Below are positions 1 to 64,000 of a stretch of DNA of 64,000 nucleotides, piece after piece. Where the stretch lies: the NCBI GenBank assembly GCA_013001885.1, contig JABDLD010000009.1, forward strand, positions 1 to 64,000. The letters are read 5' to 3'. Below the pieces are notes generated by a model that was not told the DNA's origin, did not search any database, and saw only the letters and a list, made by a program, of their open reading frames with translations. A program made the translations under genes and the position numbers. The first letter of the stretch is position 1. Each line of letters begins with the position of its first letter. This DNA is from Lysobacterales bacterium (GTDB lineage Bacteria; Pseudomonadota; Gammaproteobacteria; Xanthomonadales; SZUA-36).

Positions 1-41
1 GGGACAGAGTCACTCACTCTGTCCCTTTACTCTGACCCCTC
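1..41. repeat. Inverted-repeat element, copy A
   Basis: Bases 1-10 and 15-24 form a perfect hairpin (GGGACAGAGT / ACTCTGTCCC), followed by TTTACTCTGACCCC. The reverse complement of about 16-39 recurs at 5202-5225 with one mismatch over 24 nt. Short elements of this look often accompany REP/RAYT-like repeats in Gammaproteobacteria, which is inference here. The element is cut by the window start, so its true left end is unknown. Confidence 0.6.
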
Positions 42-58
42 ATCTCACCCCTCATCTC
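35..58. repeat. 12-bp tandem duplication
   Basis: ACCCCTCATCTC occurs twice head to tail with no mismatch, directly abutting the hairpin element at the window start. Function unknown. Confidence 0.7.
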
Positions 59-349
59 CCGGAAAATACCGGCAATATCGCGCTTGTTTTACCTAGACTC
101 ATTTCAAACTTTGTTCGTTTGAATCCCCGATAAGTTGCAAAACCCCATATTTGGTGTATTCTGAATCTACTAAGTTGTTACAAGGGTTAGGGGAAACAAG
201 ACAACTCAGGAAAAGGGAATCACCCTGCTTTAGCCGCTCATCTGATGGGTGCGGGCAGTCGCAAGTCACGGAGTTTCCACTGAAGAACGCAATCGGCCGC
301 ATCATACCGGCTGATCGCTCAACTTTGCCATACAGGGGGGCTCTGTGTT
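59..349 (+). other. Leader region of the DUF11 gene
   Basis: This stretch holds no convincing gene. It contains several potential RNA stems: CACCC/GGGTG (about 221-251), GGAAA/TTTCC around it, and an 8-bp hairpin ATCGGCCG (291-298) with CGGCTGAT (310-317), loop CATCATAC, with one G-U pair. The start codon follows at 350 with only a G-run far upstream as a poor ribosome site. The region may be a structured 5' leader; I could not match it to a known riboswitch. Confidence 0.35.
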
Positions 350-3300
350 ATGGCCATATCAGTCAGAAACATCCGTCCGTCCGGATTGACCACCATCATC
401 CTGGCGCTATTTCTTTTACAAGCAACTGCTGCCTTTGCCGAAAACCTGTCGCTCAACCAATGCGCCAATGGCGGCATCTCGGATCCCGTCGATCACCTCT
501 CATGCCACGATGGCTGGATCAACGGAAACCTGAACGCCTCCAAGGCCGCCTATGCCGAAGGCGACTATGTGCCTTACCGTGCGCAGATGACCGGCCTGAC
601 GCCCGGGCAACAGTACACTTACTCCTTTTCCTGGGACGCGCTGAAAAGCGACAAACATGCGCTTGATTACATCGGCACATACAACTATTCCATTCTCTCG
701 GCTGATGCCTGTGACGGTGCCGCCGGGCCCTGTCCGGGAACCATGACGACCATTGCTATCCCGCCAGATCCGACACTGGGCGGTATCGAATTTCCGGTGC
801 TCAGAGAATTCACCCTGTTCGGTGGCACGCTGGACTCTGTTGGCCCATTTATGTCTCCCAGTCCGGACGTACGGGCCATTTCGGTAACATTCACACCGGA
901 CCAGTCAAACGCAGTACTGGCATGGGGCGGCCATATTTCATCACCGATGGACTGGGGTAACGGCGCAACCGCCTCCGACATCAAAGGCTCCCCATATCAC
1001 ATGTCCAATTTGTCGCTGAATATCACGGCAACGGGCCAGCCGGTTGCCAGTGGTGGACAGGACGTACAACTCAGCGCAGCGGCAGTGTTCGTGCCGTCGC
1101 TCATCAATGTAACCAAGTTATCAAACCGTGATGGCACGTTTACTTTTGAATCCGATATTGACGGGCAGATCTTGATTCCTATTGGTGATACCGACAGTTC
1201 ATGGACGCTGGAGCGTGATCAGTCAAAGACCATTGACGCGATGGATGAAGGCGTTGTGAGCATTACCGAAACCGAGCTGCCTGAAGGTGACTGGCGCATC
1301 AAGTCGATCACCTGCTCACAGCTGGGAGTGGGTGAAGTATTCAGCTATGTTTACCCTGACGATACGCCCACCGCCAGTGCGGTTTTGAACGTGGCAGAGG
1401 CTGGCACTTTTGAATGTATTTTCGAAAACGAGTTCTTTGGCGCACCGGTACTCCAGGTGATCAAGAAAGTGATCGCCGCGGATGCGGAGTGCACGGCCGA
1501 CGTTCGCGACAGCGCCTTTTTTGAATCCATCAGCATTCGTTCCGGCGAAACCGTGAAATATTGCATCTGGGTCACCAATACCGGCGCCGACGACGCGTGG
1601 GACGTTATCGTATTCGACGACTTCTCCGGTCTTGAGCCGGAAACCGAAGTCCCCATGACCGGAGTTGAACTCGGTGGTGACGGAAACAACCCGCTGGTTC
1701 TGGACATTCCCATTGGCGGATGGCTGTCGGGCGAACTCGAAATCGCCATTAACGTGGTGCTCAATACAACGCTGCTGAATACGGCAACGGCCACGGGCAT
1801 CGGCGCAACCGATCGCCAGACTTATACGGATTCCGACAATGCCGAAGTCAAGGTTGAAATCGCTTCTGACTGTGACCTCACGGCATCGGTCTACGCGGGC
1901 ACCGGCAACTGTGCTGACAACGGCGCGCCCACTGCCTACATCATCAAGGATTCAGGCACTGCCGCGAATTGGTGTGCTGATGTTTACTGGGAGGTCGATG
2001 CGGTGCTGGACCTGCAGGATATCCTGGTGACCATCGACGGAACCACTTTTAGCAACACCGGCACGGATATGAGTAGTGGCGATCGCCAGTACATCGGTGT
2101 CGGTCCGACCTACCCCAACGCCGATGTCGCCGAAACCCTGGTGCTGACCGGTTCCGAGGGCGGATTCAACGACATCACCTGTTCCGGCGCGGCGGCTGTC
2201 AACGTCATCGATCCCGGCTTGCAACTGATCAAGCGGGTCAGCACCGACAATGTGTGTGGCAATGGCGACGATGCCGCCTTGGTAGAAATCATCAATGGCG
2301 ATGATGTTTGGTATTGCCTGACCGTAGCTAATACCGGTGACGTCGAGCTTGTGGACGTGCGTATTGACGATGAGACCATTGGGCTGACCGATTATGACGC
2401 TGGCGATCTGGCGGTGAGTGGACCCGGAACCATCAGCACGCACAAGTTTGGGCCTTTCCAGCCTACACAGGATGTAACCAATGTTGCGCAGGCGACGGCA
2501 ACCGAGCCGCTGACTGGCACCGAATTGGGTCCGGAAATCGGATCAGCCACGGTCATCGTGCTGTCCGCAGACCTGGATGTCAACAAATCGGTTGATCCGG
2601 CCCACATCGTGTTCTGCGAGTTGAGCGACTGGAAAGATTTTTGCACCGAGCAGAACGCGGGCGGCAACTACGATACGACTTACACCCTTTCTGTGCACAA
2701 CAACGGGCCGAGTCCGGCGACCGGCGTGATTGTGGAAGATGATCTGCCGTTTGGCTTCATCTACGACAGCAACGACAGTGGTTGTCTGTATGATGCCTTA
2801 GCACACTCGCTGAGCTGCGCGCCTGGAGATATTGAGCCGGCCGGCACCGTCTATATTGAGGTTTACGGCGAAATCGATCCTCGTCTGTTTGACCTGCCAT
2901 GGCAAAAAGTCACAAACCAGGCCTGCGCCTATCCCGATCCCATACGGCTGGATCCGGACACTTCCAACAATTGCGACAGCGCCTCGACCCATATCAGTAC
3001 CGGGCCCACGCGCACTATCGGTTGGTGGAGCACCCACCCCAATGGCCTCGAGGCCTGCCTGGCAGAATCAGCCGGTGAAATCGATCTTGGCTACGTGACG
3101 ATCCGGGATGAAGCGTATGACAACGATGTAGACGCAACCGTGAGCACGAATACCGCCGCGAAAGGCAAACATAAATCCAGCCTGCTTACGCCAAAATTGC
3201 TGAAGGACCTGGATGACAAAGCCACCACGGCCGAAGTCATGGCCAAGGGCATGCTGAACGCCCGCAACGCCAGTTGGCGGGATGGCACCAAGCGTTCCCA

Positions 3301-3631
3301 TATCGGCCAGGCGCGAACGCAAACCGCAAGGCAGCTGACCGCCGCATGGTGTAACGAAGTGACATTCGGCAGCGAGTTTGACTTCTACTACCTGGGCTGG
3401 GACAACATTCGTCAGGTCATGGCCGGCGAGGCTTATTTGCAGGGCGGTGCACTCAAGACCTGTGACGGCCCCTGTTACAACCACCTGAACCAGGTGGTCC
3501 AGTCCATCAAGCTGATTGGTGGAGTGGCCGACCTGTTCAACAATGCCGGGGACGACCTGGACAATGGCTTACCAGCGGAACCGGCCAATCCGAAAGCCCC
3601 ACAGGACGATCCTACAGATCCAACAGATTAG
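350..3631 (+). CDS. Secreted DUF11-repeat protein
   Basis: The 1093-residue product has a clear Sec signal peptide (about 1-31, ending near AFA). Extracellular Ig-like segments follow. At least three resemble the DUF11/conserved-repeat family: they start near residues 369 (LQVIKKV), 624 (LQLIKRV) and 742 (LDVNKSV), each followed by a 'V-NTG' or 'VHNNGPSPATGV' pattern typical of these beta-sandwich domains. Many paired cysteines fit an oxidising extracellular setting. A distinct C-terminal domain of about 200 residues begins with TIGWWSTHP, a motif similar to the 'TIGYWKNHP' seen in other DUF11 proteins. The C-terminus is acidic and Pro-rich with no sorting helix. The exact role is unknown; a surface or adhesive function is inference. 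Confidence 0.8.
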   Translation: MAISVRNIRPSGLTTIILALFLLQATAAFAENLSLNQCANGGISDPVDHLSCHDGWINGNLNASKAAYAEGDYVPYRAQMTGLTPGQQYTYSFSWDALKSDKHALDYIGTYNYSILSADACDGAAGPCPGTMTTIAIPPDPTLGGIEFPVLREFTLFGGTLDSVGPFMSPSPDVRAISVTFTPDQSNAVLAWGGHISSPMDWGNGATASDIKGSPYHMSNLSLNITATGQPVASGGQDVQLSAAAVFVPSLINVTKLSNRDGTFTFESDIDGQILIPIGDTDSSWTLERDQSKTIDAMDEGVVSITETELPEGDWRIKSITCSQLGVGEVFSYVYPDDTPTASAVLNVAEAGTFECIFENEFFGAPVLQVIKKVIAADAECTADVRDSAFFESISIRSGETVKYCIWVTNTGADDAWDVIVFDDFSGLEPETEVPMTGVELGGDGNNPLVLDIPIGGWLSGELEIAINVVLNTTLLNTATATGIGATDRQTYTDSDNAEVKVEIASDCDLTASVYAGTGNCADNGAPTAYIIKDSGTAANWCADVYWEVDAVLDLQDILVTIDGTTFSNTGTDMSSGDRQYIGVGPTYPNADVAETLVLTGSEGGFNDITCSGAAAVNVIDPGLQLIKRVSTDNVCGNGDDAALVEIINGDDVWYCLTVANTGDVELVDVRIDDETIGLTDYDAGDLAVSGPGTISTHKFGPFQPTQDVTNVAQATATEPLTGTELGPEIGSATVIVLSADLDVNKSVDPAHIVFCELSDWKDFCTEQNAGGNYDTTYTLSVHNNGPSPATGVIVEDDLPFGFIYDSNDSGCLYDALAHSLSCAPGDIEPAGTVYIEVYGEIDPRLFDLPWQKVTNQACAYPDPIRLDPDTSNNCDSASTHISTGPTRTIGWWSTHPNGLEACLAESAGEIDLGYVTIRDEAYDNDVDATVSTNTAAKGKHKSSLLTPKLLKDLDDKATTAEVMAKGMLNARNASWRDGTKRSHIGQARTQTARQLTAAWCNEVTFGSEFDFYYLGWDNIRQVMAGEAYLQGGALKTCDGPCYNHLNQVVQSIKLIGGVADLFNNAGDDLDNGLPAEPANPKAPQDDPTDPTD

Positions 3632-3645
3632 GGGGGGGATCTGTG

Positions 3646-3679
3646 AACAGTCCGCGGCCGCCTGGCCGCGGACTGTTTT
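3646..3679 (+). terminator. Strong intrinsic terminator
   Basis: A perfect 14-bp stem (3646-3659 with 3664-3677) has a 4-nt GCCT loop, and its 3' arm runs into TTTTC. It lies 15 nt after the DUF11 gene stop and separates it from the next secreted-protein gene. Confidence 0.85.
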
Positions 3680-3755
3680 CAAACTTGCAATGGAATCCTG
3701 ATATATCGGATGATGATCATGTAAGATCGGCAACTATCTGATAAGGAAGTCAAAA

Positions 3756-5150
3756 ATGAAAGGGATTCCAGGCAGGTTGATAGCTGTATTGTTTGTCCTT
3801 ATGGCGACGGAGCAACCTCAGCTTCAGGCCGCTTCTCCCGCCCGCTGTGCCGGCTACGGCGCCTTGCAAAGCTTTGCCGTCACCGACTGGGAATCCGGGC
3901 TGGATGGGTGGACGCCGGGCACACACGATATCGCTAACTCGGGAACCTTCGCCACGCCGGACTGGGCCACTGCCAGCGGCTTGCCGGAACAGCGGCCGGG
4001 GGCTGCTGCTTTCGTGCAAAATATCCTTAATGACGATTGCGAGGGGAATGACCAGAGTGGCGCCCTCACGCTGGACAGCCCGTCCATTACCATCCCGCCT
4101 GGGATTCCGGTACCGCGAGTCTCCATTGATCACTGGTTCGATGTAGAACACCTCTGGGATGGTGGCAACCTGAAAATGAGCGTAAACGGAGGACAATTTT
4201 TTCGAATTGAAGCGTCTGCCATCGAGGTTCGGCCATACACGGCCGTACTAAAAGAATTATTGGACCTGAACAGCAATCCCCTCGAAGGAGAGCCGGCTTT
4301 TACCGGCCCCGATCCTGACGGCGCTGCACCCGCTTGGGGTCAGTCCCACATCAACCTGCTCGGCCTGGCCCAGCCTGGAGACAGCGTCGTACTGCGACTC
4401 GATTTCGGTATTGATGCCTGTTTTGGCGAGACGGGGTGGTATGTTGACGAGGTGGAGTTCTACTATTGCGAAGCTGAACTGGCGCCGTCAGATTGTGGCA
4501 ACAGCGTGCTCGATGCAGGCGAGACCTGTGATGATGGCAACAATTTTGTCGGCGACGGCTGTTCCAATGTGTGCCAGGTGGAGCCCGGCTGGAGTTGTTC
4601 GGATCCGTTACCGGGTGCCGACATCAATGACCCCGGATTCGAAGCCGGCCCGCCCAACAATGACTGGATTCAATCGTCCAGCACTGCTTCCATGCTGATC
4701 TGCAATCTCGAGGACTGCGGCAACGGGCTGGGCTCTGGTCCCGCCGAAGGGGACTACTGGGCCTGGTTGGGAGGCGCGACCGAACCGGAAGTGGCCACGC
4801 TGTCACAAACTGTGACGATTCCGGATACCGCGGCTAATCTGGTATTCAATTTCGAGGTGCCGCAGTGCTCCGTGCCTGAAGATACGTTCGAGGTAAAGGT
4901 CGATGGCGTCACAGAATTTTTTATCGATGGCGCAGATTCCCGATGCAATAAAGTCGGCTATCAGCAAGAAACCATCGACATCAGCAGTTATGCCGATGGC
5001 TCACCACATACAATCGCCTTTCACGCGGAGGTGACTGGAGCCAACGGAGACGTCTCCAATTTTTTCATTGACAACGTGCAAATACCCCCCCGCCCCGGCA
5101 GCTGTATTCTGCCGGATGGCGTCATCTTCGCCAACGGCTTTGAACCCTGA
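3756..5150 (+). CDS. Secreted protein with DUF4215 repeat and GFE tail
   Basis: The 464-residue product starts with a signal peptide (about 1-25) behind an AAGGAAG ribosome site. Residues about 247-281 match the cysteine-rich DUF4215/Myxococcus-type disulfide repeat (CGNSVLDAGETCDDGNN..., then GDGCSNVC). The flanking parts look like beta-sandwich adhesion or carbohydrate-binding modules, with 'WYVDEVEFYYC' and 'NFFIDNVQI' endings typical of such folds. The chain ends IFANGFEP; similar hydrophobic-F-x-x-GFE tails recur on secreted proteins of Xanthomonadales-like bacteria, from memory. It lies with the upstream DUF11 gene between two inverted repeats. Substrate and role are not known. Confidence 0.75.
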   Translation: MKGIPGRLIAVLFVLMATEQPQLQAASPARCAGYGALQSFAVTDWESGLDGWTPGTHDIANSGTFATPDWATASGLPEQRPGAAAFVQNILNDDCEGNDQSGALTLDSPSITIPPGIPVPRVSIDHWFDVEHLWDGGNLKMSVNGGQFFRIEASAIEVRPYTAVLKELLDLNSNPLEGEPAFTGPDPDGAAPAWGQSHINLLGLAQPGDSVVLRLDFGIDACFGETGWYVDEVEFYYCEAELAPSDCGNSVLDAGETCDDGNNFVGDGCSNVCQVEPGWSCSDPLPGADINDPGFEAGPPNNDWIQSSSTASMLICNLEDCGNGLGSGPAEGDYWAWLGGATEPEVATLSQTVTIPDTAANLVFNFEVPQCSVPEDTFEVKVDGVTEFFIDGADSRCNKVGYQQETIDISSYADGSPHTIAFHAEVTGANGDVSNFFIDNVQIPPRPGSCILPDGVIFANGFEP

Positions 5151-5201
5151 ATGTGGATCTTTGTTCCGCATCCAACTAATCGTTGTTGTGATAGGAAGTC
5201 T

Positions 5202-5236
5202 GGGTTCAGAGTAAAGGGACAGAGTCGTTCCTGTCC
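5202..5236. repeat. Inverted-repeat element, copy B
   Basis: The core AGTAAAGGGACAGAGT and its flanks (5202-5225) equal the reverse complement of copy A at the window start, with one mismatch over 24 nt. A shorter hairpin follows: GGACAG (5217-5222) with CTGTCC (5231-5236). Together the two copies bracket the two secreted-protein genes in opposite orientation. Confidence 0.6.
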
Positions 5237-5246
5237 GTGCGTAACT

Positions 5247-6497
5247 CTAGCCCGATGCCTGCACCGAGGCCTTCGCGTCCTCACCAACGTGTTTGCCGAA
5301 AAGAAACAACACTCGAGGTTTGCGCCTGCCATTCAATGTCGCCCCAATGAAGGTTGAGCGAACCAAAAGGTCATACAACAGGAGCGAGATGGCGATCGTT
5401 GCCACCGAGATCGCCGGCAGCTTGATTGACCAGTGGAGGGGCAGCTCGGCAACGGCAACCTGCAGCCAGATGACGATCGGCAGGTGACTCAGGTACAGCC
5501 AGTAGGACGAGTCCGCAACATAACGCACTATCGCGCTCGGCCGATCTAAAAATCGCTTGAAGAGCCCGATCGTGAGCGAGATCAGCGACCACATCATAAC
5601 GGCGTAGCTCAGCGCGAAGCCGGCCTTCAGCATGGGGTATTGGGGATGCCCGGGATTCGACTGGAACCCGGCAAGAACTATCGCCGCGGCCACGGCGATC
5701 ACACACAATGCAAACCTGCTCCATGTCAGACGCGCAAACTGCTCGATCAACCCTTTCTCACGATGCAGCAACCAGCCAAACAGGAAGAAAGCGGTGTAGA
5801 TCAGCAACACGGGGATATTCGGGACGAGGGACTTATCCGGCGTATCCAGACCCCAATGCGGCATAAACCACAGGCAGGCGGACGTCGGGATCGCTATCAC
5901 CGGGATAGCCATCCTGGAGCTGGAAATCCATGCGACTGCCGTATCCGCTGCACGGGACAGGGCGGACTGCAGTGGGGTGTGCAGGCTGACGAGCCAACGC
6001 AGGACGAGGATGCCCGCCGTGACGAGCATCAGGTAATAGAGAAACCACAGGTGTGAGCCAACGAACAGGCCGCTCGGAAGTTGGCCCAGTGACGCGAAGC
6101 CAGCCAGCAAGGCCGACGGCACGTTCGCTTCGCCCCGCATGCTCTCTGCGCCCATGATCCATCCGGATACAAGCAGCGGCCGCAGGATAAACCAGCCGAC
6201 GACAAATGGGACAGCAATCCGGACGAGCCGCGACTTCAGGAAGGCAGGCGCGCCCTTGCTGTGAAACGCCATGTGGCTGAAAAAGCCCGCAACGAGAAAG
6301 AACAACGCCATGCGAAATGAGTGGCTGACGAGCATGAATACGGACACGGCAGAACCTGTGGAAACGTCCATCACCGCCCAGCCGATGTAGATCGGCATGA
6401 ACGACAAGCTCGCGTGGAACACGATACCGAGGATGAGGGCGAACGCCCTCACGGCATCCAGGTAGTCCAGCCTGTTGAGCTGTGTTGTCATGTTCAT
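5247..6497 (-). CDS. Membrane acyltransferase, acyltransferase-3 / OpgC-like
   Basis: The 416-residue polytopic membrane protein has about ten hydrophobic segments. It opens with RLDYLDAVRAFALILGIVFHA, the typical first helix of acyltransferase-3 proteins with the conserved Arg and His. The family O-acylates sugars, glucans or lipids at the inner membrane; the OpgC-type proteins modify periplasmic glucans. It starts 3 nt after the CIA30-like gene, so the two are probably co-transcribed and translationally coupled. The promoter of this pair is shared in type with the divergent sigma factor. Substrate unknown. Confidence 0.8.
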   Translation of the reverse strand: MNMTTQLNRLDYLDAVRAFALILGIVFHASLSFMPIYIGWAVMDVSTGSAVSVFMLVSHSFRMALFFLVAGFFSHMAFHSKGAPAFLKSRLVRIAVPFVVGWFILRPLLVSGWIMGAESMRGEANVPSALLAGFASLGQLPSGLFVGSHLWFLYYLMLVTAGILVLRWLVSLHTPLQSALSRAADTAVAWISSSRMAIPVIAIPTSACLWFMPHWGLDTPDKSLVPNIPVLLIYTAFFLFGWLLHREKGLIEQFARLTWSRFALCVIAVAAAIVLAGFQSNPGHPQYPMLKAGFALSYAVMMWSLISLTIGLFKRFLDRPSAIVRYVADSSYWLYLSHLPIVIWLQVAVAELPLHWSIKLPAISVATIAISLLLYDLLVRSTFIGATLNGRRKPRVLFLFGKHVGEDAKASVQASG

Positions 6498-6500
6498 GGC

Positions 6501-7103
6501 CTAGTAGAACCCGACTTCTTCGAGCTCAAAATCGTAGGAACCGTTCTGCACGTCGAAGGCGACAATGCTCAGGCTTGCGATCGTCCTGGTGTTCAGCGAC
6601 GTCTGCTCCGACCAGGCCCGTTTCATAGTATCGAAGGGAATCTCCACCTCGTGAAACTGGCCGTCTGACTTCACCAGGATAGGAGCCGCGTGGTAGTCGA
6701 AGTTCGTCACCTCCGTGCTGTTGGCCGAGACCGAAATCATGCCCTTGTTGATCTTGACGAGCAGCCGTATGCCTTCGAATGCGCTGGCGTCTTGCGGCAG
6801 GCCCTGCGAATCGAGAATCAGGACGGAGCTGGCCCAGCCCGGCTGACCGCGCGGTGGAGCGATTTCGCCGGACACTGTCAATATGCCGTCCGCGACTTTG
6901 GGTGACATCGTTGTGCCGCCGCCGGCCATCGAGTCGCTCAGAAACTGCCGCGCGACGCCCATGCTGTTGACCTCAGCGTTGCTGAAGTCGTCCACGACTC
7001 GACTCAGTGTGTCAGCGGCGCCGTGACCAGGGGCAGCCAAAAGCGCGACGAGGACCAGGCCGGGTGCGAGAGAGCAAGCTATACTTTTCAACGATTTCAT
7101 CAT
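6501..7103 (-). CDS. Secreted CIA30-like domain protein
   Basis: The 200-residue product has a signal peptide (about 1-30, cleaved near GHGAADT). The rest resembles the CIA30/galactose-binding jelly-roll family: 'VVDDFSNAE' near the N-terminus, a 'FEGIRLLVKINKG' strand, and 'TIASLSIVAFDVQNGSYDFELEEVGFY' at the C-terminal end, the usual hallmark. A GGAG ribosome site precedes the tandem ATG. In bacteria such domains are found in periplasmic or surface proteins of unclear role. It is first gene of a two-gene operon with the acyltransferase, so a role in binding a cell-envelope glycan is a reasonable guess only. Confidence 0.7.
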   Translation of the reverse strand: MMKSLKSIACSLAPGLVLVALLAAPGHGAADTLSRVVDDFSNAEVNSMGVARQFLSDSMAGGGTTMSPKVADGILTVSGEIAPPRGQPGWASSVLILDSQGLPQDASAFEGIRLLVKINKGMISVSANSTEVTNFDYHAAPILVKSDGQFHEVEIPFDTMKRAWSEQTSLNTRTIASLSIVAFDVQNGSYDFELEEVGFY

Positions 7104-7178
7104 GTGATCTCCGAGTTAAAGGGTTTTTGATCGCTCCCGAGCCCGTTGGACGGGCGCTTTGAAGCGGCGTTCGGAAAG

Positions 7179-7210
7179 TAAGTGCCGCGGAGCAGCGGAA
7201 AGGTGACAAA
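7179..7210 (-). promoter_or_regulatory. Candidate ECF sigma promoter for the CIA30/acyltransferase operon
   Basis: Reading the minus strand, TTTGTCACC (7210-7202) is followed after exactly 16 nt by GCACTTA (7185-7179). The identical -35/-10 pair with the same spacing lies on the plus strand at 7274-7305. Predicted start is near 7172, giving a leader of about 70 nt. Confidence 0.7.
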
Positions 7211-7273
7211 AAAAAATGAAATTCAGGCGGTTTCGCCACCGAAATAAAAAAATGGCGATCGGGCAGCAATAAA

Positions 7274-7305
7274 TTTGTCACCTTTTCGGGACAGCAGGGC
7301 ACTTA
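7274..7305 (+). promoter_or_regulatory. Candidate autoregulatory ECF sigma promoter
   Basis: TTTGTCACC (7274-7282), 16 nt, then GCACTTA (7299-7305) match the divergent promoter. The TGTCAC -35 type resembles that of some ECF groups (ECF41 uses TGTCACA/CGTC), but the -10 differs. A start near 7311 would make the TTG at 7312 untranslatable and favours ATG 7333 for the sigma gene. Confidence 0.7.
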
Positions 7306-7332
7306 GAGGTATTGGCCCCACGAGAACAGGCT

Positions 7333-8964
7333 ATGAGCATATTCAGAAGACGAACCAAAGGCCTCGATTCGAGTGACAGCGATCTTGTGATCGCGTCGCT
7401 CGGCGGCGACCGTAATGCATACGGTGTCATCGTTTCGCGCTACCAGAGCCTGCTGTGTTCGCTGGCCTATTCTTCGGTCGGAGACCTTAGCTTCAGCGAA
7501 GACATCGCCCAGGAGGCCTTTGTCGAGGGCTGGAAGAAACTCGATACCTTAAAAGAGCCCGCGAAGCTGAAGGCCTGGTTATGCGGCATCCTGCGCTTCA
7601 AGGTCAGTCACTTTCGGCGCAAGGAGGCGAATCAGCCGGTCAAGGGCGCCGATGAACTGGACGAGAGCCGCGTGCAGGAATCAAAAGAACTGAAAACGGA
7701 GGACGCCGTCATTCGCAATGAAGAACAGGCCCTGCTGTGGCGGGCCATTGAAAACGTACCCGATACGTACCGCGAGCCCCTGATTCTGTTTTACCGCGAG
7801 GACCGATCCACCAAGCAGGTCGCTGACGACCTCGATCTTTCGGAGGAAGCCGTCAAGCAACGACTGTCTCGTGGCCGCAAGCTGCTGCAGGCGGAGATGA
7901 CGAGATTCGTCGAAAGCACGCTGAAGAAGAGCAAACCGGGAGCGGCGTTCACGACGAGTGTACTCGCGGTGATTTTTTCCATTCCACCGCCTGCGAAGGC
8001 CGCTTCACTGGGCACGGCGGCGGTGAAAGCCGGATCCTGGTTGAAATGGGCCAACGTTTTGACTGTCGTGGCGACATTCTCCGGTGTCATCAGCACCTTC
8101 TTTGGACTGAGGGCAAGCCTGGATCAGTCCCGCACCCAACAAGAGCGAAACGCCGTGTTCAGGACCGTGGCGATCCTCTTTCTCTACCCCTTGGCCTTCG
8201 TTGCGATCCTGTTTGCCTGCAGGCAATTGGCGCTGGGATACAGCGAGTACGCCGGGCAGATTGCGATCGCTTCGCAATTGATGGTGATCGGCTTCGCCGT
8301 GAGTTACACGATTGCCACGATTCGTATCCTGGCAGGCCTGAGCGCGTTAAGAGCACAGCAACGCGAGTTGCATCCAGAAGCTTTCCGGGACGAGGTCGAT
8401 CGGGTGGATTCCAGGGCGCGTGAGTACCGCAGCCGGACTCGCCTTGCGGGCGTACCGCTTTTCCACTTTCGGTTTGGCATGCCGGAGCAGAATGAAGCGC
8501 CCATCGTTGCCTGGGTGGCGGGCGGCGGTGAGAAGGCCTTCGGACTGCTGTTTGCCTGGGGCGGAATCGCGGTCGCGCCGATCAGTGTCGGCATCGTGTC
8601 GTTTGGTCTGATCAGCATCGGCGTCGTCGGTTTTGGTTTGTTTGGTGTCGGCACCGTAGCGATTGGCGTCATCGGTTTCGGCGCCGCCGCGATTGCTTAC
8701 AAAGCCTACGCGTCACTGTCGGCGCTGGGTTGGGAGAGCGCGTTCAGCCAGGGAATTTCCATCGCAAAAGAAGGCGCGATCGGCGCCGTGTCCATTGCCG
8801 AGCAGGCAAACAACGAAAAAGCGTTCGAGATTGCCAATCTAACAGCCGTGGGGCAGAGCTACCTGTGGATCCTGGGCGCAATCGCCGTGCTCGTAATCGT
8901 TCCGGCCGCCTGGCACTCAACGAAAGTACGCCAACGAATGGGGAAGAAAGGCAGAAAGGACTAA
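7333..8964 (+). CDS. ECF sigma factor fused to a membrane domain
   Basis: The 543-residue product combines a sigma-70 ECF core with a membrane module. Region 2 lies at about 27-95 (YQSLLCSLAYS, AQEAFVEGWK) and region 4 at about 135-190 (VPDTYREPLILFY, then a helix-turn-helix LSEEAVKQRLSRGR). Hydrophobic segments follow at about 204-220, 239-260, 275-298 and 308-334. Then comes a 'YRSRTRLAGVPLFHFRFG' linker and seven exact five-residue repeats ending in Gly (416-450), with a last helix near 512-535. Such chimeras keep the sigma factor membrane-attached, probably with the tail acting as built-in sensor or anti-sigma. ATG 7333 is preferred over TTG 7312 because of the promoter position. No separate anti-sigma gene is seen. 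Confidence 0.85.
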   Translation: MSIFRRRTKGLDSSDSDLVIASLGGDRNAYGVIVSRYQSLLCSLAYSSVGDLSFSEDIAQEAFVEGWKKLDTLKEPAKLKAWLCGILRFKVSHFRRKEANQPVKGADELDESRVQESKELKTEDAVIRNEEQALLWRAIENVPDTYREPLILFYREDRSTKQVADDLDLSEEAVKQRLSRGRKLLQAEMTRFVESTLKKSKPGAAFTTSVLAVIFSIPPPAKAASLGTAAVKAGSWLKWANVLTVVATFSGVISTFFGLRASLDQSRTQQERNAVFRTVAILFLYPLAFVAILFACRQLALGYSEYAGQIAIASQLMVIGFAVSYTIATIRILAGLSALRAQQRELHPEAFRDEVDRVDSRAREYRSRTRLAGVPLFHFRFGMPEQNEAPIVAWVAGGGEKAFGLLFAWGGIAVAPISVGIVSFGLISIGVVGFGLFGVGTVAIGVIGFGAAAIAYKAYASLSALGWESAFSQGISIAKEGAIGAVSIAEQANNEKAFEIANLTAVGQSYLWILGAIAVLVIVPAAWHSTKVRQRMGKKGRKD

Positions 8965-9160
8965 CTCGGAGCGGACACCAGGGGCTTTTCTCATCGCGTT
9001 GTGGGTTTTTCGGCGTGTAGAAAACTGAGAAAAAACGATTAGCCCAGCGTGTCTTTGGGATCAAATGCGGGGAAAGGTCAATCGTGTAAAACCAGGGGAG
9101 AATGACACGTTTTTGAAATGTTAAGATATTCCGCATAGACAGTAGTCAAGTTTATTGCCC

Positions 9161-9352
9161 ATGCATCAGAAACCCCACCTGCCCAGCAAGACCTGTCCGG
9201 TATGCCTGCGGCCATTTTCCTGGCGGAAGAAGTGGGCGGATTGCTGGGACGACGTGAAGTACTGTTCGCGTCGTTGCCGGGGCAGGCGGCAGGCGCTTGC
9301 TGACGGGAAGGGGGATCAGCAAGGTCAAAACAGAAACAACGATTCGGGCTGA
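9161..9352 (+). CDS. DUF2256 zinc-ribbon-like small protein
   Basis: The 63-residue basic protein has the DUF2256 pattern: [16 protein letters not shown]...[13 protein letters not shown]. Four cysteines form two CxxC-like pairs that probably bind zinc. The family is often found next to photolyase/cryptochrome genes, but none lies in this window. ATG 9161 is chosen over an in-frame TTG at 9155. Function unknown. Confidence 0.8.
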
Positions 9353-9559
9353 TCGGCGGGCTGGTGTTGGGTTTGCGGCATCCGCTGTCGGCGCGCTCTG
9401 GGGCTAACCAGAACGGTTTTTGGGTTCGATAGAACCTTTACTTATTCCTCCAGCGCAGATGGACCGAAGCAAGGTAGAAGCCCGCCTACAGGAAAAATTC
9501 GGTGAATCTGCTATTTTGTATATTGTTGTTCACAAAAAACCCAAGCAGGAGACATCAAG

Positions 9560-10894
9560 ATGCGTTCTATTTTTCTGGCCTTGATAGCCACTTTTATTTT
9601 TCTCGGCACAACACAGACAGTGTTTGCCGGGGCCGGTGGCGGCAAGCCACCGAAGTATTTCGTCGACGAAAGTAAACTTCCCTTTGATGCACTGCCTGGT
9701 GCGACTGCTTACTGGGGTGTTCACACCCGCGCCGGTTACCGCATCGAGGTTCCGGATGAGTGGAATGGAAAGCTGGTCATGTGGGCGCACGGTTTCCGGG
9801 GAGCCGGACTGGAATTGACGGTCGACGATCACCCGCTGCGCCCTCTGCTGATTGCTATGGGGTACGCATGGGCGGCATCCAGCTACAACCGCAATGACTA
9901 CGACATCACCTCTGGAGTACAGACCACCCACGCCCTGGTCGGGCTGTTCAGCGACATGGTCGGAGAGCCTGAACTGGTCTACATGACCGGGGCTTCCATG
10001 GGCGGCCACATCACGGCGGTTTCCATCGAACAGTACGGAAACACTTATGATGCCGCGATGCCCATCTGTGGTGTCTTGGGTGACTATGCGCTATTCGATT
10101 ACTTTCTCGATTTCAACGTGGCGGCGCAGCAGATTGGCGTCGGGGCGTCCCAGTATCCAGTCGATACCGTCCCATACCTTTTTGGCACCGTGCCCGCAAT
10201 AAAAACCAACCTCGAAGCGTTTCCGGGGGGATGGCCCGTTTTCCTTAACGCTGACGGCGCTGATTTGAAGGCCTTGACCGCCCTGCGTTCCGGCGGATTC
10301 CGGCCCAATTTTGAAGAAGCGTGGTTCTTCTGGAACACTTTTCCGAATTTCGCATCCGGCCCGGGTAATTTCCTTTTCGACCTGGCCATTGGCGACGGCA
10401 CGCTGCCGCGTTCGCCCGGCGTTGGCGTTGACAACGTCGATACGGTTTATCAATTCGATGCGGATCCCGGATTGAGCGCCGCCGAGTTGGCTTTGAATGA
10501 AAATGTTGTCCGCGTTGCGATGGACCCGCAGGGCCGCCATCCCAACGGGCTTGCCCAAGTGCCGGTAATCAGCGGCGACATCGATGTTCCTGTACTGACC
10601 CTGCACAATCTCGGCGACCTTTTTGTGCCGGTCAACAACGAAGTGGAGTACCAAGCGCGCGTTGCGGCGCACGGCAAGAGTGATCTGCTGGTGCAGCGGG
10701 CCATCCGTGGCGTCAATCACTGCGACTTCACCCCCGAGGAGCTCTCAACCGCTTTCATTGAACTGATGCTTTGGCGTGAATTCGGAATCAAGCCGGGGGG
10801 CGATGACTTTTCTGATCCGGCCAGTGTAGCGGACCCGTCGTTTGGCTGTGCTTATACGGACGGTGATCACCTTTTCGGAACACTTTGTCCGTGA
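9560..10894 (+). CDS. Secreted alpha/beta hydrolase
   Basis: The 444-residue product has a signal peptide (about 1-23). An alpha/beta-hydrolase core follows. The oxyanion-hole motif HGF is at 77-79, the nucleophile elbow GASMG has Ser146, Asp353 in HNLGDLFVP is the likely acid, and His387 in GVNHCDF is the catalytic base. Four C-terminal cysteines suggest disulfides. The fold is used by many exported esterases, polyester or tannin-type hydrolases and peptidases; the substrate cannot be told from sequence. An AGGAG ribosome site precedes the ATG and a terminator follows at 10932, so it looks monocistronic. Confidence 0.8.
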   Translation: MRSIFLALIATFIFLGTTQTVFAGAGGGKPPKYFVDESKLPFDALPGATAYWGVHTRAGYRIEVPDEWNGKLVMWAHGFRGAGLELTVDDHPLRPLLIAMGYAWAASSYNRNDYDITSGVQTTHALVGLFSDMVGEPELVYMTGASMGGHITAVSIEQYGNTYDAAMPICGVLGDYALFDYFLDFNVAAQQIGVGASQYPVDTVPYLFGTVPAIKTNLEAFPGGWPVFLNADGADLKALTALRSGGFRPNFEEAWFFWNTFPNFASGPGNFLFDLAIGDGTLPRSPGVGVDNVDTVYQFDADPGLSAAELALNENVVRVAMDPQGRHPNGLAQVPVISGDIDVPVLTLHNLGDLFVPVNNEVEYQARVAAHGKSDLLVQRAIRGVNHCDFTPEELSTAFIELMLWREFGIKPGGDDFSDPASVADPSFGCAYTDGDHLFGTLCP

Positions 10895-10931
10895 GTAAAA
10901 CTCTGTCTTGGGTTCAATAACAATTCCAGCC

Positions 10932-10978
10932 GGGGTCAGCACGAGTTTGCTTTCAAATCTCACGCTGGCCCCTTTTTT
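10932..10978 (+). terminator. Intrinsic terminator after the hydrolase
   Basis: GGGGTCAGC (10932-10940) pairs with GCTGGCCCC (10964-10972), one G-U pair, followed directly by TTTTTT. The 23-nt loop is long but can be partly paired. Confidence 0.75.
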
Positions 10979-11157
10979 ATCTTTACCCCGGTTTCAACCA
11001 ACGCGATACCCTAAGCCACACAGCCACCGCCGGAATTTGCATGCGCGTTTTGGCACATTCGGGAGCTCGTGCCAGCGTGGCAACTGTCGTGACCCTGTCA
11101 GATGCCACCGGGTCTTTCCGATTCCCGGGTTTGATCATTGTCAGCGGGACACGGACA

Positions 11158-11607
11158 ATGGGCGGCATGCAAATCTGGGTCGATGCGGACGCCTGCCCGA
11201 ACGTGATCAAGGAGATCCTGTTCCGGGCGGCCGACCGGGTGAAAGTTCAAGTCACGCTGGTCGCCAACCAGCTCGTCCAGGTGCCGCGATCGAAACACAT
11301 CCGCTCCATCCAGGTGGCAGCAGGCTTTGATGTGGCCGACACCTACATTGCGCAGCACGCCCGGACGGGAGACCTGGTTATAACAGCCGATATCCCGCTG
11401 GCTGCCGAAGTGATCGAAAAGGGCTGCCTGGCTTTGAATCCGCGGGGTGAACTCTACACCCGGGAAAATATCCGCCAGCGCCTCAACATGCGGGATTTCA
11501 TGGATACCCTGCGTGGCAGCGGCATCGACACGGGCGGCCCGCCGGCATTAAGCCAGGCCGACCGGATGGCGTTCGCCAACCAACTCGATCGCCTGCTGGC
11601 CCGTTGA
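11158..11607 (+). CDS. YaiI/YqxD family (DUF188) protein
   Basis: The 149-residue protein opens with [22 protein letters not shown], the signature of the YaiI/YqxD family. Other conserved blocks are [36 protein letters not shown] and [10 protein letters not shown]. The acidic residues fit a PIN-like nuclease fold, though activity has not been established for the family as far as I know. ATG 11158 has a GGGA upstream; ATG 11167 is an equally possible start giving a length nearer the family norm. The reading frame extends further upstream without homology. Confidence 0.85.
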
Positions 11608-11674
11608 GCCGGGTAAGGATTCCGGGTTAAAAAGGCACGAAATCAGCGCTGTTACTTCCAGCAAATTGATTACA

Positions 11675-11696
11675 AAAAAGGTCTCTGACCCTTTTT
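11675..11696 (+). terminator. Intrinsic terminator after yaiI-like gene
   Basis: AAAAAGGTC (11675-11683) and GACCCTTTTT (11687-11696) form a stem with a TCT loop and one bulged base. The A- and T-runs on both sides would let it work in either direction. Confidence 0.65.
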
Positions 11697-11797
11697 CTGC
11701 CATCTCCGAAAAACCCGGGACCATTTACCGATGACGACACTTCGCCAATAATGGGCAAGTGAATTCTGATTTATGCACCCGTTGAGAGACTTTGAGC

Positions 11798-12304
11798 ATG
11801 GCTATTCTTCCGTCCCCCTATGAAGACATTCTGATCACCCCGGTGGCGAACGCCCCTTTCTTCATAGACGATATGTTCCGGAAGGCCTATGACCATGCCT
11901 GTCCGGACTTTGGCCAGCCCCTGGTTTGCTTTTACCGCAAGAACTGGGACCACTTCGTTCCGTTGTGCTTCACGTTGTTCTGGATGCATGAGGACGTGAT
12001 GCTGAACGGGGGGTCGGTGACCAACGGGACCGGGTTTCGGCACGTCCCGAAACCTTTGTCCCGTGCCATACAGGAATCGGAGGGTCTTTTCTTTCACATC
12101 CTGAGATATGGGTTCGAGTACTTCAAGGACGACTGCGAAGCGTTTTTTGCCACCTGCGGCGACGATCGAGCCTGGGAAGTGTCGATGAAAGCAGGTTTTC
12201 AGCCTACGCAGTACAAACACCTGATCGCCAACTTCCACAAGCCCATGCCTGACGGGCGCAAAGAGCAGATGACCGACAGGATTCACGAACTGGGACCGTT
12301 CTGA
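11798..12304 (+). CDS. Conserved hypothetical protein, possibly acetyltransferase-like
   Basis: The 168-residue product has no signal peptide. Its last third (CGDDRAWEVSMKAGFQPTQYKHL) looks like the end of a GNAT acetyltransferase fold, where a helix is followed by 'AGF'. The N-terminal half (FYRKNWDHFVPLCFTLFWMHEDVMLNGG) is not clearly GNAT. The polysaccharide deacetylase starts 1 nt after its stop, so the two are an operon and may act on the same glycan. An in-frame TTG lies at 11792. Function not assigned. Confidence 0.55.
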   Translation: MAILPSPYEDILITPVANAPFFIDDMFRKAYDHACPDFGQPLVCFYRKNWDHFVPLCFTLFWMHEDVMLNGGSVTNGTGFRHVPKPLSRAIQESEGLFFHILRYGFEYFKDDCEAFFATCGDDRAWEVSMKAGFQPTQYKHLIANFHKPMPDGRKEQMTDRIHELGPF

Positions 12305-12305
12305 A

Positions 12306-13163
12306 TTGGTTTTTTTCCGCCGCCCCAGACTCTCGGTTCCGGTGCTGACGTACCACAGCAACAACGTGCACCAGAACACTTATGAAGGAAATGACCATAT
12401 CGCCTTCGAGACCGACTTGCGCGCCATTGACCGCCTGGGGCTGAGAATCATTCCGCTGGGGGCTGTGGTTGACTGGCACCGGGGCCGGGTTCCTGATTCT
12501 GATGTGGAAGGCGCCGTCGCGTTGACCCTGGATGACGGCTCCTGGCTCGACTACCACAACGTGACCCACCCTGGCTGCGGCGAGCAGACCGGAATGTTTC
12601 GCCTGGTGGAGCAATTCAAGGACAGTCTGCCTGATCGCAGTCAGCCATCGCTTCACGTGACCAGCTTTGTCATTGCCTCCCCGGATGCACGGGAGGAACT
12701 CGACCGGAAGAATCTCATTGGCCTGGGATGGTGGGGCGATGACTGGTGGGAGGCGGCTCAAAGTTCTGGCTTGATGAGCATCGACTGCCACAGTTGGGAT
12801 CACAACCACCCGACCCTCGAACAGGCGGCCCAAAAAAACAACATCAGGGGAAATTTCCACGTGATTGACTCTCTGGAAGACTGCACGTCCCAGGTGGAGA
12901 ACGCAGCCGTATATATCGAGCAGGTGACGGGCAGGCGGCCGGAACACTTTGCATACCCCTGGGGCCAGGCAAGCGCCTACATGATCAAGCAATACATGCC
13001 GAAACAACAGTCCCGTCATCAATTCAGGGCAGCATTCTCGATCGAGCCGAAGCATGTGTCCAAAAGTGACAACGTCTGGTTTCTGCCGCGCTATGTTTGC
13101 GGCCGTGACTGGAAGTCCGCACAAGAATTGGAGCGAATACTGCTGGGCTCCGGATCAGAATGA
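12306..13163 (+). CDS. Polysaccharide deacetylase (NodB-like)
   Basis: The 285-residue protein begins at a TTG codon (VFFRRPRLSVPVLTYHS). Catalytic features of carbohydrate-esterase family 4 are visible: VLTYHS near 13-18, the metal/base pair in LTLDDG (Asp76, Asp77), and the metal-binding HSWDH (His162, His166). These enzymes remove N-acetyl groups from chitin-, peptidoglycan- or exopolysaccharide-type sugars. No signal peptide is visible. The last 140 nt overlap the convergent rhombosortase reading frame. It is coupled to the upstream unknown gene. Confidence 0.85.
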   Translation: MVFFRRPRLSVPVLTYHSNNVHQNTYEGNDHIAFETDLRAIDRLGLRIIPLGAVVDWHRGRVPDSDVEGAVALTLDDGSWLDYHNVTHPGCGEQTGMFRLVEQFKDSLPDRSQPSLHVTSFVIASPDAREELDRKNLIGLGWWGDDWWEAAQSSGLMSIDCHSWDHNHPTLEQAAQKNNIRGNFHVIDSLEDCTSQVENAAVYIEQVTGRRPEHFAYPWGQASAYMIKQYMPKQQSRHQFRAAFSIEPKHVSKSDNVWFLPRYVCGRDWKSAQELERILLGSGSE

Positions 13164-13689
13164 GCAACAAACCGCCAACCAGCCCCGCCACGTGTGACCA
13201 GGCATAAGGCGGCCAGCTGATGTGCGTGACGACCGAAGCGCCCAGCGACGCCTCGATCACGGCTTTGGCAACCGCGCCGCAGGCGATCGCAATGACTAAC
13301 CCGGACCGGGTTCGGCGCCATTCCAGCCAGAGTGCGACCAGCAGCAGCGTGTTCAGCACGCCGGACAGGCCGCAGTAATAATCCAGCCGGGAATACGGCG
13401 ACAGCAACAAAATGCTGACCGCGGCTATTCCTGTTCCAAGTGTCGCCAGCAACAGGCGTCCTGAATGTGCTTCAATCAAGAGTCCCAGCACGGCGAGGCC
13501 GAGCCCGTTCCAGAGGAGGTGGGCCCGGTCCGCATGCGCGAAATGGCCGGTCAGGAGACGCCAGACCTCTCCGGCGGCAATCCTGTCGGCACTGAAGTAA
13601 AACAGCGTCGGGTCAGCCGCCAGCCAGTGCAGGCCGGCCATGACCGCAAGAATGCTGAATGTAATGAATGGAAATCTGAATGTTGCCAT
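13024..13689 (-). CDS. Rhombosortase
   Basis: The 221-residue polytopic protein belongs to the rhomboid-derived rhombosortase branch that processes GlyGly-CTERM proteins. Six hydrophobic segments are seen. The nucleophile is Ser109 in YYCGLSGVLN, the base His166 in WSHVAGLVGG, and GHFAHADRAHLLWN carries the conserved His and Asn. The neighbouring VIT/VWA gene encodes a matching GlyGly-CTERM tail, so substrate and enzyme sit side by side. A GGAG site precedes ATG 13689, right behind a terminator hairpin. The last ~31 residues are basic, unlike the family end, and lie in a 140-bp overlap with the convergent deacetylase gene. Confidence 0.9.
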   Translation of the reverse strand: MATFRFPFITFSILAVMAGLHWLAADPTLFYFSADRIAAGEVWRLLTGHFAHADRAHLLWNGLGLAVLGLLIEAHSGRLLLATLGTGIAAVSILLLSPYSRLDYYCGLSGVLNTLLLVALWLEWRRTRSGLVIAIACGAVAKAVIEASLGASVVTHISWPPYAWSHVAGLVGGLLLILIRSPAVFAPILVRTSSHGRKHSAAETRRCHFWTHASARSRMLP

Positions 13690-13701
13690 CTGATCGCTCC
13701 G

Positions 13702-13730
13702 AAAAACCGGACAGCCCGAGGGCTGCCCGG
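13702..13730 (-). terminator. Terminator between VIT/VWA gene and rhombosortase
   Basis: On the minus strand, CCGG and GGGCTG-type arms (13730-13707; one A-C mismatch) enclose a TC loop and are followed by TTTTT (13706-13702). It lies in the 48-nt gap between the two genes, just before the rhombosortase ribosome site, and may lower rhombosortase expression relative to its target. Confidence 0.7.
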
Positions 13731-13737
13731 TAAAACC

Positions 13738-15780
13738 TCAGCAGCTGTCCGGCCGGGCTCTGAAATGCCGCACCAGCAGAGGCAGCAGCAACAGCAGCAT
13801 CCAGGGGCCGAACGCACCCCCGCCATTACTGTGGCTCGCCCTGTTGTTCGAATACATCGGCTGGTTTTGATCCACCCGGTTGTCCCGGACGCCCTGCAAT
13901 GCACGCTCCTGCCTGGCCAGCAGTTCCCTCTCCACGCGTGCCTTGTTGAGGCGTTTGATTCCGAGGTCATCAAAGCGCTCCTCGCTCAGAACGATCATCG
14001 ACGTGTAATCGGTGACGAGACCGTTTTCCACTGCCAGGTCGGTAATCGCCTGTTCGAGATCGGCGCCCTCGCCAAAGTAGTCCAGCCGGCTCTGCAGATC
14101 CTCGATCTTCGCAAAGGCCCACAGCCGTTCGATTTCGGGGTGCAGGACTGCGGTTTCCGGGAAATTGAAGGTGGTGGCGTAACTCCTGTCCTCGCCCGAT
14201 ACCCGTGTGTCGACAATCACGCGGGCCTCGCCGTCGCCCCAGTAGTGGCCGAACACGATCAATTGCTGGCCGCGGTAGAGGCTGCCGATGTGTTCGGGGC
14301 TGAGATCAGCCACCTTGACGCCCGCGAACCGGATATCGATATCGTGCATCGCCTCGTGCGTCAGCCGGGACGTGGCCTCGAGCAACTTGCCCGCGATGTC
14401 GTCACTGTTGGAGACATTCATCGCGAATCCGTTGGAAACCTTCGCCATGCTCTCCAGCAGCGGGCGGTTGGCGCTGTTGCCCATCACGAAAGTGAACAGC
14501 CTGGCATCCTGGCCTTTAAGCAGCTCCAGGAAATCTTTCTTTTCGGTGAAGCCGACGTTGGCCACGCCATCGGTCACCAGAACCAGTGCGCTGCTGCGGT
14601 CGGCATCCAGCGAATTCATCCCTAGGCTGAGCCCGGCATATAGGTTGGTGCCGTTGTCCGGATCAGTGTTTTCCAGCTCACGGATGAACCGCTTCACATT
14701 TTCCGGTGTCGCCGGCGCAAATCCGGAGGTGATCTCCCGCGCGCGGTTGTTGAACAGGATGATCCGGAACCGGTCCTCGGGGTTCAGGCTGGAGAGGCCC
14801 TTGTTTACGCCTTCGACCAGGCTCCGGTACTTGCCTTCCATCGAGCCGGACAGGTCGAGGACGAAAACCCAGTCGCGGCCTTCGGTGATGGGCGCAAGGT
14901 CACCGCCCGGCGTGAGCGTCAGCATGAAGGTGCCGCGGCCGGCGGGCTGTTCCCGGTAAGCGACCATGTCAACCGAACCCGGCAATCCTTGCGCCTGCCG
15001 CCAGTAAACGACAATATCCTGGTCTAGCCGGTGCACGGCGGCCGGCGCCGACCCATCGACCACGCCCTCCTCGGCCATCACGGCGTCGCTGGCCATCGAT
15101 ACCGTCCACTCTTGTTCCGACAACTGTTGTATCAACGCCTGCGGATGCTGCGGTAACCTGAAATCATCAATCGGCCAGGAGGAGCGGAAAGTCAGATTGA
15201 AGCTGAAACGTTCTTCCACGGCTTCCTGGTAGGTCCAGAAAGCAAGCCTCTGCTCATCCACCCCGCCTTCTTCCAGCGGATAGACGTAGCGACCAACGGA
15301 GGAGTCCACGTGTGCCGGCTGGATATAGGTCAGCTGGATGCGCACATCCTGCGCGGGGAGCACCGGGTAAACGGCGATATCAAAAGTCCGGTAACTGTCC
15401 TGTTCAGCCAAAGCGGTTTCCCGACCGGCCTGTTTCTCGGTCTCGTGGATCTCGCGCGCCTGTTCTTTGGCGAGCACCTCTCCGGTCACCGGCTGGCCGT
15501 CGATCCAGTAGCTGAACTCACCTACGGCTGCCTTTTCCGGGATCGGAAAGGAGTAGATTGCCTCGAGTTTACTGTCGTTGGGATTGCCGAACACCTGTTC
15601 GACGCGGGTGATGGCGTAACCGTCCTCAATCACAACGGTCACATGGTGTTCCTGGATAGTGAGCGGCTGCAGACCGGAATCGGTGGGAATCAGCAGTCCG
15701 GCGGCATGAGAGACCGGGCTTCCTGAAAGCCAAAAACCTATCGTCAGCAGTACCAAATAGACAAATCTGAGGGATTTCAT
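13738..15780 (-). CDS. VIT/VWA-domain protein with GlyGly-CTERM
   Basis: The 680-residue product starts at ATG 15780 behind AAGGAG. It has a signal peptide (about 1-27). A VIT domain (EHHVTVVIEDGYAITRVEQVFGNPN...LEAIYSFPIP) is followed by a VWA domain with an intact MIDAS start (VFVLDLSGSM). The tail is a stalk, NGGG, a hydrophobic helix of about 14 residues and then RHFRARPDSC: the tripartite GlyGly-CTERM sorting signal. It resembles inter-alpha-trypsin-inhibitor heavy-chain-like proteins that are dedicated sortase targets in marine proteobacteria. Processing by the adjacent rhombosortase and surface attachment are inferred. Ligand unknown. Confidence 0.9.
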   Translation of the reverse strand: MKSLRFVYLVLLTIGFWLSGSPVSHAAGLLIPTDSGLQPLTIQEHHVTVVIEDGYAITRVEQVFGNPNDSKLEAIYSFPIPEKAAVGEFSYWIDGQPVTGEVLAKEQAREIHETEKQAGRETALAEQDSYRTFDIAVYPVLPAQDVRIQLTYIQPAHVDSSVGRYVYPLEEGGVDEQRLAFWTYQEAVEERFSFNLTFRSSWPIDDFRLPQHPQALIQQLSEQEWTVSMASDAVMAEEGVVDGSAPAAVHRLDQDIVVYWRQAQGLPGSVDMVAYREQPAGRGTFMLTLTPGGDLAPITEGRDWVFVLDLSGSMEGKYRSLVEGVNKGLSSLNPEDRFRIILFNNRAREITSGFAPATPENVKRFIRELENTDPDNGTNLYAGLSLGMNSLDADRSSALVLVTDGVANVGFTEKKDFLELLKGQDARLFTFVMGNSANRPLLESMAKVSNGFAMNVSNSDDIAGKLLEATSRLTHEAMHDIDIRFAGVKVADLSPEHIGSLYRGQQLIVFGHYWGDGEARVIVDTRVSGEDRSYATTFNFPETAVLHPEIERLWAFAKIEDLQSRLDYFGEGADLEQAITDLAVENGLVTDYTSMIVLSEERFDDLGIKRLNKARVERELLARQERALQGVRDNRVDQNQPMYSNNRASHSNGGGAFGPWMLLLLLPLLVRHFRARPDSC

Positions 15781-15867
15781 GATGTGCTCCTTACGGTTGG
15801 TTAAGGCGGCACAACCTGTGGGGAAGTGCCTGAATGACACCACCATGGTGAGAGCAAAGGATTATAT

Positions 15868-15896
15868 ATAGCAACCTAATTCATAATGGTTGCCAT
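15868..15896. promoter_or_regulatory. Operator-like dyad upstream of the VIT/VWA gene
   Basis: TATaGCAACC (15867-15876) and GGTTGCcATA (15888-15897) are mirror arms around an 11-nt AT-rich centre. On the minus strand a TATAAT-like -10 follows. It lies between the XRE-family regulator and the VIT/VWA gene, making it a likely operator for that regulator or another dimeric repressor. Confidence 0.55.
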
Positions 15897-15945
15897 ATGT
15901 AAAAAGAAAGGTATTAATATATGATACTTATTGCTGTTCGTTGGC

Positions 15946-16683
15946 TTATTCTGACTTGAGAAAGGGCCGGAACAGACCGTACTGCCAACCCCTCATGGCC
16001 AGCACCAGCGTGGTTCCCTGGCGCTGCTCCAGGTTCAGGGCGGCGTCATCGTTGTTCAACAGATCGAATTCCCTCGCCAGGCGCCGGAGTTTGCGCTGGA
16101 ACTCGGCATTACTCTGCGGTGACAACATCCCGTTCAGAACGACCAGGCACTCGTCGTCGCCGCTGAACCGGGTGTTGAAAAACTCCTGGCTGATCTTCTG
16201 CTGGAAAAACAGCTGGATCGGCCCATTCTCCCGCCAGCTGAAGTTGGGCGCCACTCTCAGCCTGATCCGGTTTTTCGGCAACAGTTCGATGATTCTCAGA
16301 CGGTCGAGCCGGGCCAGGTAGCGGATACATTCAGTTTCGCTCAAGCGGTAGAAGGAAAGGATGTCCTCCATGGTCCACCGGTTGAGCACACACACCGCGA
16401 TCAACGTGAGCATGACGTCTTTGGTAATCTCGGCTTCCTGCTCAACGGTAAGTTGCTGAATATGCTGTTGCTGCTCGTTCATCATTTGCACGAGATCCGC
16501 GATTTCAATTTCCAACAACTGGCAAACCTGGTCCAGGCGATGCAATGAAAAACTCTGTTGCGAAAAAAGGCGTTTGACGCTGGCCTCGGTCAGCCCAAGC
16601 GCGTCGGCAACGTCTGAATAGGTTTTACCCTGAGCTTTCAGGGCCATCTTGAGTGTCTTGATCAGTTCACGTGTCTGCGCCAT
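15946..16683 (-). CDS. XRE-family transcriptional regulator
   Basis: The 245-residue protein carries an N-terminal Cro/CI-type helix-turn-helix (about 8-65: MALKAQGKTYSDVADALGLTEASVKRLF). A coiled, Gln-rich stretch follows (about 70-85), then a C-terminal region (about 95-245) that may form a ligand-binding or dimerisation domain; 'MEDILSFYRLSETECIRYLARLDRLRIIELLPKNRIRLRV' in it looks like a second winged-helix-like unit. It is upstream of and codirectional with the VIT/VWA-rhombosortase pair, with an operator-like dyad between them. Control of that pair is inference. Confidence 0.8.
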   Translation of the reverse strand: MAQTRELIKTLKMALKAQGKTYSDVADALGLTEASVKRLFSQQSFSLHRLDQVCQLLEIEIADLVQMMNEQQQHIQQLTVEQEAEITKDVMLTLIAVCVLNRWTMEDILSFYRLSETECIRYLARLDRLRIIELLPKNRIRLRVAPNFSWRENGPIQLFFQQKISQEFFNTRFSGDDECLVVLNGMLSPQSNAEFQRKLRRLAREFDLLNNDDAALNLEQRQGTTLVLAMRGWQYGLFRPFLKSE

Positions 16684-16799
16684 AACTTTCCGGTAAAGGC
16701 CTTGTTGATGGTTCGATCATACTACCGTGCGCCGGTTGAATATCGCTCGCGAATCTTGTTGCGGCCCCGAGTTGGACGGTCACCAGTCCCCCGCCGCAT

Positions 16800-16813
16800 T
16801 TGACTTATATCAA
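16800..16813 (+). promoter_or_regulatory. FNR/Anr-type binding site
   Basis: TTGACTTATATCAA matches the FNR consensus TTGAT-N4-ATCAA in 9 of 10 positions. A TAATTT-like -10 lies near 16834, consistent with a class II site centred about -41.5 on the plus strand. Genes downstream are anaerobic-type multiheme cytochromes, which supports oxygen-responsive control. Confidence 0.6.
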
Positions 16814-16912
16814 TAAAGTTTAATATTCCAGACTAATTTGCTGACTGGCCCACGCAGCAAAACTGCTTGCAGCGGGGCAGTTTACACGCCGTGAGTTTCT
16901 ACGTGGAACAGT

Positions 16913-16942
16913 AAAAAGGCGCTACACACAAGGTGTAGCGCC
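16913..16942 (-). terminator. Minus-strand intrinsic terminator
   Basis: A perfect 10-bp stem GGCGCTACAC / GTGTAGCGCC (16918-16927 with 16933-16942) has T-run TTTTT only on the minus strand (16917-16913). No minus-strand protein gene lies upstream, so it may end a small RNA or antisense transcript. Confidence 0.55.
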
Positions 16943-17019
16943 GGATCGTAGACAGCTACCGACAGTGGCCGTTAACTGCTTACGAGGAGACCACTAATTA
17001 CGACTCGACTCTATGCCTG

Positions 17020-17063
17020 CGAACCTTAACCTAAGCTTAAATTGCATTTAAGGTTCGGTTAAG
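17020..17063. repeat. Inverted repeat with two competing pairings
   Basis: CGAACCTTAA (17020-17029) pairs perfectly with TTAAGGTTCG (17048-17057). CTTAACC (17025-17031) can instead pair with GGTTAAG (17057-17063). On the plus strand TTTTCTC follows. It may be a weak terminator, attenuator or protein-binding dyad in the leader of the octaheme gene. Confidence 0.45.
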
Positions 17064-17195
17064 TTTTCTCCCAATACCCTAGGCCTGCACCCGTTCTGGT
17101 GAGGCCGAAACGAGCGACAAAAAACGATTTTGCGCCTCCTCCCGAGCGGAAGCTGAAGAAACCGTTTTCTACGTCGTAACTACGAGGAGAAAGAA

Positions 17196-18806
17196 ATGAA
17201 AGCCAGACTCTCGGCCGTATTGCGTTCACGTGCGGCGTTAACCATCGCTGCTTTGCTCATATCAGGCTTGCTGGTGCTGCCCATGGCCGGCCAGGCTGAT
17301 GTCAAAGCAGCTCCCATCGGGCTTGAGAAATCCGCATTGAGCACGCCCGAAGACTTCATGGAATACGCATCGATTAATGATGTAAATGTCCATGAGCTCT
17401 ATTTCAGCGTCGTTTTGTACGAAGGCACCGAATCCTGCATGATGTGCCACGAGAAGGAAGCTCTCGCGGCCCTCGAAATGGGCCATTTCAAATGGGAAGG
17501 CGAATCCGACCGGATCGTCGGACTCGAAGGCGAGGCCCACGGCAAGAATGACTTGCTGAACAATTTCTGCATCGCGATCCCCAGCAATGAAGGCCGCTGC
17601 ACGCAGTGCCACGCGGGCATTGGATACAAAGACAAGTCTTTTGACTTTGAAAATCCGGCCAACGTCGACTGCCTGGCCTGTCATGATCAGTCCGGCACCT
17701 ATTCCAAGGAACCAAAAACGGCCGGCGCGCCCCCACCCGCGCTTGACCTCAATGTCGTGGCCCGCAGCATCGCGCTGGGCGGCGAACCCACCCGCAAGGC
17801 CTGCATCGGCTGTCACGCCAAAGCCGGCGGCGGCGACAACGTCAAGCACGGCGACATCTCTACCGACCTGATCGCCACAACGCGCGAATACGATGTCCAC
17901 ATGGGCACCGACGGCGGCGACCTGGCCTGCGTTGCCTGCCACGGCGCAAACCACGATCCCAAGACCGGTGACTACAATCACGGCAATGCCGGAATGTCGC
18001 TGCATTCTGTATACGAAGGTGAAATGAAACAGTGCGGCGACTGCCACGGCAGCGCAAAGAACATTCACGCCGGCACCGGCGCTGAGGATATGATTTCAGA
18101 AGGCTGGCATGACAAACTGGCTTGCCAGGTCTGCCATATCCCGGCGATCGCCCGCAAGATCTCAACCAAGACCGAATGGTACTGGTCCGATGCCGGCCAG
18201 AACATAAGCCCGGTGCCGGTCGACCCGGCAACCGGCCGACCTACCTATGACAAAAAGAAAGGCACGTTTGTCTGGTCCAACAACGTCAGGCCGGTGCTGC
18301 GCTATGCAAACGGCAAGTGGGCCCGCAAGGTGATTGGCGCGAACGATTCGTACGACACAGAACCGGTTCAGCTGGCCGTCCCACAAGGCAGCTACAGCGA
18401 CCCAGACGCCATGATTTACCCGTTTAAGCTGATGGTCGGCAACCAGCCGGTGGATACCGGAAACAAAACCATCCTGGTGCCCCACCTGTTCGGAAAGGCC
18501 GGCGGACCCAACCCCTACTGGGGCAAGTTCGACTGGAACCTCGCCCTGGCTGACGGCGCGGCCTACACTGGCCGGCCCTACAGCGGCGCGTACGGTTTTG
18601 TAGCCACCGAAGCGCTGTTATCGGTCAACCACGAAGTCGCGCCGAAGGAACAGGCGCTGGGTTACGGTCCGATACCGGACGGTTGCATCGACTGCCACAC
18701 CACCGATTACATTGAGTGGGATGAACTCGGCTGGACCGACGACCCGTTCAACGGCGGTGACCGCATCGAAGGTGAACGCGCGGCCCCCGGTTTGAAACTG
18801 GACTGA
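17196..18806 (+). CDS. Octaheme c-type cytochrome, tetrathionate-reductase family (OTR)
   Basis: The 536-residue product has a signal peptide (about 1-34) and eight CxxCH motifs (CMMCH first at 81-85, then CTQCH, CLACH, CIGCH, CVACH, CGDCH, CQVCH, CIDCH). Blocks such as KNDLLNNFCI, CTQCHAGIGYKD and VDCLACHDQSGTY match the octaheme tetrathionate reductase family known from Shewanella. Those periplasmic enzymes reduce tetrathionate, nitrite or hydroxylamine in vitro; the physiological substrate is unsettled. The ribosome site TACGAGGAGA lies 7 nt before ATG. It precedes an MtrA/MtrB-type pair and may deliver electrons to or accept them from it. A strong terminator follows. Confidence 0.85.
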   Translation: MKARLSAVLRSRAALTIAALLISGLLVLPMAGQADVKAAPIGLEKSALSTPEDFMEYASINDVNVHELYFSVVLYEGTESCMMCHEKEALAALEMGHFKWEGESDRIVGLEGEAHGKNDLLNNFCIAIPSNEGRCTQCHAGIGYKDKSFDFENPANVDCLACHDQSGTYSKEPKTAGAPPPALDLNVVARSIALGGEPTRKACIGCHAKAGGGDNVKHGDISTDLIATTREYDVHMGTDGGDLACVACHGANHDPKTGDYNHGNAGMSLHSVYEGEMKQCGDCHGSAKNIHAGTGAEDMISEGWHDKLACQVCHIPAIARKISTKTEWYWSDAGQNISPVPVDPATGRPTYDKKKGTFVWSNNVRPVLRYANGKWARKVIGANDSYDTEPVQLAVPQGSYSDPDAMIYPFKLMVGNQPVDTGNKTILVPHLFGKAGGPNPYWGKFDWNLALADGAAYTGRPYSGAYGFVATEALLSVNHEVAPKEQALGYGPIPDGCIDCHTTDYIEWDELGWTDDPFNGGDRIEGERAAPGLKLD

Positions 18807-18824
18807 GACAGGAGTTTTACATCT

Positions 18825-18858
18825 GGCCCGGGCAGTTTCTGCCCGGGCCTCTTAATTT
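18825..18858 (+). terminator. Terminator after the octaheme gene
   Basis: GGCCCGGGCAG (18825-18835) pairs perfectly with CTGCCCGGGCC (18839-18849) around a TTT loop. The following TCTTAATTT is only moderately T-rich, so partial read-through into the decaheme gene is possible. Confidence 0.7.
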
Positions 18859-18963
18859 CCGCAGAAATTGCTCTATGTCACGTAGTAATTAGTCCCAAGC
18901 GGCTACTCTTTTCTCCGGAAATACGTTTAAACTATTCCGTAAGGTTCTGATGTGGGAATAATA

Positions 18964-19884
18964 ATGAAGATACGCCTGACTACTTTGCCAACCCTTGTCC
19001 TGATAATGGCCTTCCTGGCCGCCCTGCCGGCTTATCTCGCCGCTGAGGAATACAGCTCCAAAGGAGCCGACACCTGCCTGATGTGCCACAAAGCGGCGAA
19101 GTGGGGCGTCATGCCCATTTTCAAAACCAAGCACGGTTCGCAGGTCGATCAGGACGCGCCGTTCTCGAACATGCAGTGCGAAGCGTGTCACGGACCCTCC
19201 AACGAACACGCGAAGGCCAAGAAAAAATCCGAAGTTCATCCAAAAATTACATTTTCGGAAGACAGTGAGGTGCCGGTCACGCAACAAAACGAAGTATGCC
19301 TCGGCTGCCATGAGAGCCACAATATGGGCTGGTTCGGCAGCCGGCACGAAAGCGCAGACGTCGGATGCGCCTCCTGCCATGCCGTGCACGAGGAACGCGA
19401 CCCGATGTTCGACCCGCTGACGCAGCAGGAAACCTGCTTCCAGTGCCACCAGTCAAATCGAGCCGCCACTTTCAAGCCATACGGCCACCCACTGCGTTTT
19501 GGCAGCATGGCCTGCAGCAGCTGCCATAACGTACATGACGGCAACAGCGATTTCCTGCTGGTGGAAGACAATGTCAATGACACCTGCTACAGCTGTCACG
19601 CCGAGAAACGCGGCCCGTACCTTTGGGAACACGCGCCGGTCACGGAATCCTGCTCACTGTGCCATGAACCACACGGCAGCAATCACCCCGCGATGCTGAC
19701 CAAGCGCCCGCCACTGCTGTGTCAGCAGTGCCACTCGGCCAGTGACCATCCTGGCGAAGCCTATACCAGCGAGGATATAGGAGGCAGGACCAACAGCCGG
19801 TTCCTGCTGGCTCGCGGCTGCATGAATTGCCACAGCCAGGTGCACGGATCCAATCACCCGTCCGGCTCGTCACAGATGAGATAG
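18964..19884 (+). CDS. Decaheme c-type cytochrome, MtrA/DmsE type
   Basis: The 306-residue product has a signal peptide (about 1-27) and ten CxxCH motifs (CLMCH, CEACH, CLGCH, CASCH, CFQCH, CSSCH, CYSCH, CSLCH, CQQCH, CMNCH). Length and the 'HGSQVDQDAPFSNMQCEACHGP' and 'CSSCHNVHDG' blocks place it in the DmsE/MtrA/PioA family. Such proteins form a periplasmic wire that inserts into an MtrB barrel. An MtrB/PioB gene follows after 14 nt. ATG 18964 is preferred over GTG 18952. Confidence 0.9.
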   Translation: MKIRLTTLPTLVLIMAFLAALPAYLAAEEYSSKGADTCLMCHKAAKWGVMPIFKTKHGSQVDQDAPFSNMQCEACHGPSNEHAKAKKKSEVHPKITFSEDSEVPVTQQNEVCLGCHESHNMGWFGSRHESADVGCASCHAVHEERDPMFDPLTQQETCFQCHQSNRAATFKPYGHPLRFGSMACSSCHNVHDGNSDFLLVEDNVNDTCYSCHAEKRGPYLWEHAPVTESCSLCHEPHGSNHPAMLTKRPPLLCQQCHSASDHPGEAYTSEDIGGRTNSRFLLARGCMNCHSQVHGSNHPSGSSQMR

Positions 19885-19898
19885 GAGGCACAGCAGAG

Positions 19899-21986
19899 AT
19901 GAAACGCCACACAAAAAACAAACTTCTGGTCGCGCTGAGTGCTTCTGTCCTGTTGCCTTTCAGCACCCCAATCCTGGCCGAAGAGACGGCCGCCCCGGAC
20001 ATGTCCAAGTGGGTCTGCAAACTTTGCGCGATCTCCGGCGGCTGGTTTGGTGAATGGGAACTGGGCCTGATTCTTGTTGACCAGCCCACACCTCGGTTTG
20101 CCGATTACCGCGGCCTGGATGATGAGGGTTTTTATCTGAAAGCAGACGGCAATGCCCGCTACCTCGATGAAAAGGGCTACTACTTCGATTTTTACAGCCG
20201 CAACCTGGGGCTGGACAGCCGGATGCTCGACATGCGCGGCGGCAAGCAAGGGTCTTTCGAATTACGCGCCGGGTACAGCGAAATTCCGAGATACCTTGGT
20301 TACGGCACGGTCACGCCCTACCTGGGCGTGGGTACCGACACACTGGTGCTGCCGGAAGACTGGAGCATCAGCGGCGGCAATGCCTTTATGGCTCCAACCA
20401 GCCTGGAAAGCAAGCGCAAGACCCTGGACGCCGGCGCCACCATCAAGCTGGGGCGCTCCTGGAGGATCCTGGCGGAATACGAACGCCAGACCCGGGACGG
20501 CACGCGGACGTTCGGCGGCGGCGTGTTCCCTTTCAACGCGGCCATGTTCCCCGGACCGCTCGATTACACGACCAACCTGTTTGACGTGGGACTGGAATAC
20601 GCGGGCAAACGCGGACAGGCGCGGCTTGAGTTCAGCGGCTCGGAGTTTGACAACGGTTTCAGTTCGGTAACCTGGGACAGCCCTTATGCACGCGGATTCG
20701 GCGATGAAGTTTCGCGCAGCGCGCTGGCGCCTGACAATAAGTATTCACGCGTGAGCCTGGCCGCTGCATTCAGGTTTTCCCAACGCTTCAAGGTTTCCGG
20801 CAAGGCTTACATGGGCAAGGCGAAACAGAACGTGGCTTTCCTGCCCTATTCCATCAACCCCCGGTACGAAGATCGGGAACTGCCGCGCCAGTCGCTGGAC
20901 GGCAAAGTGGAAACCTCGATGTACAATATTTCCGGCCGCGCTTACCTGCGCCTGGCCGATCGCCTGGACCTGACCGCCCAGTACAAGAAAGACGAGCGCG
21001 ACAATAAGACCCCGATCGATATCTACTCGCCGATATTACTGGAAGTATCCTCCAGCGATCCGCGCTCCAACCGGCCCTACAGCTACGACCGCCAGAAAGG
21101 CGCCATTGAGTTGCGATACCGGCCAACCTACAACATTCGTCTCAATGCAGGCGCGAAAAGAACCAAGCTGGAACGCACTTACCAGGAAGTCCGAAAGAAC
21201 ACGGAAGACGCTTACTGGGGTGAACTCCAGTTGACTCCCTGGGCCTGGCTGGACGCCAGGCTGAAGTATGAAGACCTGACGCGCGACTCTTCAGAGCATG
21301 AACAGGAAGGGAACTACGACCGCGCAGAACACCCGTTGATGCGTAAATACAACATGGCGGATCGCGACCGCAAGCGCTTTGCGCTGCAGTTCGATTTATC
21401 GCCGGCCGAACGCCTGGGCGTCAGCCTGAGCTACTACAAAACCGACGACGACTATAAAAACTCCGAGATTGGCCTGACCGAGGGCAACGAGACCAATTTC
21501 AACCTGGATATCAACTATGCGTTCGGCAAACATTCCACGGTTTACGGTTTTTACTCCCGTGAACGCATCAAATCCCAACTCGCCGGTGCGCCGAAACCTG
21601 CCGCAACCCCCTGGAATTCTTCCACGGATGACAAGATCGAGACCTGGGGCCTGGGCATTGCCGGCCGTATCGACGACAAGACGACTTACGGTGTTGACTA
21701 CGTGAAGTCGGTTGCCAACGGCAATATACTGACCGAAACCGGTGACGGCGAACCTCCGTTCCCCACGCTGTATTCGAATTTGCAGCGGCTGCAGCTCAGC
21801 CTGAACCATAAGTTCAATGATCGCTGGGGTTTCGGCCTCAATTTCCTGAAGGAGGAATACGATTCATCGAATTGGCAGGTTGACGGTTTCGGACCGCTGG
21901 ACATCAATGGCGTGCTTACCATGGGTGATGTCAGCCCGGAATATGATGCCTGGGCCATGAGCGTGTTCGCTACACTGAATTTTTGA
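19899..21986 (+). CDS. MtrB/PioB-type outer-membrane beta-barrel
   Basis: The 695-residue product starts at ATG 19899 behind AGGAGG. It has a signal peptide (about 1-25), then the CxxC pair WVCKLC typical of the MtrB/PioB decaheme-associated family. The rest is a series of alternating amphipathic strands ending in a C-terminal aromatic (LNF), as outer-membrane barrels do. It sheathes the MtrA-type cytochrome so that electrons cross the outer membrane. No outer-surface MtrC/OmcA-like cytochrome is next to it, so the final acceptor step is unclear. Confidence 0.9.
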   Translation: MKRHTKNKLLVALSASVLLPFSTPILAEETAAPDMSKWVCKLCAISGGWFGEWELGLILVDQPTPRFADYRGLDDEGFYLKADGNARYLDEKGYYFDFYSRNLGLDSRMLDMRGGKQGSFELRAGYSEIPRYLGYGTVTPYLGVGTDTLVLPEDWSISGGNAFMAPTSLESKRKTLDAGATIKLGRSWRILAEYERQTRDGTRTFGGGVFPFNAAMFPGPLDYTTNLFDVGLEYAGKRGQARLEFSGSEFDNGFSSVTWDSPYARGFGDEVSRSALAPDNKYSRVSLAAAFRFSQRFKVSGKAYMGKAKQNVAFLPYSINPRYEDRELPRQSLDGKVETSMYNISGRAYLRLADRLDLTAQYKKDERDNKTPIDIYSPILLEVSSSDPRSNRPYSYDRQKGAIELRYRPTYNIRLNAGAKRTKLERTYQEVRKNTEDAYWGELQLTPWAWLDARLKYEDLTRDSSEHEQEGNYDRAEHPLMRKYNMADRDRKRFALQFDLSPAERLGVSLSYYKTDDDYKNSEIGLTEGNETNFNLDINYAFGKHSTVYGFYSRERIKSQLAGAPKPAATPWNSSTDDKIETWGLGIAGRIDDKTTYGVDYVKSVANGNILTETGDGEPPFPTLYSNLQRLQLSLNHKFNDRWGFGLNFLKEEYDSSNWQVDGFGPLDINGVLTMGDVSPEYDAWAMSVFATLNF

Positions 21987-22008
21987 TTAATTCAGCACCC
22001 GGCCTGAC

Positions 22009-22665
22009 ATGACTGAGTCTTCATCCAAGGGCGCCACCTTGCGCCTGGTGGCGCTTGCAATCCTGGTCGGCGCGATCAGCGCCGTCGGCGGCATTTCATT
22101 ATGGAACGTCCTGCAGGGTCCCGAAAAATCCGCGTCTTCATCTTCGACCCTGATGATTTTGCCGGAACCGCGGGTCATAGCCGACTTCGCGCTGGTGGAT
22201 GACCAGAATCGGCCTTTTACGTTGGAAAACCTGCGTGGCCATTGGACCGTGCTGTTCTTTGGCTTTACCCATTGCCCGGACATTTGTCCCAGTGCCCTGT
22301 ACGACCTGAACCTGGTCAGCCAGAGCCTCGGGGAGTTAGCCGGCGAGACTCCGCCTGACGTCCGGTTTGTCTTTGTTTCTATCGATCCGGAGCGGGATAC
22401 GCCAGAAAAACTTGCGCAATACGTGGGTTACTTCAACCCGGAATTCACCGGCGTGACAGGCCCCGAGGAGCAACTCGCTCCGATGGCCATGCAGCTCGGG
22501 ATCGCCTATCAGATCGAACCGCATGACCCGGGCGCTGAGCAGTACGATGTTTATCACACCGCGAGTTTCTTGCTGACCGATCCCGATGGCCGCCTCCACG
22601 GGGTGTTTCCGGCGCCCCACGACGCCCAAAAAATCACCCATGACCTGGCGGCTGCGATTGATTGA
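22009..22665 (+). CDS. SCO1/SenC family protein
   Basis: The 218-residue protein has one N-terminal membrane anchor (about 12-32) and a thioredoxin-like domain with the copper-binding motif CPDIC (Cys89, Cys93) and His183 in YDVYHTASF. SCO proteins deliver copper to cytochrome oxidase or act as thiol-disulfide reductants. It follows the barrel gene by 22 nt, so it is probably part of the same transcript. Here it might keep cytochrome cysteines reduced, but copper delivery cannot be excluded. Confidence 0.9.
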   Translation: MTESSSKGATLRLVALAILVGAISAVGGISLWNVLQGPEKSASSSSTLMILPEPRVIADFALVDDQNRPFTLENLRGHWTVLFFGFTHCPDICPSALYDLNLVSQSLGELAGETPPDVRFVFVSIDPERDTPEKLAQYVGYFNPEFTGVTGPEEQLAPMAMQLGIAYQIEPHDPGAEQYDVYHTASFLLTDPDGRLHGVFPAPHDAQKITHDLAAAID

Positions 22666-22723
22666 TCTGTACCCGTCTGTCCGGTGCTATGATTAAATCT
22701 ACTGCGCAGGCTGAGGCGGCAAA

Positions 22724-25060
22724 TTGAAATCCGAACTCCGGCAAGGATTCTATCTCAACGACCTGCTGGTCCAACCGGATGAAAAACGAGTCACCGGCCC
22801 GGCCGGCGATACGCCGCTCTCGCAGATTTCCATGGAAGCCCTGCTCTGCCTGGCAGAAAACGCCGGCAACCCGGTTCCTGCGGACTTGCTCATCACGCGC
22901 CTCTGGGGCGCGGGTCTCGGCACCCCTGAAATGCTGGAAAACACGATTCGTGAGATCCGTGGTGTACTTCAGGATCCGGAGGAAACATCCGGGTTCCTGA
23001 AGAATTCGGCGGAGCAAGGGTATCAGCTCATGGTGCACCCGGTCTTGCGTGAGCGGCAGAACGATCCGGGGCTGCTCGAAAACCTGAAACAGCGCGGCGT
23101 TCTGGAAACGGCCCTCGCCTATCTTGTCGTGGGCTGGCTGATCGTCCAGGTAGTCGATGTGCTGTTTGACCAACTGCATCTGCCCGCCTGGGCCGGCACC
23201 TTCGTCACGGCAGGTGTGATCGCCGGCTTTCCCATCGCCATTGTGCTGAGCTGGTTTCTCGAGCTGCGTGACGGCAGGGCGGTGCTCGATGACCGGTCAC
23301 CGGCGGACAGGCGCAAACGCAAGCTCAGCCGGACTTACCTTTCGGTCATCGCCGCGCTGGTCATTGCCGTGGGTGTCGTCTTCATCTACGACAGGAACAT
23401 TGGTCTGCCCGAGGCTCCGGAAGCAGAGCCTGTCCGCCTGGCGGAAGAAGTCGTGTTACCACCGGTTCAGGACAATTCCATTGCGGTCCTGCCCTTTTTT
23501 AACATGGACGGCAGCAACGAGACCCAGATTTTTGCCCAGGGCCTGGCCGATGATGTGATTACACGGCTATCCCGCGTGCCGGGCTTGCTGGTCTCTTCGC
23601 GCGGCGACGCGTTCACGCTGGAATCAAATTCCGCGTCACAGAAAGTCCGTGAGCGGCTGCGCGTCGCCCTTTACCTGGAAGGCAGCGTGCAGATGCAGGA
23701 CGAACGGATGAGAATCATCGTGCAGCTTATTGATTCTGCAACCGGATTTCACGTACTGTCACGCCGTTTTGACCGCCTGCGTGAAGACTTTTTCGACATT
23801 CGCGACGAAATTACCGAGCTGACCGTCGCCAATGTCCGGGTCGCGCTGCCGCCGGATACGCAGGCAGTTTCGAACATCTCTGCTGATGACCCGACGCTGG
23901 ATGTCTACGTGCTGTATCGCCGCGGGATGGACAGCCTGCACCTGCCGGAAAGCATTGCAACACTGGAGAGCGCCATCGAATGGTTCAGTTCAGCGCTCGA
24001 GATAGACCCCGACTACGCAGCGGCGCACGCCGGAAAGTGCTCGGCCTTCGTGGAAGCGTATCCGATCAGTGACGACGCGGCCTATATCGGCAAGGCGGAA
24101 AACGCCTGTGCCCGCGCATTGGAGCTCAACCCCAACCTCGATGTGATTCACACTGCGCTGGGCGACTTGTACAGCGCGACCGGCAAGTATCCGGAGGCGG
24201 AAAATGCCTACCTGGCGGCGCTGAACATCAATCCCAACAGCGTCAGTTCATTGTCGGGCCTGGGCTCCATCTTCATGCTCCAGAACCGGGCCGGCGACGC
24301 AGAGGAGCGCTTCAGGCAAGCGATCGGCCGCCACCCCGGTGACTGGTCAGCCTACAACTCACTGGGTTATTTTTTATACCGGTCGGGGCGGTACGCGGAA
24401 GCCGCGGAACAATACGAGATCGTGGTCGCGCTTGACGACACCAACATGACGGGATTCACGAACCTGGGTGCGGCCTACATGCTGGCCGGAGACTTCACAT
24501 CAGCCACGCCGGCTTTTGAGAGAGCCATCGAAATAGAACCCCAAAAATCAACTTACAGCAATCTGGGCCTGATGTATTACTACCTGGGCCAGGACGAGGA
24601 ATCGATCAACGCCCACAGTCAGGCCATCAAGCTGTCGCCCAACGACCACCTGGCGTGGTCCAACCTGGGCGACGCGCTGTGGATGTCCGGCAAGCAGCCA
24701 CAGGCGCAGGACGCGTTCAGTACCGCGCAGGAACTGGCAAACAATGCGCTCCGGGTGAACCCCAACGATCCGTATACCCTGATGGACCTGGCCTGGATAA
24801 CAACGATGCTGGACCGGCAACAAGACGCGTATAAACTGCTCGAGCGGGCACGTTCGCTGACGCCGGACGACCCCTACCTGCATTACTACGAGGGGCTGAT
24901 GCGCTTGCGCGGCGGGGAAGAGGAAGCCGCACTGTCTTCATTTGCGCTTGCAGTGGAGAAAGGTTACCCGGCGCAGATGCTTACGGCGGACCCGCAACTG
25001 GCGCCGGTAAAAGGCCGTCCGGAACTGGAAAATATCGTCCGGCAGGCCGAGTCGGGCTGA
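22724..25060 (+). CDS. Winged-helix, TolB-like, TPR membrane protein (CadC-like)
   Basis: The 778-residue product starts at TTG. An OmpR/CadC-like winged-helix domain lies at about 1-105 (SMEALLCLAENAGNPVPADLLITRLWG, then NTIREIRGVL). Three hydrophobic segments follow between 125 and 225. Then comes a TolB-like sensor domain (SIAVLPFFNMDGSNETQIFAQGLADDVITRLSR, about 250-375) and a long run of TPR repeats (about 400-760). Proteins of this plan are membrane-bound one-component regulators in Gammaproteobacteria. The target genes are unknown; the adjacent cytochrome operon is a candidate only by position. Confidence 0.85.
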   Translation: MKSELRQGFYLNDLLVQPDEKRVTGPAGDTPLSQISMEALLCLAENAGNPVPADLLITRLWGAGLGTPEMLENTIREIRGVLQDPEETSGFLKNSAEQGYQLMVHPVLRERQNDPGLLENLKQRGVLETALAYLVVGWLIVQVVDVLFDQLHLPAWAGTFVTAGVIAGFPIAIVLSWFLELRDGRAVLDDRSPADRRKRKLSRTYLSVIAALVIAVGVVFIYDRNIGLPEAPEAEPVRLAEEVVLPPVQDNSIAVLPFFNMDGSNETQIFAQGLADDVITRLSRVPGLLVSSRGDAFTLESNSASQKVRERLRVALYLEGSVQMQDERMRIIVQLIDSATGFHVLSRRFDRLREDFFDIRDEITELTVANVRVALPPDTQAVSNISADDPTLDVYVLYRRGMDSLHLPESIATLESAIEWFSSALEIDPDYAAAHAGKCSAFVEAYPISDDAAYIGKAENACARALELNPNLDVIHTALGDLYSATGKYPEAENAYLAALNINPNSVSSLSGLGSIFMLQNRAGDAEERFRQAIGRHPGDWSAYNSLGYFLYRSGRYAEAAEQYEIVVALDDTNMTGFTNLGAAYMLAGDFTSATPAFERAIEIEPQKSTYSNLGLMYYYLGQDEESINAHSQAIKLSPNDHLAWSNLGDALWMSGKQPQAQDAFSTAQELANNALRVNPNDPYTLMDLAWITTMLDRQQDAYKLLERARSLTPDDPYLHYYEGLMRLRGGEEEAALSSFALAVEKGYPAQMLTADPQLAPVKGRPELENIVRQAESG

Positions 25061-25109
25061 ACGCGCTATGCTTAAAATGCTGAATGTGAAAAAGCTGAGG
25101 AGAAGAAAA

Positions 25110-25580
25110 GTGCGAAAAATACTGTTAATGCTGTCCCTTGCGTTATTGCTGGCCGCGTGCGCCTCTGTGCCGCCTCCCGTTGCCCCTGCGCCACCTGCTG
25201 TGAGCCAAGCTGCTCCGCCACCTTCTCCGAGCAACGACTGCACCGATGAGCCGGGTAGCCAGCCGGTCAACATCCACTACGGTGATTCGCAGATCAAGGT
25301 GACGCCGGCGCTCTACACGATCAAGACGAACAAAAACCTGAAATTCAGGCTGATCGCCGATAACGTCAATGGCCCCGGTAATCTCGATTACGCCACGGTC
25401 CTGGTGACCATCGAAGGCAAGGACGGCCTGAATCAGTGGATCAATACAAGCGGAAAAGAGAACGGCACCAACCCGCTGGTGGTCTGCGTGCCGGACTTCC
25501 AGCAAGACCGCGTCGTATCCTACCTGGTTAAGGTCGAAGAGGTGGGCGTCCTTGATCCGCGCGTCGACGTAAAGAAATAA
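25110..25580 (+). CDS. Lipoprotein, Pro-rich N-terminus
   Basis: The 156-residue product starts at GTG 25110 behind AGGAGA (25098-25103). The signal peptide ends in a lipobox LAAC-A, so Cys17 is the lipidated residue. A proline/alanine linker follows, then a globular part of about 110 residues without a recognised domain (VNIHYGDSQIKVTPALYTIKTNKNLKFRL). The in-frame ATG at 25068 is rejected because it would give a long charged extension before the signal. It is codirectional with the TPR protein. Function unknown. Confidence 0.75.
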   Translation: MRKILLMLSLALLLAACASVPPPVAPAPPAVSQAAPPPSPSNDCTDEPGSQPVNIHYGDSQIKVTPALYTIKTNKNLKFRLIADNVNGPGNLDYATVLVTIEGKDGLNQWINTSGKENGTNPLVVCVPDFQQDRVVSYLVKVEEVGVLDPRVDVKK

Positions 25581-25593
25581 CCGCGCAGAATCC

Positions 25594-27411
25594 CTAGTCA
25601 GAAAAAAAGCGGGCGTTCTGTTCCGACACGGCTTCGAGCACATCGCCCCGGAAACGGGGCGTTCTGACCAGCCGGTAATCCCAGTCGCGCACTTCGTACA
25701 AGCCGCTGGGGAAGGTTACGGTTATCTGGTCGGGCTCGAGCAGCGCGTAATTGTAGTAGCTGCCCGCAACCAGCCAGTCCCATTCCTGCTGCTTGAACAG
25801 GTTGTTGCCAACACTGTAGTCGGAAGCGGGATTCACGCATCCCAGCAGCTCTTCCATCAACGTTGGAATGATGTCGTAATGCGAGGTCCGGTGCGCATAC
25901 ACGCCGCCGGCTTTACCGGGCCAGTAGACGACCATCGGCGTCACCAGTTGATGGCGTGTATAACCGGATCCGTGTTTTTCCAGTTTCGCACCGCTTTCAC
26001 CAAATTCTTCCCCGTGGTCTGCGGTGATCATGATTACCGTATTTCCAAGCTGGCCGCGACGCTCCAGATCTGCCAGCACCTTTCCCGCCAGATCGTCAAA
26101 AAAGTGAACAGCGCTCTGGTATTTTGCAAACTCCCCGGACTGGAACTCATCGTCACGGGGCGGAAACTGAACCGGGTAATCCGGCGGAAAACTTTTTCCC
26201 ATGGTGGAGTCGTAAAACAGGAAGCCAAAGTACGGCCGGCCGGTGTCACGTCCGTCCAGCCACTGGAACCACTCGTCCGTCATCTTCAGGTCACGTTTCC
26301 AGGCCGGATCTGACGCCGGCTCTGTCTGGATTCGCAGGTCCGGCACGTTGGCGAAGGCGGTCCGGTCGAGCACCACCGGCCGGTACAGGGTGGCGCTGCT
26401 GAACAGGCCAAGCTGATAATCCCGTGACTGCAGCTCATCGATGAACACGCTGGGCTTCTGCAGGGCGGCAAAACTGCTCCAGTAGCCGGGCGGCAAACCA
26501 TAAAACAGGCTGAACATTCCCATCCGGGATGAATTGCCGCCACTGAAGTGGTTGCGGTAATTGATCCCAGCCGCGTCAGCAAAGCGGCTGATGTTCGGGG
26601 CAAGCTCGGGTGTGAAAACGCTGCCGCGCATCGAATCAGCGACAATCAGCAACAGGTTAAGCCGCTCGCCCTGCTCGCACTGCAAAGGACTCAGGGGATA
26701 GTTCAGCAACCGGCCGGAAGATTCATCCTGGTTTTGCGCCATACGCCTGGCCAGTTCGCGTTCGCGGCTTGCCTTCACGTCGATCAGGCCGGTTTTTGTC
26801 ATGAAAGACTTCGCGGTCACGCCCTTGTACACGGGTAATTGCTGTCCGAGACTGGTCACCGGCACGTAATAACTGGCGTCGGCCCAGGCATGAATGCCCT
26901 GCGCAAGGATCACCATCGCGCCGCAGACCATCCCCACAGCCGGGCCGAACCGGCGTTTCGGGGCAAGCACCCAGGCCCACACCGAACGCGCCAGCAGCGA
27001 CTCGAAAAACAGGCCGATCAAAAAGATCACCGCGGCGAAAACCCAGCTTTGCCAGCCGAGGATTTTCATCGTCAGGGCATTGATGTGAAAACGGCTCTGC
27101 GACCACAGCAGGCTGTCGAGCATCATCAGCGCAATCATCAGGGCGAACAGCGCCACCGCCAGGATCGTGGCGGCCCGCCGGCGCGGAAAGACCAGGATGA
27201 CGGGGGTAAGCAATATCAACAACGGCAGCGTGGTCAGGACCACGTGATGGCCGATATACACCGCCACCAGGTACACCAGGGAAAGCGCCGTCTGTTCGGG
27301 CAGTCCACCGGTGAAATAACGCAAACTGACCAGTCCGAAAACCACGGAATTGGCGAGCGCAAACCAGCCCGCCCAGCGAAAAAGCATTTTACGTGTGATG
27401 GTGTTGTCCAT
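25594..27411 (-). CDS. LapC/PbgA (YejM)-like inner-membrane sulfatase-fold protein
   Basis: The 605-residue product starts at ATG 27411. It has five N-terminal membrane helices (the DUF3413 part, about 1-190), then a linker and a periplasmic sulfatase-like domain (from about 250: NLLLIVADSMRGSVFTPELAPNISRFA). The block NSSRMGMFSLFYGLPPGYWSSF is characteristic of YejM/PbgA/LapC, which senses periplasmic LPS and restrains LpxC proteolysis through LapB; it has no sulfatase activity. 'ADHGEEFGE' completes the alkaline-phosphatase-like core. It is divergent from the GT11-like gene. Confidence 0.85.
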   Translation of the reverse strand: MDNTITRKMLFRWAGWFALANSVVFGLVSLRYFTGGLPEQTALSLVYLVAVYIGHHVVLTTLPLLILLTPVILVFPRRRAATILAVALFALMIALMMLDSLLWSQSRFHINALTMKILGWQSWVFAAVIFLIGLFFESLLARSVWAWVLAPKRRFGPAVGMVCGAMVILAQGIHAWADASYYVPVTSLGQQLPVYKGVTAKSFMTKTGLIDVKASRERELARRMAQNQDESSGRLLNYPLSPLQCEQGERLNLLLIVADSMRGSVFTPELAPNISRFADAAGINYRNHFSGGNSSRMGMFSLFYGLPPGYWSSFAALQKPSVFIDELQSRDYQLGLFSSATLYRPVVLDRTAFANVPDLRIQTEPASDPAWKRDLKMTDEWFQWLDGRDTGRPYFGFLFYDSTMGKSFPPDYPVQFPPRDDEFQSGEFAKYQSAVHFFDDLAGKVLADLERRGQLGNTVIMITADHGEEFGESGAKLEKHGSGYTRHQLVTPMVVYWPGKAGGVYAHRTSHYDIIPTLMEELLGCVNPASDYSVGNNLFKQQEWDWLVAGSYYNYALLEPDQITVTFPSGLYEVRDWDYRLVRTPRFRGDVLEAVSEQNARFFSD

Positions 27412-27468
27412 GGTCTGATTCCCGAGCCGCCGGTGATTGGCCAAAGCGATTAGAATGTGAGGATCGAA

Positions 27469-28416
27469 ATGATGTTAGACGTTATGAAAGGCCAGAATCA
27501 ACACCCCATCTATGCTTTTCCAAGGCTGTCAAAAACAGATTTGCTTTTTGTGCGCATCGGCGGCAACGGGCTCGGCAACCTGATGATCACCTGGGCGCGT
27601 TGCCTGGCGGCATCTGAACGCCATGGGTGGCGCATGGTGTGGCCAACCTGGGCGTCGTTCAAGCCGAAGAACTGGCGCGTCAACCCGTACGACCATCGGA
27701 CCTACTCTGATTTGTTCGTTCCCAATGAACGCTACGTTTCCGGCTGGAGAAAACCGTGGTGCCTGGCAAGGCACCGCTGGATCAGCGAACATGACGCGCT
27801 GAATGCCCCCGTAACGCCCGGTTCAGTGGTCGAGTTTCGCGGAATGAAAGATTTTTTTACGCCCTTTCGCGAAGACCACGCCCTGGTCTACCGTGAACTG
27901 CGGCGCATGGCCCGTGGGCAGCACCTGGCTGCTTTCTCGGAATCCAGTCCTGCCCCCATCGGCATCCATGTTCGCCGCGGCGATTTTATCCAGCGGGCCA
28001 GCTATGAGGACATGGTCAGCGACCACAACAGCCTGCTTCCGCTGCGGTGGTATACAGACGCGCTGCAGGCGGTGCGCAAAAAAGCAGGCAGCGACTTTCC
28101 GGCCTTTGTTTTCTCAGACGGTACGGAAACCGAATTGGAAGAGCTGTTGACTTTGCCGCGGGTCCGGCGGGTCGATTACGGCTCCGGGTTGGGCGACTTG
28201 CTGGGACTGTCCCGAAGCCGCCTGCTGATTGCGTCCGGCTCGACCTTCAGCATGTGGGGCAGTTTCCTCGGCCAGGTGCCGACCATCTGGCACCCGGGAA
28301 AACTGCTTCAACCGCTGTTGATGGAAAATCCGCAGCAGGAGATCGAGTGGGCTCCGGGCGATCACCTTCCAGACTGGATTGAACCGGTCCTCACGCAGGA
28401 TAAAACTTCCCAATAG
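27469..28416 (+). CDS. GT11-like glycosyltransferase (alpha-1,2-fucosyltransferase family)
   Basis: The 315-residue protein starts at ATG 27469, 6 nt after GAGG. It shows a GGNGLGNLMITWA donor-binding start, HVRRGDF (His167 onward), and DLLGLSRSRLLIASGSTFSMWGSFLG near the end. These are the hallmarks of family GT11/O-antigen fucosyltransferases. The probable role is adding a deoxyhexose to LPS or another surface glycan. Divergence from the LapC-like gene links it loosely to envelope biology. Its 3' end overlaps the convergent CBS gene by 26 nt. Confidence 0.7.
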   Translation: MMLDVMKGQNQHPIYAFPRLSKTDLLFVRIGGNGLGNLMITWARCLAASERHGWRMVWPTWASFKPKNWRVNPYDHRTYSDLFVPNERYVSGWRKPWCLARHRWISEHDALNAPVTPGSVVEFRGMKDFFTPFREDHALVYRELRRMARGQHLAAFSESSPAPIGIHVRRGDFIQRASYEDMVSDHNSLLPLRWYTDALQAVRKKAGSDFPAFVFSDGTETELEELLTLPRVRRVDYGSGLGDLLGLSRSRLLIASGSTFSMWGSFLGQVPTIWHPGKLLQPLLMENPQQEIEWAPGDHLPDWIEPVLTQDKTSQ

Positions 28417-28792
28417 CGCGCACCACGTCACTGCGGTCGATCATACCCACCAGCCGCCCGTTATCGACTACCGGGTAACGCCGAAATTTGCCCTTGATGA
28501 ACATTTCCGCCAGCGTCAGGATGCCCTGTTCGGGACTCACGTATTCCGGATCGGGGCTCATGTGCTTGTTCACCAGGCCGCCTGGAACCCCATGGTAATA
28601 ACCCTGGAGAGCTACCTGCATTAAATCGCGCTCGGTCAGCATGCCGACCAGCCGGCCGTGCTTATCCAGCACCGGAGCACCTGAAATTCCGGCCTTGAGC
28701 AGTAATTTTGTTGCGTGCAGCACGTCCATCCCAGGATTCAGCGTCAATAAGTCTGTCTTCATGTAGTCCTTGACATGCAGGGATCTCAACAT
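28391..28792 (-). CDS. CBS-domain pair protein
   Basis: The 133-residue protein consists of two CBS motifs (about 8-65 and 75-130; VKDYMKTDLLTLNPGMDVLHA and VNKHMSPDPEYVSPEQGILTLA) and nothing else. CBS pairs bind adenine nucleotides and act as energy sensors. It overlaps the nqrM gene by 7 nt, so it is translated from the Nqr transcript. Regulation of NQR by nucleotide state is a guess from position. Confidence 0.9.
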   Translation of the reverse strand: MLRSLHVKDYMKTDLLTLNPGMDVLHATKLLLKAGISGAPVLDKHGRLVGMLTERDLMQVALQGYYHGVPGGLVNKHMSPDPEYVSPEQGILTLAEMFIKGKFRRYPVVDNGRLVGMIDRSDVVRAIGKFYPA

Positions 28793-28983
28793 CGGGATTC
28801 TCCTTCCTTATCAGTGTCGGCTGTCCCATGCAGGTCTTTTTTGGGACAGCCTTCGCAGCGCGGCGAGCCGGCCGGTTTGTTTCCGCAGCCGCCCCGGAAC
28901 GGTGTGCCGGACAGCAGCAAACCCATGCCCATTGCGAGGCAACAGAGGATGACAATGACCAGTGTTCCGAGAAATATCGCCAT
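28786..28983 (-). CDS. nqrM: NqrM, Na+-NQR maturation factor
   Basis: The 65-residue protein starts at ATG 28983. It has one membrane helix (about 2-24) followed by a cysteine-rich tail (FRGGCGNKPAGSPRCEGCPKK), as in NqrM/DUF539. NqrM inserts iron into the Cys4 centre between NqrD and NqrE. It follows nqrF by 4 nt. ApbE, which usually sits between nqrF and nqrM, is absent here and must be encoded elsewhere. Confidence 0.9.
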   Translation of the reverse strand: MAIFLGTLVIVILCCLAMGMGLLLSGTPFRGGCGNKPAGSPRCEGCPKKDLHGTADTDKEGESRC

Positions 28984-28987
28984 GGCA

Positions 28988-30211
28988 CTATTCTCCAAAA
29001 TCGTCAAACAGCACGTTTTCTTTTTCCACACCCAGGTCTTCGAGCAGCCGGGTGACCGCTGCGTTCATCATCGGAGGGCCGCACAGGTAGTATTCGCAGT
29101 CCTCCGGCGCCGGGTGGTCTTTCAGGTAGTTTTCATACAGCACTTCGTGAATGAACCCGACCAACCCGGTCCAGTTGTCTTCAGGCAACGGGTCGGACAA
29201 GGCCAGGTGCCAGCTGAAATTTTCGTGTTTCGCCGCCAGCTCATCGAATTCTTCCCGGTAGAACGCTTCGCGCATACTGCGCGCCCCATACCAGAACGAG
29301 ATGGTGCGGTTGCTCCTGAGTCGCTTGAGCTGATCAAAAATATGCGAGCGCATGGGCGCCATGCCGGCCCCGCCCCCGATGAACACCATTTCGTTATCGG
29401 TTTCCCGGGCCAAAAATTCGCCATAGGGCCCGGAGACCAGGACCTGGTCTCCGGGTTTGAGATTGAAAATGTACGAAGACATGATGCCTGTTGGCACATT
29501 CTTGTCCGATCCCGGCGGCGGGGTCGCGATGCGGACATTCAGCATGATGATGTCCTTTTCCTCGGGATAACTGGCCATGGAATAAGCCCTCATCGTGGGT
29601 TCAGTCACCTTCGATTTGAGATTGAGCAGATCATACTGGACCCAGTCAGGCAGGTACTCTTCGCCGATTTCAAAGTCCTCGTAACTCAGTTCATGCGGCG
29701 GGCATTCGATTTGAATGTAACCCCCCGCCTTGAATTCGATCAGTTCGCCGGGAGGCAATTCAAGTACCAACTCCTTGATGAAAGTCGCAACATTGTCATT
29801 GGAACGGACCGTGCACTCCCATTTTTTGACCCCGAATATATCTTCCGCTACCTGGACCTCCATATCCTGTGTCACGCCGACCTGGCAGGCGAGTCTCTCA
29901 CCTTCAGCCGCGTCCCTTTTGCTGATCAGGGACGCCTCGGTTGGCAGCAGGCTGCCCCCGCCGCTCGTTACCTTCACCCGGCACTGACCACAGGTTCCCC
30001 CGCCGCCGCAGGCGGACGGGACGTAAATTCTCGCGTCCGCCAGTGTGCCCAGCAGGCGGCCGCCTGCGGGGGCATTGATCTCCCGCTCCCCGTTAACCTT
30101 GATGACGACTCCGCCCTGGGGCACCAGCCGTGCCCGGATGAACAGGATCAGGATGACCAGCAACACGAGAAGCGTAGTAAAAACGATGACGCTGTATAGG
30201 ATTTCCTGCAT
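28988..30211 (-). CDS. nqrF: Na+-translocating NADH:quinone reductase subunit F
   Basis: The 407-residue subunit has an N-terminal membrane helix (about 4-24), a plant-type [2Fe-2S] domain ([12 protein letters not shown] near residue 70) and a ferredoxin-reductase module with the FAD motif RAYSMASYP and NADH-binding blocks ([26 protein letters not shown]). It oxidises NADH and feeds electrons to the other subunits. Length is normal. It ends the core nqrABCDEF set. Confidence 0.97.
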
Positions 30212-30220
30212 CAGGCGTTC

Positions 30221-30829
30221 CTAAAAACTCAGGCCGGCTATGCCCATGAAGGCAAGAGAAATCAGCCCGGTCGTAATAAAGGTAATCCCGAGGCCCTCCA
30301 GGCCGGCCGGAACATCGCTGTATTTCATCTTTTCCCTGAGACCCGCCAGCATCACGATTGCCAGCGCCCAGCCAACGCCGGCGCCAAAACCAAATGCGAC
30401 GCTCTCGATAAAGGCCAGGTCTCTCTGCACCATGAACAGGGAGGCGCCGAGAATGGCGCAGTTGACCGTAAGCAGCGGCAAAAAAATGCCCAGGGTGTTG
30501 TACAGCGCCGGGAAAAACCGGTTCAGGACCATCTCCAGAATCTGGATCATCGCCGCAATCACGGCGATTTGGCTGAGCAAACCCAGGAAGCTGAAATCCA
30601 TATGCCCGAGATTGGCCCAGGCCAGCGCACCTTCACGCAGCACAAAGTTGTAAATCAGGTTGTTCAGCGGAACGCTAATGGTTTCAACCACAATCACCGC
30701 CACGCCGAGTCCGACCGTAGTCTTGACCTGCTTCGATACCGCCAGGAAGGTGCACATCCCGAGAAAATAGGCCAGGGCGAGGTTTTCCAGGAATACCGCG
30801 CGGAAAAAGACATCGAAAAAAGCACCCAT
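30221..30829 (-). CDS. nqrE: Na+-NQR subunit E
   Basis: The 202-residue integral membrane subunit has six helices. It opens with [23 protein letters not shown], where the Cys belongs to the Cys4 iron site shared with Nqr[12 protein letters not shown] has the second Cys. It overlaps nqrD by 1 nt. Confidence 0.97.
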
Positions 30830-31485
30830 TAGCGTTTCTCCCGGTCAGGTAAAGGAGTGGGCTTGAAATCAGCATTTTCGTTCTGTTCCGGCTTCCAGCT
30901 GCGGATCACCCAGACCAGGAAACCAATAATGAAGAATGCGCTTGGCGGCAGCATCAACATCGCGTTCGGTTGATACAAACCGCCGTCCTGGACGAGTTCG
31001 AGGATTTTGTATCCCATCAGCGACCCGTTACCGAACAACTCGCGGATGACGGAAACGACGATCAGGATGATGCTGTATCCCAGGCCATTGCCCAGGGCGT
31101 CCAGGATACTCGTGCCCACGCCGCATTTCATGGCACAGGCTTCCGCGCGACCAAGCACGATGCAGTTGGTTACGATCAGGGCGACATAGACACTCAGCGT
31201 TTTAGCCGCATCAGGCAAATAGGCCGTCAGCACCTGGTCAATTACCGCCACTGCTGATGCGATAATGGTTATTTGCACGATCAGGCGGACACTTGACGGC
31301 AAGTGCTTCCGGATCAGGCTGATCGCAATATTGGTTATAACCAGAACCGAGGTGAGCGATACGCTCATAATCAGCGAGGATGTAAGGGAATTGGTAATCG
31401 CCAGCGCTGAGCAAATGCCCAGCACATGCAGAGTGACAGGGTTTTCCGAAACCAGGGGCTTGATGAATGTATCTTTTGCGGACAT
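30829..31485 (-). CDS. nqrD: Na+-NQR subunit D
   Basis: The 218-residue membrane subunit has six helices, with '[19 protein letters not shown]' and '[15 protein letters not shown]' supplying the iron-site cysteines. It is homologous to NqrE and forms the pseudo-symmetric core. It starts immediately before nqrC in the transcript order, with no gap. Confidence 0.97.
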
Positions 31486-32280
31486 TTAGTTCACCCTGCC
31501 GTTTTGGTCACGCAGTTCTTCGAGAAAATAACGGTATCCGTGCGGACCAAACCAATATTGCATCATGGCCGTCACCGCGTCAGCGGTTACCGTGGCCCCG
31601 GTGAGGGCGTCTACCTCGTACAGCCAGGTTGACGAACCCGGCTCGACTTTTCCATGATTCACCGCAAACCGGAAGTCACCCGCCTCGTCGTAGACGCGCC
31701 GCCCCTTCCATTGCGCCTGCCAGTCAGGCCGCATGATCTGGTCACCCAGGCCGGGAGTCTCGTTCTGTTCGTAGAACGTGGCCGCGGCGATGGTGTTGAG
31801 GTCTGACTCCAGTGCGACATATCCATACATCATTGACCACATGCCGGTGCCTCTGACCGGTAGGATGAGCCTGTCGAGCTCGCCATCTTCAAGCACCATG
31901 TAGACCGTTGCGAACCGGCTGCGACGCCCCAGGCTGGCGGCATCCAGGTCAGACGGAATGGCAATGCCAAGCTCGGCATTGTTGACCGCGCGGCGTTGGT
32001 CAAAAGAAAGCGGGTCGAGTTCATCGGTAAACGCTGCCCGGTCAATATCAACGACTTTCACATCCATGCCGCGGTACAGCTCGAGCATTTCTTCATCGCT
32101 GGGCGTGACGCCCTTTTCAACCAGCCCGGTCAGTTTGATGATGTTCCTGCTGCGGTCCAGCATCTGGTTATTGAGCTGGATCGGGCGCAGGATCACCACC
32201 GCTGCCGACACCAGGGACGAACAGATCACAGCGGTCAATAACACGACCAGAAAGGCTTTTACCGGTGAGTCGTTAGTCAT
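31486..32280 (-). CDS. nqrC: Na+-NQR subunit C
   Basis: The 264-residue subunit has an N-terminal membrane helix (about 8-30) and a periplasmic FMN-binding domain. The covalent-FMN motif DALTGAT (224-230) matches the consensus for the ApbE flavin transferase, with Thr230 as the attachment site. It overlaps nqrB by 8 nt. Confidence 0.97.
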   Translation of the reverse strand: MTNDSPVKAFLVVLLTAVICSSLVSAAVVILRPIQLNNQMLDRSRNIIKLTGLVEKGVTPSDEEMLELYRGMDVKVVDIDRAAFTDELDPLSFDQRRAVNNAELGIAIPSDLDAASLGRRSRFATVYMVLEDGELDRLILPVRGTGMWSMMYGYVALESDLNTIAAATFYEQNETPGLGDQIMRPDWQAQWKGRRVYDEAGDFRFAVNHGKVEPGSSTWLYEVDALTGATVTADAVTAMMQYWFGPHGYRYFLEELRDQNGRVN

Positions 32281-33445
32281 CCGGCCCTCCGCTCAACCTG
32301 AGTCTGCGCCGCTTGATGTTTTTCTCGATGACGATGAAATCGATCAGCGGTGAGAACATGCTGGCCAGTAAAATGGCGAACATGACACCTTCGTAATAGG
32401 CTGGATTGCCAACCCTGATCAGAACCGTGAGCGCGCCGACGAACAGGCCAAAGCCCCAGCGCCCCGGATCGGTCATCGGACAGGTCACAGGATCAGTTGC
32501 GATGAACACGACTCCGAATACGAACCCCCCCAACACCAGGTGCCAGTACCAGGGCATTGAGAACAGTTCGTGGTTGGGCGCGATGGAATTGCAAATCAGC
32601 ACCATGCCCATCATGCCGATAAAAGCGCCGAGCATGATGCGCCACGAGGCCATTCCGGTCCAGACCAGGAACCATCCGCCCAGCAGGGCAGCGAACGGCG
32701 AAGCCAGCCCAAAGGACCCGGGTTGATCCCCAAGAAAGACTTGCCAGAAGTCATAGCCCACGGAGGTGATCACTCCGACCCCTCCTTCATCCCGCACCAA
32801 TTCCAGTACGGTCGGCTGATCATAGCCGGCAACCGGCACCCATGCCCCCGGCGAGTACATCAGGTCAGGATAGGAAAACACCAGAAAGGCCAGGCCGAGC
32901 AAAGCCGGGCTGACGAGATAACGCCCTGATCCACCATAGATCAGCTTGCCGACGACGACACCGAAGCTCATACCCAACACCACCTGGTAAATCGGAACCG
33001 TCGCCGGCAACAACAGGCAGTACAGCCAGGTGATGGCCAACAGGCCCTCATCCACCCGTTGTCGCCTGACGGTCGCAAAAAGGCTTTCCCAAAACGCGCC
33101 GGTCAACAGCGCCGTAAGGAACACCGGCACAAAATAAAGCAAGCCATGCACCAACGACCCCAGCACGCTGTGAGGATTGAACCCAATTCCGGACTGGCTC
33201 AACAGCCAGGCGCGCCAGCCGGGGACCGACTCCAGCTGGAAATCCATGATCGCAAAATTGGTCTGGTGGCCCAGGCTCCACATGCCCACCAGCCAGGCTG
33301 GAATACTGGCAAAAACAAACGTGTTCCAGAGCCGCTGCACGTTGTTGGCGTCACGAATATGCGGGGCTGTGCGGGTGACGGTTCGGGAGGACCACATGAA
33401 CCGGTCGACCAGGGTCAGAAAGTTTTTCACCAAAAGATTCATCAA
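32273..33445 (-). CDS. nqrB: Na+-NQR subunit B, altered FMN motif
   Basis: The 390-residue membrane subunit aligns along its length with known NqrB (RDANNVQRLWNTFVFASIPA; GGSGRYLVSPALLGLAFLVF; MPWYWHLVLGGFVFGVVFIATDPVT). The usual flavinylation site, DGYSGAT in Vibrio from memory, reads AGYDQPT here (206-212). Thr212 and the preceding GY are kept, but the Asp and SGA are not. Covalent FMN may be missing or attached by a relaxed rule. It overlaps nqrA by 4 nt. Confidence 0.95.
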   Translation of the reverse strand: MMNLLVKNFLTLVDRFMWSSRTVTRTAPHIRDANNVQRLWNTFVFASIPAWLVGMWSLGHQTNFAIMDFQLESVPGWRAWLLSQSGIGFNPHSVLGSLVHGLLYFVPVFLTALLTGAFWESLFATVRRQRVDEGLLAITWLYCLLLPATVPIYQVVLGMSFGVVVGKLIYGGSGRYLVSPALLGLAFLVFSYPDLMYSPGAWVPVAGYDQPTVLELVRDEGGVGVITSVGYDFWQVFLGDQPGSFGLASPFAALLGGWFLVWTGMASWRIMLGAFIGMMGMVLICNSIAPNHELFSMPWYWHLVLGGFVFGVVFIATDPVTCPMTDPGRWGFGLFVGALTVLIRVGNPAYYEGVMFAILLASMFSPLIDFIVIEKNIKRRRLRLSGGPDD

Positions 33446-34797
33446 CCCTCTCTTTCAATCTGGTTCAGGTTCAACCGGAGAAAAAGGCCGTAGTCAATTT
33501 TTGCCGGACAGACGAAAGCACACAACGCAACATCTTCTTCATCCAGCTCCAGGCAGCCCAGGTTCTGAGCCTGGTCCGTATCACTGACCAGCAATGCGCG
33601 AAAAAGCGGTGAAGGCAGGATATCCAGCGGCATGACTTTCTCGAACGCGCGCATTGCAATCATCCCGGTAAATCGTCCGTTCTGTGAAGTGGGCAATGCG
33701 AACCTGAAACGGTGGCCGGTTTTGCGCTTGAACGTCCTGGCGGCGCTATAGCGATGCGGAAGGATGTCTGTCCAGCCCATGAAGCGCCGGCCGCCGCCCT
33801 CTTCGATCACGGAAACCTGCTCGTGGTAGCGGCCCAGGTATGAAAGGTTTTTACCGGCAGCCCTGCCGCCGAGTACCGAGCCGGAAATCACCCGGCAGGA
33901 ATCCGGATCCCGAATCTGCCCCCGGGTCAGATCTACAATGGACGCGCCAAGCCGGGTTCTGACAAGCCTTGGCTCAACGACGGACGCGCCGCTTATTGCC
34001 ACGATTCTGTTGTAATCGATGACTCCGGAACGGAACAACTTACCGATTGCAATAATGTCGGGATAACCGATATGCCAGACCACCCGATTCAGGCTCACCG
34101 GGTAGAGATGATGAATATGCGTTCCGGGAAGCCCGGCCGGATGGGGGCCTGCGAACCGCGCGATGCGCACGCCTTCCAGGTCCGGTAAAGCAATATCCCA
34201 TTCCGGCGCCGTACAGAGATTGACGGTGCCGCGCGTCAACCGCGACATCACGTGTAGTCCGGCGGCAAAAGCGTCCGTTTCTGCCCGGATGGCTACCCTG
34301 GGGTCTGCCGCCAGCGGCCGGGTGTCCATCGCCGTGACGAAGATCGAGCGCGGCCGGCTCTGCGAGTGCGGAACCTGGCTGAACGGCCGGGTGCGAAAAG
34401 CGGGCCACAAGCCCGCCTGCAGCAACCGCGAAACAATTTCTTCCCGCAGCAGCCGATTGACTTGCTCTTCACTCAGCGCCTCAAAAACCGTTTCCTGCGT
34501 GTTGGAATCTTCGAGTTCGAGGACCACGGAATGTAATACCCGCCGGGCGCCCCGGTTGATCGAGACGACCGTGCCTCTGCCGGGCGCGCAATACTGAACC
34601 GCCGGATCGCGCTTGTCGACGAACAGCGCCTGCAGCGGGCCAACTTTATCGCCTTCGGCAACCTGGAGGCGGGGTTTGATTCCCACGTAGTCAAGTCCAC
34701 ACAGAGCAACATGTTGGATCGGCGGAGAGGCCTTAACGGACTGCTCCGGTTCGCCTGCCAGCGGAATATCCAGCCCCCTGGTGATACTGATTTGCAT
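33442..34797 (-). CDS. nqrA: Na+-NQR subunit A
   Basis: The 451-residue subunit begins ITRGLDIPLAGEPEQ (ATG 34797). The Rnf/Nqr N-terminal barrel-sandwich part (VGIKPRLQVAEGDKVGPLQALF) is followed by a larger domain ending in the SLBB-like region. NqrA is the cytoplasmic-side quinone-binding subunit. It begins 10 nt after the hexaheme cytochrome gene, so the two are in one operon. In-frame upstream codons are rejected because they run into the cytochrome gene. Confidence 0.97.
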   Translation of the reverse strand: MQISITRGLDIPLAGEPEQSVKASPPIQHVALCGLDYVGIKPRLQVAEGDKVGPLQALFVDKRDPAVQYCAPGRGTVVSINRGARRVLHSVVLELEDSNTQETVFEALSEEQVNRLLREEIVSRLLQAGLWPAFRTRPFSQVPHSQSRPRSIFVTAMDTRPLAADPRVAIRAETDAFAAGLHVMSRLTRGTVNLCTAPEWDIALPDLEGVRIARFAGPHPAGLPGTHIHHLYPVSLNRVVWHIGYPDIIAIGKLFRSGVIDYNRIVAISGASVVEPRLVRTRLGASIVDLTRGQIRDPDSCRVISGSVLGGRAAGKNLSYLGRYHEQVSVIEEGGGRRFMGWTDILPHRYSAARTFKRKTGHRFRFALPTSQNGRFTGMIAMRAFEKVMPLDILPSPLFRALLVSDTDQAQNLGCLELDEEDVALCAFVCPAKIDYGLFLRLNLNQIEREG

Positions 34798-34807
34798 GGC
34801 TGTGCCG

Positions 34808-35455
34808 CTACTGCCCTGATTCCGCGTGCCGCCCCTCCCTGTCAAACGCCTCGTGCACGTTGTGGCAGGTGCCGCAGGACAGCGCATCAAAGTTTATGTT
34901 TCTTTCTTCGAAGTGCTCGTGCTTCTGCAGAGCCTTGCGATGACAGCGGTTACAGGTCGCGACCTGCTGGTCGGCGTCGTGCATCGGGTCGGTCACCTCG
35001 TGGATCGAGTGACAGGTCGAGCAATTGATTGATTTGCGGTTGTGCGAACTGGATTGCCATTCGATCACCGACCGGCCGCCCTTGTCTTCATGATGGCAGG
35101 CGAGGCAGGCTTCGACCTGCACATCCCGAGGTGAAAAGTTCGAACCGCGGCCGAAGTCGATCATCTTCGGAAAGCCGGCGCCGCCGTGTGCGCGCGATAT
35201 ATGGATGCTGCCGGGGCCATGACAGGCCTCACAACCCTGCGAGGCAAGCGGAGTGAACATGTTTTCGATGTTGCCGTGAACACTGTCTTTTAAGTTCCGC
35301 ATTTTTTCGCCGGAATGACAACGCAGGCAGGCTTCAGCTCCTTTTTCGGTGTAAACCTGCTCTCGGTGGGTGCGGATGGGCTCGTCAGGCTGCTGCGCGA
35401 CGGCCCAGCCCGGCAACGTGAACAACAGCAGAAGGGTCAGCAAGAAACATTTCAT
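34808..35455 (-). CDS. Hexaheme c-type cytochrome, DmsE-like
   Basis: The 215-residue product starts at ATG 35455 (MKCFLLTLLLLFTLPGWAVAQ, signal peptide about 1-21). It has six CxxCH motifs: CLRCH, CEACH, CLACH, CSTCH, CNRCH, CGTCH. Spacing and blocks (QGCEACHGPGSIHI; CSTCHSIHEVTDP; CGTCHNVHEAFDREG) are those of the DmsE/MtrA family, shortened to six hemes. It heads the nqr operon, an unusual place; an electron link between the quinone pool and periplasmic acceptors is conceivable but unproven. In-frame upstream extension to 35533 is unlikely. Confidence 0.85.
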   Translation of the reverse strand: MKCFLLTLLLLFTLPGWAVAQQPDEPIRTHREQVYTEKGAEACLRCHSGEKMRNLKDSVHGNIENMFTPLASQGCEACHGPGSIHISRAHGGAGFPKMIDFGRGSNFSPRDVQVEACLACHHEDKGGRSVIEWQSSSHNRKSINCSTCHSIHEVTDPMHDADQQVATCNRCHRKALQKHEHFEERNINFDALSCGTCHNVHEAFDREGRHAESGQ

Positions 35456-35557
35456 GGAATCAAGTCTCCTGGGTGTTTCCGAGACTCTTAAAGTGTAGTG
35501 AAAGACGCGCCGGTACACCCTGCGCTGGATCAACCAAAACCGATGTTTTTTATAGGA

Positions 35558-36643
35558 TTACCGTATCTTGAGGGCGCGCTCGTACCAGGGCTTGCTGCGG
35601 TTTACGATTCGCACCACCGACAGCATCACCGGCACCTCGACCAGCACGCCCACGACGGTCGCCAGGGCGGCGCCGGACTGCAGTCCAAACAGGCTGATTG
35701 CTGCCGCAACGGCCAGTTCGAAGAAATTGCTGGCCCCGATCAAAGCGGAAGGCGCTGCGACGCAGTGCTGCACGCCCAGCTTGCGGTTGAGCCAATAGGC
35801 CAGCCCCGAGTTAAAATAGACCTGGATCAGGATGGGAATGGCCAACAGCAGGATGATCAGCGGTTTTTCAACGATTTGCTTGCCCTGGAAGCCGAACAAC
35901 AATACCAGGGTCAGCAGGAGCGCGGACAACGAAACCGGGTGCATCCGGTCAAGCACACGCTGCAAACGCGCCTGGCCTGCCTCGCCCCGGAGCAGGCGCG
36001 AACGCCAGATGCTCGCCGCGATTACCGGCAGAACGATGTAAAGCACTACCGAGAGCAACAGGGTGTCCCACGGTACGTGAATCGAAGAAATCCCCAGCAG
36101 CAGTGCAACAATGGGGGCGAAGGCAAACACCATGATCAGATCATTGAGGGCGACCTGCGAAAGCGTAAAACCAGGATGGCCGTCACTGAGATTGCTCCAG
36201 ACAAACACCATCGCGGTGCAGGGCGCTGCCGCAAGCAGTATCAGACCCGCTATGTAGCTGTCCAGCTGATCTGCGGGCAGCCAACCGGCAAACAGGTTCC
36301 GAATGAAAAGCCAGGCCAGCAGGGCCATGGAGAACGGCTTGACGCCCCAGTTGATAAACAGCGTCACGCCCACGCCTCTCCAGTGTTGCTTCACTTCAGC
36401 CAGAGAGTGAAAGTCAATCTTCAGCAGCATCGGCAGAATCATCAACCAGATCAGTACGGCTACAGGCAGATTGACGCGCGCGACTTCAATCGCGCCGAGG
36501 GTTTCGAACAGAGCGGGGAAAAATCGACCCAGCAAAATACCGACGGCGATACACAAAACCACCCAGATACTCAGGTAACGCTCGAAGAAAGGCATGTTCG
36601 CCCCCGCTGCCCGGCGGCCGGTGGTCTCGCACTGAACGCTCAT
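35558..36643 (-). CDS. ACR3-family arsenite efflux permease
   Basis: The 361-residue membrane protein has about ten helices and the ACR3 start (FFERYLSIWVVLCIAVGILLGRFFP). ACR3 blocks include LPVAVLIWLMILPMLLKIDF and AAPCTAMVFVWSNLSDGHP, which holds the conserved Cys. It exports As(III) using the proton motive force. ATG 36643 overlaps the arsC stop by 4 nt (ATGA), proving coupling. No arsR is adjacent. Confidence 0.92.
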   Translation of the reverse strand: MSVQCETTGRRAAGANMPFFERYLSIWVVLCIAVGILLGRFFPALFETLGAIEVARVNLPVAVLIWLMILPMLLKIDFHSLAEVKQHWRGVGVTLFINWGVKPFSMALLAWLFIRNLFAGWLPADQLDSYIAGLILLAAAPCTAMVFVWSNLSDGHPGFTLSQVALNDLIMVFAFAPIVALLLGISSIHVPWDTLLLSVVLYIVLPVIAASIWRSRLLRGEAGQARLQRVLDRMHPVSLSALLLTLVLLFGFQGKQIVEKPLIILLLAIPILIQVYFNSGLAYWLNRKLGVQHCVAAPSALIGASNFFELAVAAAISLFGLQSGAALATVVGVLVEVPVMLSVVRIVNRSKPWYERALKIR

Positions 36644-37071
36644 GAATGAAACTGCCCGGCCAGTGTTTCCAGCAGGTTTTCAACGCGGCGCTTCACCTCA
36701 TCCCGGGTTGCACGAAACTCAGCCATGATTTCTTCCTCACTGCCAACGGCTTTGGCCGGATCCGTCAGCGGCCAGTGCACTCTGGACGTGCCGGCAGGCA
36801 GGGCCGGGCACTGTTCATCCGCGTGGCCGCAGACCGTGACCACGATATCGGCCTGATGCAGCATTTCAGCATTGACGACCGTGGATTCCTGTCCGCTGAT
36901 GTCGACCCCGGCCTCGCGCATCACCGCTATGGCACGTGGGTTCTTGCCGTGGGCCTCGATGCCGGCGGAAGCCGCATGAAAAGCCTTTCCGCCGAGAAAT
37001 CGCGACCACCCCTCGGCCATTTGGGAGCGGCAGGAATTGCCGGTACACAGGTAAAGTATATTCACGGTCAT
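36640..37071 (-). CDS. arsC: Arsenate reductase, thioredoxin-coupled (LMW-phosphatase fold)
   Basis: The 143-residue protein begins at ATG 37071 (AGGAGG about 12 nt upstream). It carries the P-loop CTGNSCR (Cys9, Cys14, Arg15) and the relay pair Cys81 and Cys88 in VTVCGHADEQCP, as in the Staphylococcus/Bacillus thioredoxin-type enzyme. It reduces arsenate to arsenite for export by the coupled ACR3 protein. Confidence 0.92.
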   Translation of the reverse strand: MTVNILYLCTGNSCRSQMAEGWSRFLGGKAFHAASAGIEAHGKNPRAIAVMREAGVDISGQESTVVNAEMLHQADIVVTVCGHADEQCPALPAGTSRVHWPLTDPAKAVGSEEEIMAEFRATRDEVKRRVENLLETLAGQFHS

Positions 37072-37139
37072 CTCGCTGGCTCCCTCCTTGCAATTCGCAT
37101 CAAAGGTCATTATCGATCGGTTTTGTTACAAAAAACACC

Positions 37140-37168
37140 TTGACATGAAAAAAACGCTATGTATTAAT
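37140..37168 (+). promoter_or_regulatory. Sigma-70 promoter of the ilv-leu operon
   Basis: A perfect -35 TTGACA (37140-37145), a 17-nt spacer and ATTAAT (37163-37168; 16-nt spacing gives TATTAA). Transcription would begin at about 37174-37176, almost at the ATG of the leader peptide (37177), so that mRNA may be leaderless. TTGACAT-N9-GCTATGT recurs upstream of leuB. Confidence 0.65.
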
Positions 37169-37176
37169 CCGGCACT

Positions 37177-37323
37177 ATGTATCCGCGCGCAGAGAGTAAG
37201 GCAAAAGTATTACAGCCGTATGTCGGTGTCTCCACCCGGCGCGCTTCCAATCTTGCACTGAACCTCCTCCTGGGCGGCGGCACACTGCTGCTTCTCCTTA
37301 CATTCGGAGCGGGTTCAAGCTAG
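37177..37323 (+). CDS. Leucine-rich leader peptide of the ilv-leu attenuator
   Basis: This 48-codon reading frame is too short for the usual gene callers. It runs from ATG to TAG and encodes N-L-A-L-N-LLL-GGG-T-LLLLL-T near its end: ten Leu codons in 18, mostly CTC/CTG/CTT. It is followed 23 nt later by an intrinsic terminator before ilvD, and its last codons contain the antiterminator arm. There is no ribosome site; the promoter position suggests a leaderless transcript. It is the classical arrangement for leucine-dependent transcription attenuation. Confidence 0.75.
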   Translation: MYPRAESKAKVLQPYVGVSTRRASNLALNLLLGGGTLLLLLTFGAGSS

Positions 37324-37378
37324 AGGTTAAAACCAGACAGCAAAAGAAACCCGCAACGGAAATTGCGGGTTTTTTTTT
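37309..37378 (+). promoter_or_regulatory. Attenuator: terminator and competing antiterminator
   Basis: The terminator stem is AAACCCGCAA (37347-37356) with TTGCGGGTTT (37363-37372), loop CGGAAA, T-run to 37378. GCGGGTT (37309-37315) is perfectly complementary to AACCCGC (37348-37354) and would pre-empt it. TGAACC (37259-37264) can pair with GGTTCA (37312-37317) and sequester that arm. A ribosome stalled at the Leu codons would free 37309-37315 and permit read-through; one reaching the stop would cover it and allow termination. Confidence 0.75.
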
Positions 37379-37404
37379 GCGGAGAGCGCCACAAGGCAGA
37401 AAAG

Positions 37405-39081
37405 ATGCGAAGTGACCAGATAAAAAAAGGACCGGACCGGGCACCCGCCCGCGCGATGCTCCGCGCCACGGGAATGACGGGAGAGCAGATTGAACAGCCC
37501 ATGATCGCGGTCGTGAACACCTGGTCTGACGTCACGCCTTGCAACATGCATCTGCGCGACCTGGCGGAACACGTCAAAGCCGGCATCCGTGCCGCCGGCG
37601 GCACGCCCGTCGAGTTCGGCAGCATTGTTGTCACCGACGGTATCTCGATGGGTTCAGAAGGCATGAAGTGCTCGCTGATGTCGCGTGAAATCGTGGCTGA
37701 TTCGATCGAAATGGTGACCCGGGGCCACTGCCTCGATGGAGTCGTTGCCCTGGTGGGCTGCGACAAGACCATACCCGCCGGCGCGATGGCGCTGGCCCGC
37801 CTCGACATCCCCGGGATGGTGATTTACGGCGGCTCGATCATGCCGGGTGAACTCAAGGGAATTCCGATTACGATCCAGGACGTGTTCGAAGCCGTTGGAG
37901 CACATGCCGCAGGGAAAATCGATGAAGCGGAACTCACCGAGGTGGAAAAAAACGCCTGCCCCGGCGCCGGTGCCTGCGGCGGCCAGTTCACGGCCAATAC
38001 CATGGCCCTGGCCCTGACCACACTGGGGCTTTCCCCGATGGGCGTGAACGATATACCGGCCGTCCATCCGGACAAGGCCGGTGCTGTGTTCGCGTGCGGC
38101 GAACGTGTGGTCGAGCAGGTACGCGAGGGCCAGAGCGCCCGCGACATGATTTCAATCCAGTCGCTGAGAAACGCCGCGACCGTGACCACCGCAACCGCGG
38201 GTTCCACCAACTCGGTGCTGCATTTGCTGGCCATTGCGCGTGAAGCCGGCGTGGATTTCGATATCGACGAGTTCGATGAGATCTCACGCCGCACCCCGAT
38301 TATCGGAGATCTCAAACCGGCCGGAAAGTACATGGCTCCGGACATGTTCGATGCCGGCGGCACGCCGCTGGTCATCGACAAATTGATAAAAGCCGGGCTG
38401 GTCAGCGACACTCCGACGGTCACCGGAAGAAGCCTGTTCGAGGAGTGCGCCGAGGTCAACGAGAGGCCCGGGCAGGCTGTGATCCTGGATTTTGACCAGG
38501 CCCTGGCGTCACGCGGCGGCTTCGGCATCCTGTACGGCAACCTGGCGCCCGAAGGCTGCGTTGCCAAGCTGGCCGGACACGGCGAGTTTTCATTCACCGG
38601 CCCTGCCCGTGTCTTTGAAAACGAAGAGGACAGTTTCGCTGCCGTGCAGAATCGCGAGATCAATTCCGGAGACGTCATCGTCATCCGCAACGAAGGCCCG
38701 AAAGGCGGTCCCGGAATGCGTGAAATGCTGGCTGTTACCGCGGCCCTTGCCGGACAGGGTCTGGACGACTCGGTCGCACTGATGACCGATGGACGGTTCA
38801 GTGGCGCCAGTTTCGGTTTCGTCGTGGGTCACGTGGCTCCGGAGGCGGCTCGCGGCGGCCCCATCGGGCTGTTGCGCGACGGCGACCTGATCACTATCGA
38901 CGTGGACCGGCGGCGGCTGGAAACCAATGCCGACCTGGAGGCCCGCCGTGCCGAATGGCGGCCGAAAGAAGCGGCCTACGCTTCAGGCGCACTGGCCAAG
39001 TACGCATACCTGGTGTCTTCCGCCTCGCAGGGCGCGGTCACCTCGTTTCCCGATTTAAACCAGGATCCAAAGGCCGGTTAG
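37405..39081 (+). CDS. ilvD: Dihydroxy-acid dehydratase
   Basis: The 558-residue enzyme starts at ATG 37405 ([24 protein letters not shown]). The iron-sulfur cysteines are in TPCNMH, VGCDKT and [12 protein letters not shown], and the C-terminal PGMREM and [10 protein letters not shown] blocks are intact. It dehydrates dihydroxy acids to the 2-keto acids of valine/isoleucine and supplies the leucine branch. It is the first structural gene after the attenuator and reads into leuA. Confidence 0.97.
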
Positions 39082-39116
39082 CGCCGGGCGAAACGCACCA
39101 CAAAGGAGAGCCGATC

Positions 39117-40670
39117 ATGGCCGACTATGTACACATTTTCGACACGACTCTGCGCGATGGCGAACAGTCACCGGGCTGCTCGATGAACGTCAGGGAAAAG
39201 CTGCAGGTTGCGCGCATGCTCGACGAACTGCGTGTCGATGTCATCGAAGCCGGATTCCCCGCCGCCAGCGATGGCGATTTTGAATCGGTGAAGTCAGTCG
39301 GCGAACTGGGCCTGAACGCCACGATTTGCGGCCTGTCCCGCACCCGCCGCGGTGATATCGAGGCGGTCGCTCGTTCACTCGATACCGCCAGGAAAAAAAG
39401 GCTGCACGTGTTTATCGCAACCAGCCCGATCCATCGTGAATTCAAGCTCAAGATGAGCAAGCAGCAGATCATCGACGAAATGACGAGCGCGGTCGCCTTC
39501 GGGCAGCAGTGGTTCGACGACATTGAAATCACCGCTGAGGATGCCGGACGAACCGAGATCGAATACCTGGTGGAGTATTTCCAGGCCGCCATCGACGCCG
39601 GCGCTACCGTGTTGAACGTACCCGATACCGTGGGTTACGTGACACCCAGCGAAAGCCGCATGCTTTACCAGCACCTGAGTGACAACCTGAAAAATTCCGG
39701 CTCCGTGATCCTGAGCTGCCACAATCACAACGACCTCGGATTGGCCGTCGCCAATAGCCTGGGCGCCATTGAAGGCGGCGCCCGCCAGGTCGAGTGCACG
39801 GTCAACGGGATCGGCGAACGGGCCGGTAACTGCTCGCTGGAGGAAGTGGTCATGGCGCTGAAAACCCGGCATGACCGTTACGAGCTGGAGACCGGAATCG
39901 ACACCACCCGGCTATATCCGGCAAGTCGCGTGGTGACGGCCGTCACCGGTTCAAGAGTCCAACCCAACAAGGCGATCGTCGGACGTAATGCCTTCGCCCA
40001 CGAGGCAGGTATTCACCAGGACGGCGTGCTCAAGCACGCGGAAACCTATGAAATCATGAAGCCCGAATCGGTCGGCGTGCCGGAAAACAGCCTCGTTCTG
40101 GGCAAGCACAGCGGACGCCACGCGTTCAGTGACCGCCTGAAAACGCTCGGGTTTTCAGTGAGCCGCGAGCAGCTCGAAGAGCTTTTCGTGAAATTCAAAT
40201 CCCTGGCCGACCGCAAGAAAAGCGTCTACGACGAAGACATTGAGGCTCTGGTGCTGGGCACCGAACAGACCGGCCCCTGGCACCTCGATGCCATCTCGAT
40301 TCATACCGAGGTGGAAGACACGGACCAGTCCGCCGAGGCCAGCCTGAAGCTGCGCTTCAACGGCCAGGCGCCCCGCATCCACACCGGCCGGGGCGACGGA
40401 CCGGTGAACGCCATCGTCAACGCCATCCGGACCATCCTGGATGAGGAGTTGCGGATGGAAGAATTCCAGATCAACGCCGTCTCCGGCGGCAGCGACGCGC
40501 AGGGGCGCGCTACCGTCCGGGCCACCATCGGCGCCAGCCGGTACATGGGAACCGGCGTATCCACGGACATCGTGGAAGCATCCGCACAGGCCATGGTCAG
40601 CATCATGAACCGCCATCACCAGCACCAGGGCAAGGATGTCGCCGCGTCGAGAATCGCGGCCGCTATTTGA
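39117..40670 (+). CDS. leuA: 2-Isopropylmalate synthase
   Basis: The 517-residue enzyme starts at ATG 39117, 8 nt after AAGGAG. Motifs include [13 protein letters not shown] (metal and catalysis), [15 protein letters not shown] and [20 protein letters not shown] LeuA dimer/allosteric domain occupies about 390-505, so leucine feedback inhibition is expected. The longer upstream reading frame overlaps ilvD and is rejected. It condenses acetyl-CoA with 2-ketoisovalerate, the first committed leucine step. Confidence 0.97.
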
Positions 40671-40691
40671 CCGGCACCGGGAGAACGCTGA

Positions 40692-42116
40692 ATGTCAGAA
40701 TCATCGCAGCCTGCTTCGACACTGTTCGAAAAGGTCTGGCAGCGCCATGTGGTCAGAGAAGAAACCGCCGCAACGCCGGCTATCCTCTATATCGACCTGC
40801 AGTTATTGCACGAAGTAACCTCGCCGCAAGCTTTTGATGAGTTGAAACGGCGCGGCCTGAAAGTCCGGCGGCCGGAATGTTGCCTGGCCACGATTGACCA
40901 CTCTACTCCGACAACACCGCCGGATTCGCAGGGTGTGCGGCACTACAACACGCCGGAGGCCAAGGCCCAGGTCGACCTGCTGCAGGTTAACTGTGCCGCT
41001 CAAGGCATTCCGTTACACGGCTGGGACAGCCCGAATCGCGGCATTGTGCATGTTATGGGCCCCGAACTGGGCGCGACCCAGCCGGGCATGACCATTGTAT
41101 GCGGAGACAGCCACACGGCCACCCACGGCGCATTCGGCGCTCTGGCATTTGGCATTGGCACGACCGAAGTCGGCCACGTGCTGGCGACGCAGTGCTTGTT
41201 GCAAAGCAAGCCTGAAACGCTGGGTATCCGTATTGATGGTGAATTACAACCAGGTGTTACGGCCAAGGACGTGATTCTCCACGTCATTGGCGCCATTGGC
41301 GTTGACGGCGGCACCGGTTCAGTCATCGAATACCACGGATCGACCGTCCGGGCGATGAGCATGGAAAGCCGCATGACCCTGTGCAATATGTCGATTGAAT
41401 GCGGAGCGCGGGCCGGCATGGTCGCCCCCGATGAGACTACCTTTGCGTATCTCGAGGGCCGCCTGATGTCCCCGCAAGGTGAGAAATGGGCTGCGGCCGT
41501 TGCCGACTGGAAAACCCTGGTGAGCGACCCGGGCGCGCATTACGACCGCCTGGTCAGAATTGACGCAAGCCGGATCGAGCCCAACGTTACCTGGGGCACC
41601 AACCCGGGCATGGTCATGGCGGTCGACGACGCCATTCCTTCCACGGACAGTCCGGCTAACCGCGAAGCGCTTGAATACATGCAGCTGGAAGCCGGCGCCA
41701 GGCTGGCAGGGGAGAAGGTAGACGTGGTGTTTATTGGCAGCTGCACGAACTCGCGCATGACTGACTTGCGCGAAGCCGCGGCATTGATGAAAAACCGCCG
41801 GGTGGCGGCAGGCACGCGCGTCCTCGTGGTGCCCGGTTCGGAGGCCACCCGGCGCGAAGCCGAGGCCGAAGGCCTGGACCGGATATTCCTCCAGGCGGGC
41901 GCCGAGTGGCGCGAACCGGGCTGCTCCATGTGCCTGGCAATGAACGGAGATTCCGCCAACCCGGGCGACCTCGTCGTCAGCACCAGCAATCGCAATTTCA
42001 AGGGCCGACAGGGCCGCGGGGTGCGCACCGTGCTCGCCAGTCCGCTGACGGCGGCTGCAAGCGCAGTCACCGGGCGGGTCACGAACCCGCGTGAACTGAT
42101 GGAGACAGGAACATGA
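40692..42116 (+). CDS. leuC: 3-Isopropylmalate dehydratase, large subunit
   Basis: The 474-residue aconitase-fold subunit carries the [4Fe-4S] cysteines in GSCTNSR and GCSMCLAMN, plus [19 protein letters not shown] and the C-terminal GRQGRG loop. It pairs with LeuD to isomerise isopropylmalate. Its TGA overlaps the leuD ATG by 4 nt. Confidence 0.97.
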
Positions 42117-42691
42117 GCCAGACGGGCGTATTGGACTCGCGCACCTTCAACCTGCCGGTTGACAACATCGACACCGACCAGATTATCCCGGGGCAGTTTC
42201 TCACCACCACCGAACGAGACGGCCTCGGCCAGTTCTGTTTCTACAGCTGGCGCTTCGACGAAAACGGCAGCGAACGTGCAAGCCACGCCCTGAAGGCTTT
42301 CAATCCGGGCCGCCAGTCGGTTTTGGTGGCCGGCAGCAACTTTGGCTGCGGATCCTCCAGGGAACATGCGCCCTGGGCCTTGCTTGATTTCGGTTTCAAA
42401 GCCGTCATCAGCAGCCGGTTCGCCGATATCTTCCGCAGTAACGCGCTGAAAAACGGGCTGCTGCCGGTCAAGGTTAGTGAGGAAGTTGCGGCTTTCCTGC
42501 ATGCCCATCCGGATCATTCGGTGCAGATTGACATCGGCAACAACTTACTGACGGTGGAAGGCCACGGGAAAGTCGAATTCCCACTCGATCCTTTTTCAGC
42601 CTATTGTTTGACCCGGGGCATCGACCAGTTGGAATTCCTGCTGAAAAACGAATCTGACATCAGCCGCTTCGAGAATCGCCGGGGCGCCTGA
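42113..42691 (+). CDS. leuD: 3-Isopropylmalate dehydratase, small subunit
   Basis: The 192-residue swivel-domain subunit has the expected [14 protein letters not shown] start and the loop [17 protein letters not shown]. It is coupled to leuC by an ATGA overlap. After it the operon is interrupted by an antisense methyltransferase gene. Confidence 0.97.
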
Positions 42692-42708
42692 TCGCGCATC
42701 CCGGCAGC

Positions 42709-43899
42709 TTACTTCCGGTTCCAGGCCGACAGGTACAGCTCGGCGGTCGCGAGGTCCTGCATGCGATGGCCCTGCAGTTCGGGCGTGTATTCGATGATGT
42801 CGCTGGTGCGCAGGGCGACCCGCCAGGGTTCAAAGCCCAACTCACGCAATTCCTGTTCAAAATCGCCGACCCGGATCGGGTTCAGTTCGGTGTACCACTG
42901 CCAATACTCTTCCGGATCCGCCACGTGGCCGGCCCGATCCATCCGCCGCGGCTTCGCCGTCAACACCGCTTCCCTGAGTTCCGCTTCCGGCAGTTTCAGG
43001 TGAATGAACGGATCGTCAAAAAACTCGCCCAGGTGATTTCCGACCGCCCCGTAATAAAGCCCGGGATGCACGAAGAACAAGCCGCCGTTTTTCAGCACGC
43101 GCCGGATTTCGATCAGCGTCTGGCGATAGCCGCCGGCGATGTGCTCCAGAGAGCCCCATGACAACACGACGTCGAAATGATCGTCCGGATAGGGAATCGT
43201 GTTGCCGTCCTCGGCCCTGAACTGCAGGCGCTCGTCGTTCAGCACGTCCGCCGGCAGATGATTGGCGGCCGCAACCTCCGGCAGCCGGTCAAAACCCCTG
43301 AACGGGTCAATGCCGATGAGTTCTTCCGGCTGCATGCGAAGAAAAATTCCCAAATCGATGATACCGTCACCGCAGCCGACATCCAGGATCCGGCCTTTGA
43401 GCAACGGGTGCTTTTTCAGCAGATAGTCAGACACAACCAGCGCTGCGTGGTCAAAATGGCGGAAAAACCAGTCTTCGTGCCCCCGGTTCCAGGCCAACTC
43501 CTCAATCGGGACCGTGCCGGGAGCAGACTGCAGTTGCCAGGCCGGCTGGGCCAGGCCGGTAAACGTCATCCGTTCACGGCAGGAAAACGGCGTCGAGCTT
43601 TCTCCCAGCGCTTTGCGCTCACCGCCGAAAACCGAGAATACAATGACCCGGAGCCGGTAGTCACCGGGCGGCAGGTCGAGGTCGAGCAGGCGGCACTGCA
43701 AGGAGTAAACGCCGCGGGGAAGCCACGCCACCGGGTAGCCTGCCGCACTGAAGTCGCTGCGATAGATTGACTCGACGCCCTCGGCTGGCAACACCTGGAT
43801 CTGAATGTCCGGCTCGAACAGCACCGCAGCCGGCAGATTCAGCTTGGCCTTGACCTGCGGCGCTCCTTCCAGGGAAAAACTGAGATCTTGTATTTGCAT
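42709..43899 (-). CDS. SAM-dependent methyltransferase with N-terminal Wzt-C-like domain
   Basis: The 396-residue protein is antisense inside the leucine cluster. Residues about 1-120 resemble the Wzt C-terminal/carbohydrate-binding beta-sandwich (PRGVYSLQCRLLDLDLPPGDYRLRVIVFSVF). A class I methyltransferase follows, with LDVGCGDG (172-179), a Glu/Asp SAM-ribose position in IGIDPF, and DVVLSWGSLEHI. Such fusions fit methylation of surface polysaccharide termini, but this is inference. It lies 18 nt after leuD on the opposite strand and 163 nt before leuB. Confidence 0.75.
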   Translation of the reverse strand: MQIQDLSFSLEGAPQVKAKLNLPAAVLFEPDIQIQVLPAEGVESIYRSDFSAAGYPVAWLPRGVYSLQCRLLDLDLPPGDYRLRVIVFSVFGGERKALGESSTPFSCRERMTFTGLAQPAWQLQSAPGTVPIEELAWNRGHEDWFFRHFDHAALVVSDYLLKKHPLLKGRILDVGCGDGIIDLGIFLRMQPEELIGIDPFRGFDRLPEVAAANHLPADVLNDERLQFRAEDGNTIPYPDDHFDVVLSWGSLEHIAGGYRQTLIEIRRVLKNGGLFFVHPGLYYGAVGNHLGEFFDDPFIHLKLPEAELREAVLTAKPRRMDRAGHVADPEEYWQWYTELNPIRVGDFEQELRELGFEPWRVALRTSDIIEYTPELQGHRMQDLATAELYLSAWNRK

Positions 43900-43947
43900 G
43901 TAAAATCAGACCGGACGATAACCCGACAATGATACCCAGTCCTTCGG

Positions 43948-43976
43948 TTGACATCATCAGAATGCTATGTTCGAAT
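43948..43976 (+). promoter_or_regulatory. Candidate promoter upstream of leuB
   Basis: TTGACA (43948-43953), 17 nt, then TCGAAT (43971-43976). The pattern TTGACAT-N9-GCTATGT is identical in spacing to the promoter before the ilv-leu leader peptide, so the two may share a regulator or duplicated origin. A terminator follows within about 40 nt. Confidence 0.5.
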
Positions 43977-43991
43977 GCAAAAAAACAAAAG

Positions 43992-44019
43992 CCCGCGCCT
44001 CTCATGGTGCGGGTTTTTT
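43992..44019 (+). terminator. Intrinsic terminator before leuB
   Basis: CCCGCGCC (43992-43999) pairs with GGTGCGGG (44006-44013) through one G-U, loop TCTCAT, followed by TTTTTT. The complement also has a T-rich run, so it may be bidirectional. It would stop transcripts from leuD or from the promoter just upstream unless relieved. Confidence 0.75.
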
Positions 44020-44061
44020 GTTTCAGCCTCCATTACGGAATGAGAATCGGTAATCAATGAA

Positions 44062-45159
44062 ATGAATGAACCCTTAAAGAAAACCGATCACCGGGATTAC
44101 CGCGTCGTCGGCCTGCCAGGCGACGGAATTGGCCCCGAAGTCTACGCTTGCGCGCGCCGGGTGCTGAATGTATTGGAGCAAACCCATGGCCTGTGCATCC
44201 AGCTGGATGAACAGAAAATTGGCGGCGACGCGATCGACGCTACGGGCGATCCACTGCCGCAGGCAACGATTGACGCCTGCAGAGCATCGGACGCTGCCCT
44301 GTTGGGGGCGGTTGGCGGACCGAAGTGGGACAACAACCCGGCAGACCGGCGGCCGGAACTGGGCCTGCTGCGGATTCGCGCGGAATTCAACCTGTTCTGT
44401 AATCTCAGGCCGATCGTGACGCACCCGTCCCTACACTCTTTTTCCCCCCTCAGACCCGAGCTTCTTGAAGAAGTAGACCTGATGATCGTGCGGGAATTGA
44501 CCGGCGGCAGTTACTTCGGCAAGAAATGGCGAAATGAGGATGAAGCAGAGGATGTGTGCCGCTACACTCGTGAGGAAATTGAGCGGGTCACCCGGGCTGC
44601 CGGACGGATTGCCGGGCTAAGAGACAATCGCATCACGCTGGTCGACAAGGCCAACGTGCTGGAAACATCCCGATTGTGGCGCAGTGTGGCCAGCCGGGTT
44701 ATCGAAGAAGAATTTCCCGGCGTGCGGATGGAAAACATGTACGTTGATGCCGCTGCGATGCACCTGCTGACCCGGCCATCGGATTTTGATGTCATGCTCA
44801 CCGAAAATCTGTTTGGGGACATTCTTTCGGATGAAGCTTCCATGCTCTGCGGTTCGCTGGGCCTGCTGCCCTCGGCTTCCCTGAACCACGAGCAATTTGG
44901 CCTGTATGAGCCGGTACACGGCTCGGCGCCGGATATTGCCGGCCAGGGCAAGGCAAACCCTTACGCCATGTTACTTTCCGTCGCGATGATGCTCAGGCAC
45001 TCCCTCGGCCGCGAGGCGGAAGCCCAAGCGCTCGAACAATCCATCCACGAGTGCTGGAGTGCCGGCATCCTGACCCGGGACCTGCGTGCGGACGGATGCA
45101 GCACCAACGAGGTCACTGATGCCGTTTGCGAGCGTCTGACTGGTCTTGCTGCGGTATGA
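44062..45159 (+). CDS. leuB: 3-Isopropylmalate dehydrogenase
   Basis: The 365-residue enzyme begins MNEPLKKTDHRDYRVVGLPGDGIGPEV. It shows VGGPKWDN, LLRIRAEFNLFCNLRP, RELTGGSYFG, VDAAAMHLL and the NAD-loop EPVHGSAPDIAGQGKANPYA. It oxidatively decarboxylates isopropylmalate. The ribosome site is weak. The gene stands apart from leuD and is probably driven by its own promoter. ilvA overlaps its stop codon. Confidence 0.97.
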   Translation: MNEPLKKTDHRDYRVVGLPGDGIGPEVYACARRVLNVLEQTHGLCIQLDEQKIGGDAIDATGDPLPQATIDACRASDAALLGAVGGPKWDNNPADRRPELGLLRIRAEFNLFCNLRPIVTHPSLHSFSPLRPELLEEVDLMIVRELTGGSYFGKKWRNEDEAEDVCRYTREEIERVTRAAGRIAGLRDNRITLVDKANVLETSRLWRSVASRVIEEEFPGVRMENMYVDAAAMHLLTRPSDFDVMLTENLFGDILSDEASMLCGSLGLLPSASLNHEQFGLYEPVHGSAPDIAGQGKANPYAMLLSVAMMLRHSLGREAEAQALEQSIHECWSAGILTRDLRADGCSTNEVTDAVCERLTGLAAV

Positions 45160-46697
45160 AGGACTCCGCCCGCGCCCTGTTTGAAGAGTACCTGCCGCGG
45201 ATCATGCAGTGCCGCCTTGACGACCTGGTGCTGGAGACCCCGGTGCAGGAAATGCCGGCTCTGTCCGAGCGCCTGGGCGTCAATATCACAGTCAAACGGG
45301 AAGACCTGCAGCCGGTTTTTTCGTTCAAAATTCGCGGCGCCTACGCCAAACTCAAGACCCTGACCGAACCGCAAAGACAGCGCGGGATCATCTGCGCTTC
45401 GGCCGGCAACCATGCCCAGGGTGTGGCGATGGCCGCCAGCCACCTGGGTATAGATGCGATGGTCGTCATGCCGGCTATCACACCGGAGATCAAGGTCGAT
45501 GCCGTGGAAAAGCTCGGTGCACAGGTGGTCATCTACGGTGACGACTTCGACACGGCCTGCGAAAAAGCGCTGGAACTGGCCGGGGAAAACGGCCGCATTT
45601 TCATACATCCCTACGATGATCCCGATGTAATTACCGGCCAGGCCACCGTCGCTCTCGAATTGTTCCGGCAAATTCATGTCCCGATCGATTACCTGTTTGT
45701 ATGCGTGGGCGGCGGCGGGCTCGCGGCCGGTATGGCCCTGGTCAGTAAGTATCTGCACCCGGGCATCAAATTGATCGGCGTCGAAGCCGAAGAATCCGCC
45801 TCCATGAAAGCCGCATTCGAAGCTGGCGGACCGGTCAACCTCGACCGGGTGGGGCATTTTGCGGAAGGCGTTGCAGTCAAACGTTGCGGTGACCTGACCT
45901 ACCAGATCTGTTCGCAGTTGCTCGATGAAATCATTACCGTTGACAACGACGAAATTTGCGCAGCCGTGCAGGACGTATTTGAAGACACCCGGGCCATCGC
46001 GGAGCCGGCTGGTGTGCTGGCCATCGCCGGACTCAAACGGTTTTTCCTGGCCCGACCGGGATGCGAAGGAAATGCGGCGGCGGTGTTGTCCGGTGCGAAC
46101 GTCAATTTTGCGCGGTTGCGGCACATTGCTGAACGCGCTGCGGTCGGAGAAGAACAGGAAGCGCTGCTGGGCGTAACGATTCCCGAGCGTCCGGGGAGTT
46201 TCCTGGATTTCTGCGAAACGATTGGCCCGCGCGGTATCACCGAGTTCAATTACCGTTTTTCAGACAGCCCCGAAGCACATATTTTCGTGGGTATTGCGCT
46301 CAGGAACGGCGTGCCGGAAAAACGCGAGATCATCAGCGACTTGCGCAAGCGCGGATTTCCGGTTACCGATTTGTCCAATAACGACATGGCCAGGCTGCAT
46401 ATTCGCCACATGGTCGGCGGCCGGGCGCAAGTGGACCATGAACAGATACTCCGGTTTCATTTTCCGGAACGCACAGGCGCCCTGCTGCAGTTCCTGCGAG
46501 GCATGAAAAGTGACTGGAACATCAGCCTGTTCCATTACCGCAACTACGGCTCGGAATACGGCAGGGTTTTGATGGGTATCCAGGTTCCCGATGAGGATGC
46601 AGACCGCTTTACCGCCTTCCTGCAGGAGACTGGCTACAGCTTCACAATCGAGGAAAATAATCCTGCGTACGACATGTTCCTGGACCCGAGAAGCTAG
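45156..46697 (+). CDS. ilvA: Threonine dehydratase, biosynthetic type
   Basis: The 513-residue PLP enzyme starts at ATG 45156, overlapping leuB by ATGA. The Schiff-base Lys is in SFKIRGAYAK and the PLP phosphate loop is GGGGLAAG. Two ACT-like regulatory repeats fill about 325-505 (LGVTIPERPGSFLDFCE; LRFHFPERTGALLQFLRGM), so isoleucine feedback control is expected. The in-frame upstream TTG is rejected. Confidence 0.96.
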   Translation: MKDSARALFEEYLPRIMQCRLDDLVLETPVQEMPALSERLGVNITVKREDLQPVFSFKIRGAYAKLKTLTEPQRQRGIICASAGNHAQGVAMAASHLGIDAMVVMPAITPEIKVDAVEKLGAQVVIYGDDFDTACEKALELAGENGRIFIHPYDDPDVITGQATVALELFRQIHVPIDYLFVCVGGGGLAAGMALVSKYLHPGIKLIGVEAEESASMKAAFEAGGPVNLDRVGHFAEGVAVKRCGDLTYQICSQLLDEIITVDNDEICAAVQDVFEDTRAIAEPAGVLAIAGLKRFFLARPGCEGNAAAVLSGANVNFARLRHIAERAAVGEEQEALLGVTIPERPGSFLDFCETIGPRGITEFNYRFSDSPEAHIFVGIALRNGVPEKREIISDLRKRGFPVTDLSNNDMARLHIRHMVGGRAQVDHEQILRFHFPERTGALLQFLRGMKSDWNISLFHYRNYGSEYGRVLMGIQVPDEDADRFTAFLQETGYSFTIEENNPAYDMFLDPRS

Positions 46698-46706
46698 CAT
46701 CCGGCC

Positions 46707-47954
46707 ATGTTCATCGCCTGCTTGAAATGCACCGCCTGCGGAACCGAATACCCGGCCGAAACGCTGATGAACCTGTGCCCCTGCGACCAGCGGCCGGTAA
46801 CCATCATCATCGACCTGGAGCGCCTGCTCGCCGAGCAGCCCGGGGGTGCGTGGCGCCGGCCGGAGCGCAACGACATGTGGAGATTTGGCGGCCTGCTCCC
46901 GCTCGATATAAGCAATCCCGATGACCGGGTGCATATAACAACCCGGGGCGAAGGCCATACACCGTTATTGCCGTACAACGACCACGAGCTGGCCGTGAAG
47001 GCGGGCTTTTCTCTGGACATCAAGGATGAAGGCAAGGCTCACGCCGGCTGGGGGGCCAATCCGACGCAGAGCTTCAAAGACCGCGGAATGGCCATGGCCG
47101 TCTCGATGGCGCACTGGCATGGCTTGAATAAGCTGGCAGTCCCCACCCAGGGCAACGCCGGTGATTCATTGTGCGAGTATGCAGACGCGGCCGGCATGAG
47201 CGCCGTGATTGCCATGCCTGACGACACACCCCTGCCGATCATGGGGCGTGTCGCCAGTCTGGCTCACGGCTCCGACCGGTTTCACCTCGAGCGGACCCGG
47301 GGAACCATTCGAGAGGCCGGAAATTTGCTGAAGCAGAAGTGGATTCCAAAGGGTTGGTTCAGCGTGGCGACGTTTCAGGAGCCCGGCTGGCGAATCGAGG
47401 GCAAAAAAACCCTCGGGCTGGAGCTCGCAGAGCCCGTATCGGAAGGCGGCCCGTGGTCCCTGCCTGACGTCGTGATCTATCCGACGGGAGGCGGTACAGG
47501 AGTGCTTGGCATGTGGAAAGCTTTCTCGGAACTCGAATGCCTGGGCCTGATCGGACCGCGGCGGCCAAAAATCATCTGCGTGCAGTCAGAGGCCACCGCG
47601 CCGCTGGTTAATGCCTTCGAGCATGGTCTCGAGGACACCGTGTCGGCCGAAGCCGGTTCCACGCTGGCCTACGGGCTGAACGTTCCGGGCGGCGTGGGAC
47701 ATAAAGAGGTGCTGCGGATCGTTCGTGAGAGCGAGGGTATGGCGCTGGCCGTGGCGGAAGAAGATATCCACCGATCGCTTTCACAGCTATGGAGCGACAA
47801 ACACTGGTGGCTGTGCCCGGAAGGCGCGGCCTGTCTCGCCGCCCTACCGGCGCTGCTGGATAACGGCATGATTGCGCGCGGCGACCACGTAGTCGCGTTC
47901 AACACCGGGTCGCTGGAAAAATACCTTCCGGAATTGAGGCACTTGCTGGACTGA
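46707..47954 (+). CDS. Threonine-synthase-family PLP enzyme
   Basis: The 415-residue protein has an N-terminal zinc-ribbon-like CxxCxxxY (CLKCTACGTEYP) and CPCD. A fold-type II PLP core follows with Lys in NPTQSFKDRGMA, the loop TQGNAGDSL, and the phosphate-binding YPTGGGTGVLG. It is nearest to threonine synthase (ThrC) but could act on another beta/gamma-elimination substrate. It begins 9 nt after ilvA, whose substrate is threonine, which fits a threonine-supplying role. Confidence 0.8.
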   Translation: MFIACLKCTACGTEYPAETLMNLCPCDQRPVTIIIDLERLLAEQPGGAWRRPERNDMWRFGGLLPLDISNPDDRVHITTRGEGHTPLLPYNDHELAVKAGFSLDIKDEGKAHAGWGANPTQSFKDRGMAMAVSMAHWHGLNKLAVPTQGNAGDSLCEYADAAGMSAVIAMPDDTPLPIMGRVASLAHGSDRFHLERTRGTIREAGNLLKQKWIPKGWFSVATFQEPGWRIEGKKTLGLELAEPVSEGGPWSLPDVVIYPTGGGTGVLGMWKAFSELECLGLIGPRRPKIICVQSEATAPLVNAFEHGLEDTVSAEAGSTLAYGLNVPGGVGHKEVLRIVRESEGMALAVAEEDIHRSLSQLWSDKHWWLCPEGAACLAALPALLDNGMIARGDHVVAFNTGSLEKYLPELRHLLD

Positions 47955-48025
47955 CGTTGTGGTATTCACGCCACACGCTCCGCACCTACATTCCGGAAAA
48001 ATCAGTAAAGACTCCACCGCACAGG

Positions 48026-48079
48026 CTGCAAATCCATAAAAATCGTGAGCTTAGCCGCGCCTGGCGAACATATTTGCAG
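48026..48079. repeat. Inverted repeat in the IPTL-CTERM gene leader
   Basis: CTGCAAAT (48026-48033) and ATTTGCAG (48072-48079) are perfect 8-bp arms 38 nt apart. The rest of 47955-48232 holds no gene; it is AT-rich near 48120-48175, where a promoter could lie. Role unknown. Confidence 0.4.
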
Positions 48080-48232
48080 AACCGGTCAGCGAGCCGCACG
48101 GGGCGCCTCTGTAGCTAATATACAACAAGCACAGTAAATACCTAACATACTGATATTAAAGCTTTGTTTTACCTATTTTTTCTGATAGCATGGCTGTCCC
48201 GCGTTGAAATGACGAGGTTGGGTTCTGCCCCG

Positions 48233-49828
48233 ATGCATAAATTGGTTAAAACACTGGCGCTCTTAATTTTGACCGCGGCATCCGCTGCGCTGTCAGCCGC
48301 GCCCGTGGGTTACAGCATCAACTCTGACAGCGGCTCCAATGATTCCGATGGCCTGTACCGGATTGACCTGGAGACGGGCCAGGAGCTTGAGCGCATCGGA
48401 ACGGTTCAGACCACAACGTTACAGACGTTTCTGGACGTCGAAGGCCTGGCGTTTTCTGCGAATGGCCAGCTCTTCGGAATCGACGACGAACAACTCAAGC
48501 TGTTTCCAATCGACCTGGATAATTCTGCCTTCGTCGATCCGAACGAAACCATTTCCATCTCCGGTTTGACCGCACAGAATAACGATTTTGGGATGACGTT
48601 TGCCTGCGACAACAACCTGTACGTCTCTTCTATCAAGGAAGGATATTTGTACCGGGTCAGCAGCAGCGGCGCAGCCAGCGCGGTAGGCCCTCTGGGCGTC
48701 AACATCAGCGCCCTGGCGGCGAACGGCGACGAGCTTTTCGGTCTGAGTAACGGAACCGAAGGCGTGGGCGCCAACGGTCCGCCCAAACTTTACAAAATCA
48801 ACATGGAAACCGGCGCCGCCACTGAGATCGGCCCACTCGGGGCTGTAGCGCCTTACACCGAGGGCGGATTGGCGTTCGACGAAAATGGCGAACTCTGGGC
48901 GATCACCGACCGGGCGACCCAGTTGCTGGGCAGCCAGGTGCTTAAACTGGACTTGACCACTGGAGCGGCTACCGTCGTCTCCAACACCAACGTGCAGGGC
49001 TTTGAAAGCCTGGCCATTACCTCCCCCCGCGGTTGCGCACCCACCGGTAACGGCGATTACGCTTCCTTTATCGTGCAGACTCGTTTCGTTGACCAGAACA
49101 ACATTACACCGGTCACCCTCAACATTCAGTGCAATGACGGGTTCTGGGGTGACAGCTCTCGCACGCTTGCCGCCGAAGAGGATTCCTACGGACGCTATCA
49201 ATACCGTTTTATCGTTGAAGATTTTATCGACGGTGCTCTGAATTGCGAAATCTGGGAAGACAGCCCCGCCGGGTATACGCCGGAGTACGATTGCCAGATC
49301 GATTCCGCTTGTTCATCCAACGCGGGAACGGGCCCCTGTTCGTTTGACGGGATCGGCATCGATCAGGAAGAGGTCTGCATCATTGAAAACCGCGTCAGTC
49401 CAGTGGACGTAACGGTAACCAAGGAATGGCTTTACCAGCGGGAAGACCTGATTATCGACGACTCCGCCATCATCGAACTCTATTGCGCCAGCATATTCGA
49501 TGGTGACGGTGAGAGAGTTCAAACCGGTTTGATGCGCTGGTCCTGGCTTTTTGACGGCAGCCCCGCAAGCCAGGTCGCAACGATCAATCCCAGCTTCAAA
49601 AACAATTCACAGTGCTGGACCGAAGAACCCACTGTAGCCAGCGCCGTAGAAACTGAAAGCAGCTGCGCAGACCCCGTTCTGATCCCGCTGGGGGATGCCG
49701 GAAAAACCTGCACGGTCTACAACACGGTATTCTTCGAAGGCATCCCCACCCTCAGCCAGTATGGCCTGCTGTTGATTTCGGCACTGATGCTGGTGACCGG
49801 TTTGATTGCAGTAAGACGGGCCGGTTAA
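48233..49828 (+). CDS. Secreted protein with IPTL-CTERM sorting signal
   Basis: The 531-residue product starts at ATG 48233 (signal peptide about 1-24, ending LSAAP). Residues about 25-270 look like a propeller-type repeat domain (GLYRIDLETGQELERIG; LAFDENGELWAITDRATQLLG). Cys-rich sandwich modules follow, and the tail is GIPTLSQYGLLL, a hydrophobic helix and RRAG. That tail matches IPTL-CTERM, which is recognised by an exosortase (XrtH type). No exosortase lies in the window. The ribosome site is weak, so upstream in-frame ATGs (48164, 48209) cannot be fully excluded. Confidence 0.85.
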   Translation: MHKLVKTLALLILTAASAALSAAPVGYSINSDSGSNDSDGLYRIDLETGQELERIGTVQTTTLQTFLDVEGLAFSANGQLFGIDDEQLKLFPIDLDNSAFVDPNETISISGLTAQNNDFGMTFACDNNLYVSSIKEGYLYRVSSSGAASAVGPLGVNISALAANGDELFGLSNGTEGVGANGPPKLYKINMETGAATEIGPLGAVAPYTEGGLAFDENGELWAITDRATQLLGSQVLKLDLTTGAATVVSNTNVQGFESLAITSPRGCAPTGNGDYASFIVQTRFVDQNNITPVTLNIQCNDGFWGDSSRTLAAEEDSYGRYQYRFIVEDFIDGALNCEIWEDSPAGYTPEYDCQIDSACSSNAGTGPCSFDGIGIDQEEVCIIENRVSPVDVTVTKEWLYQREDLIIDDSAIIELYCASIFDGDGERVQTGLMRWSWLFDGSPASQVATINPSFKNNSQCWTEEPTVASAVETESSCADPVLIPLGDAGKTCTVYNTVFFEGIPTLSQYGLLLISALMLVTGLIAVRRAG

Positions 49829-49883
49829 TCATCCGCACCCGGTTTGCGTTAAACTTCCCCTAATCTGAAGCACGGAGTACGAC

Positions 49884-50132
49884 ATGGGTATTGGTGGAAT
49901 CAGCATGTGGCAGCTTCTGATATTGCTGCTTATCGTTGTCCTGGTATTCGGAACCAAGCGGCTGCGGAACATGGGCGGCGATCTCGGTGCCGCGGTGAAG
50001 GGTTTCCGTAAAGGCATGGAGGAAGTCAAGGACGATGTGGAAGAAAAGCTGGAGCCGGACCAGATAGCCCCCGAGAAGAGCGCCGAAGCCCCAACCGGGG
50101 AAGCGGCCAAAAACAAGTCATCTTCGAGCTAG
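49884..50132 (+). CDS. tatA: Sec-independent translocase subunit TatA
   Basis: The 82-residue protein has one short membrane helix (about 8-22), the hinge FGTKRLR, an amphipathic helix ([17 protein letters not shown]) and a charged tail. It follows a GGAG ribosome site and begins the tatABC operon, which exports folded proteins. Confidence 0.96.
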
Positions 50133-50141
50133 AACCGCGTC

Positions 50142-50459
50142 ATGTTTGACGTTGGATTTGCAGAGATTCTGCTACTTTCCCTCGTCGGCCTCCTGGTTCT
50201 GGGCCCCGAAAGGCTGCCCCGCGTTGCACGCACTCTGGGCGGCCTGGCACGCAAAGCCCGCGGCAGCTGGCTGAGCCTCAAGCGCACCATCGATGCAGAG
50301 ATGCGCGCTGAAGAACTCAAAGAACCCCTCAAGCATTTTGAAAAAGAAATCAAATCTACCGTGGACGAGGTCCGGTCAGGCGTCAGTTCCCTGAAGGACT
50401 TTGAGCCCCCCCAGCCGGATTCAACCGATAAATTGGGAAAAACCAATGATGGAGACTAA
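50142..50459 (+). CDS. tatB: Twin-arginine translocase subunit TatB
   Basis: The 105-residue protein opens [33 protein letters not shown], the TatB signature with the Glu in the helix start and GPERLP hinge. It starts 9 nt after tatA and overlaps tatC by 14 nt. Confidence 0.96.
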
Positions 50460-51240
50460 TCCGGGCGACCAGGAGCTGAGTTTCCTGGAGCACCTGGTGG
50501 AGCTGCGCAGCCGCCTGCTGAAAGCCTGTTTTGCAGTTCTGGTGGTGCTGGTTATCCTGTTGCCGTTTTCGCGCAAACTCTACCAGGCGCTGGCGGCTCC
50601 ACTGACCGCGGTCTTGCCGGAAGGCAGCAGCATGATCGCCATTGACGTCGCATCGCCGTTCCTGACGCCATTCAAGCTTGCTCTGTTGCTGGCCCTGATT
50701 CTGTCCATTCCGGTTGTGCTCTATCAGCTGTGGGCTTTCGTCGCACCCGCCCTGTATCGGCAGGAAAAGCGCCTGGCCCGGCCGCTGCTCTATTCAGCCG
50801 TCTTTCTTTTCTATGCGGGCTGTGCTTTCGCCTATTTCGTCGTATTTCCACTGGTCTTTGGTTTTTTCACCCGCGTGGCGCCCGAAGGTGTGGCCGTGAT
50901 GACGGATATCAGCAAGTATCTCGACTTCGTGATGACGCTGTTTCTGGCCTTTGGAATCACCTTTGAAGTGCCCATAGCGACGATCATACTGGTGGCGACG
51001 GGAGTGACCACGGTCGAGAAGCTCAAGAAAATGCGCGCCTACGTGCTGGTCGGAGCTTTTGCCCTGGGCATGTTGCTAACGCCCCCGGACGTCATTTCGC
51101 AGACACTGCTGGCTTTGCCCATGTGGCTATTGTTCGAAATTGGTATTTTCATGTCGTGGTTGCTGTTGCCGCACCGCAGAGCCGAAGCCGCTGAAACCGG
51201 AGATGGAGACGGCGAAACGAAAGATCAGGCCACCAGCTGA
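50446..51240 (+). CDS. tatC: Twin-arginine translocase subunit TatC
   Basis: The 264-residue six-helix protein begins [26 protein letters not shown], including the conserved FLEHLxELR. The F-x-x-x-P and '[17 protein letters not shown]' blocks are intact. The start is ATG 50446 or 50449, both inside tatB. Its last 16 nt overlap the convergent membrane-protein gene. Confidence 0.96.
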
Positions 51241-52067
51241 CCATCGTCCTCCGGCGGTGGTTCCAGATCTTCCCTTGCTCCGAAAATCTCCAGGTAAGAA
51301 CAATACTGGGCACCAAACAGAAGCATTTGAAAGGCGAGCATCAGGATCATGATGGCGGTCATCACGATGACCGATAACACTCCGCCGGATCCGGCCAGGC
51401 TGATTAACACTCCGCTGATGAGCGCGACGGGGATGAGCATCACGACCAAACCCAGCAACAACATGACAAACGGCCTCCAGTTCACCACCAGAGCTTGCAG
51501 GCCTTCCAGCAGGGCAGGTAAGATTTTTCGATCGCCAAACCAGATCAGCGGAATGGTGAAATAACTTAGTGTACCGCTGACCGAAACACCGATCAGGAAA
51601 GCCAGCGCGAGGCGGCCAATAGCCTCCTGGTCCAACTGGCTCAGCGACTCGATATCCCCCTGCTCCAGACGTGACATGAGTGCCGGATCGAGCTCTCCTG
51701 CACTGCCGGAGAGCGCGAGCGACATGCTGAGAATGCCCGCCACAAAAACCAGCGCCCCCAGCAGGAAAAGACGCCCGGTGTGGGTCCCGGACAACAATGG
51801 TCTGAACAACAGGTTGATCGTGGGCAAGCCACCACGCCTTGTCACGTCGAAAGCTTCGAGGATGCCTGCGCTCAATGCCGGCACCGAGACAATAACCAGA
51901 AAACCAATCAACGGCAGCTGGGTCAACCCCAGGATGACCTGCATCAGCACGGCAATCAGCAACAGACGCCCAGTTCGCACACGCAGCAGAGCGAAACTCT
52001 TGATCAGCCAGCCCATTCCTTCGCTGAACGACAGACTGCGGAGAGGTGCGGGGGAACGGTTCTGCAT
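51225..52067 (-). CDS. BPSS1780-like integral membrane protein
   Basis: The 280-residue protein has about six hydrophobic helices. The start ([25 protein letters not shown]) and the block '[32 protein letters not shown]' match the BPSS1780 family of bacterial membrane proteins of unknown role. It follows the LOG-family gene by 3 nt and overlaps tatC convergently by 16 bp. Confidence 0.7.
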
Positions 52068-52070
52068 AAG

Positions 52071-52700
52071 CTATTTTCGCACGGCAGCGAACTTTCGCTC
52101 GTTGCGGCTCCATTTTCTGGCGGACCGCATGGCATCGAACACCTGTTCAGGTTCATCCACGACTGACCACATGTCCAGGTGCCGTTCCGACATGAATCGT
52201 TCACTCACGCTGTGCTCGAGAAAATCCACCAGGCGGTCAAAATAGTGATTGGTGTTGACCAGCACAATCGGGCCCAGGAAGTCACCCAGGCGTTTCAGGG
52301 TGAGGACCTCGAAAACCTCTTCAAAAGTTCCGCTGCCGCCCGGCAAAGAAATCACCGCATCGGAATCGGCGATCATCCGGTGTTTGCGCTCACGCATATT
52401 CGCCACGACTTCAAGCTTGCTCAGGGCTCCGTGTCCATGTTCCACGGTGTTGAGAAAGCCGGGAATCACGCCATGCACGTGGCCGCCCTCGGCCAGTGCG
52501 CTGTTCGCCATCGCGCCCATCAGCCCAACGCCGCCGCCACCGTACACAACCGATACGCCGGACCGGCCCAGAACCGCGCCCAGCCTGGAAGCGGCCTGAT
52601 AGTAGCTGTCATGGAGAGCGCCGCTGGAAGAGGCATAGACCGTGACGCGCCGCACCTGAACCGGTGTTGAGTGCTTCTCTGCCTCCATATCCTGTTTCAT
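52071..52700 (-). CDS. LOG-family nucleoside-monophosphate phosphoribohydrolase
   Basis: The 209-residue protein has the LOG/TIGR00730 signature: VYGGGGVGLMGAMANSAL, VANMRERKHRM and SLPGGSGTFEEVFEVLT. These Rossmann-like enzymes cleave nucleoside 5'-monophosphates (AMP or cytokinin precursors). The membrane-protein gene follows closely, so they are one operon. The first ~17 residues are poorly conserved and the true start could be later. Confidence 0.85.
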   Translation of the reverse strand: MKQDMEAEKHSTPVQVRRVTVYASSSGALHDSYYQAASRLGAVLGRSGVSVVYGGGGVGLMGAMANSALAEGGHVHGVIPGFLNTVEHGHGALSKLEVVANMRERKHRMIADSDAVISLPGGSGTFEEVFEVLTLKRLGDFLGPIVLVNTNHYFDRLVDFLEHSVSERFMSERHLDMWSVVDEPEQVFDAMRSARKWSRNERKFAAVRK

Positions 52701-52774
52701 CCTGATCCCCCTGGCCGGGCGGGTATTCGCGCCCCGCCTATTGTAATATGAACTCGAATCAAAGGAGGCACCCG

Positions 52775-53389
52775 TTGAACCAACGATCCAATCCGCTCAA
52801 CACATCACCAATCACCGACACTCCGGTCTCGTTCGGTATCATCGTGATTTGCGCCATCGTATTTTTCACCGGCTTTCAACCCGGCGGGCTTGCCTTATGG
52901 CCGCTTGAAAGCGGGTTTTTCACCCCGTGGCAGCTGGTCAGTTATGCCTTTCTCCACGGCAGCTTCAATCACTTGTTTTTTAACATGTTCGCAGTCTGGA
53001 TGTTCGGCACGCCGCTGGAACGCTCCTGGGGCAGCCAGCGCTTTATCAGCTTCTATGGAGCCTGTGTTGTGGGTGCGGCCGTCATCCAATTGCTGGTACA
53101 GGTATTCGAGGGCGGGATTTATCCCACCATCGGTGCATCCGGAGGTGTATTTGGCCTTCTGCTGGCTTACGGCGTCATGTGGCCCAACAACAAGATTTTC
53201 CTGTTATTGCTGCCGGTCCCCATTGCGGCCAAGTGGTTCGTGCTGATCTACGGCGCCATCGAGTTGATGCTGGGCCTCTCCCGGGCCATGCCGGGTATCG
53301 CACATTTCGCCCACCTGGGCGGGATGCTGTTCGGCGCCGCCCTGTTGTACAAGTGGGGTTGGCGGCCGGGTATGACCTGGAAGCGTTAA
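52775..53389 (+). CDS. Rhomboid family serine protease
   Basis: The 204-residue, six-helix protein has the catalytic dyad Ser122 (GASGG) and His180 (HFAHLGG) and the oxyanion HLFFN (His66, Asn70). A perfect AAAGGAGG (52761-52768) lies 6 nt before TTG 52775, so that start is chosen over ATG 52748, which itself precedes the ribosome site. It is distinct from the rhombosortase at 13 kb and probably cleaves other membrane proteins. Confidence 0.9.
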   Translation: MNQRSNPLNTSPITDTPVSFGIIVICAIVFFTGFQPGGLALWPLESGFFTPWQLVSYAFLHGSFNHLFFNMFAVWMFGTPLERSWGSQRFISFYGACVVGAAVIQLLVQVFEGGIYPTIGASGGVFGLLLAYGVMWPNNKIFLLLLPVPIAAKWFVLIYGAIELMLGLSRAMPGIAHFAHLGGMLFGAALLYKWGWRPGMTWKR

Positions 53390-53399
53390 CGCAGCGGAA

Positions 53400-53606
53400 T
53401 CAGTCTTCCAGTATGAACGTCACTTTCAGGATCACACGGAATTCTGTGATATGGCCCTGGCCGTCACAGGAAACCTTCTGGCCTTCTACCCACGCCCCTT
53501 TCACATTCTTCAATGTCTGGCTGGCACGCTTCACGCCCTTGCGGGTGGCGTCTTCAAATGACTCTTTGGAGGAAGCAATAATTTCGGTGACTCTTGCAAC
53601 GGACAT
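53400..53606 (-). CDS. Dodecin family flavin-binding protein
   Basis: The 68-residue protein starts at ATG 53606 behind AAGGAG. It has the dodecin pattern VARVTEIIASSKESFEDATRKGVKRASQTLKNVKGAWV, then beta strands ending in VILKVTF. Dodecins form hollow 12-mers that store flavins. It ends 10 nt from the convergent rhomboid gene. Confidence 0.9.
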   Translation of the reverse strand: MSVARVTEIIASSKESFEDATRKGVKRASQTLKNVKGAWVEGQKVSCDGQGHITEFRVILKVTFILED

Positions 53607-53665
53607 TTCGAATACTCCTTTCATTGATTGTGGCTCTTTCCCTGATCATAGGATGATATCCGCAA

Positions 53666-55876
53666 TTAATCAAAACGATTGCCTCCAAACGGGTTGCCCA
53701 CGTAGAAATAAACGGCGCTGTCGCCGCCGTCACTTTGACCAAATGCGAGATACACCGGACCGATCGGCGTATCCGCACCCAAAAAAGCACTGGCTGAATA
53801 CCGCAAATTGTCAAACCCGATGTCCCGGCCAAAGTCCCAGACGTTACCGGCTTCCAGCGTGAAACCGGCGTAGGCCGGAACCAGGTCCAGCTGGTTGAGC
53901 CTGCGATAATAAACGAACCGGGCCAGCGCGGCCTGCCGGCCGGTCAGCTGATTAGGCACGAGGCCGGAGAGACGGCCCAGGCCGCCCAGTTGATACCAGC
54001 TTTCCAGCGGCGCCTTGTCATCAAAACTGTAGCCACCCTCGTAACTGACCACGAAGGTATTTTTCTCACGTGACCAGGCAACAGAGCCCGTTGCGGACAG
54101 CTGATGGTAATTGAACGCTGCGCCGAGCTTGTCCACAGCGTAGAGATATCTCAAACGATGCGTCATTCCGGACGTGGGGAACCAGAGGTAGTCCAGGCTG
54201 TCGTGCTGAAAATCAAGCTGGAGTTCCCCGATTTTGACGGTGTCATCGATCGGAAAATCCAGGCTGCCCTGGATCAGGTCCGCATCTCCCCTGGCAAATC
54301 GGTAGCCAAATTTCACCCGGTCGGTATTGCTCAGGTTACGTCCGATATCCAGCCCGAAACCCAAACCGGAGATTTCGAATTCGGCGATGTTGACGTCGTC
54401 CTGCCACAGGTTGTAATTCTGCCTGCGCCAAAATAATTCCGGCTCGACGAACCAATTGGCTTTGAGATCGACCGGTTGGTAGAAATCGAAACTGAGTTCA
54501 TCTTCACGGCCAATGGAGGCCCGAACACGCAACTCCCCGCCCAGACTGTTCAGCGCGTTGCGCGTATAGGCCAGGCCAAGCTTGAAATCCGATTGGGCAG
54601 AAAAATCGCTGGACAATTCGAGACCCAATTGCAGGTAATTCGGTCCCCAGTCACGCGGGTTTGCACTGACCACGAGCCCTTGCTCTCCCTGCTCGTTCTT
54701 CACGATGTCGTAGGTCACCGATTCAAACAGATCCAGGCTGTATATGCTGTCTACGCTTTTATTCAGATTACTGAGATTGACCGTGTCACCCGGCTCAACG
54801 CCCAGGCGGGACCTGATGATGGAGTCGTTCAATACCGACCGGTTATCAATTTCCACGAACTCGATTTTGAATTCAGCCGCGGCCTTGGCCAACGGACTGA
54901 CCTGTCGCGGTTTTTCCTGGCCGGCCAGCGCTGCCAGCTGGGTCCGCTGCAAAATGGCCGCTTCGTAGCCCAGCGGCACAATCCCTGCCGCCCCGTCAAA
55001 ATCAGCAGAGCTGAAATTCCCCAGTTGCGGCGAAATCAACACGTCCCCCGGTCCGAGTAAAGCGATCTGCCGATCCGCGTTTCTGCGGGTCAGAAAATTG
55101 GTTAACTGTTCCGTCACGCTGAGCACCGAGGTCAGTTGCTCTTCGGTCAGCATGGGGCTGGAAATATCAACGGCAATAATTACATCCGCACCCATCGAAC
55201 GAACGATATCGACCGGAAGGTTATTTGACATTCCCCCGTCCACCAGCAAACGGCCGTCGATTCGGACCGGTGCAAAAACACCGGGAACGGACATGCTCGC
55301 CCGAATGGCATTGGGCAGGTTGCCGTTAGCCAGAACGACAGCCTCCCCGGTCACCAGGTCGGTGGCGAGCGCCCGGAACGGAATCGGAAACCGGTCGAAA
55401 TCCGGTTCGTCTTTAACCGGCAGAAAAAGCTGGTTGAAAATCTGGTCCAGGTGCTGTCCTTCGATTGCGCCCAGCGGCAACTGAACTTTGCCGTCGTTGA
55501 ATCCAATGCGGTAGGGAATGTAAAACTCAGCCTCGATGGCCTTTTTCCTCATCGTGCGATTTTTGCGAGCTGGGCTGTCTTTAAGCGCGCTGTTCCAATC
55601 AGTTTTAATCAGAATATTCTCGATCTGATCAGCACTGTGGCCCGATGCGTAAAGTCCGCCAATGATGGCCCCCATGCTCGTTCCAGCGATGTAGTCAACG
55701 GGCAGTCCAAGTTCTTCGATTGCTTTCAATACCCCAACGTGAGCCCCGCCCCGGGCGCCGCCTCCGCTCAGGGCAAGGCCTATCTTCGGACGCTCAGCGT
55801 TGTCTTCGGCGCACAAGTCGTGCGGAAAAAACAGCAGTAATACAGCCAACGCTGCAGCGAATCGTAGAATCAACAT
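53666..55876 (-). CDS. Patatin-like phospholipase with outer-membrane barrel (PlpD-type)
   Basis: The 736-residue product has a signal peptide (about 1-23). The patatin domain has the oxyanion SGGGARGG, nucleophile Ser67 in GTSMG and Asp213 in LVDGG. A POTRA-like part (about 350-440) and a 16-strand-type barrel ending VGNPFGGNRFD follow. This is the type V (Vd) autotransporter plan of PlpD, which secretes its own lipase. The barrel ends in a terminal aspartate after Phe rather than Phe itself. It is divergent from acs. Confidence 0.9.
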   Translation of the reverse strand: MLILRFAAALAVLLLFFPHDLCAEDNAERPKIGLALSGGGARGGAHVGVLKAIEELGLPVDYIAGTSMGAIIGGLYASGHSADQIENILIKTDWNSALKDSPARKNRTMRKKAIEAEFYIPYRIGFNDGKVQLPLGAIEGQHLDQIFNQLFLPVKDEPDFDRFPIPFRALATDLVTGEAVVLANGNLPNAIRASMSVPGVFAPVRIDGRLLVDGGMSNNLPVDIVRSMGADVIIAVDISSPMLTEEQLTSVLSVTEQLTNFLTRRNADRQIALLGPGDVLISPQLGNFSSADFDGAAGIVPLGYEAAILQRTQLAALAGQEKPRQVSPLAKAAAEFKIEFVEIDNRSVLNDSIIRSRLGVEPGDTVNLSNLNKSVDSIYSLDLFESVTYDIVKNEQGEQGLVVSANPRDWGPNYLQLGLELSSDFSAQSDFKLGLAYTRNALNSLGGELRVRASIGREDELSFDFYQPVDLKANWFVEPELFWRRQNYNLWQDDVNIAEFEISGLGFGLDIGRNLSNTDRVKFGYRFARGDADLIQGSLDFPIDDTVKIGELQLDFQHDSLDYLWFPTSGMTHRLRYLYAVDKLGAAFNYHQLSATGSVAWSREKNTFVVSYEGGYSFDDKAPLESWYQLGGLGRLSGLVPNQLTGRQAALARFVYYRRLNQLDLVPAYAGFTLEAGNVWDFGRDIGFDNLRYSASAFLGADTPIGPVYLAFGQSDGGDSAVYFYVGNPFGGNRFD

Positions 55877-56030
55877 TTTCGATCACCGATAAAGAAATAG
55901 TAAGTCCAAGAGTATAAAGGACACCTCTTACGCGGGAGTGATGATTGAGACAAAAATGATCCGGGACATGAAAGTTGTTTGAATCTGCAGCTAGAATGTT
56001 CTTAACTTTGACACCAGAAAAGGTAAGAAC

Positions 56031-57980
56031 ATGAGCAATATTTACCCGGCACCCGAGTATTTCAAAGCACGCGCGCACCTTAACAAAGAAAAATATCAAC
56101 GTGTCTACCAGGAATCCGTTGAACACAATGAAGCTTTTTGGGCTGAAACAGCCAAAAGACTGGACTGGTTTTCTTTCCCCACCAAGATAAAGGATTGTTC
56201 CTTCGACAAGTCGGATCTGCACATCCGTTGGTATGAAGACGGTGTGCTGAACGCCTGCTACAACTGTCTTGACCGTCACCTGGATAAGCGCGGCGATCAG
56301 ACCGCAATTATCTGGGAAGGGGACGACCCGACCCGCGATGCACACATTAGCTATTCCCAGCTTTACCGGCGTGTTTGCAGGATGGCCAATGTACTCAAGA
56401 AACGGGGGGTGAAAAAGGGTGACCGGGTGACAATCTATATGCCCATGATCCCCGAGGCGGCCGTAGCCATGCTGGCCTGCGCCCGGATTGGCGCCGTGCA
56501 CTCCATCGTGTTCGGCGGTTTCTCACCGGATGCACTCGCTGGCCGGATTGTCGATTGCGACTCCAACACCGTCATCACCGCTGATGAAGGAGTCCGCGGC
56601 GGACGCAAAGTGCCGCTGAAGGCCAATGTAGATGCCGCCTGTGAACGGGAAGGCGTGATGGATTGCCTGCAGTCGGTGATCGTAATTCGAAACACCGGCG
56701 GGGATGTCAACTGGACTGACGGCCGCGATTACTGGTACCACGAGGATGAAGAAAGCGTGGACGACGACTGCCCGGTCGAGGAAATGAACGCCGAAGATCC
56801 GCTGTTTATCCTGTACACCTCGGGCTCCACCGGCAAGCCCAAGGGCGTGCTACACACGACCGGCGGTTACATGGTCTATGCGGCCTACACGCACGAGATC
56901 GTATTCGACTATCACGAGGGCGATATTTATTGGTGCACCGCCGATGTCGGCTGGGTTACCGGACACAGCTATATCGTGTATGGCCCGCTGGCAAACGGCG
57001 CGACCTCGTTGATGTTCGAAGGCGTTCCGAATTACCCCAGCCCCAGCCGTTTCTGGGAAGTTTGCGACAAGCACCAGGTCAATATTTGCTACACCGCGCC
57101 CACGGCTATCCGGGCGCTGATGCGTGAGGGGGAAGGTCCGGTGAAGAAGACCTCACGCAAGTCCCTGCGCCTGTTGGGTTCGGTCGGTGAGCCGATCAAT
57201 CCGGAAGCCTGGGACTGGTATTACAACGTTGTCGGCGACGGCCGCTGCCCGATCGTAGACACCTGGTGGCAAACCGAGACTGGCGGCATCATGATCAGTC
57301 CGCTGCCCGGAGCAACGGGTCTTAAACCGGGATCAGCAACCCAACCGCTGCCGGGCGTCATGCCGGCGCTTTTCGATGAGAAAGGCGTTGCTCTGCCGAC
57401 GGAAGGCCCTGCCGCCGGACTGCTGGCCATTACCGAAAGCTGGCCGGGCCAGATGCGCACCGTTTACGGTGATCACCAGCGCTTTGTCGATACCTATTTT
57501 TCAACCATTCCGGGCACCTACTTCACGGGTGACGGTTCCCGCCGCGACGAAGACGGTTATTACTGGATTACCGGCCGCGTCGATGACGTGCTGAACGTTT
57601 CGGGGCACCGCCTGGGCACCGCTGAGATCGAAAGCGCGCTGGTTGCTCACCAGGCCGTGGCAGAGTCGGCGGTCGTGGGCTATCCGCACGAAATCAAAGG
57701 CGAAGGCATTTACGCCTATGTCACCCTGGTCAAGGGCCATGAGCCCTCGGACGAGCTTCGGACGGAACTGCGCCAATGGGTGCGCAAAGAAATTGGCCCT
57801 ATCGCAACGCCCGATATGCTGCAGTGGGCACCTGGACTGCCAAAGACACGTTCCGGAAAAATCATGCGCCGGATATTGCGCAAAATCGCGGCCAACGACT
57901 ATGGAAACCTTGGTGACACCTCAACCCTCGCCGAACCTGAAGTCGTGCAGCGGCTGATCGATGAACGAATGAATCGATAA
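56031..57980 (+). CDS. acs: Acetyl-CoA synthetase
   Basis: The 649-residue enzyme begins [16 protein letters not shown]. The P-loop [19 protein letters not shown] and the acetylation-site [11 protein letters not shown] are intact. It activates acetate to acetyl-CoA. A TAAGAAC-like leader precedes ATG; no cAMP-CRP site was evident in the 154-nt gap to the divergent lipase gene. Confidence 0.97.
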
Positions 57981-57995
57981 TCTTCCCACTCTCTG

Positions 57996-58035
57996 TATAA
58001 TTTCACTGGAGTTGCCCGGCAATGGGCAGCTCCAG
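57996..58035 (+). promoter_or_regulatory. Promoter -10 and 5'-terminal hairpin of the LysM gene
   Basis: TATAAT (57996-58001) is followed by a 12-bp hairpin CTGGAGTTGCCC / GGGCAGCTCCAG (58006-58017 with 58024-58035, one G-U). A start near 58008 would place the stem almost at the mRNA 5' end, a common stabilising device. No good -35 is seen. Confidence 0.5.
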
Positions 58036-58056
58036 CAGAGCAAACAGGAGAAGTGC

Positions 58057-58578
58057 ATGGGTATTTTTGATTCGATTAAAAACGCGTTCGGCGGTAAAGA
58101 TGAGCCGAAAGCGGACGTCACGGTCAGTCCAAGCCAGATGCTTCGCGAAGCCGGGCTGGATCCCAGCCGGCTGAAGTTTGGTTTTGGCACCGGCACCATC
58201 TCGGTTTCGGGTGAAATCGCCGACGAAGCCGACCGGAAAAAGATCCTCGACGTCCTCGCCGGGGCCGCCGGAATTTCTGCGGTTCAGGACAACATGGTCG
58301 TCGCCGCCCCTGCTCCCGCACAGGCGCCAGAACCGCCTCCGGCGCCGGAGGCTCCTGCAGCAGAGGCCGCCAGTGAAGATGCCGGCGAAGGTTCGGAAGC
58401 GGAGGCTCCCAAGACATACACGGTTCAGTCCGGTGATACGTTGTGGAAAATCTCGGAGGAAATATACGGCAACGGTTCCAAGTACATGAAGATCTTCGAG
58501 GCCAACACGGATCTTCTGGAAAATCCGGACCGCATTTTCCCCGGACAGAAACTCGTCATCCCCGAACTGGAAGGCTGA
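58057..58578 (+). CDS. BON-LysM protein, Kbp/YgaU-like
   Basis: The 173-residue protein starts at ATG 58057 behind AGGAG. A BON-like domain (about 20-85) is followed by a Pro/Ala-rich linker and a LysM domain at the C-terminus (TYTVQSGDTLWKISEEIYGN...IFPGQKLVIPELEG). E. coli Kbp/YgaU has the same order and binds K+. There is no signal peptide, as in Kbp. Confidence 0.9.
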   Translation: MGIFDSIKNAFGGKDEPKADVTVSPSQMLREAGLDPSRLKFGFGTGTISVSGEIADEADRKKILDVLAGAAGISAVQDNMVVAAPAPAQAPEPPPAPEAPAAEAASEDAGEGSEAEAPKTYTVQSGDTLWKISEEIYGNGSKYMKIFEANTDLLENPDRIFPGQKLVIPELEG

Positions 58579-58661
58579 CAGCGACACTGGAACGAGTTTA
58601 TCGGAGCGGGCGTCAATTCACGACTTTCCGGTAAACCCGTTCCCGTTGTTGACATCCCATC

Positions 58662-58928
58662 ATGCTGTGCACCATCTACCGTTCCGAAAAACGATCGGAA
58701 ACCTATCTGTACCTGGCGCAAAATCTTGATTTTCAAGACTTGCCCGATGATCTCCGGGATCATTTCGGTGAACCTGTCCTGGTGATGCGACTCAAGCTGG
58801 CCCGCGCCCGAAAGCTGGCCCGCGCCGATGTCGATAAAGTCATGTCCTGCCTCGAGGATCAGGGATTCTATCTGCAGCTGCCGCCGCAACTGCCGGTGGA
58901 AGAGGAAATCGCCCGCCGATTTTCCTGA
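58662..58928 (+). CDS. YcgL family protein
   Basis: The 88-residue protein opens MLCTIYRSEKRSETYLYLA and ends with 'QDQGFYLQLPPQLP'-type motif (EDQGFYLQLPPQL), both diagnostic of YcgL/DUF709. Typical for Gammaproteobacteria; role unclear. Confidence 0.9.
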   Translation: MLCTIYRSEKRSETYLYLAQNLDFQDLPDDLRDHFGEPVLVMRLKLARARKLARADVDKVMSCLEDQGFYLQLPPQLPVEEEIARRFS

Positions 58929-58970
58929 GTGCCCGGTCGATCGGCCATTCCGTGCGGCGGGAGCGGCGCC

Positions 58971-59375
58971 TTACTTTGAGCTGGTCGCGACGCTGACCGA
59001 TTCGATGCCCACGGCTTCTGCGGCATCCAGAATGGTTACCAGCGACTCGGTTTCCGCCTCGGGATGCGCCGCCACAATTAACGGAGAGGTGGGCTTCTCG
59101 GCTTTTTCGCGTTCAAGGTTTGCCTGAACTGCACGCGGCTCGAGAATTCGGCCTTTGACGCTGATCAGGCTGCTGGCGTCGATCTTAACGACGATAGGGC
59201 CCTTGTCCTGCTTTATTTCCTTGGGCGGTGCGTTGCTCGGACGCGATACTTCAAGGCCGCTTTCTTTCACAAAGGATGTGGTGACGATGAAAAAGATAAG
59301 CATGATGAAAACGATGTCCAGCATCGGGGTGATGTTGATTTCCGCTTCTTCGTCTGTGTGATGCCTTCTTTTCAT
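58971..59375 (-). CDS. ExbD/TolR family protein
   Basis: The 134-residue protein begins MKRRHHTDEEAEINITPMLDIVFIMLIFFIVTTSFV, with the conserved membrane Asp, then a periplasmic domain. ExbD-like subunits harness the proton motive force with an ExbB/TolQ partner for TonB or Tol systems. No ExbB-like gene is adjacent. It follows glmS on the minus strand after 75 nt. Confidence 0.9.
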   Translation of the reverse strand: MKRRHHTDEEAEINITPMLDIVFIMLIFFIVTTSFVKESGLEVSRPSNAPPKEIKQDKGPIVVKIDASSLISVKGRILEPRAVQANLEREKAEKPTSPLIVAAHPEAETESLVTILDAAEAVGIESVSVATSSK

Positions 59376-59450
59376 CCTAGCGTTCCGTTACGGCTGCCCG
59401 GCAGGGAAGCACAGGTTACTCAAACGATGCCGTTTTCGCCAGTTTTGACA

Positions 59451-61286
59451 TCACTCTACAGTCACTGACTTGGCGAGATTTCTGGGCTGATCTACATCGG
59501 TGCCTCGCAGAACAGCTACGTGATAAGCCAGTAACTGCAGCGGCACGGTCAGGACTACCGGCGCCAGCATCTGGCCGCCGGTTTCCAGCTTTATGATCTG
59601 GCCATGACGCTCTTTCAGGCTGGAAACTGCCGCTGCGTCGGCGATGACGAACATCTCACCGCCCCGGGCGCGGACTTCTTCGATATTGCTGATGAGCTTT
59701 TCCAGCAGCGTATTGTTTGGCGCAACGGCCACGACCGGCATATCGTGATCAACGAGCGCCAGCGGTCCGTGTTTCAGCTCTCCCGCGGGATATGCCTCGG
59801 CATGAATATAGGAAATTTCTTTCAACTTGAGCGCACCTTCCATGGCGACGGGGTAGTAGCTGCCCCGCCCGAGGAACAGCGCATGGTGCTTTTCCACGAA
59901 CTGCTCCGCCAGCACTTCAATTTCACCGTCGAGTTCGAGCGCGCGGTTCATCAACTCCGGCAGTTGGTGCAAATCCCGGGCCCACTGCGCAATCAGGGAA
60001 GCCTCGGCCAGGCCGGCCAACTGCGCCAACTCCAGTACCAGCAACTGCAACGCGACCAGTTGCGTGGTAAACGCCTTGGTTGAAGCAACCCCTATTTCGG
60101 GTCCTGCTCGCGTCATCAGGACCAGATCGGCCTCCCGGACAATAGTGCTTTCCGGTACGTTGCAGATTACCAGCGTGGCAAGGTAGCCGGCAGCTTTGGC
60201 ATGGCGCAGAGCAGCCAGCGTGTCCGCGGTTTCGCCCGATTGCGAAATGGCCACAAACAGGGCGTTTTCCGGAATGACCGGGTGACGATACCGGTACTCA
60301 CTCGCCACCTCGACCATGCAGGGAATCCCGGCCAGCTCTTCGAGTTGATAGCGGGCGACCAGGCCGGCGTGAAAACTGGTTCCGCAGGCCACGATGTGAA
60401 CCTGCTTGACCTTCTTCAGAATGGTATCTGCGCCGACTCCGAATATATTGGGCAGCACCCGGTCTAGCCCAATTCGGCCCTCCAGCGTTTCAGCAACCGC
60501 CGCAGGCTGCTCAAAGATTTCCTTCTGCATGAAATGGCGAAAGGTCCCGCGTTGTGCCGCGTCAGCCGCGACGTCCGATTCCTTCACGGCACGTTCTACG
60601 GGCTGGTCTTCCCGGTCGCGAATGTCGTAACCTTCTGTGCCCAGGCGGACTACATCGCCTTCTTCGAGATAAATAAAGCGGTTGGTGACGCCCAGCAGCG
60701 GATGGATATCCGAGGCCAGGTAGTGTTCCTGGAAGCCGATACCCAGGACCAGCGGGCTGCCCTGGCGTGCTCCGACTATCACGCCCGGTTCCGTTGCGCT
60801 CACAACGGCAATGGCAAATGCGCCCCGGATACGCGTGACCGCCTCACGCACCGCCCCGAACAGGTCGTTGCCCTCCTCCACCAATCGGTGGACCAGGTGA
60901 ACCATGACTTCGGTATCGGTTTCGGAATTGAATTCGTATCCCGCTGCAAGCAACTCTTCCCTCAGCTCCTCGTGATTCTCGATGATGCCGTTATGCACGA
61001 GCGCAATGGATTCCCTTGACAGGTGCGGATGTGCATTGGCCGTGCTCGGAACGCCATGGGTGGCCCAGCGGGTATGGGCGATTCCGCAGTGGCCGGACAG
61101 CGGACTGGCCTGCAGCAAAGCATCCAGATCCTGGACTTTACCCTGCGTCTTCTGCCGAAGCAGGATGCCTTCGTTCTGGATCGCCACACCGGCAGAATCG
61201 TAACCGCGGTATTCCAGGGCACGCAGCCCGGAAATCAGGATTTCACTGACGTTGCGATGGGTAGAGGCCGCTACGATGCCACACAT
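59451..61286 (-). CDS. glmS: Glucosamine-6-phosphate synthase
   Basis: The 611-residue enzyme has Cys2 (MCGIVAAS), the glutaminase HTRWATHG and two SIS domains (CGTSFHAGLVARY; GRGSYYPVAMEGALKLKEISY), ending DQPRNLAKSVTVE. It makes GlcN-6-P for peptidoglycan and LPS and lies 3 nt after glmU. Confidence 0.97.
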   Translation of the reverse strand: MCGIVAASTHRNVSEILISGLRALEYRGYDSAGVAIQNEGILLRQKTQGKVQDLDALLQASPLSGHCGIAHTRWATHGVPSTANAHPHLSRESIALVHNGIIENHEELREELLAAGYEFNSETDTEVMVHLVHRLVEEGNDLFGAVREAVTRIRGAFAIAVVSATEPGVIVGARQGSPLVLGIGFQEHYLASDIHPLLGVTNRFIYLEEGDVVRLGTEGYDIRDREDQPVERAVKESDVAADAAQRGTFRHFMQKEIFEQPAAVAETLEGRIGLDRVLPNIFGVGADTILKKVKQVHIVACGTSFHAGLVARYQLEELAGIPCMVEVASEYRYRHPVIPENALFVAISQSGETADTLAALRHAKAAGYLATLVICNVPESTIVREADLVLMTRAGPEIGVASTKAFTTQLVALQLLVLELAQLAGLAEASLIAQWARDLHQLPELMNRALELDGEIEVLAEQFVEKHHALFLGRGSYYPVAMEGALKLKEISYIHAEAYPAGELKHGPLALVDHDMPVVAVAPNNTLLEKLISNIEEVRARGGEMFVIADAAAVSSLKERHGQIIKLETGGQMLAPVVLTVPLQLLAYHVAVLRGTDVDQPRNLAKSVTVE

Positions 61287-61289
61287 GAT

Positions 61290-62663
61290 TCACTTATCCT
61301 TTTCTTTGCGCGGCCGTTTCCAGTTCGAAACCGAGGCCTGCCTTGCACGGCTTACTGTCAGGGCGTCTGGCGGCGCGTCTTTTGTCACCGTTGAGCCCGC
61401 TCCAATCGTTGCGCCGCGCCCCACGGTCACTGGCGCGACCAATTGCGTGTCCGAGCCGATGAAAACGTCGTCCTCAATGACGGTCTCGTGTTTGTTGGCG
61501 CCATCGTAATTACAGGTGATGGTGCCGGCACCGATGTTTACGTTTTTTCCGATTTCCGAGTCACCAAGGTAACTCAAATGGCTGGCTTTTGTGCCCTCGT
61601 CCAAGCGCGCATTCTTGGTCTCGACGAAATTGCCGACCCGGCATCCTGCGGACAGCACCGTGCCGGGGCGCAGCCGCGCAAACGGACCGATCTCACAAGG
61701 GCCGGTGGTTGTCACACCCTCCAGCACGCTGTGTGGATGAACGATGCCGCCCGCGGCGAGCCTGCAGTTGGTCAGCACAGACCCTGGCCCAATGCGCACA
61801 CCGTCACCGAGGTGGTTCTCGCCCTCGAGCACCACGTTGATATCGATGCACACGTCCAGTCCGGTCGTTACGCTTCCCCGGATATCCACGCGTTCCGGAT
61901 CAAGCACATGAACCCCCGCTTCCATCAACTCCATGGCCCGGCGCTGGCGGTAGCGTTTTTCCAGTTCGGCCAGCTGGCCGTGGTCATTAGCGCCGCGCAG
62001 ATCGCGTTCGTCCGGCGCCAGAACTCCATGCACTTCGCCGTTTTCAGTACGCGCCATCGAAAAAATATCAGGCAGATAGTATTCGTTCTTGGCGTTGTCA
62101 CAACTCAGCCGGTCGAGCCAGCCACGCAGCTTTGCGGCATCTGCCATGATAATTCCGGTGTTGACCTCGCGAATCTTATGCTGTTCGGGAGCCGCTTCAT
62201 GGTGCTCGATCACACCGATGATGTTTCCACCGGGATCACGCAGGATGCGCCCGTAGCCATGCGGGTCATCGAGGTTCATGGTGAGCAATACAAGCGGCTG
62301 GCTGCGCTCAGCCAGCATGTCAGACAACAGTGAGGCGGGGATCAGGGGGTGATCTCCCAGCAATACGAGAACGGTGGCTTCGTCAGGAATGCCCGGCATC
62401 GCCTGCATCACGGCGTGGCCCGTACCGCGGCGCTCAGCCTGCAGAGCCCAGGTGACCGGGTACGCGCTGCACGACTCCCTGACCTGCTCAGCCCCGCTGC
62501 CAACGACCACGTGAACCCGTTCCGGTTCCAGCGTAACTGCGGTATCCAGCAGATGCGCCAGCATGGGCTTGCCGCCCACGGTTTGAAGCATTTTTGGCAG
62601 GCTGGATTTCATCCGGGTACCCTCACCCGCAGCGAGAATCACGATATGTAGAGGTTTGTCCAT
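61290..62663 (-). CDS. glmU: Bifunctional GlcNAc-1-P uridyltransferase/acetyltransferase
   Basis: The 457-residue enzyme has the N-terminal LAAGEGTRMKS pyrophosphorylase motif and a C-terminal left-handed beta-helix (hexapeptide repeats from about 250; CNYDGANKHETVIEDDVFIGSD). It completes UDP-GlcNAc synthesis and forms an operon with glmS. Confidence 0.97.
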   Translation of the reverse strand: MDKPLHIVILAAGEGTRMKSSLPKMLQTVGGKPMLAHLLDTAVTLEPERVHVVVGSGAEQVRESCSAYPVTWALQAERRGTGHAVMQAMPGIPDEATVLVLLGDHPLIPASLLSDMLAERSQPLVLLTMNLDDPHGYGRILRDPGGNIIGVIEHHEAAPEQHKIREVNTGIIMADAAKLRGWLDRLSCDNAKNEYYLPDIFSMARTENGEVHGVLAPDERDLRGANDHGQLAELEKRYRQRRAMELMEAGVHVLDPERVDIRGSVTTGLDVCIDINVVLEGENHLGDGVRIGPGSVLTNCRLAAGGIVHPHSVLEGVTTTGPCEIGPFARLRPGTVLSAGCRVGNFVETKNARLDEGTKASHLSYLGDSEIGKNVNIGAGTITCNYDGANKHETVIEDDVFIGSDTQLVAPVTVGRGATIGAGSTVTKDAPPDALTVSRARQASVSNWKRPRKEKDK

Positions 62664-62785
62664 AAAATCAGGCTAATGCTCGAATCGTTTCAGCAGCACA
62701 GTATAGCTCTATAAACCTGAACGCTCTATTTATGAATATCACCCGAATAGACTATAGTTGCGGTTCGTTATACCAATGACCGCCC

Positions 62786-64000
62786 GTGAAATTAAAATCG
62801 ATTCTCTTCAGCCTGCTCCTGTTTTCTTTTTCAGACGTCAGCGGCGACGTCCAGGAATGGACCGCGAATGACGGGCAGCTCATTCTGCAGGATGTGCCTC
62901 AAATACCGGAATCCCTCGTCCATCGGCTAAGCCAATACCAGAACGTCCGTTCCGCCGGTTTCATCGATTGGACCAGCGACGGCAAGAACATGTACATCCG
63001 CACCCGCTTTGGAGATATCAGGCAGATTCACAAGGTTCATGCCGCCGGAGGCGCCAGGCAGCAGCTCACCTGGTTCCGTGAACCCATTGGGCGAGTTTCG
63101 AGGCGATCGAAAGGCCACGAGCTCGCGATTACCATGGATGAGGGCGGTGGTGAACTGGACCAGATTTACCTGTTCGATCCGAAAACTGCCACCCGGAAAC
63201 GCATCACGAACGGAAATTCCCGTAACCGGATGGCACGCTGGAGCAACAACGGCAAGCGGCTCGCTTTCCAGTCGACGCGCCGCAATGGACGCAACAATGA
63301 TCTCTGGATCATGGATCCCGACCAGCCTGGAAGTGAAGAACTGCTGCTGGAGGCTCCGGACGGCACCTGGTACGGCCCAACGGATTTCAGCCGTAAAGGA
63401 AGCTTGCTGCTGGTCCAACAGTTTCTCGGTGTCAACGATTCCCGGATTTACGTCTTGAATCTGAAAGATCGCAGCCTGCGGCTGTTAGCCGGAAGCCCGG
63501 ATAATCCATCGGCTAACCGGGCGATCGCATTTGACCGGCGTGATAAAGGTTTTTACCTGATCAGCAATGTCCGCGGCAGAGCGGCGGAACTGCTCTGGCA
63601 ACCGCTGGATCCCGGTTTGCCACCTGTCGTTCTCACCTCCGGAATCTCCTGGGATGTAACGGCTTTCGCGCTGAGCGATGATGGCCGGCGTGGAGCTTTC
63701 GTCACGAACGAAGACGGGGCCAGTCGGCTCTACCTGCTCAACACGAGGAACGGCCGGTATGCGTTGGTGGAAAAAGTACCGTTAGGGATTATTTCCAACC
63801 TGAATTTCAGTCCGAACAATCGCCACCTGGCGATGGACCTGAGTACCGCGCAGACGCCCAATGACGTGTACGTGATGAACCTGGGTACCAAGCCCGAACG
63901 CGCCCGGTCGATGGTCCGCTGGACCTTCAGCGAGGTGGGGGGGCTTGATACCCGTTCATTTGTCGAACCAAAACTGTTTCATTACCCCACCTTTGACCTC
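62786..64000 (+). CDS. S9-type prolyl oligopeptidase-like protein, N-terminal part
   Basis: The gene is open to the window end (405 codons seen). It starts at GTG 62786 (MKLKSILFSLLLFSFSDVSGD, signal peptide). The visible part is a beta-propeller of the S9/TolB kind (IDWTSDGKNMYIRTRFGDIRQIHKV; GGELDQIYLFDPKTATRKRIT; MARWSNNGKRLAFQSTRRNGRNNDLWIMD). The alpha/beta-hydrolase catalytic domain should follow outside the window, so enzyme activity cannot be checked. It is divergent from glmU. Confidence 0.8.
   Translation, partial: MKLKSILFSLLLFSFSDVSGDVQEWTANDGQLILQDVPQIPESLVHRLSQYQNVRSAGFIDWTSDGKNMYIRTRFGDIRQIHKVHAAGGARQQLTWFREPIGRVSRRSKGHELAITMDEGGGELDQIYLFDPKTATRKRITNGNSRNRMARWSNNGKRLAFQSTRRNGRNNDLWIMDPDQPGSEELLLEAPDGTWYGPTDFSRKGSLLLVQQFLGVNDSRIYVLNLKDRSLRLLAGSPDNPSANRAIAFDRRDKGFYLISNVRGRAAELLWQPLDPGLPPVVLTSGISWDVTAFALSDDGRRGAFVTNEDGASRLYLLNTRNGRYALVEKVPLGIISNLNFSPNNRHLAMDLSTAQTPNDVYVMNLGTKPERARSMVRWTFSEVGGLDTRSFVEPKLFHYPTFDL

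Follow-up and report, generated by a model that had tools for sequence, protein, structure and literature searches.

Paired promoter motifs suggest that an ECF sigma factor with a predicted membrane extension drives its own gene and a divergent CIA30/acyltransferase operon

Background

Sigma factors of the ECF41 group combine an ECF sigma domain with a large C-terminal extension, and a conserved promoter is found before one neighbouring target transcript and sometimes also before the sigma gene itself (PMC3426412). No broad regulon was found for ECF41; its promoter consists of a -35 element TGTCACA and a -10 element CGTC, its extension is soluble and SnoaL-like, and its targets encode a carboxymuconolactone decarboxylase, an oxidoreductase or an epimerase (PMC3426412). 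In ECF48, ECF52, ECF53 and IutY (ECF243) the sigma domain is continuous with a membrane region that is thought to keep the sigma factor inactive, and for IutY activation by proteolysis has been shown (PMC8999054). These proteins contain a zinc-finger or FecR-type anti-sigma part, with one to two TM helices in ECF48/52/53 (PMC8999054).

Here we analyze a locus in which an ECF sigma gene with a large membrane extension lies divergent from an operon of two genes, encoding a CIA30-domain protein and a membrane acyltransferase. In a literature search we found no paper that joins an ECF sigma factor with CIA30, and no regulatory study of bacterial CIA30-domain proteins.

Results and discussion

Two copies of one motif between divergent genes

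The locus lies within a window of 64,000 nucleotides, which is the whole stretch of DNA that was analyzed. Its features are the following (P_sigma and P_target denote the putative promoters of the sigma gene and of the operon, respectively; bits refer to the orthologous loci for the promoter elements and to the Pfam models for the proteins):

5247..6497, - strand: Acyl_transf_3 / MdoC-like membrane acyltransferase, operon gene 2 (PF01757, 104.8 bits)
6501..7103, - strand: CIA30-domain protein with a signal-peptide-like N-terminus, operon gene 1 (PF08547, 31.1 bits, cut-off 24)
7179..7186, - strand: P_target -10 element GGCACTTA (11.5 bits)
7202..7208, - strand: P_target -35 element TGTCACC (13.0 bits)
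7210-7202 and 7185-7179, - strand: P_target motif copy, TTTGTCACC and GCACTTA
7209..7275: gap of 67 bp between the outward-facing -35 elements, with A/T tracts upstream of each promoter (UP-like)
7274-7282 and 7299-7305, + strand: P_sigma motif copy, TTTGTCACC and GCACTTA
7276..7282, + strand: P_sigma -35 element TGTCACC, with a 16-bp spacer to GCACTTA (13.6 of 14 bits)
7298..7305, + strand: P_sigma -10 element GGCACTTA (11.4 bits over 8 positions)
7333..8964, + strand: ECF sigma factor of 543 aa with a large C-terminal membrane extension (Pfam sigma70 r2 + r4, TIGR02937, AlphaFold2 model)
7933..8961, + strand: C-terminal extension, about residues 201-543, with hydrophobic helices (234-346 and 503-536) around a predicted beta-solenoid (391-488)

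The intergenic region holds two copies of TTTGTCACC-N16-GCACTTA, placed back to back and facing outward, one per strand. The first-pass annotation had described an identical motif occurring once on each strand with equal spacing, a 12-bp repeat formed by its arms, and an orientation with one copy toward the sigma gene and one toward the CIA30 operon. Each of these points is exact: the coordinates match on both strands, the arms AAAGGTGACAAA (7199-7210) and TTTGTCACCTTT (7274-7285) form a perfect inverted repeat, and the distance to the start codon is 27 bp from the end of the + copy (likely ATG of the sigma gene at 7333) and 75 bp from the end of the - copy (ATG of the CIA30 gene at 7103). A TTG at 7312 is a poor candidate for the start of the sigma gene, because transcription is expected to begin at about 7311-7312.

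The pattern TGTCACC-N15..19-GCACTT matches twice in the 64-kb window, against 0.01 matches expected from shuffles. The genome scan that had been suggested as a check was performed with TGTCACC-N14..18-GCACTT and yields just two matches in the entire 3.3-Mb genome, both in the sigma/CIA30 intergenic region (0 genome-wide for a reversed control pattern).

The sigma factor and its target operon

A protein was accepted as an ECF sigma factor when it had sigma-70 regions 2 and 4 only and an ECF profile score above the curated cut-off. In the window's protein PF04542 and PF08281 score above their cut-offs (regions 2 and 4), and the superfamily-level ECF model of NCBIfam, TIGR02937, scores 79.7 bits (cut-off 42.9); the same model is matched by 70/70 sigma orthologs. 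No equivalog cut-off is reached among the NCBIfam models shown.

Past the sigma core the protein continues for about 340 residues. In the full-length AlphaFold2 model the beta-solenoid (residues 391-488, encoded by 8503-8796) has mean pLDDT values per ten residues of mostly 88-97, and its sequence is a hydrophobic repeat with a glycine about every five residues. When modelled by itself, the extension comes out much the same (pTM 0.81). The extension of the window's sigma factor matches no Pfam family above its cut-off, zinc-finger families included, and no fold match with E <= 0.001 was found among PDB chains. Taken together, sequence and predicted model suggest that the sigma factor may be regulated at the membrane through this extension.

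On the target side PF08547 is matched by 20/20 scanned CIA30 orthologs (E <= 0.01), and the MdoC model matches the acyltransferase below its cut-off. Of the divergent ORF candidates in the orthologous loci, 59/60 are homologs of the window's CIA30 protein and 57/57 of its acyltransferase, and acyltransferase orthologs lie at the equivalent place in 57 loci.

Conservation across orthologous loci

Scanning bacterial and archaeal genomes, we obtained 80 sigma loci from Gammaproteobacteria (Woeseiaceae, Cellvibrio, Gilvimarinus, Alteromonas relatives and others), Verrucomicrobiota and a complete Acidobacteriota chromosome (L083); a few of the 80 come from metagenome bins, whose labels may be wrong. 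The nearest relatives of the sigma factor are found in Woeseiaceae bacteria (72-75% identity), so that the host probably belongs to this gammaproteobacterial family. For 67 core loci a promoter was called if the top-scoring motif in the roughly 320 bp upstream reached 12 or more out of 15. The motif proves to be present before the orthologous genes, where its absence would have spoken against the first-pass annotation: P_sigma is called in 66/67 and P_target in 57/67 loci, compared to 0.19% for shuffled sequence. The missing P_target copies are explained by an operon that is absent, moved, collinear or degraded, by a contig end, or by a weaker and more distant site.

The consensus of the orthologs consists of a -35 element TGTCACC(TTT), a spacer of 16 (15 in 10 P_sigma and 4 P_target cases) and a -10 element GGCACTTA. 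Information is confined to these elements, with flanks averaging about 0.34 bits per position. The sigma gene's own putative promoter thus resembles that of the target and is conserved in orthologs, which is the pattern by which autoregulation was judged.

We also observed a distant subfamily in Verrucomicrobiota (L199-L208 and L211; 38-43% identity), most members of which keep TGTCACC before the sigma gene. Here the -10 element differs, with CCACTTATGCG or a similar sequence being frequent, and these loci showed no strong divergent copy.

Rearranged, reduced and decaying loci

Loci with a changed gene order show where the motif goes. In Neiella (L058) an inserted gene parts the operon from the sigma gene, and a perfect copy is found directly before CIA30, 1.7 kb away from the copy of the sigma gene. 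In an Opitutaceae locus (L095) CIA30, acyltransferase and sigma gene are collinear and the sole strong copy lies before CIA30; with no copy before the sigma gene, this is the one P_sigma exception among the 67. In another case (L061) the region upstream of the sigma gene is cut by the contig end; the target copy precedes CIA30 on a different contig of this genome. Four loci from genomes without a CIA30 gene (L059, L067, L075 and L079) have kept P_sigma and lack P_target, and in L096 (4383-7269) CIA30 is lost, a relic of P_target remains and the sigma frame is shortened to 423 residues. The motif follows the genes in both rearrangement and loss, and therefore motif and genes evolve as one unit.

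Two further observations concern the spread and the variation of the locus. Its patchy distribution (4/39 genomes in the window's family), together with relatives in other phyla, suggests joint horizontal movement of the three genes; no relative was found in 72,556 plasmid records. In L167 a tandem pair of target promoters (3011 and 3280) precedes CIA30, with a small membrane-peptide-like frame in between.

Co-occurrence with the sigma gene and size of the regulon

Within the window's family the sigma gene is present in 4/39 genomes, and the motif (scanned as TGTCACCT-N13/14-GGCACT) is found in exactly those 4, with two copies each, one match per strand (Fisher p = 1.2e-5). The 247 genomes in the family of L054 (Paraglaciecola) show a similar association for the strict motif: 16 have both, 8 only the sigma gene, 8 only the motif and 215 neither (odds ratio 54, p = 7e-14). 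The 8 motif-only genomes compare to a chance estimate of about 7, based on pattern length and genome size. Where the strict pattern is absent from sigma-carrying genomes (8/24), the sites that were read are variants, for example TGTCACT or GGTACTTA.

Outside the locus there are about 29 one-mismatch sites in 49 sigma-carrying genomes, against 14 for the reversed pattern, and 4 strict sites in 24 sigma-carrying genomes where 0.7 are expected (p = 0.007). Ten off-locus sites were inspected and are mostly not positioned as promoters. Single cases do look plausible: a perfect copy in an Algicola bin (L155:250-278, - strand; 9.2 Mb and possibly mixed) precedes a gene with a 2TM domain (PF13239) that is cut by the contig end, and another in a Glaciecola bin (L165:2484-2512) precedes a short frame for a 47-residue membrane peptide.

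A wider regulon was considered and rejected, as off-locus sites are few and mostly unlike promoters, and the plausible ones belong to single genomes without shown conservation. Judged from these sites, the core regulon would normally comprise the sigma gene and a single operon of two genes, and some lineages may have individual extra targets. The small regulon of envelope genes claimed earlier thus stands for the CIA30/acyltransferase operon and the sigma gene, but not for a broader set.

UP-like tracts and spacing of the two promoters

Aligned on the first base of TGTCACC, the A/T profile of the orthologous loci shows at both promoters a T-run from about -15 to -10 and an A-run from -8 to -4; the window's own A/T tracts are less regular than this profile. 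The pattern resembles the UP element consensus of E. coli, and it suggests contacts by the alpha C-terminal domains of RNA polymerase.

Across orthologs the gap between the -35 elements ranges from 8 to 159 bp, with clusters at 8-10, 20-22, 29-32, 42-46, 51-56, 63-67, 76-80, 85-88, 118-119 and 151-159 bp and a few outliers at 36-37 and 95 bp. For the first set of loci the best period is about 11.0 bp (R of about 0.7), which is stable when relatives are collapsed at 65-90% identity. In thirteen loci added later the agreement with the predicted phase is weaker (mean cosine 0.36, p = 0.03); path-disjoint pair differences give a weak signal (p = 0.07). Phasing-free simulations of gap evolution along the sigma tree give p <= 0.004 where the indel rate agrees with the divergence that is observed; null models with slow indels are not rejected (p up to 0.74), but their rates misfit the observed gap divergence. 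A by-product of periodic A/T tracts was tried as an explanation and rejected: the A/T profile upstream of the promoters has no peak at 10.5-11 bp, its sole feature being the UP-like tract that adjoins the -35 element. Overall, we believe that the quantisation of the gap at about 11 bp is likely real, though it was noticed after the fact.

The relative orientation of the two -35 elements depends on the helical repeat: they have nearly the same face at 10.5 bp per turn and nearly opposite faces at 11.0. One rather speculative reading, which we regard as doubtful, is that the promoters are kept in helical register (gaps near 10, 21, 31, 44, 54, 65, 76 and 87 bp), so that two holoenzymes are rotationally fixed relative to each other and transcription of both genes by a membrane-bound sigma factor takes place on a single DNA segment drawn to the membrane. 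Should the phasing be confirmed, it would indicate, in a way open to testing, that the divergent polymerases or the tethered sigma factor interact geometrically.

Interpretation of the motifs

The two motifs are very likely the promoters of the adjacent ECF sigma factor, driving its own gene and the divergent CIA30/acyltransferase operon. Of the claim that they are the recognition sequence of this sigma factor, the conservation, the co-occurrence and the movement with the genes are borne out, and from these we infer direct recognition. The sigma-target module is real and deeply conserved, and it is probably autoregulated.

The leading alternative, which was rejected as very improbable, is that the 12-bp inverted repeat serves as an operator to which a dimeric repressor or activator binds between the two genes, and that the promoters are ordinary sigma-70 promoters. 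The perfect symmetry of the arms and their seemingly helically phased spacing, as in cooperating operator sites, would fit an operator, but it does not account for a conserved -35/-10 pair at a fixed 15-16 bp on each side, beyond the arms, nor for an arm spacing that varies from 8 to 159 bp or for the single copies in operon-less loci and in the collinear L095. Moreover, the shared three-gene core contains no other regulator gene, which also speaks against the idea that another regulator always travelling with the module could in principle recognize the motif.

Slightly less probable still is that a different ECF sigma factor of the cell recognizes the motifs and has the membrane sigma factor among its targets. 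There are ten other sigma-like matches to the query in the genome that could play this role, but the motif occurs there exactly twice, solely beside this sigma gene, and its presence tracks this gene across the 39 and the 247 related genomes. The possibility that the match arose by chance or through a recent inverted duplication is practically negligible: the elements of the two window copies are very similar, but their spacers and flanks are mostly unrelated, 0.01 matches are expected per window, and loci from three phyla have retained both elements.

Conclusions

With the motifs read as promoters of the adjacent sigma factor, the following mechanism can be proposed. The extension would hold the sigma factor at the membrane in an inactive state, by analogy with IutY and ECF41 (PMC8999054, PMC3426412), until the sigma domain is exposed, either by a signal from the envelope or a polysaccharide or by proteolysis. 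The resulting holoenzyme would then activate P_sigma and P_target; activity of P_sigma would amplify the sigma gene in a positive feedback loop, and the induced operon may modify an exported glycan, polysaccharide or envelope component. Both the membrane control and the function of the operon are suggested here by analogy.

The locus would represent a compact and complete unit of one sigma factor, two promoters and one operon, with a DNA code that is readable from sequence in distant bacteria. Its sigma factor appears to have a membrane domain of its own, of a kind absent from Pfam and from solved structures, and would offer an example of a signal passing from the membrane to RNA polymerase inside a single protein. 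In addition, bacterial CIA30-domain proteins are linked to a regulated acyltransferase.

For its class placement the sigma factor was compared with ECF41, ECF48/52/53, IutY and SigW. The nearest solved relatives of the sigma core are SigW, RpoE and AlgU (PDB 5wuq, 8z6g, 1or7), which have a separate anti-sigma protein and other promoters; the SigW equivalog of NCBIfam is rejected with 95.4 bits against a cut-off of 209. As in ECF48/52/53 and IutY, the sigma domain runs on into a membrane region, but in the present protein a hydrophobic beta-solenoid is predicted between several hydrophobic helices. Membership of ECF48/52/53 is rejected, given several hydrophobic segments rather than one or two TM helices and no zinc-finger match. 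ECF41 differs from the present system in its -10 element (here GGCACTTA), in its extension (here hydrophobic and multi-helical) and in its targets (here CIA30 and acyltransferase), and membership was rejected since there is no SnoaL match in Pfam, the -10 element is not CGTC and no COE-type target gene is present. In logic, however, ECF41 is the closest published parallel: both systems have a fused extension and a single neighbouring target, and TGTCACC is only one base away from the TGTCACA of ECF41.
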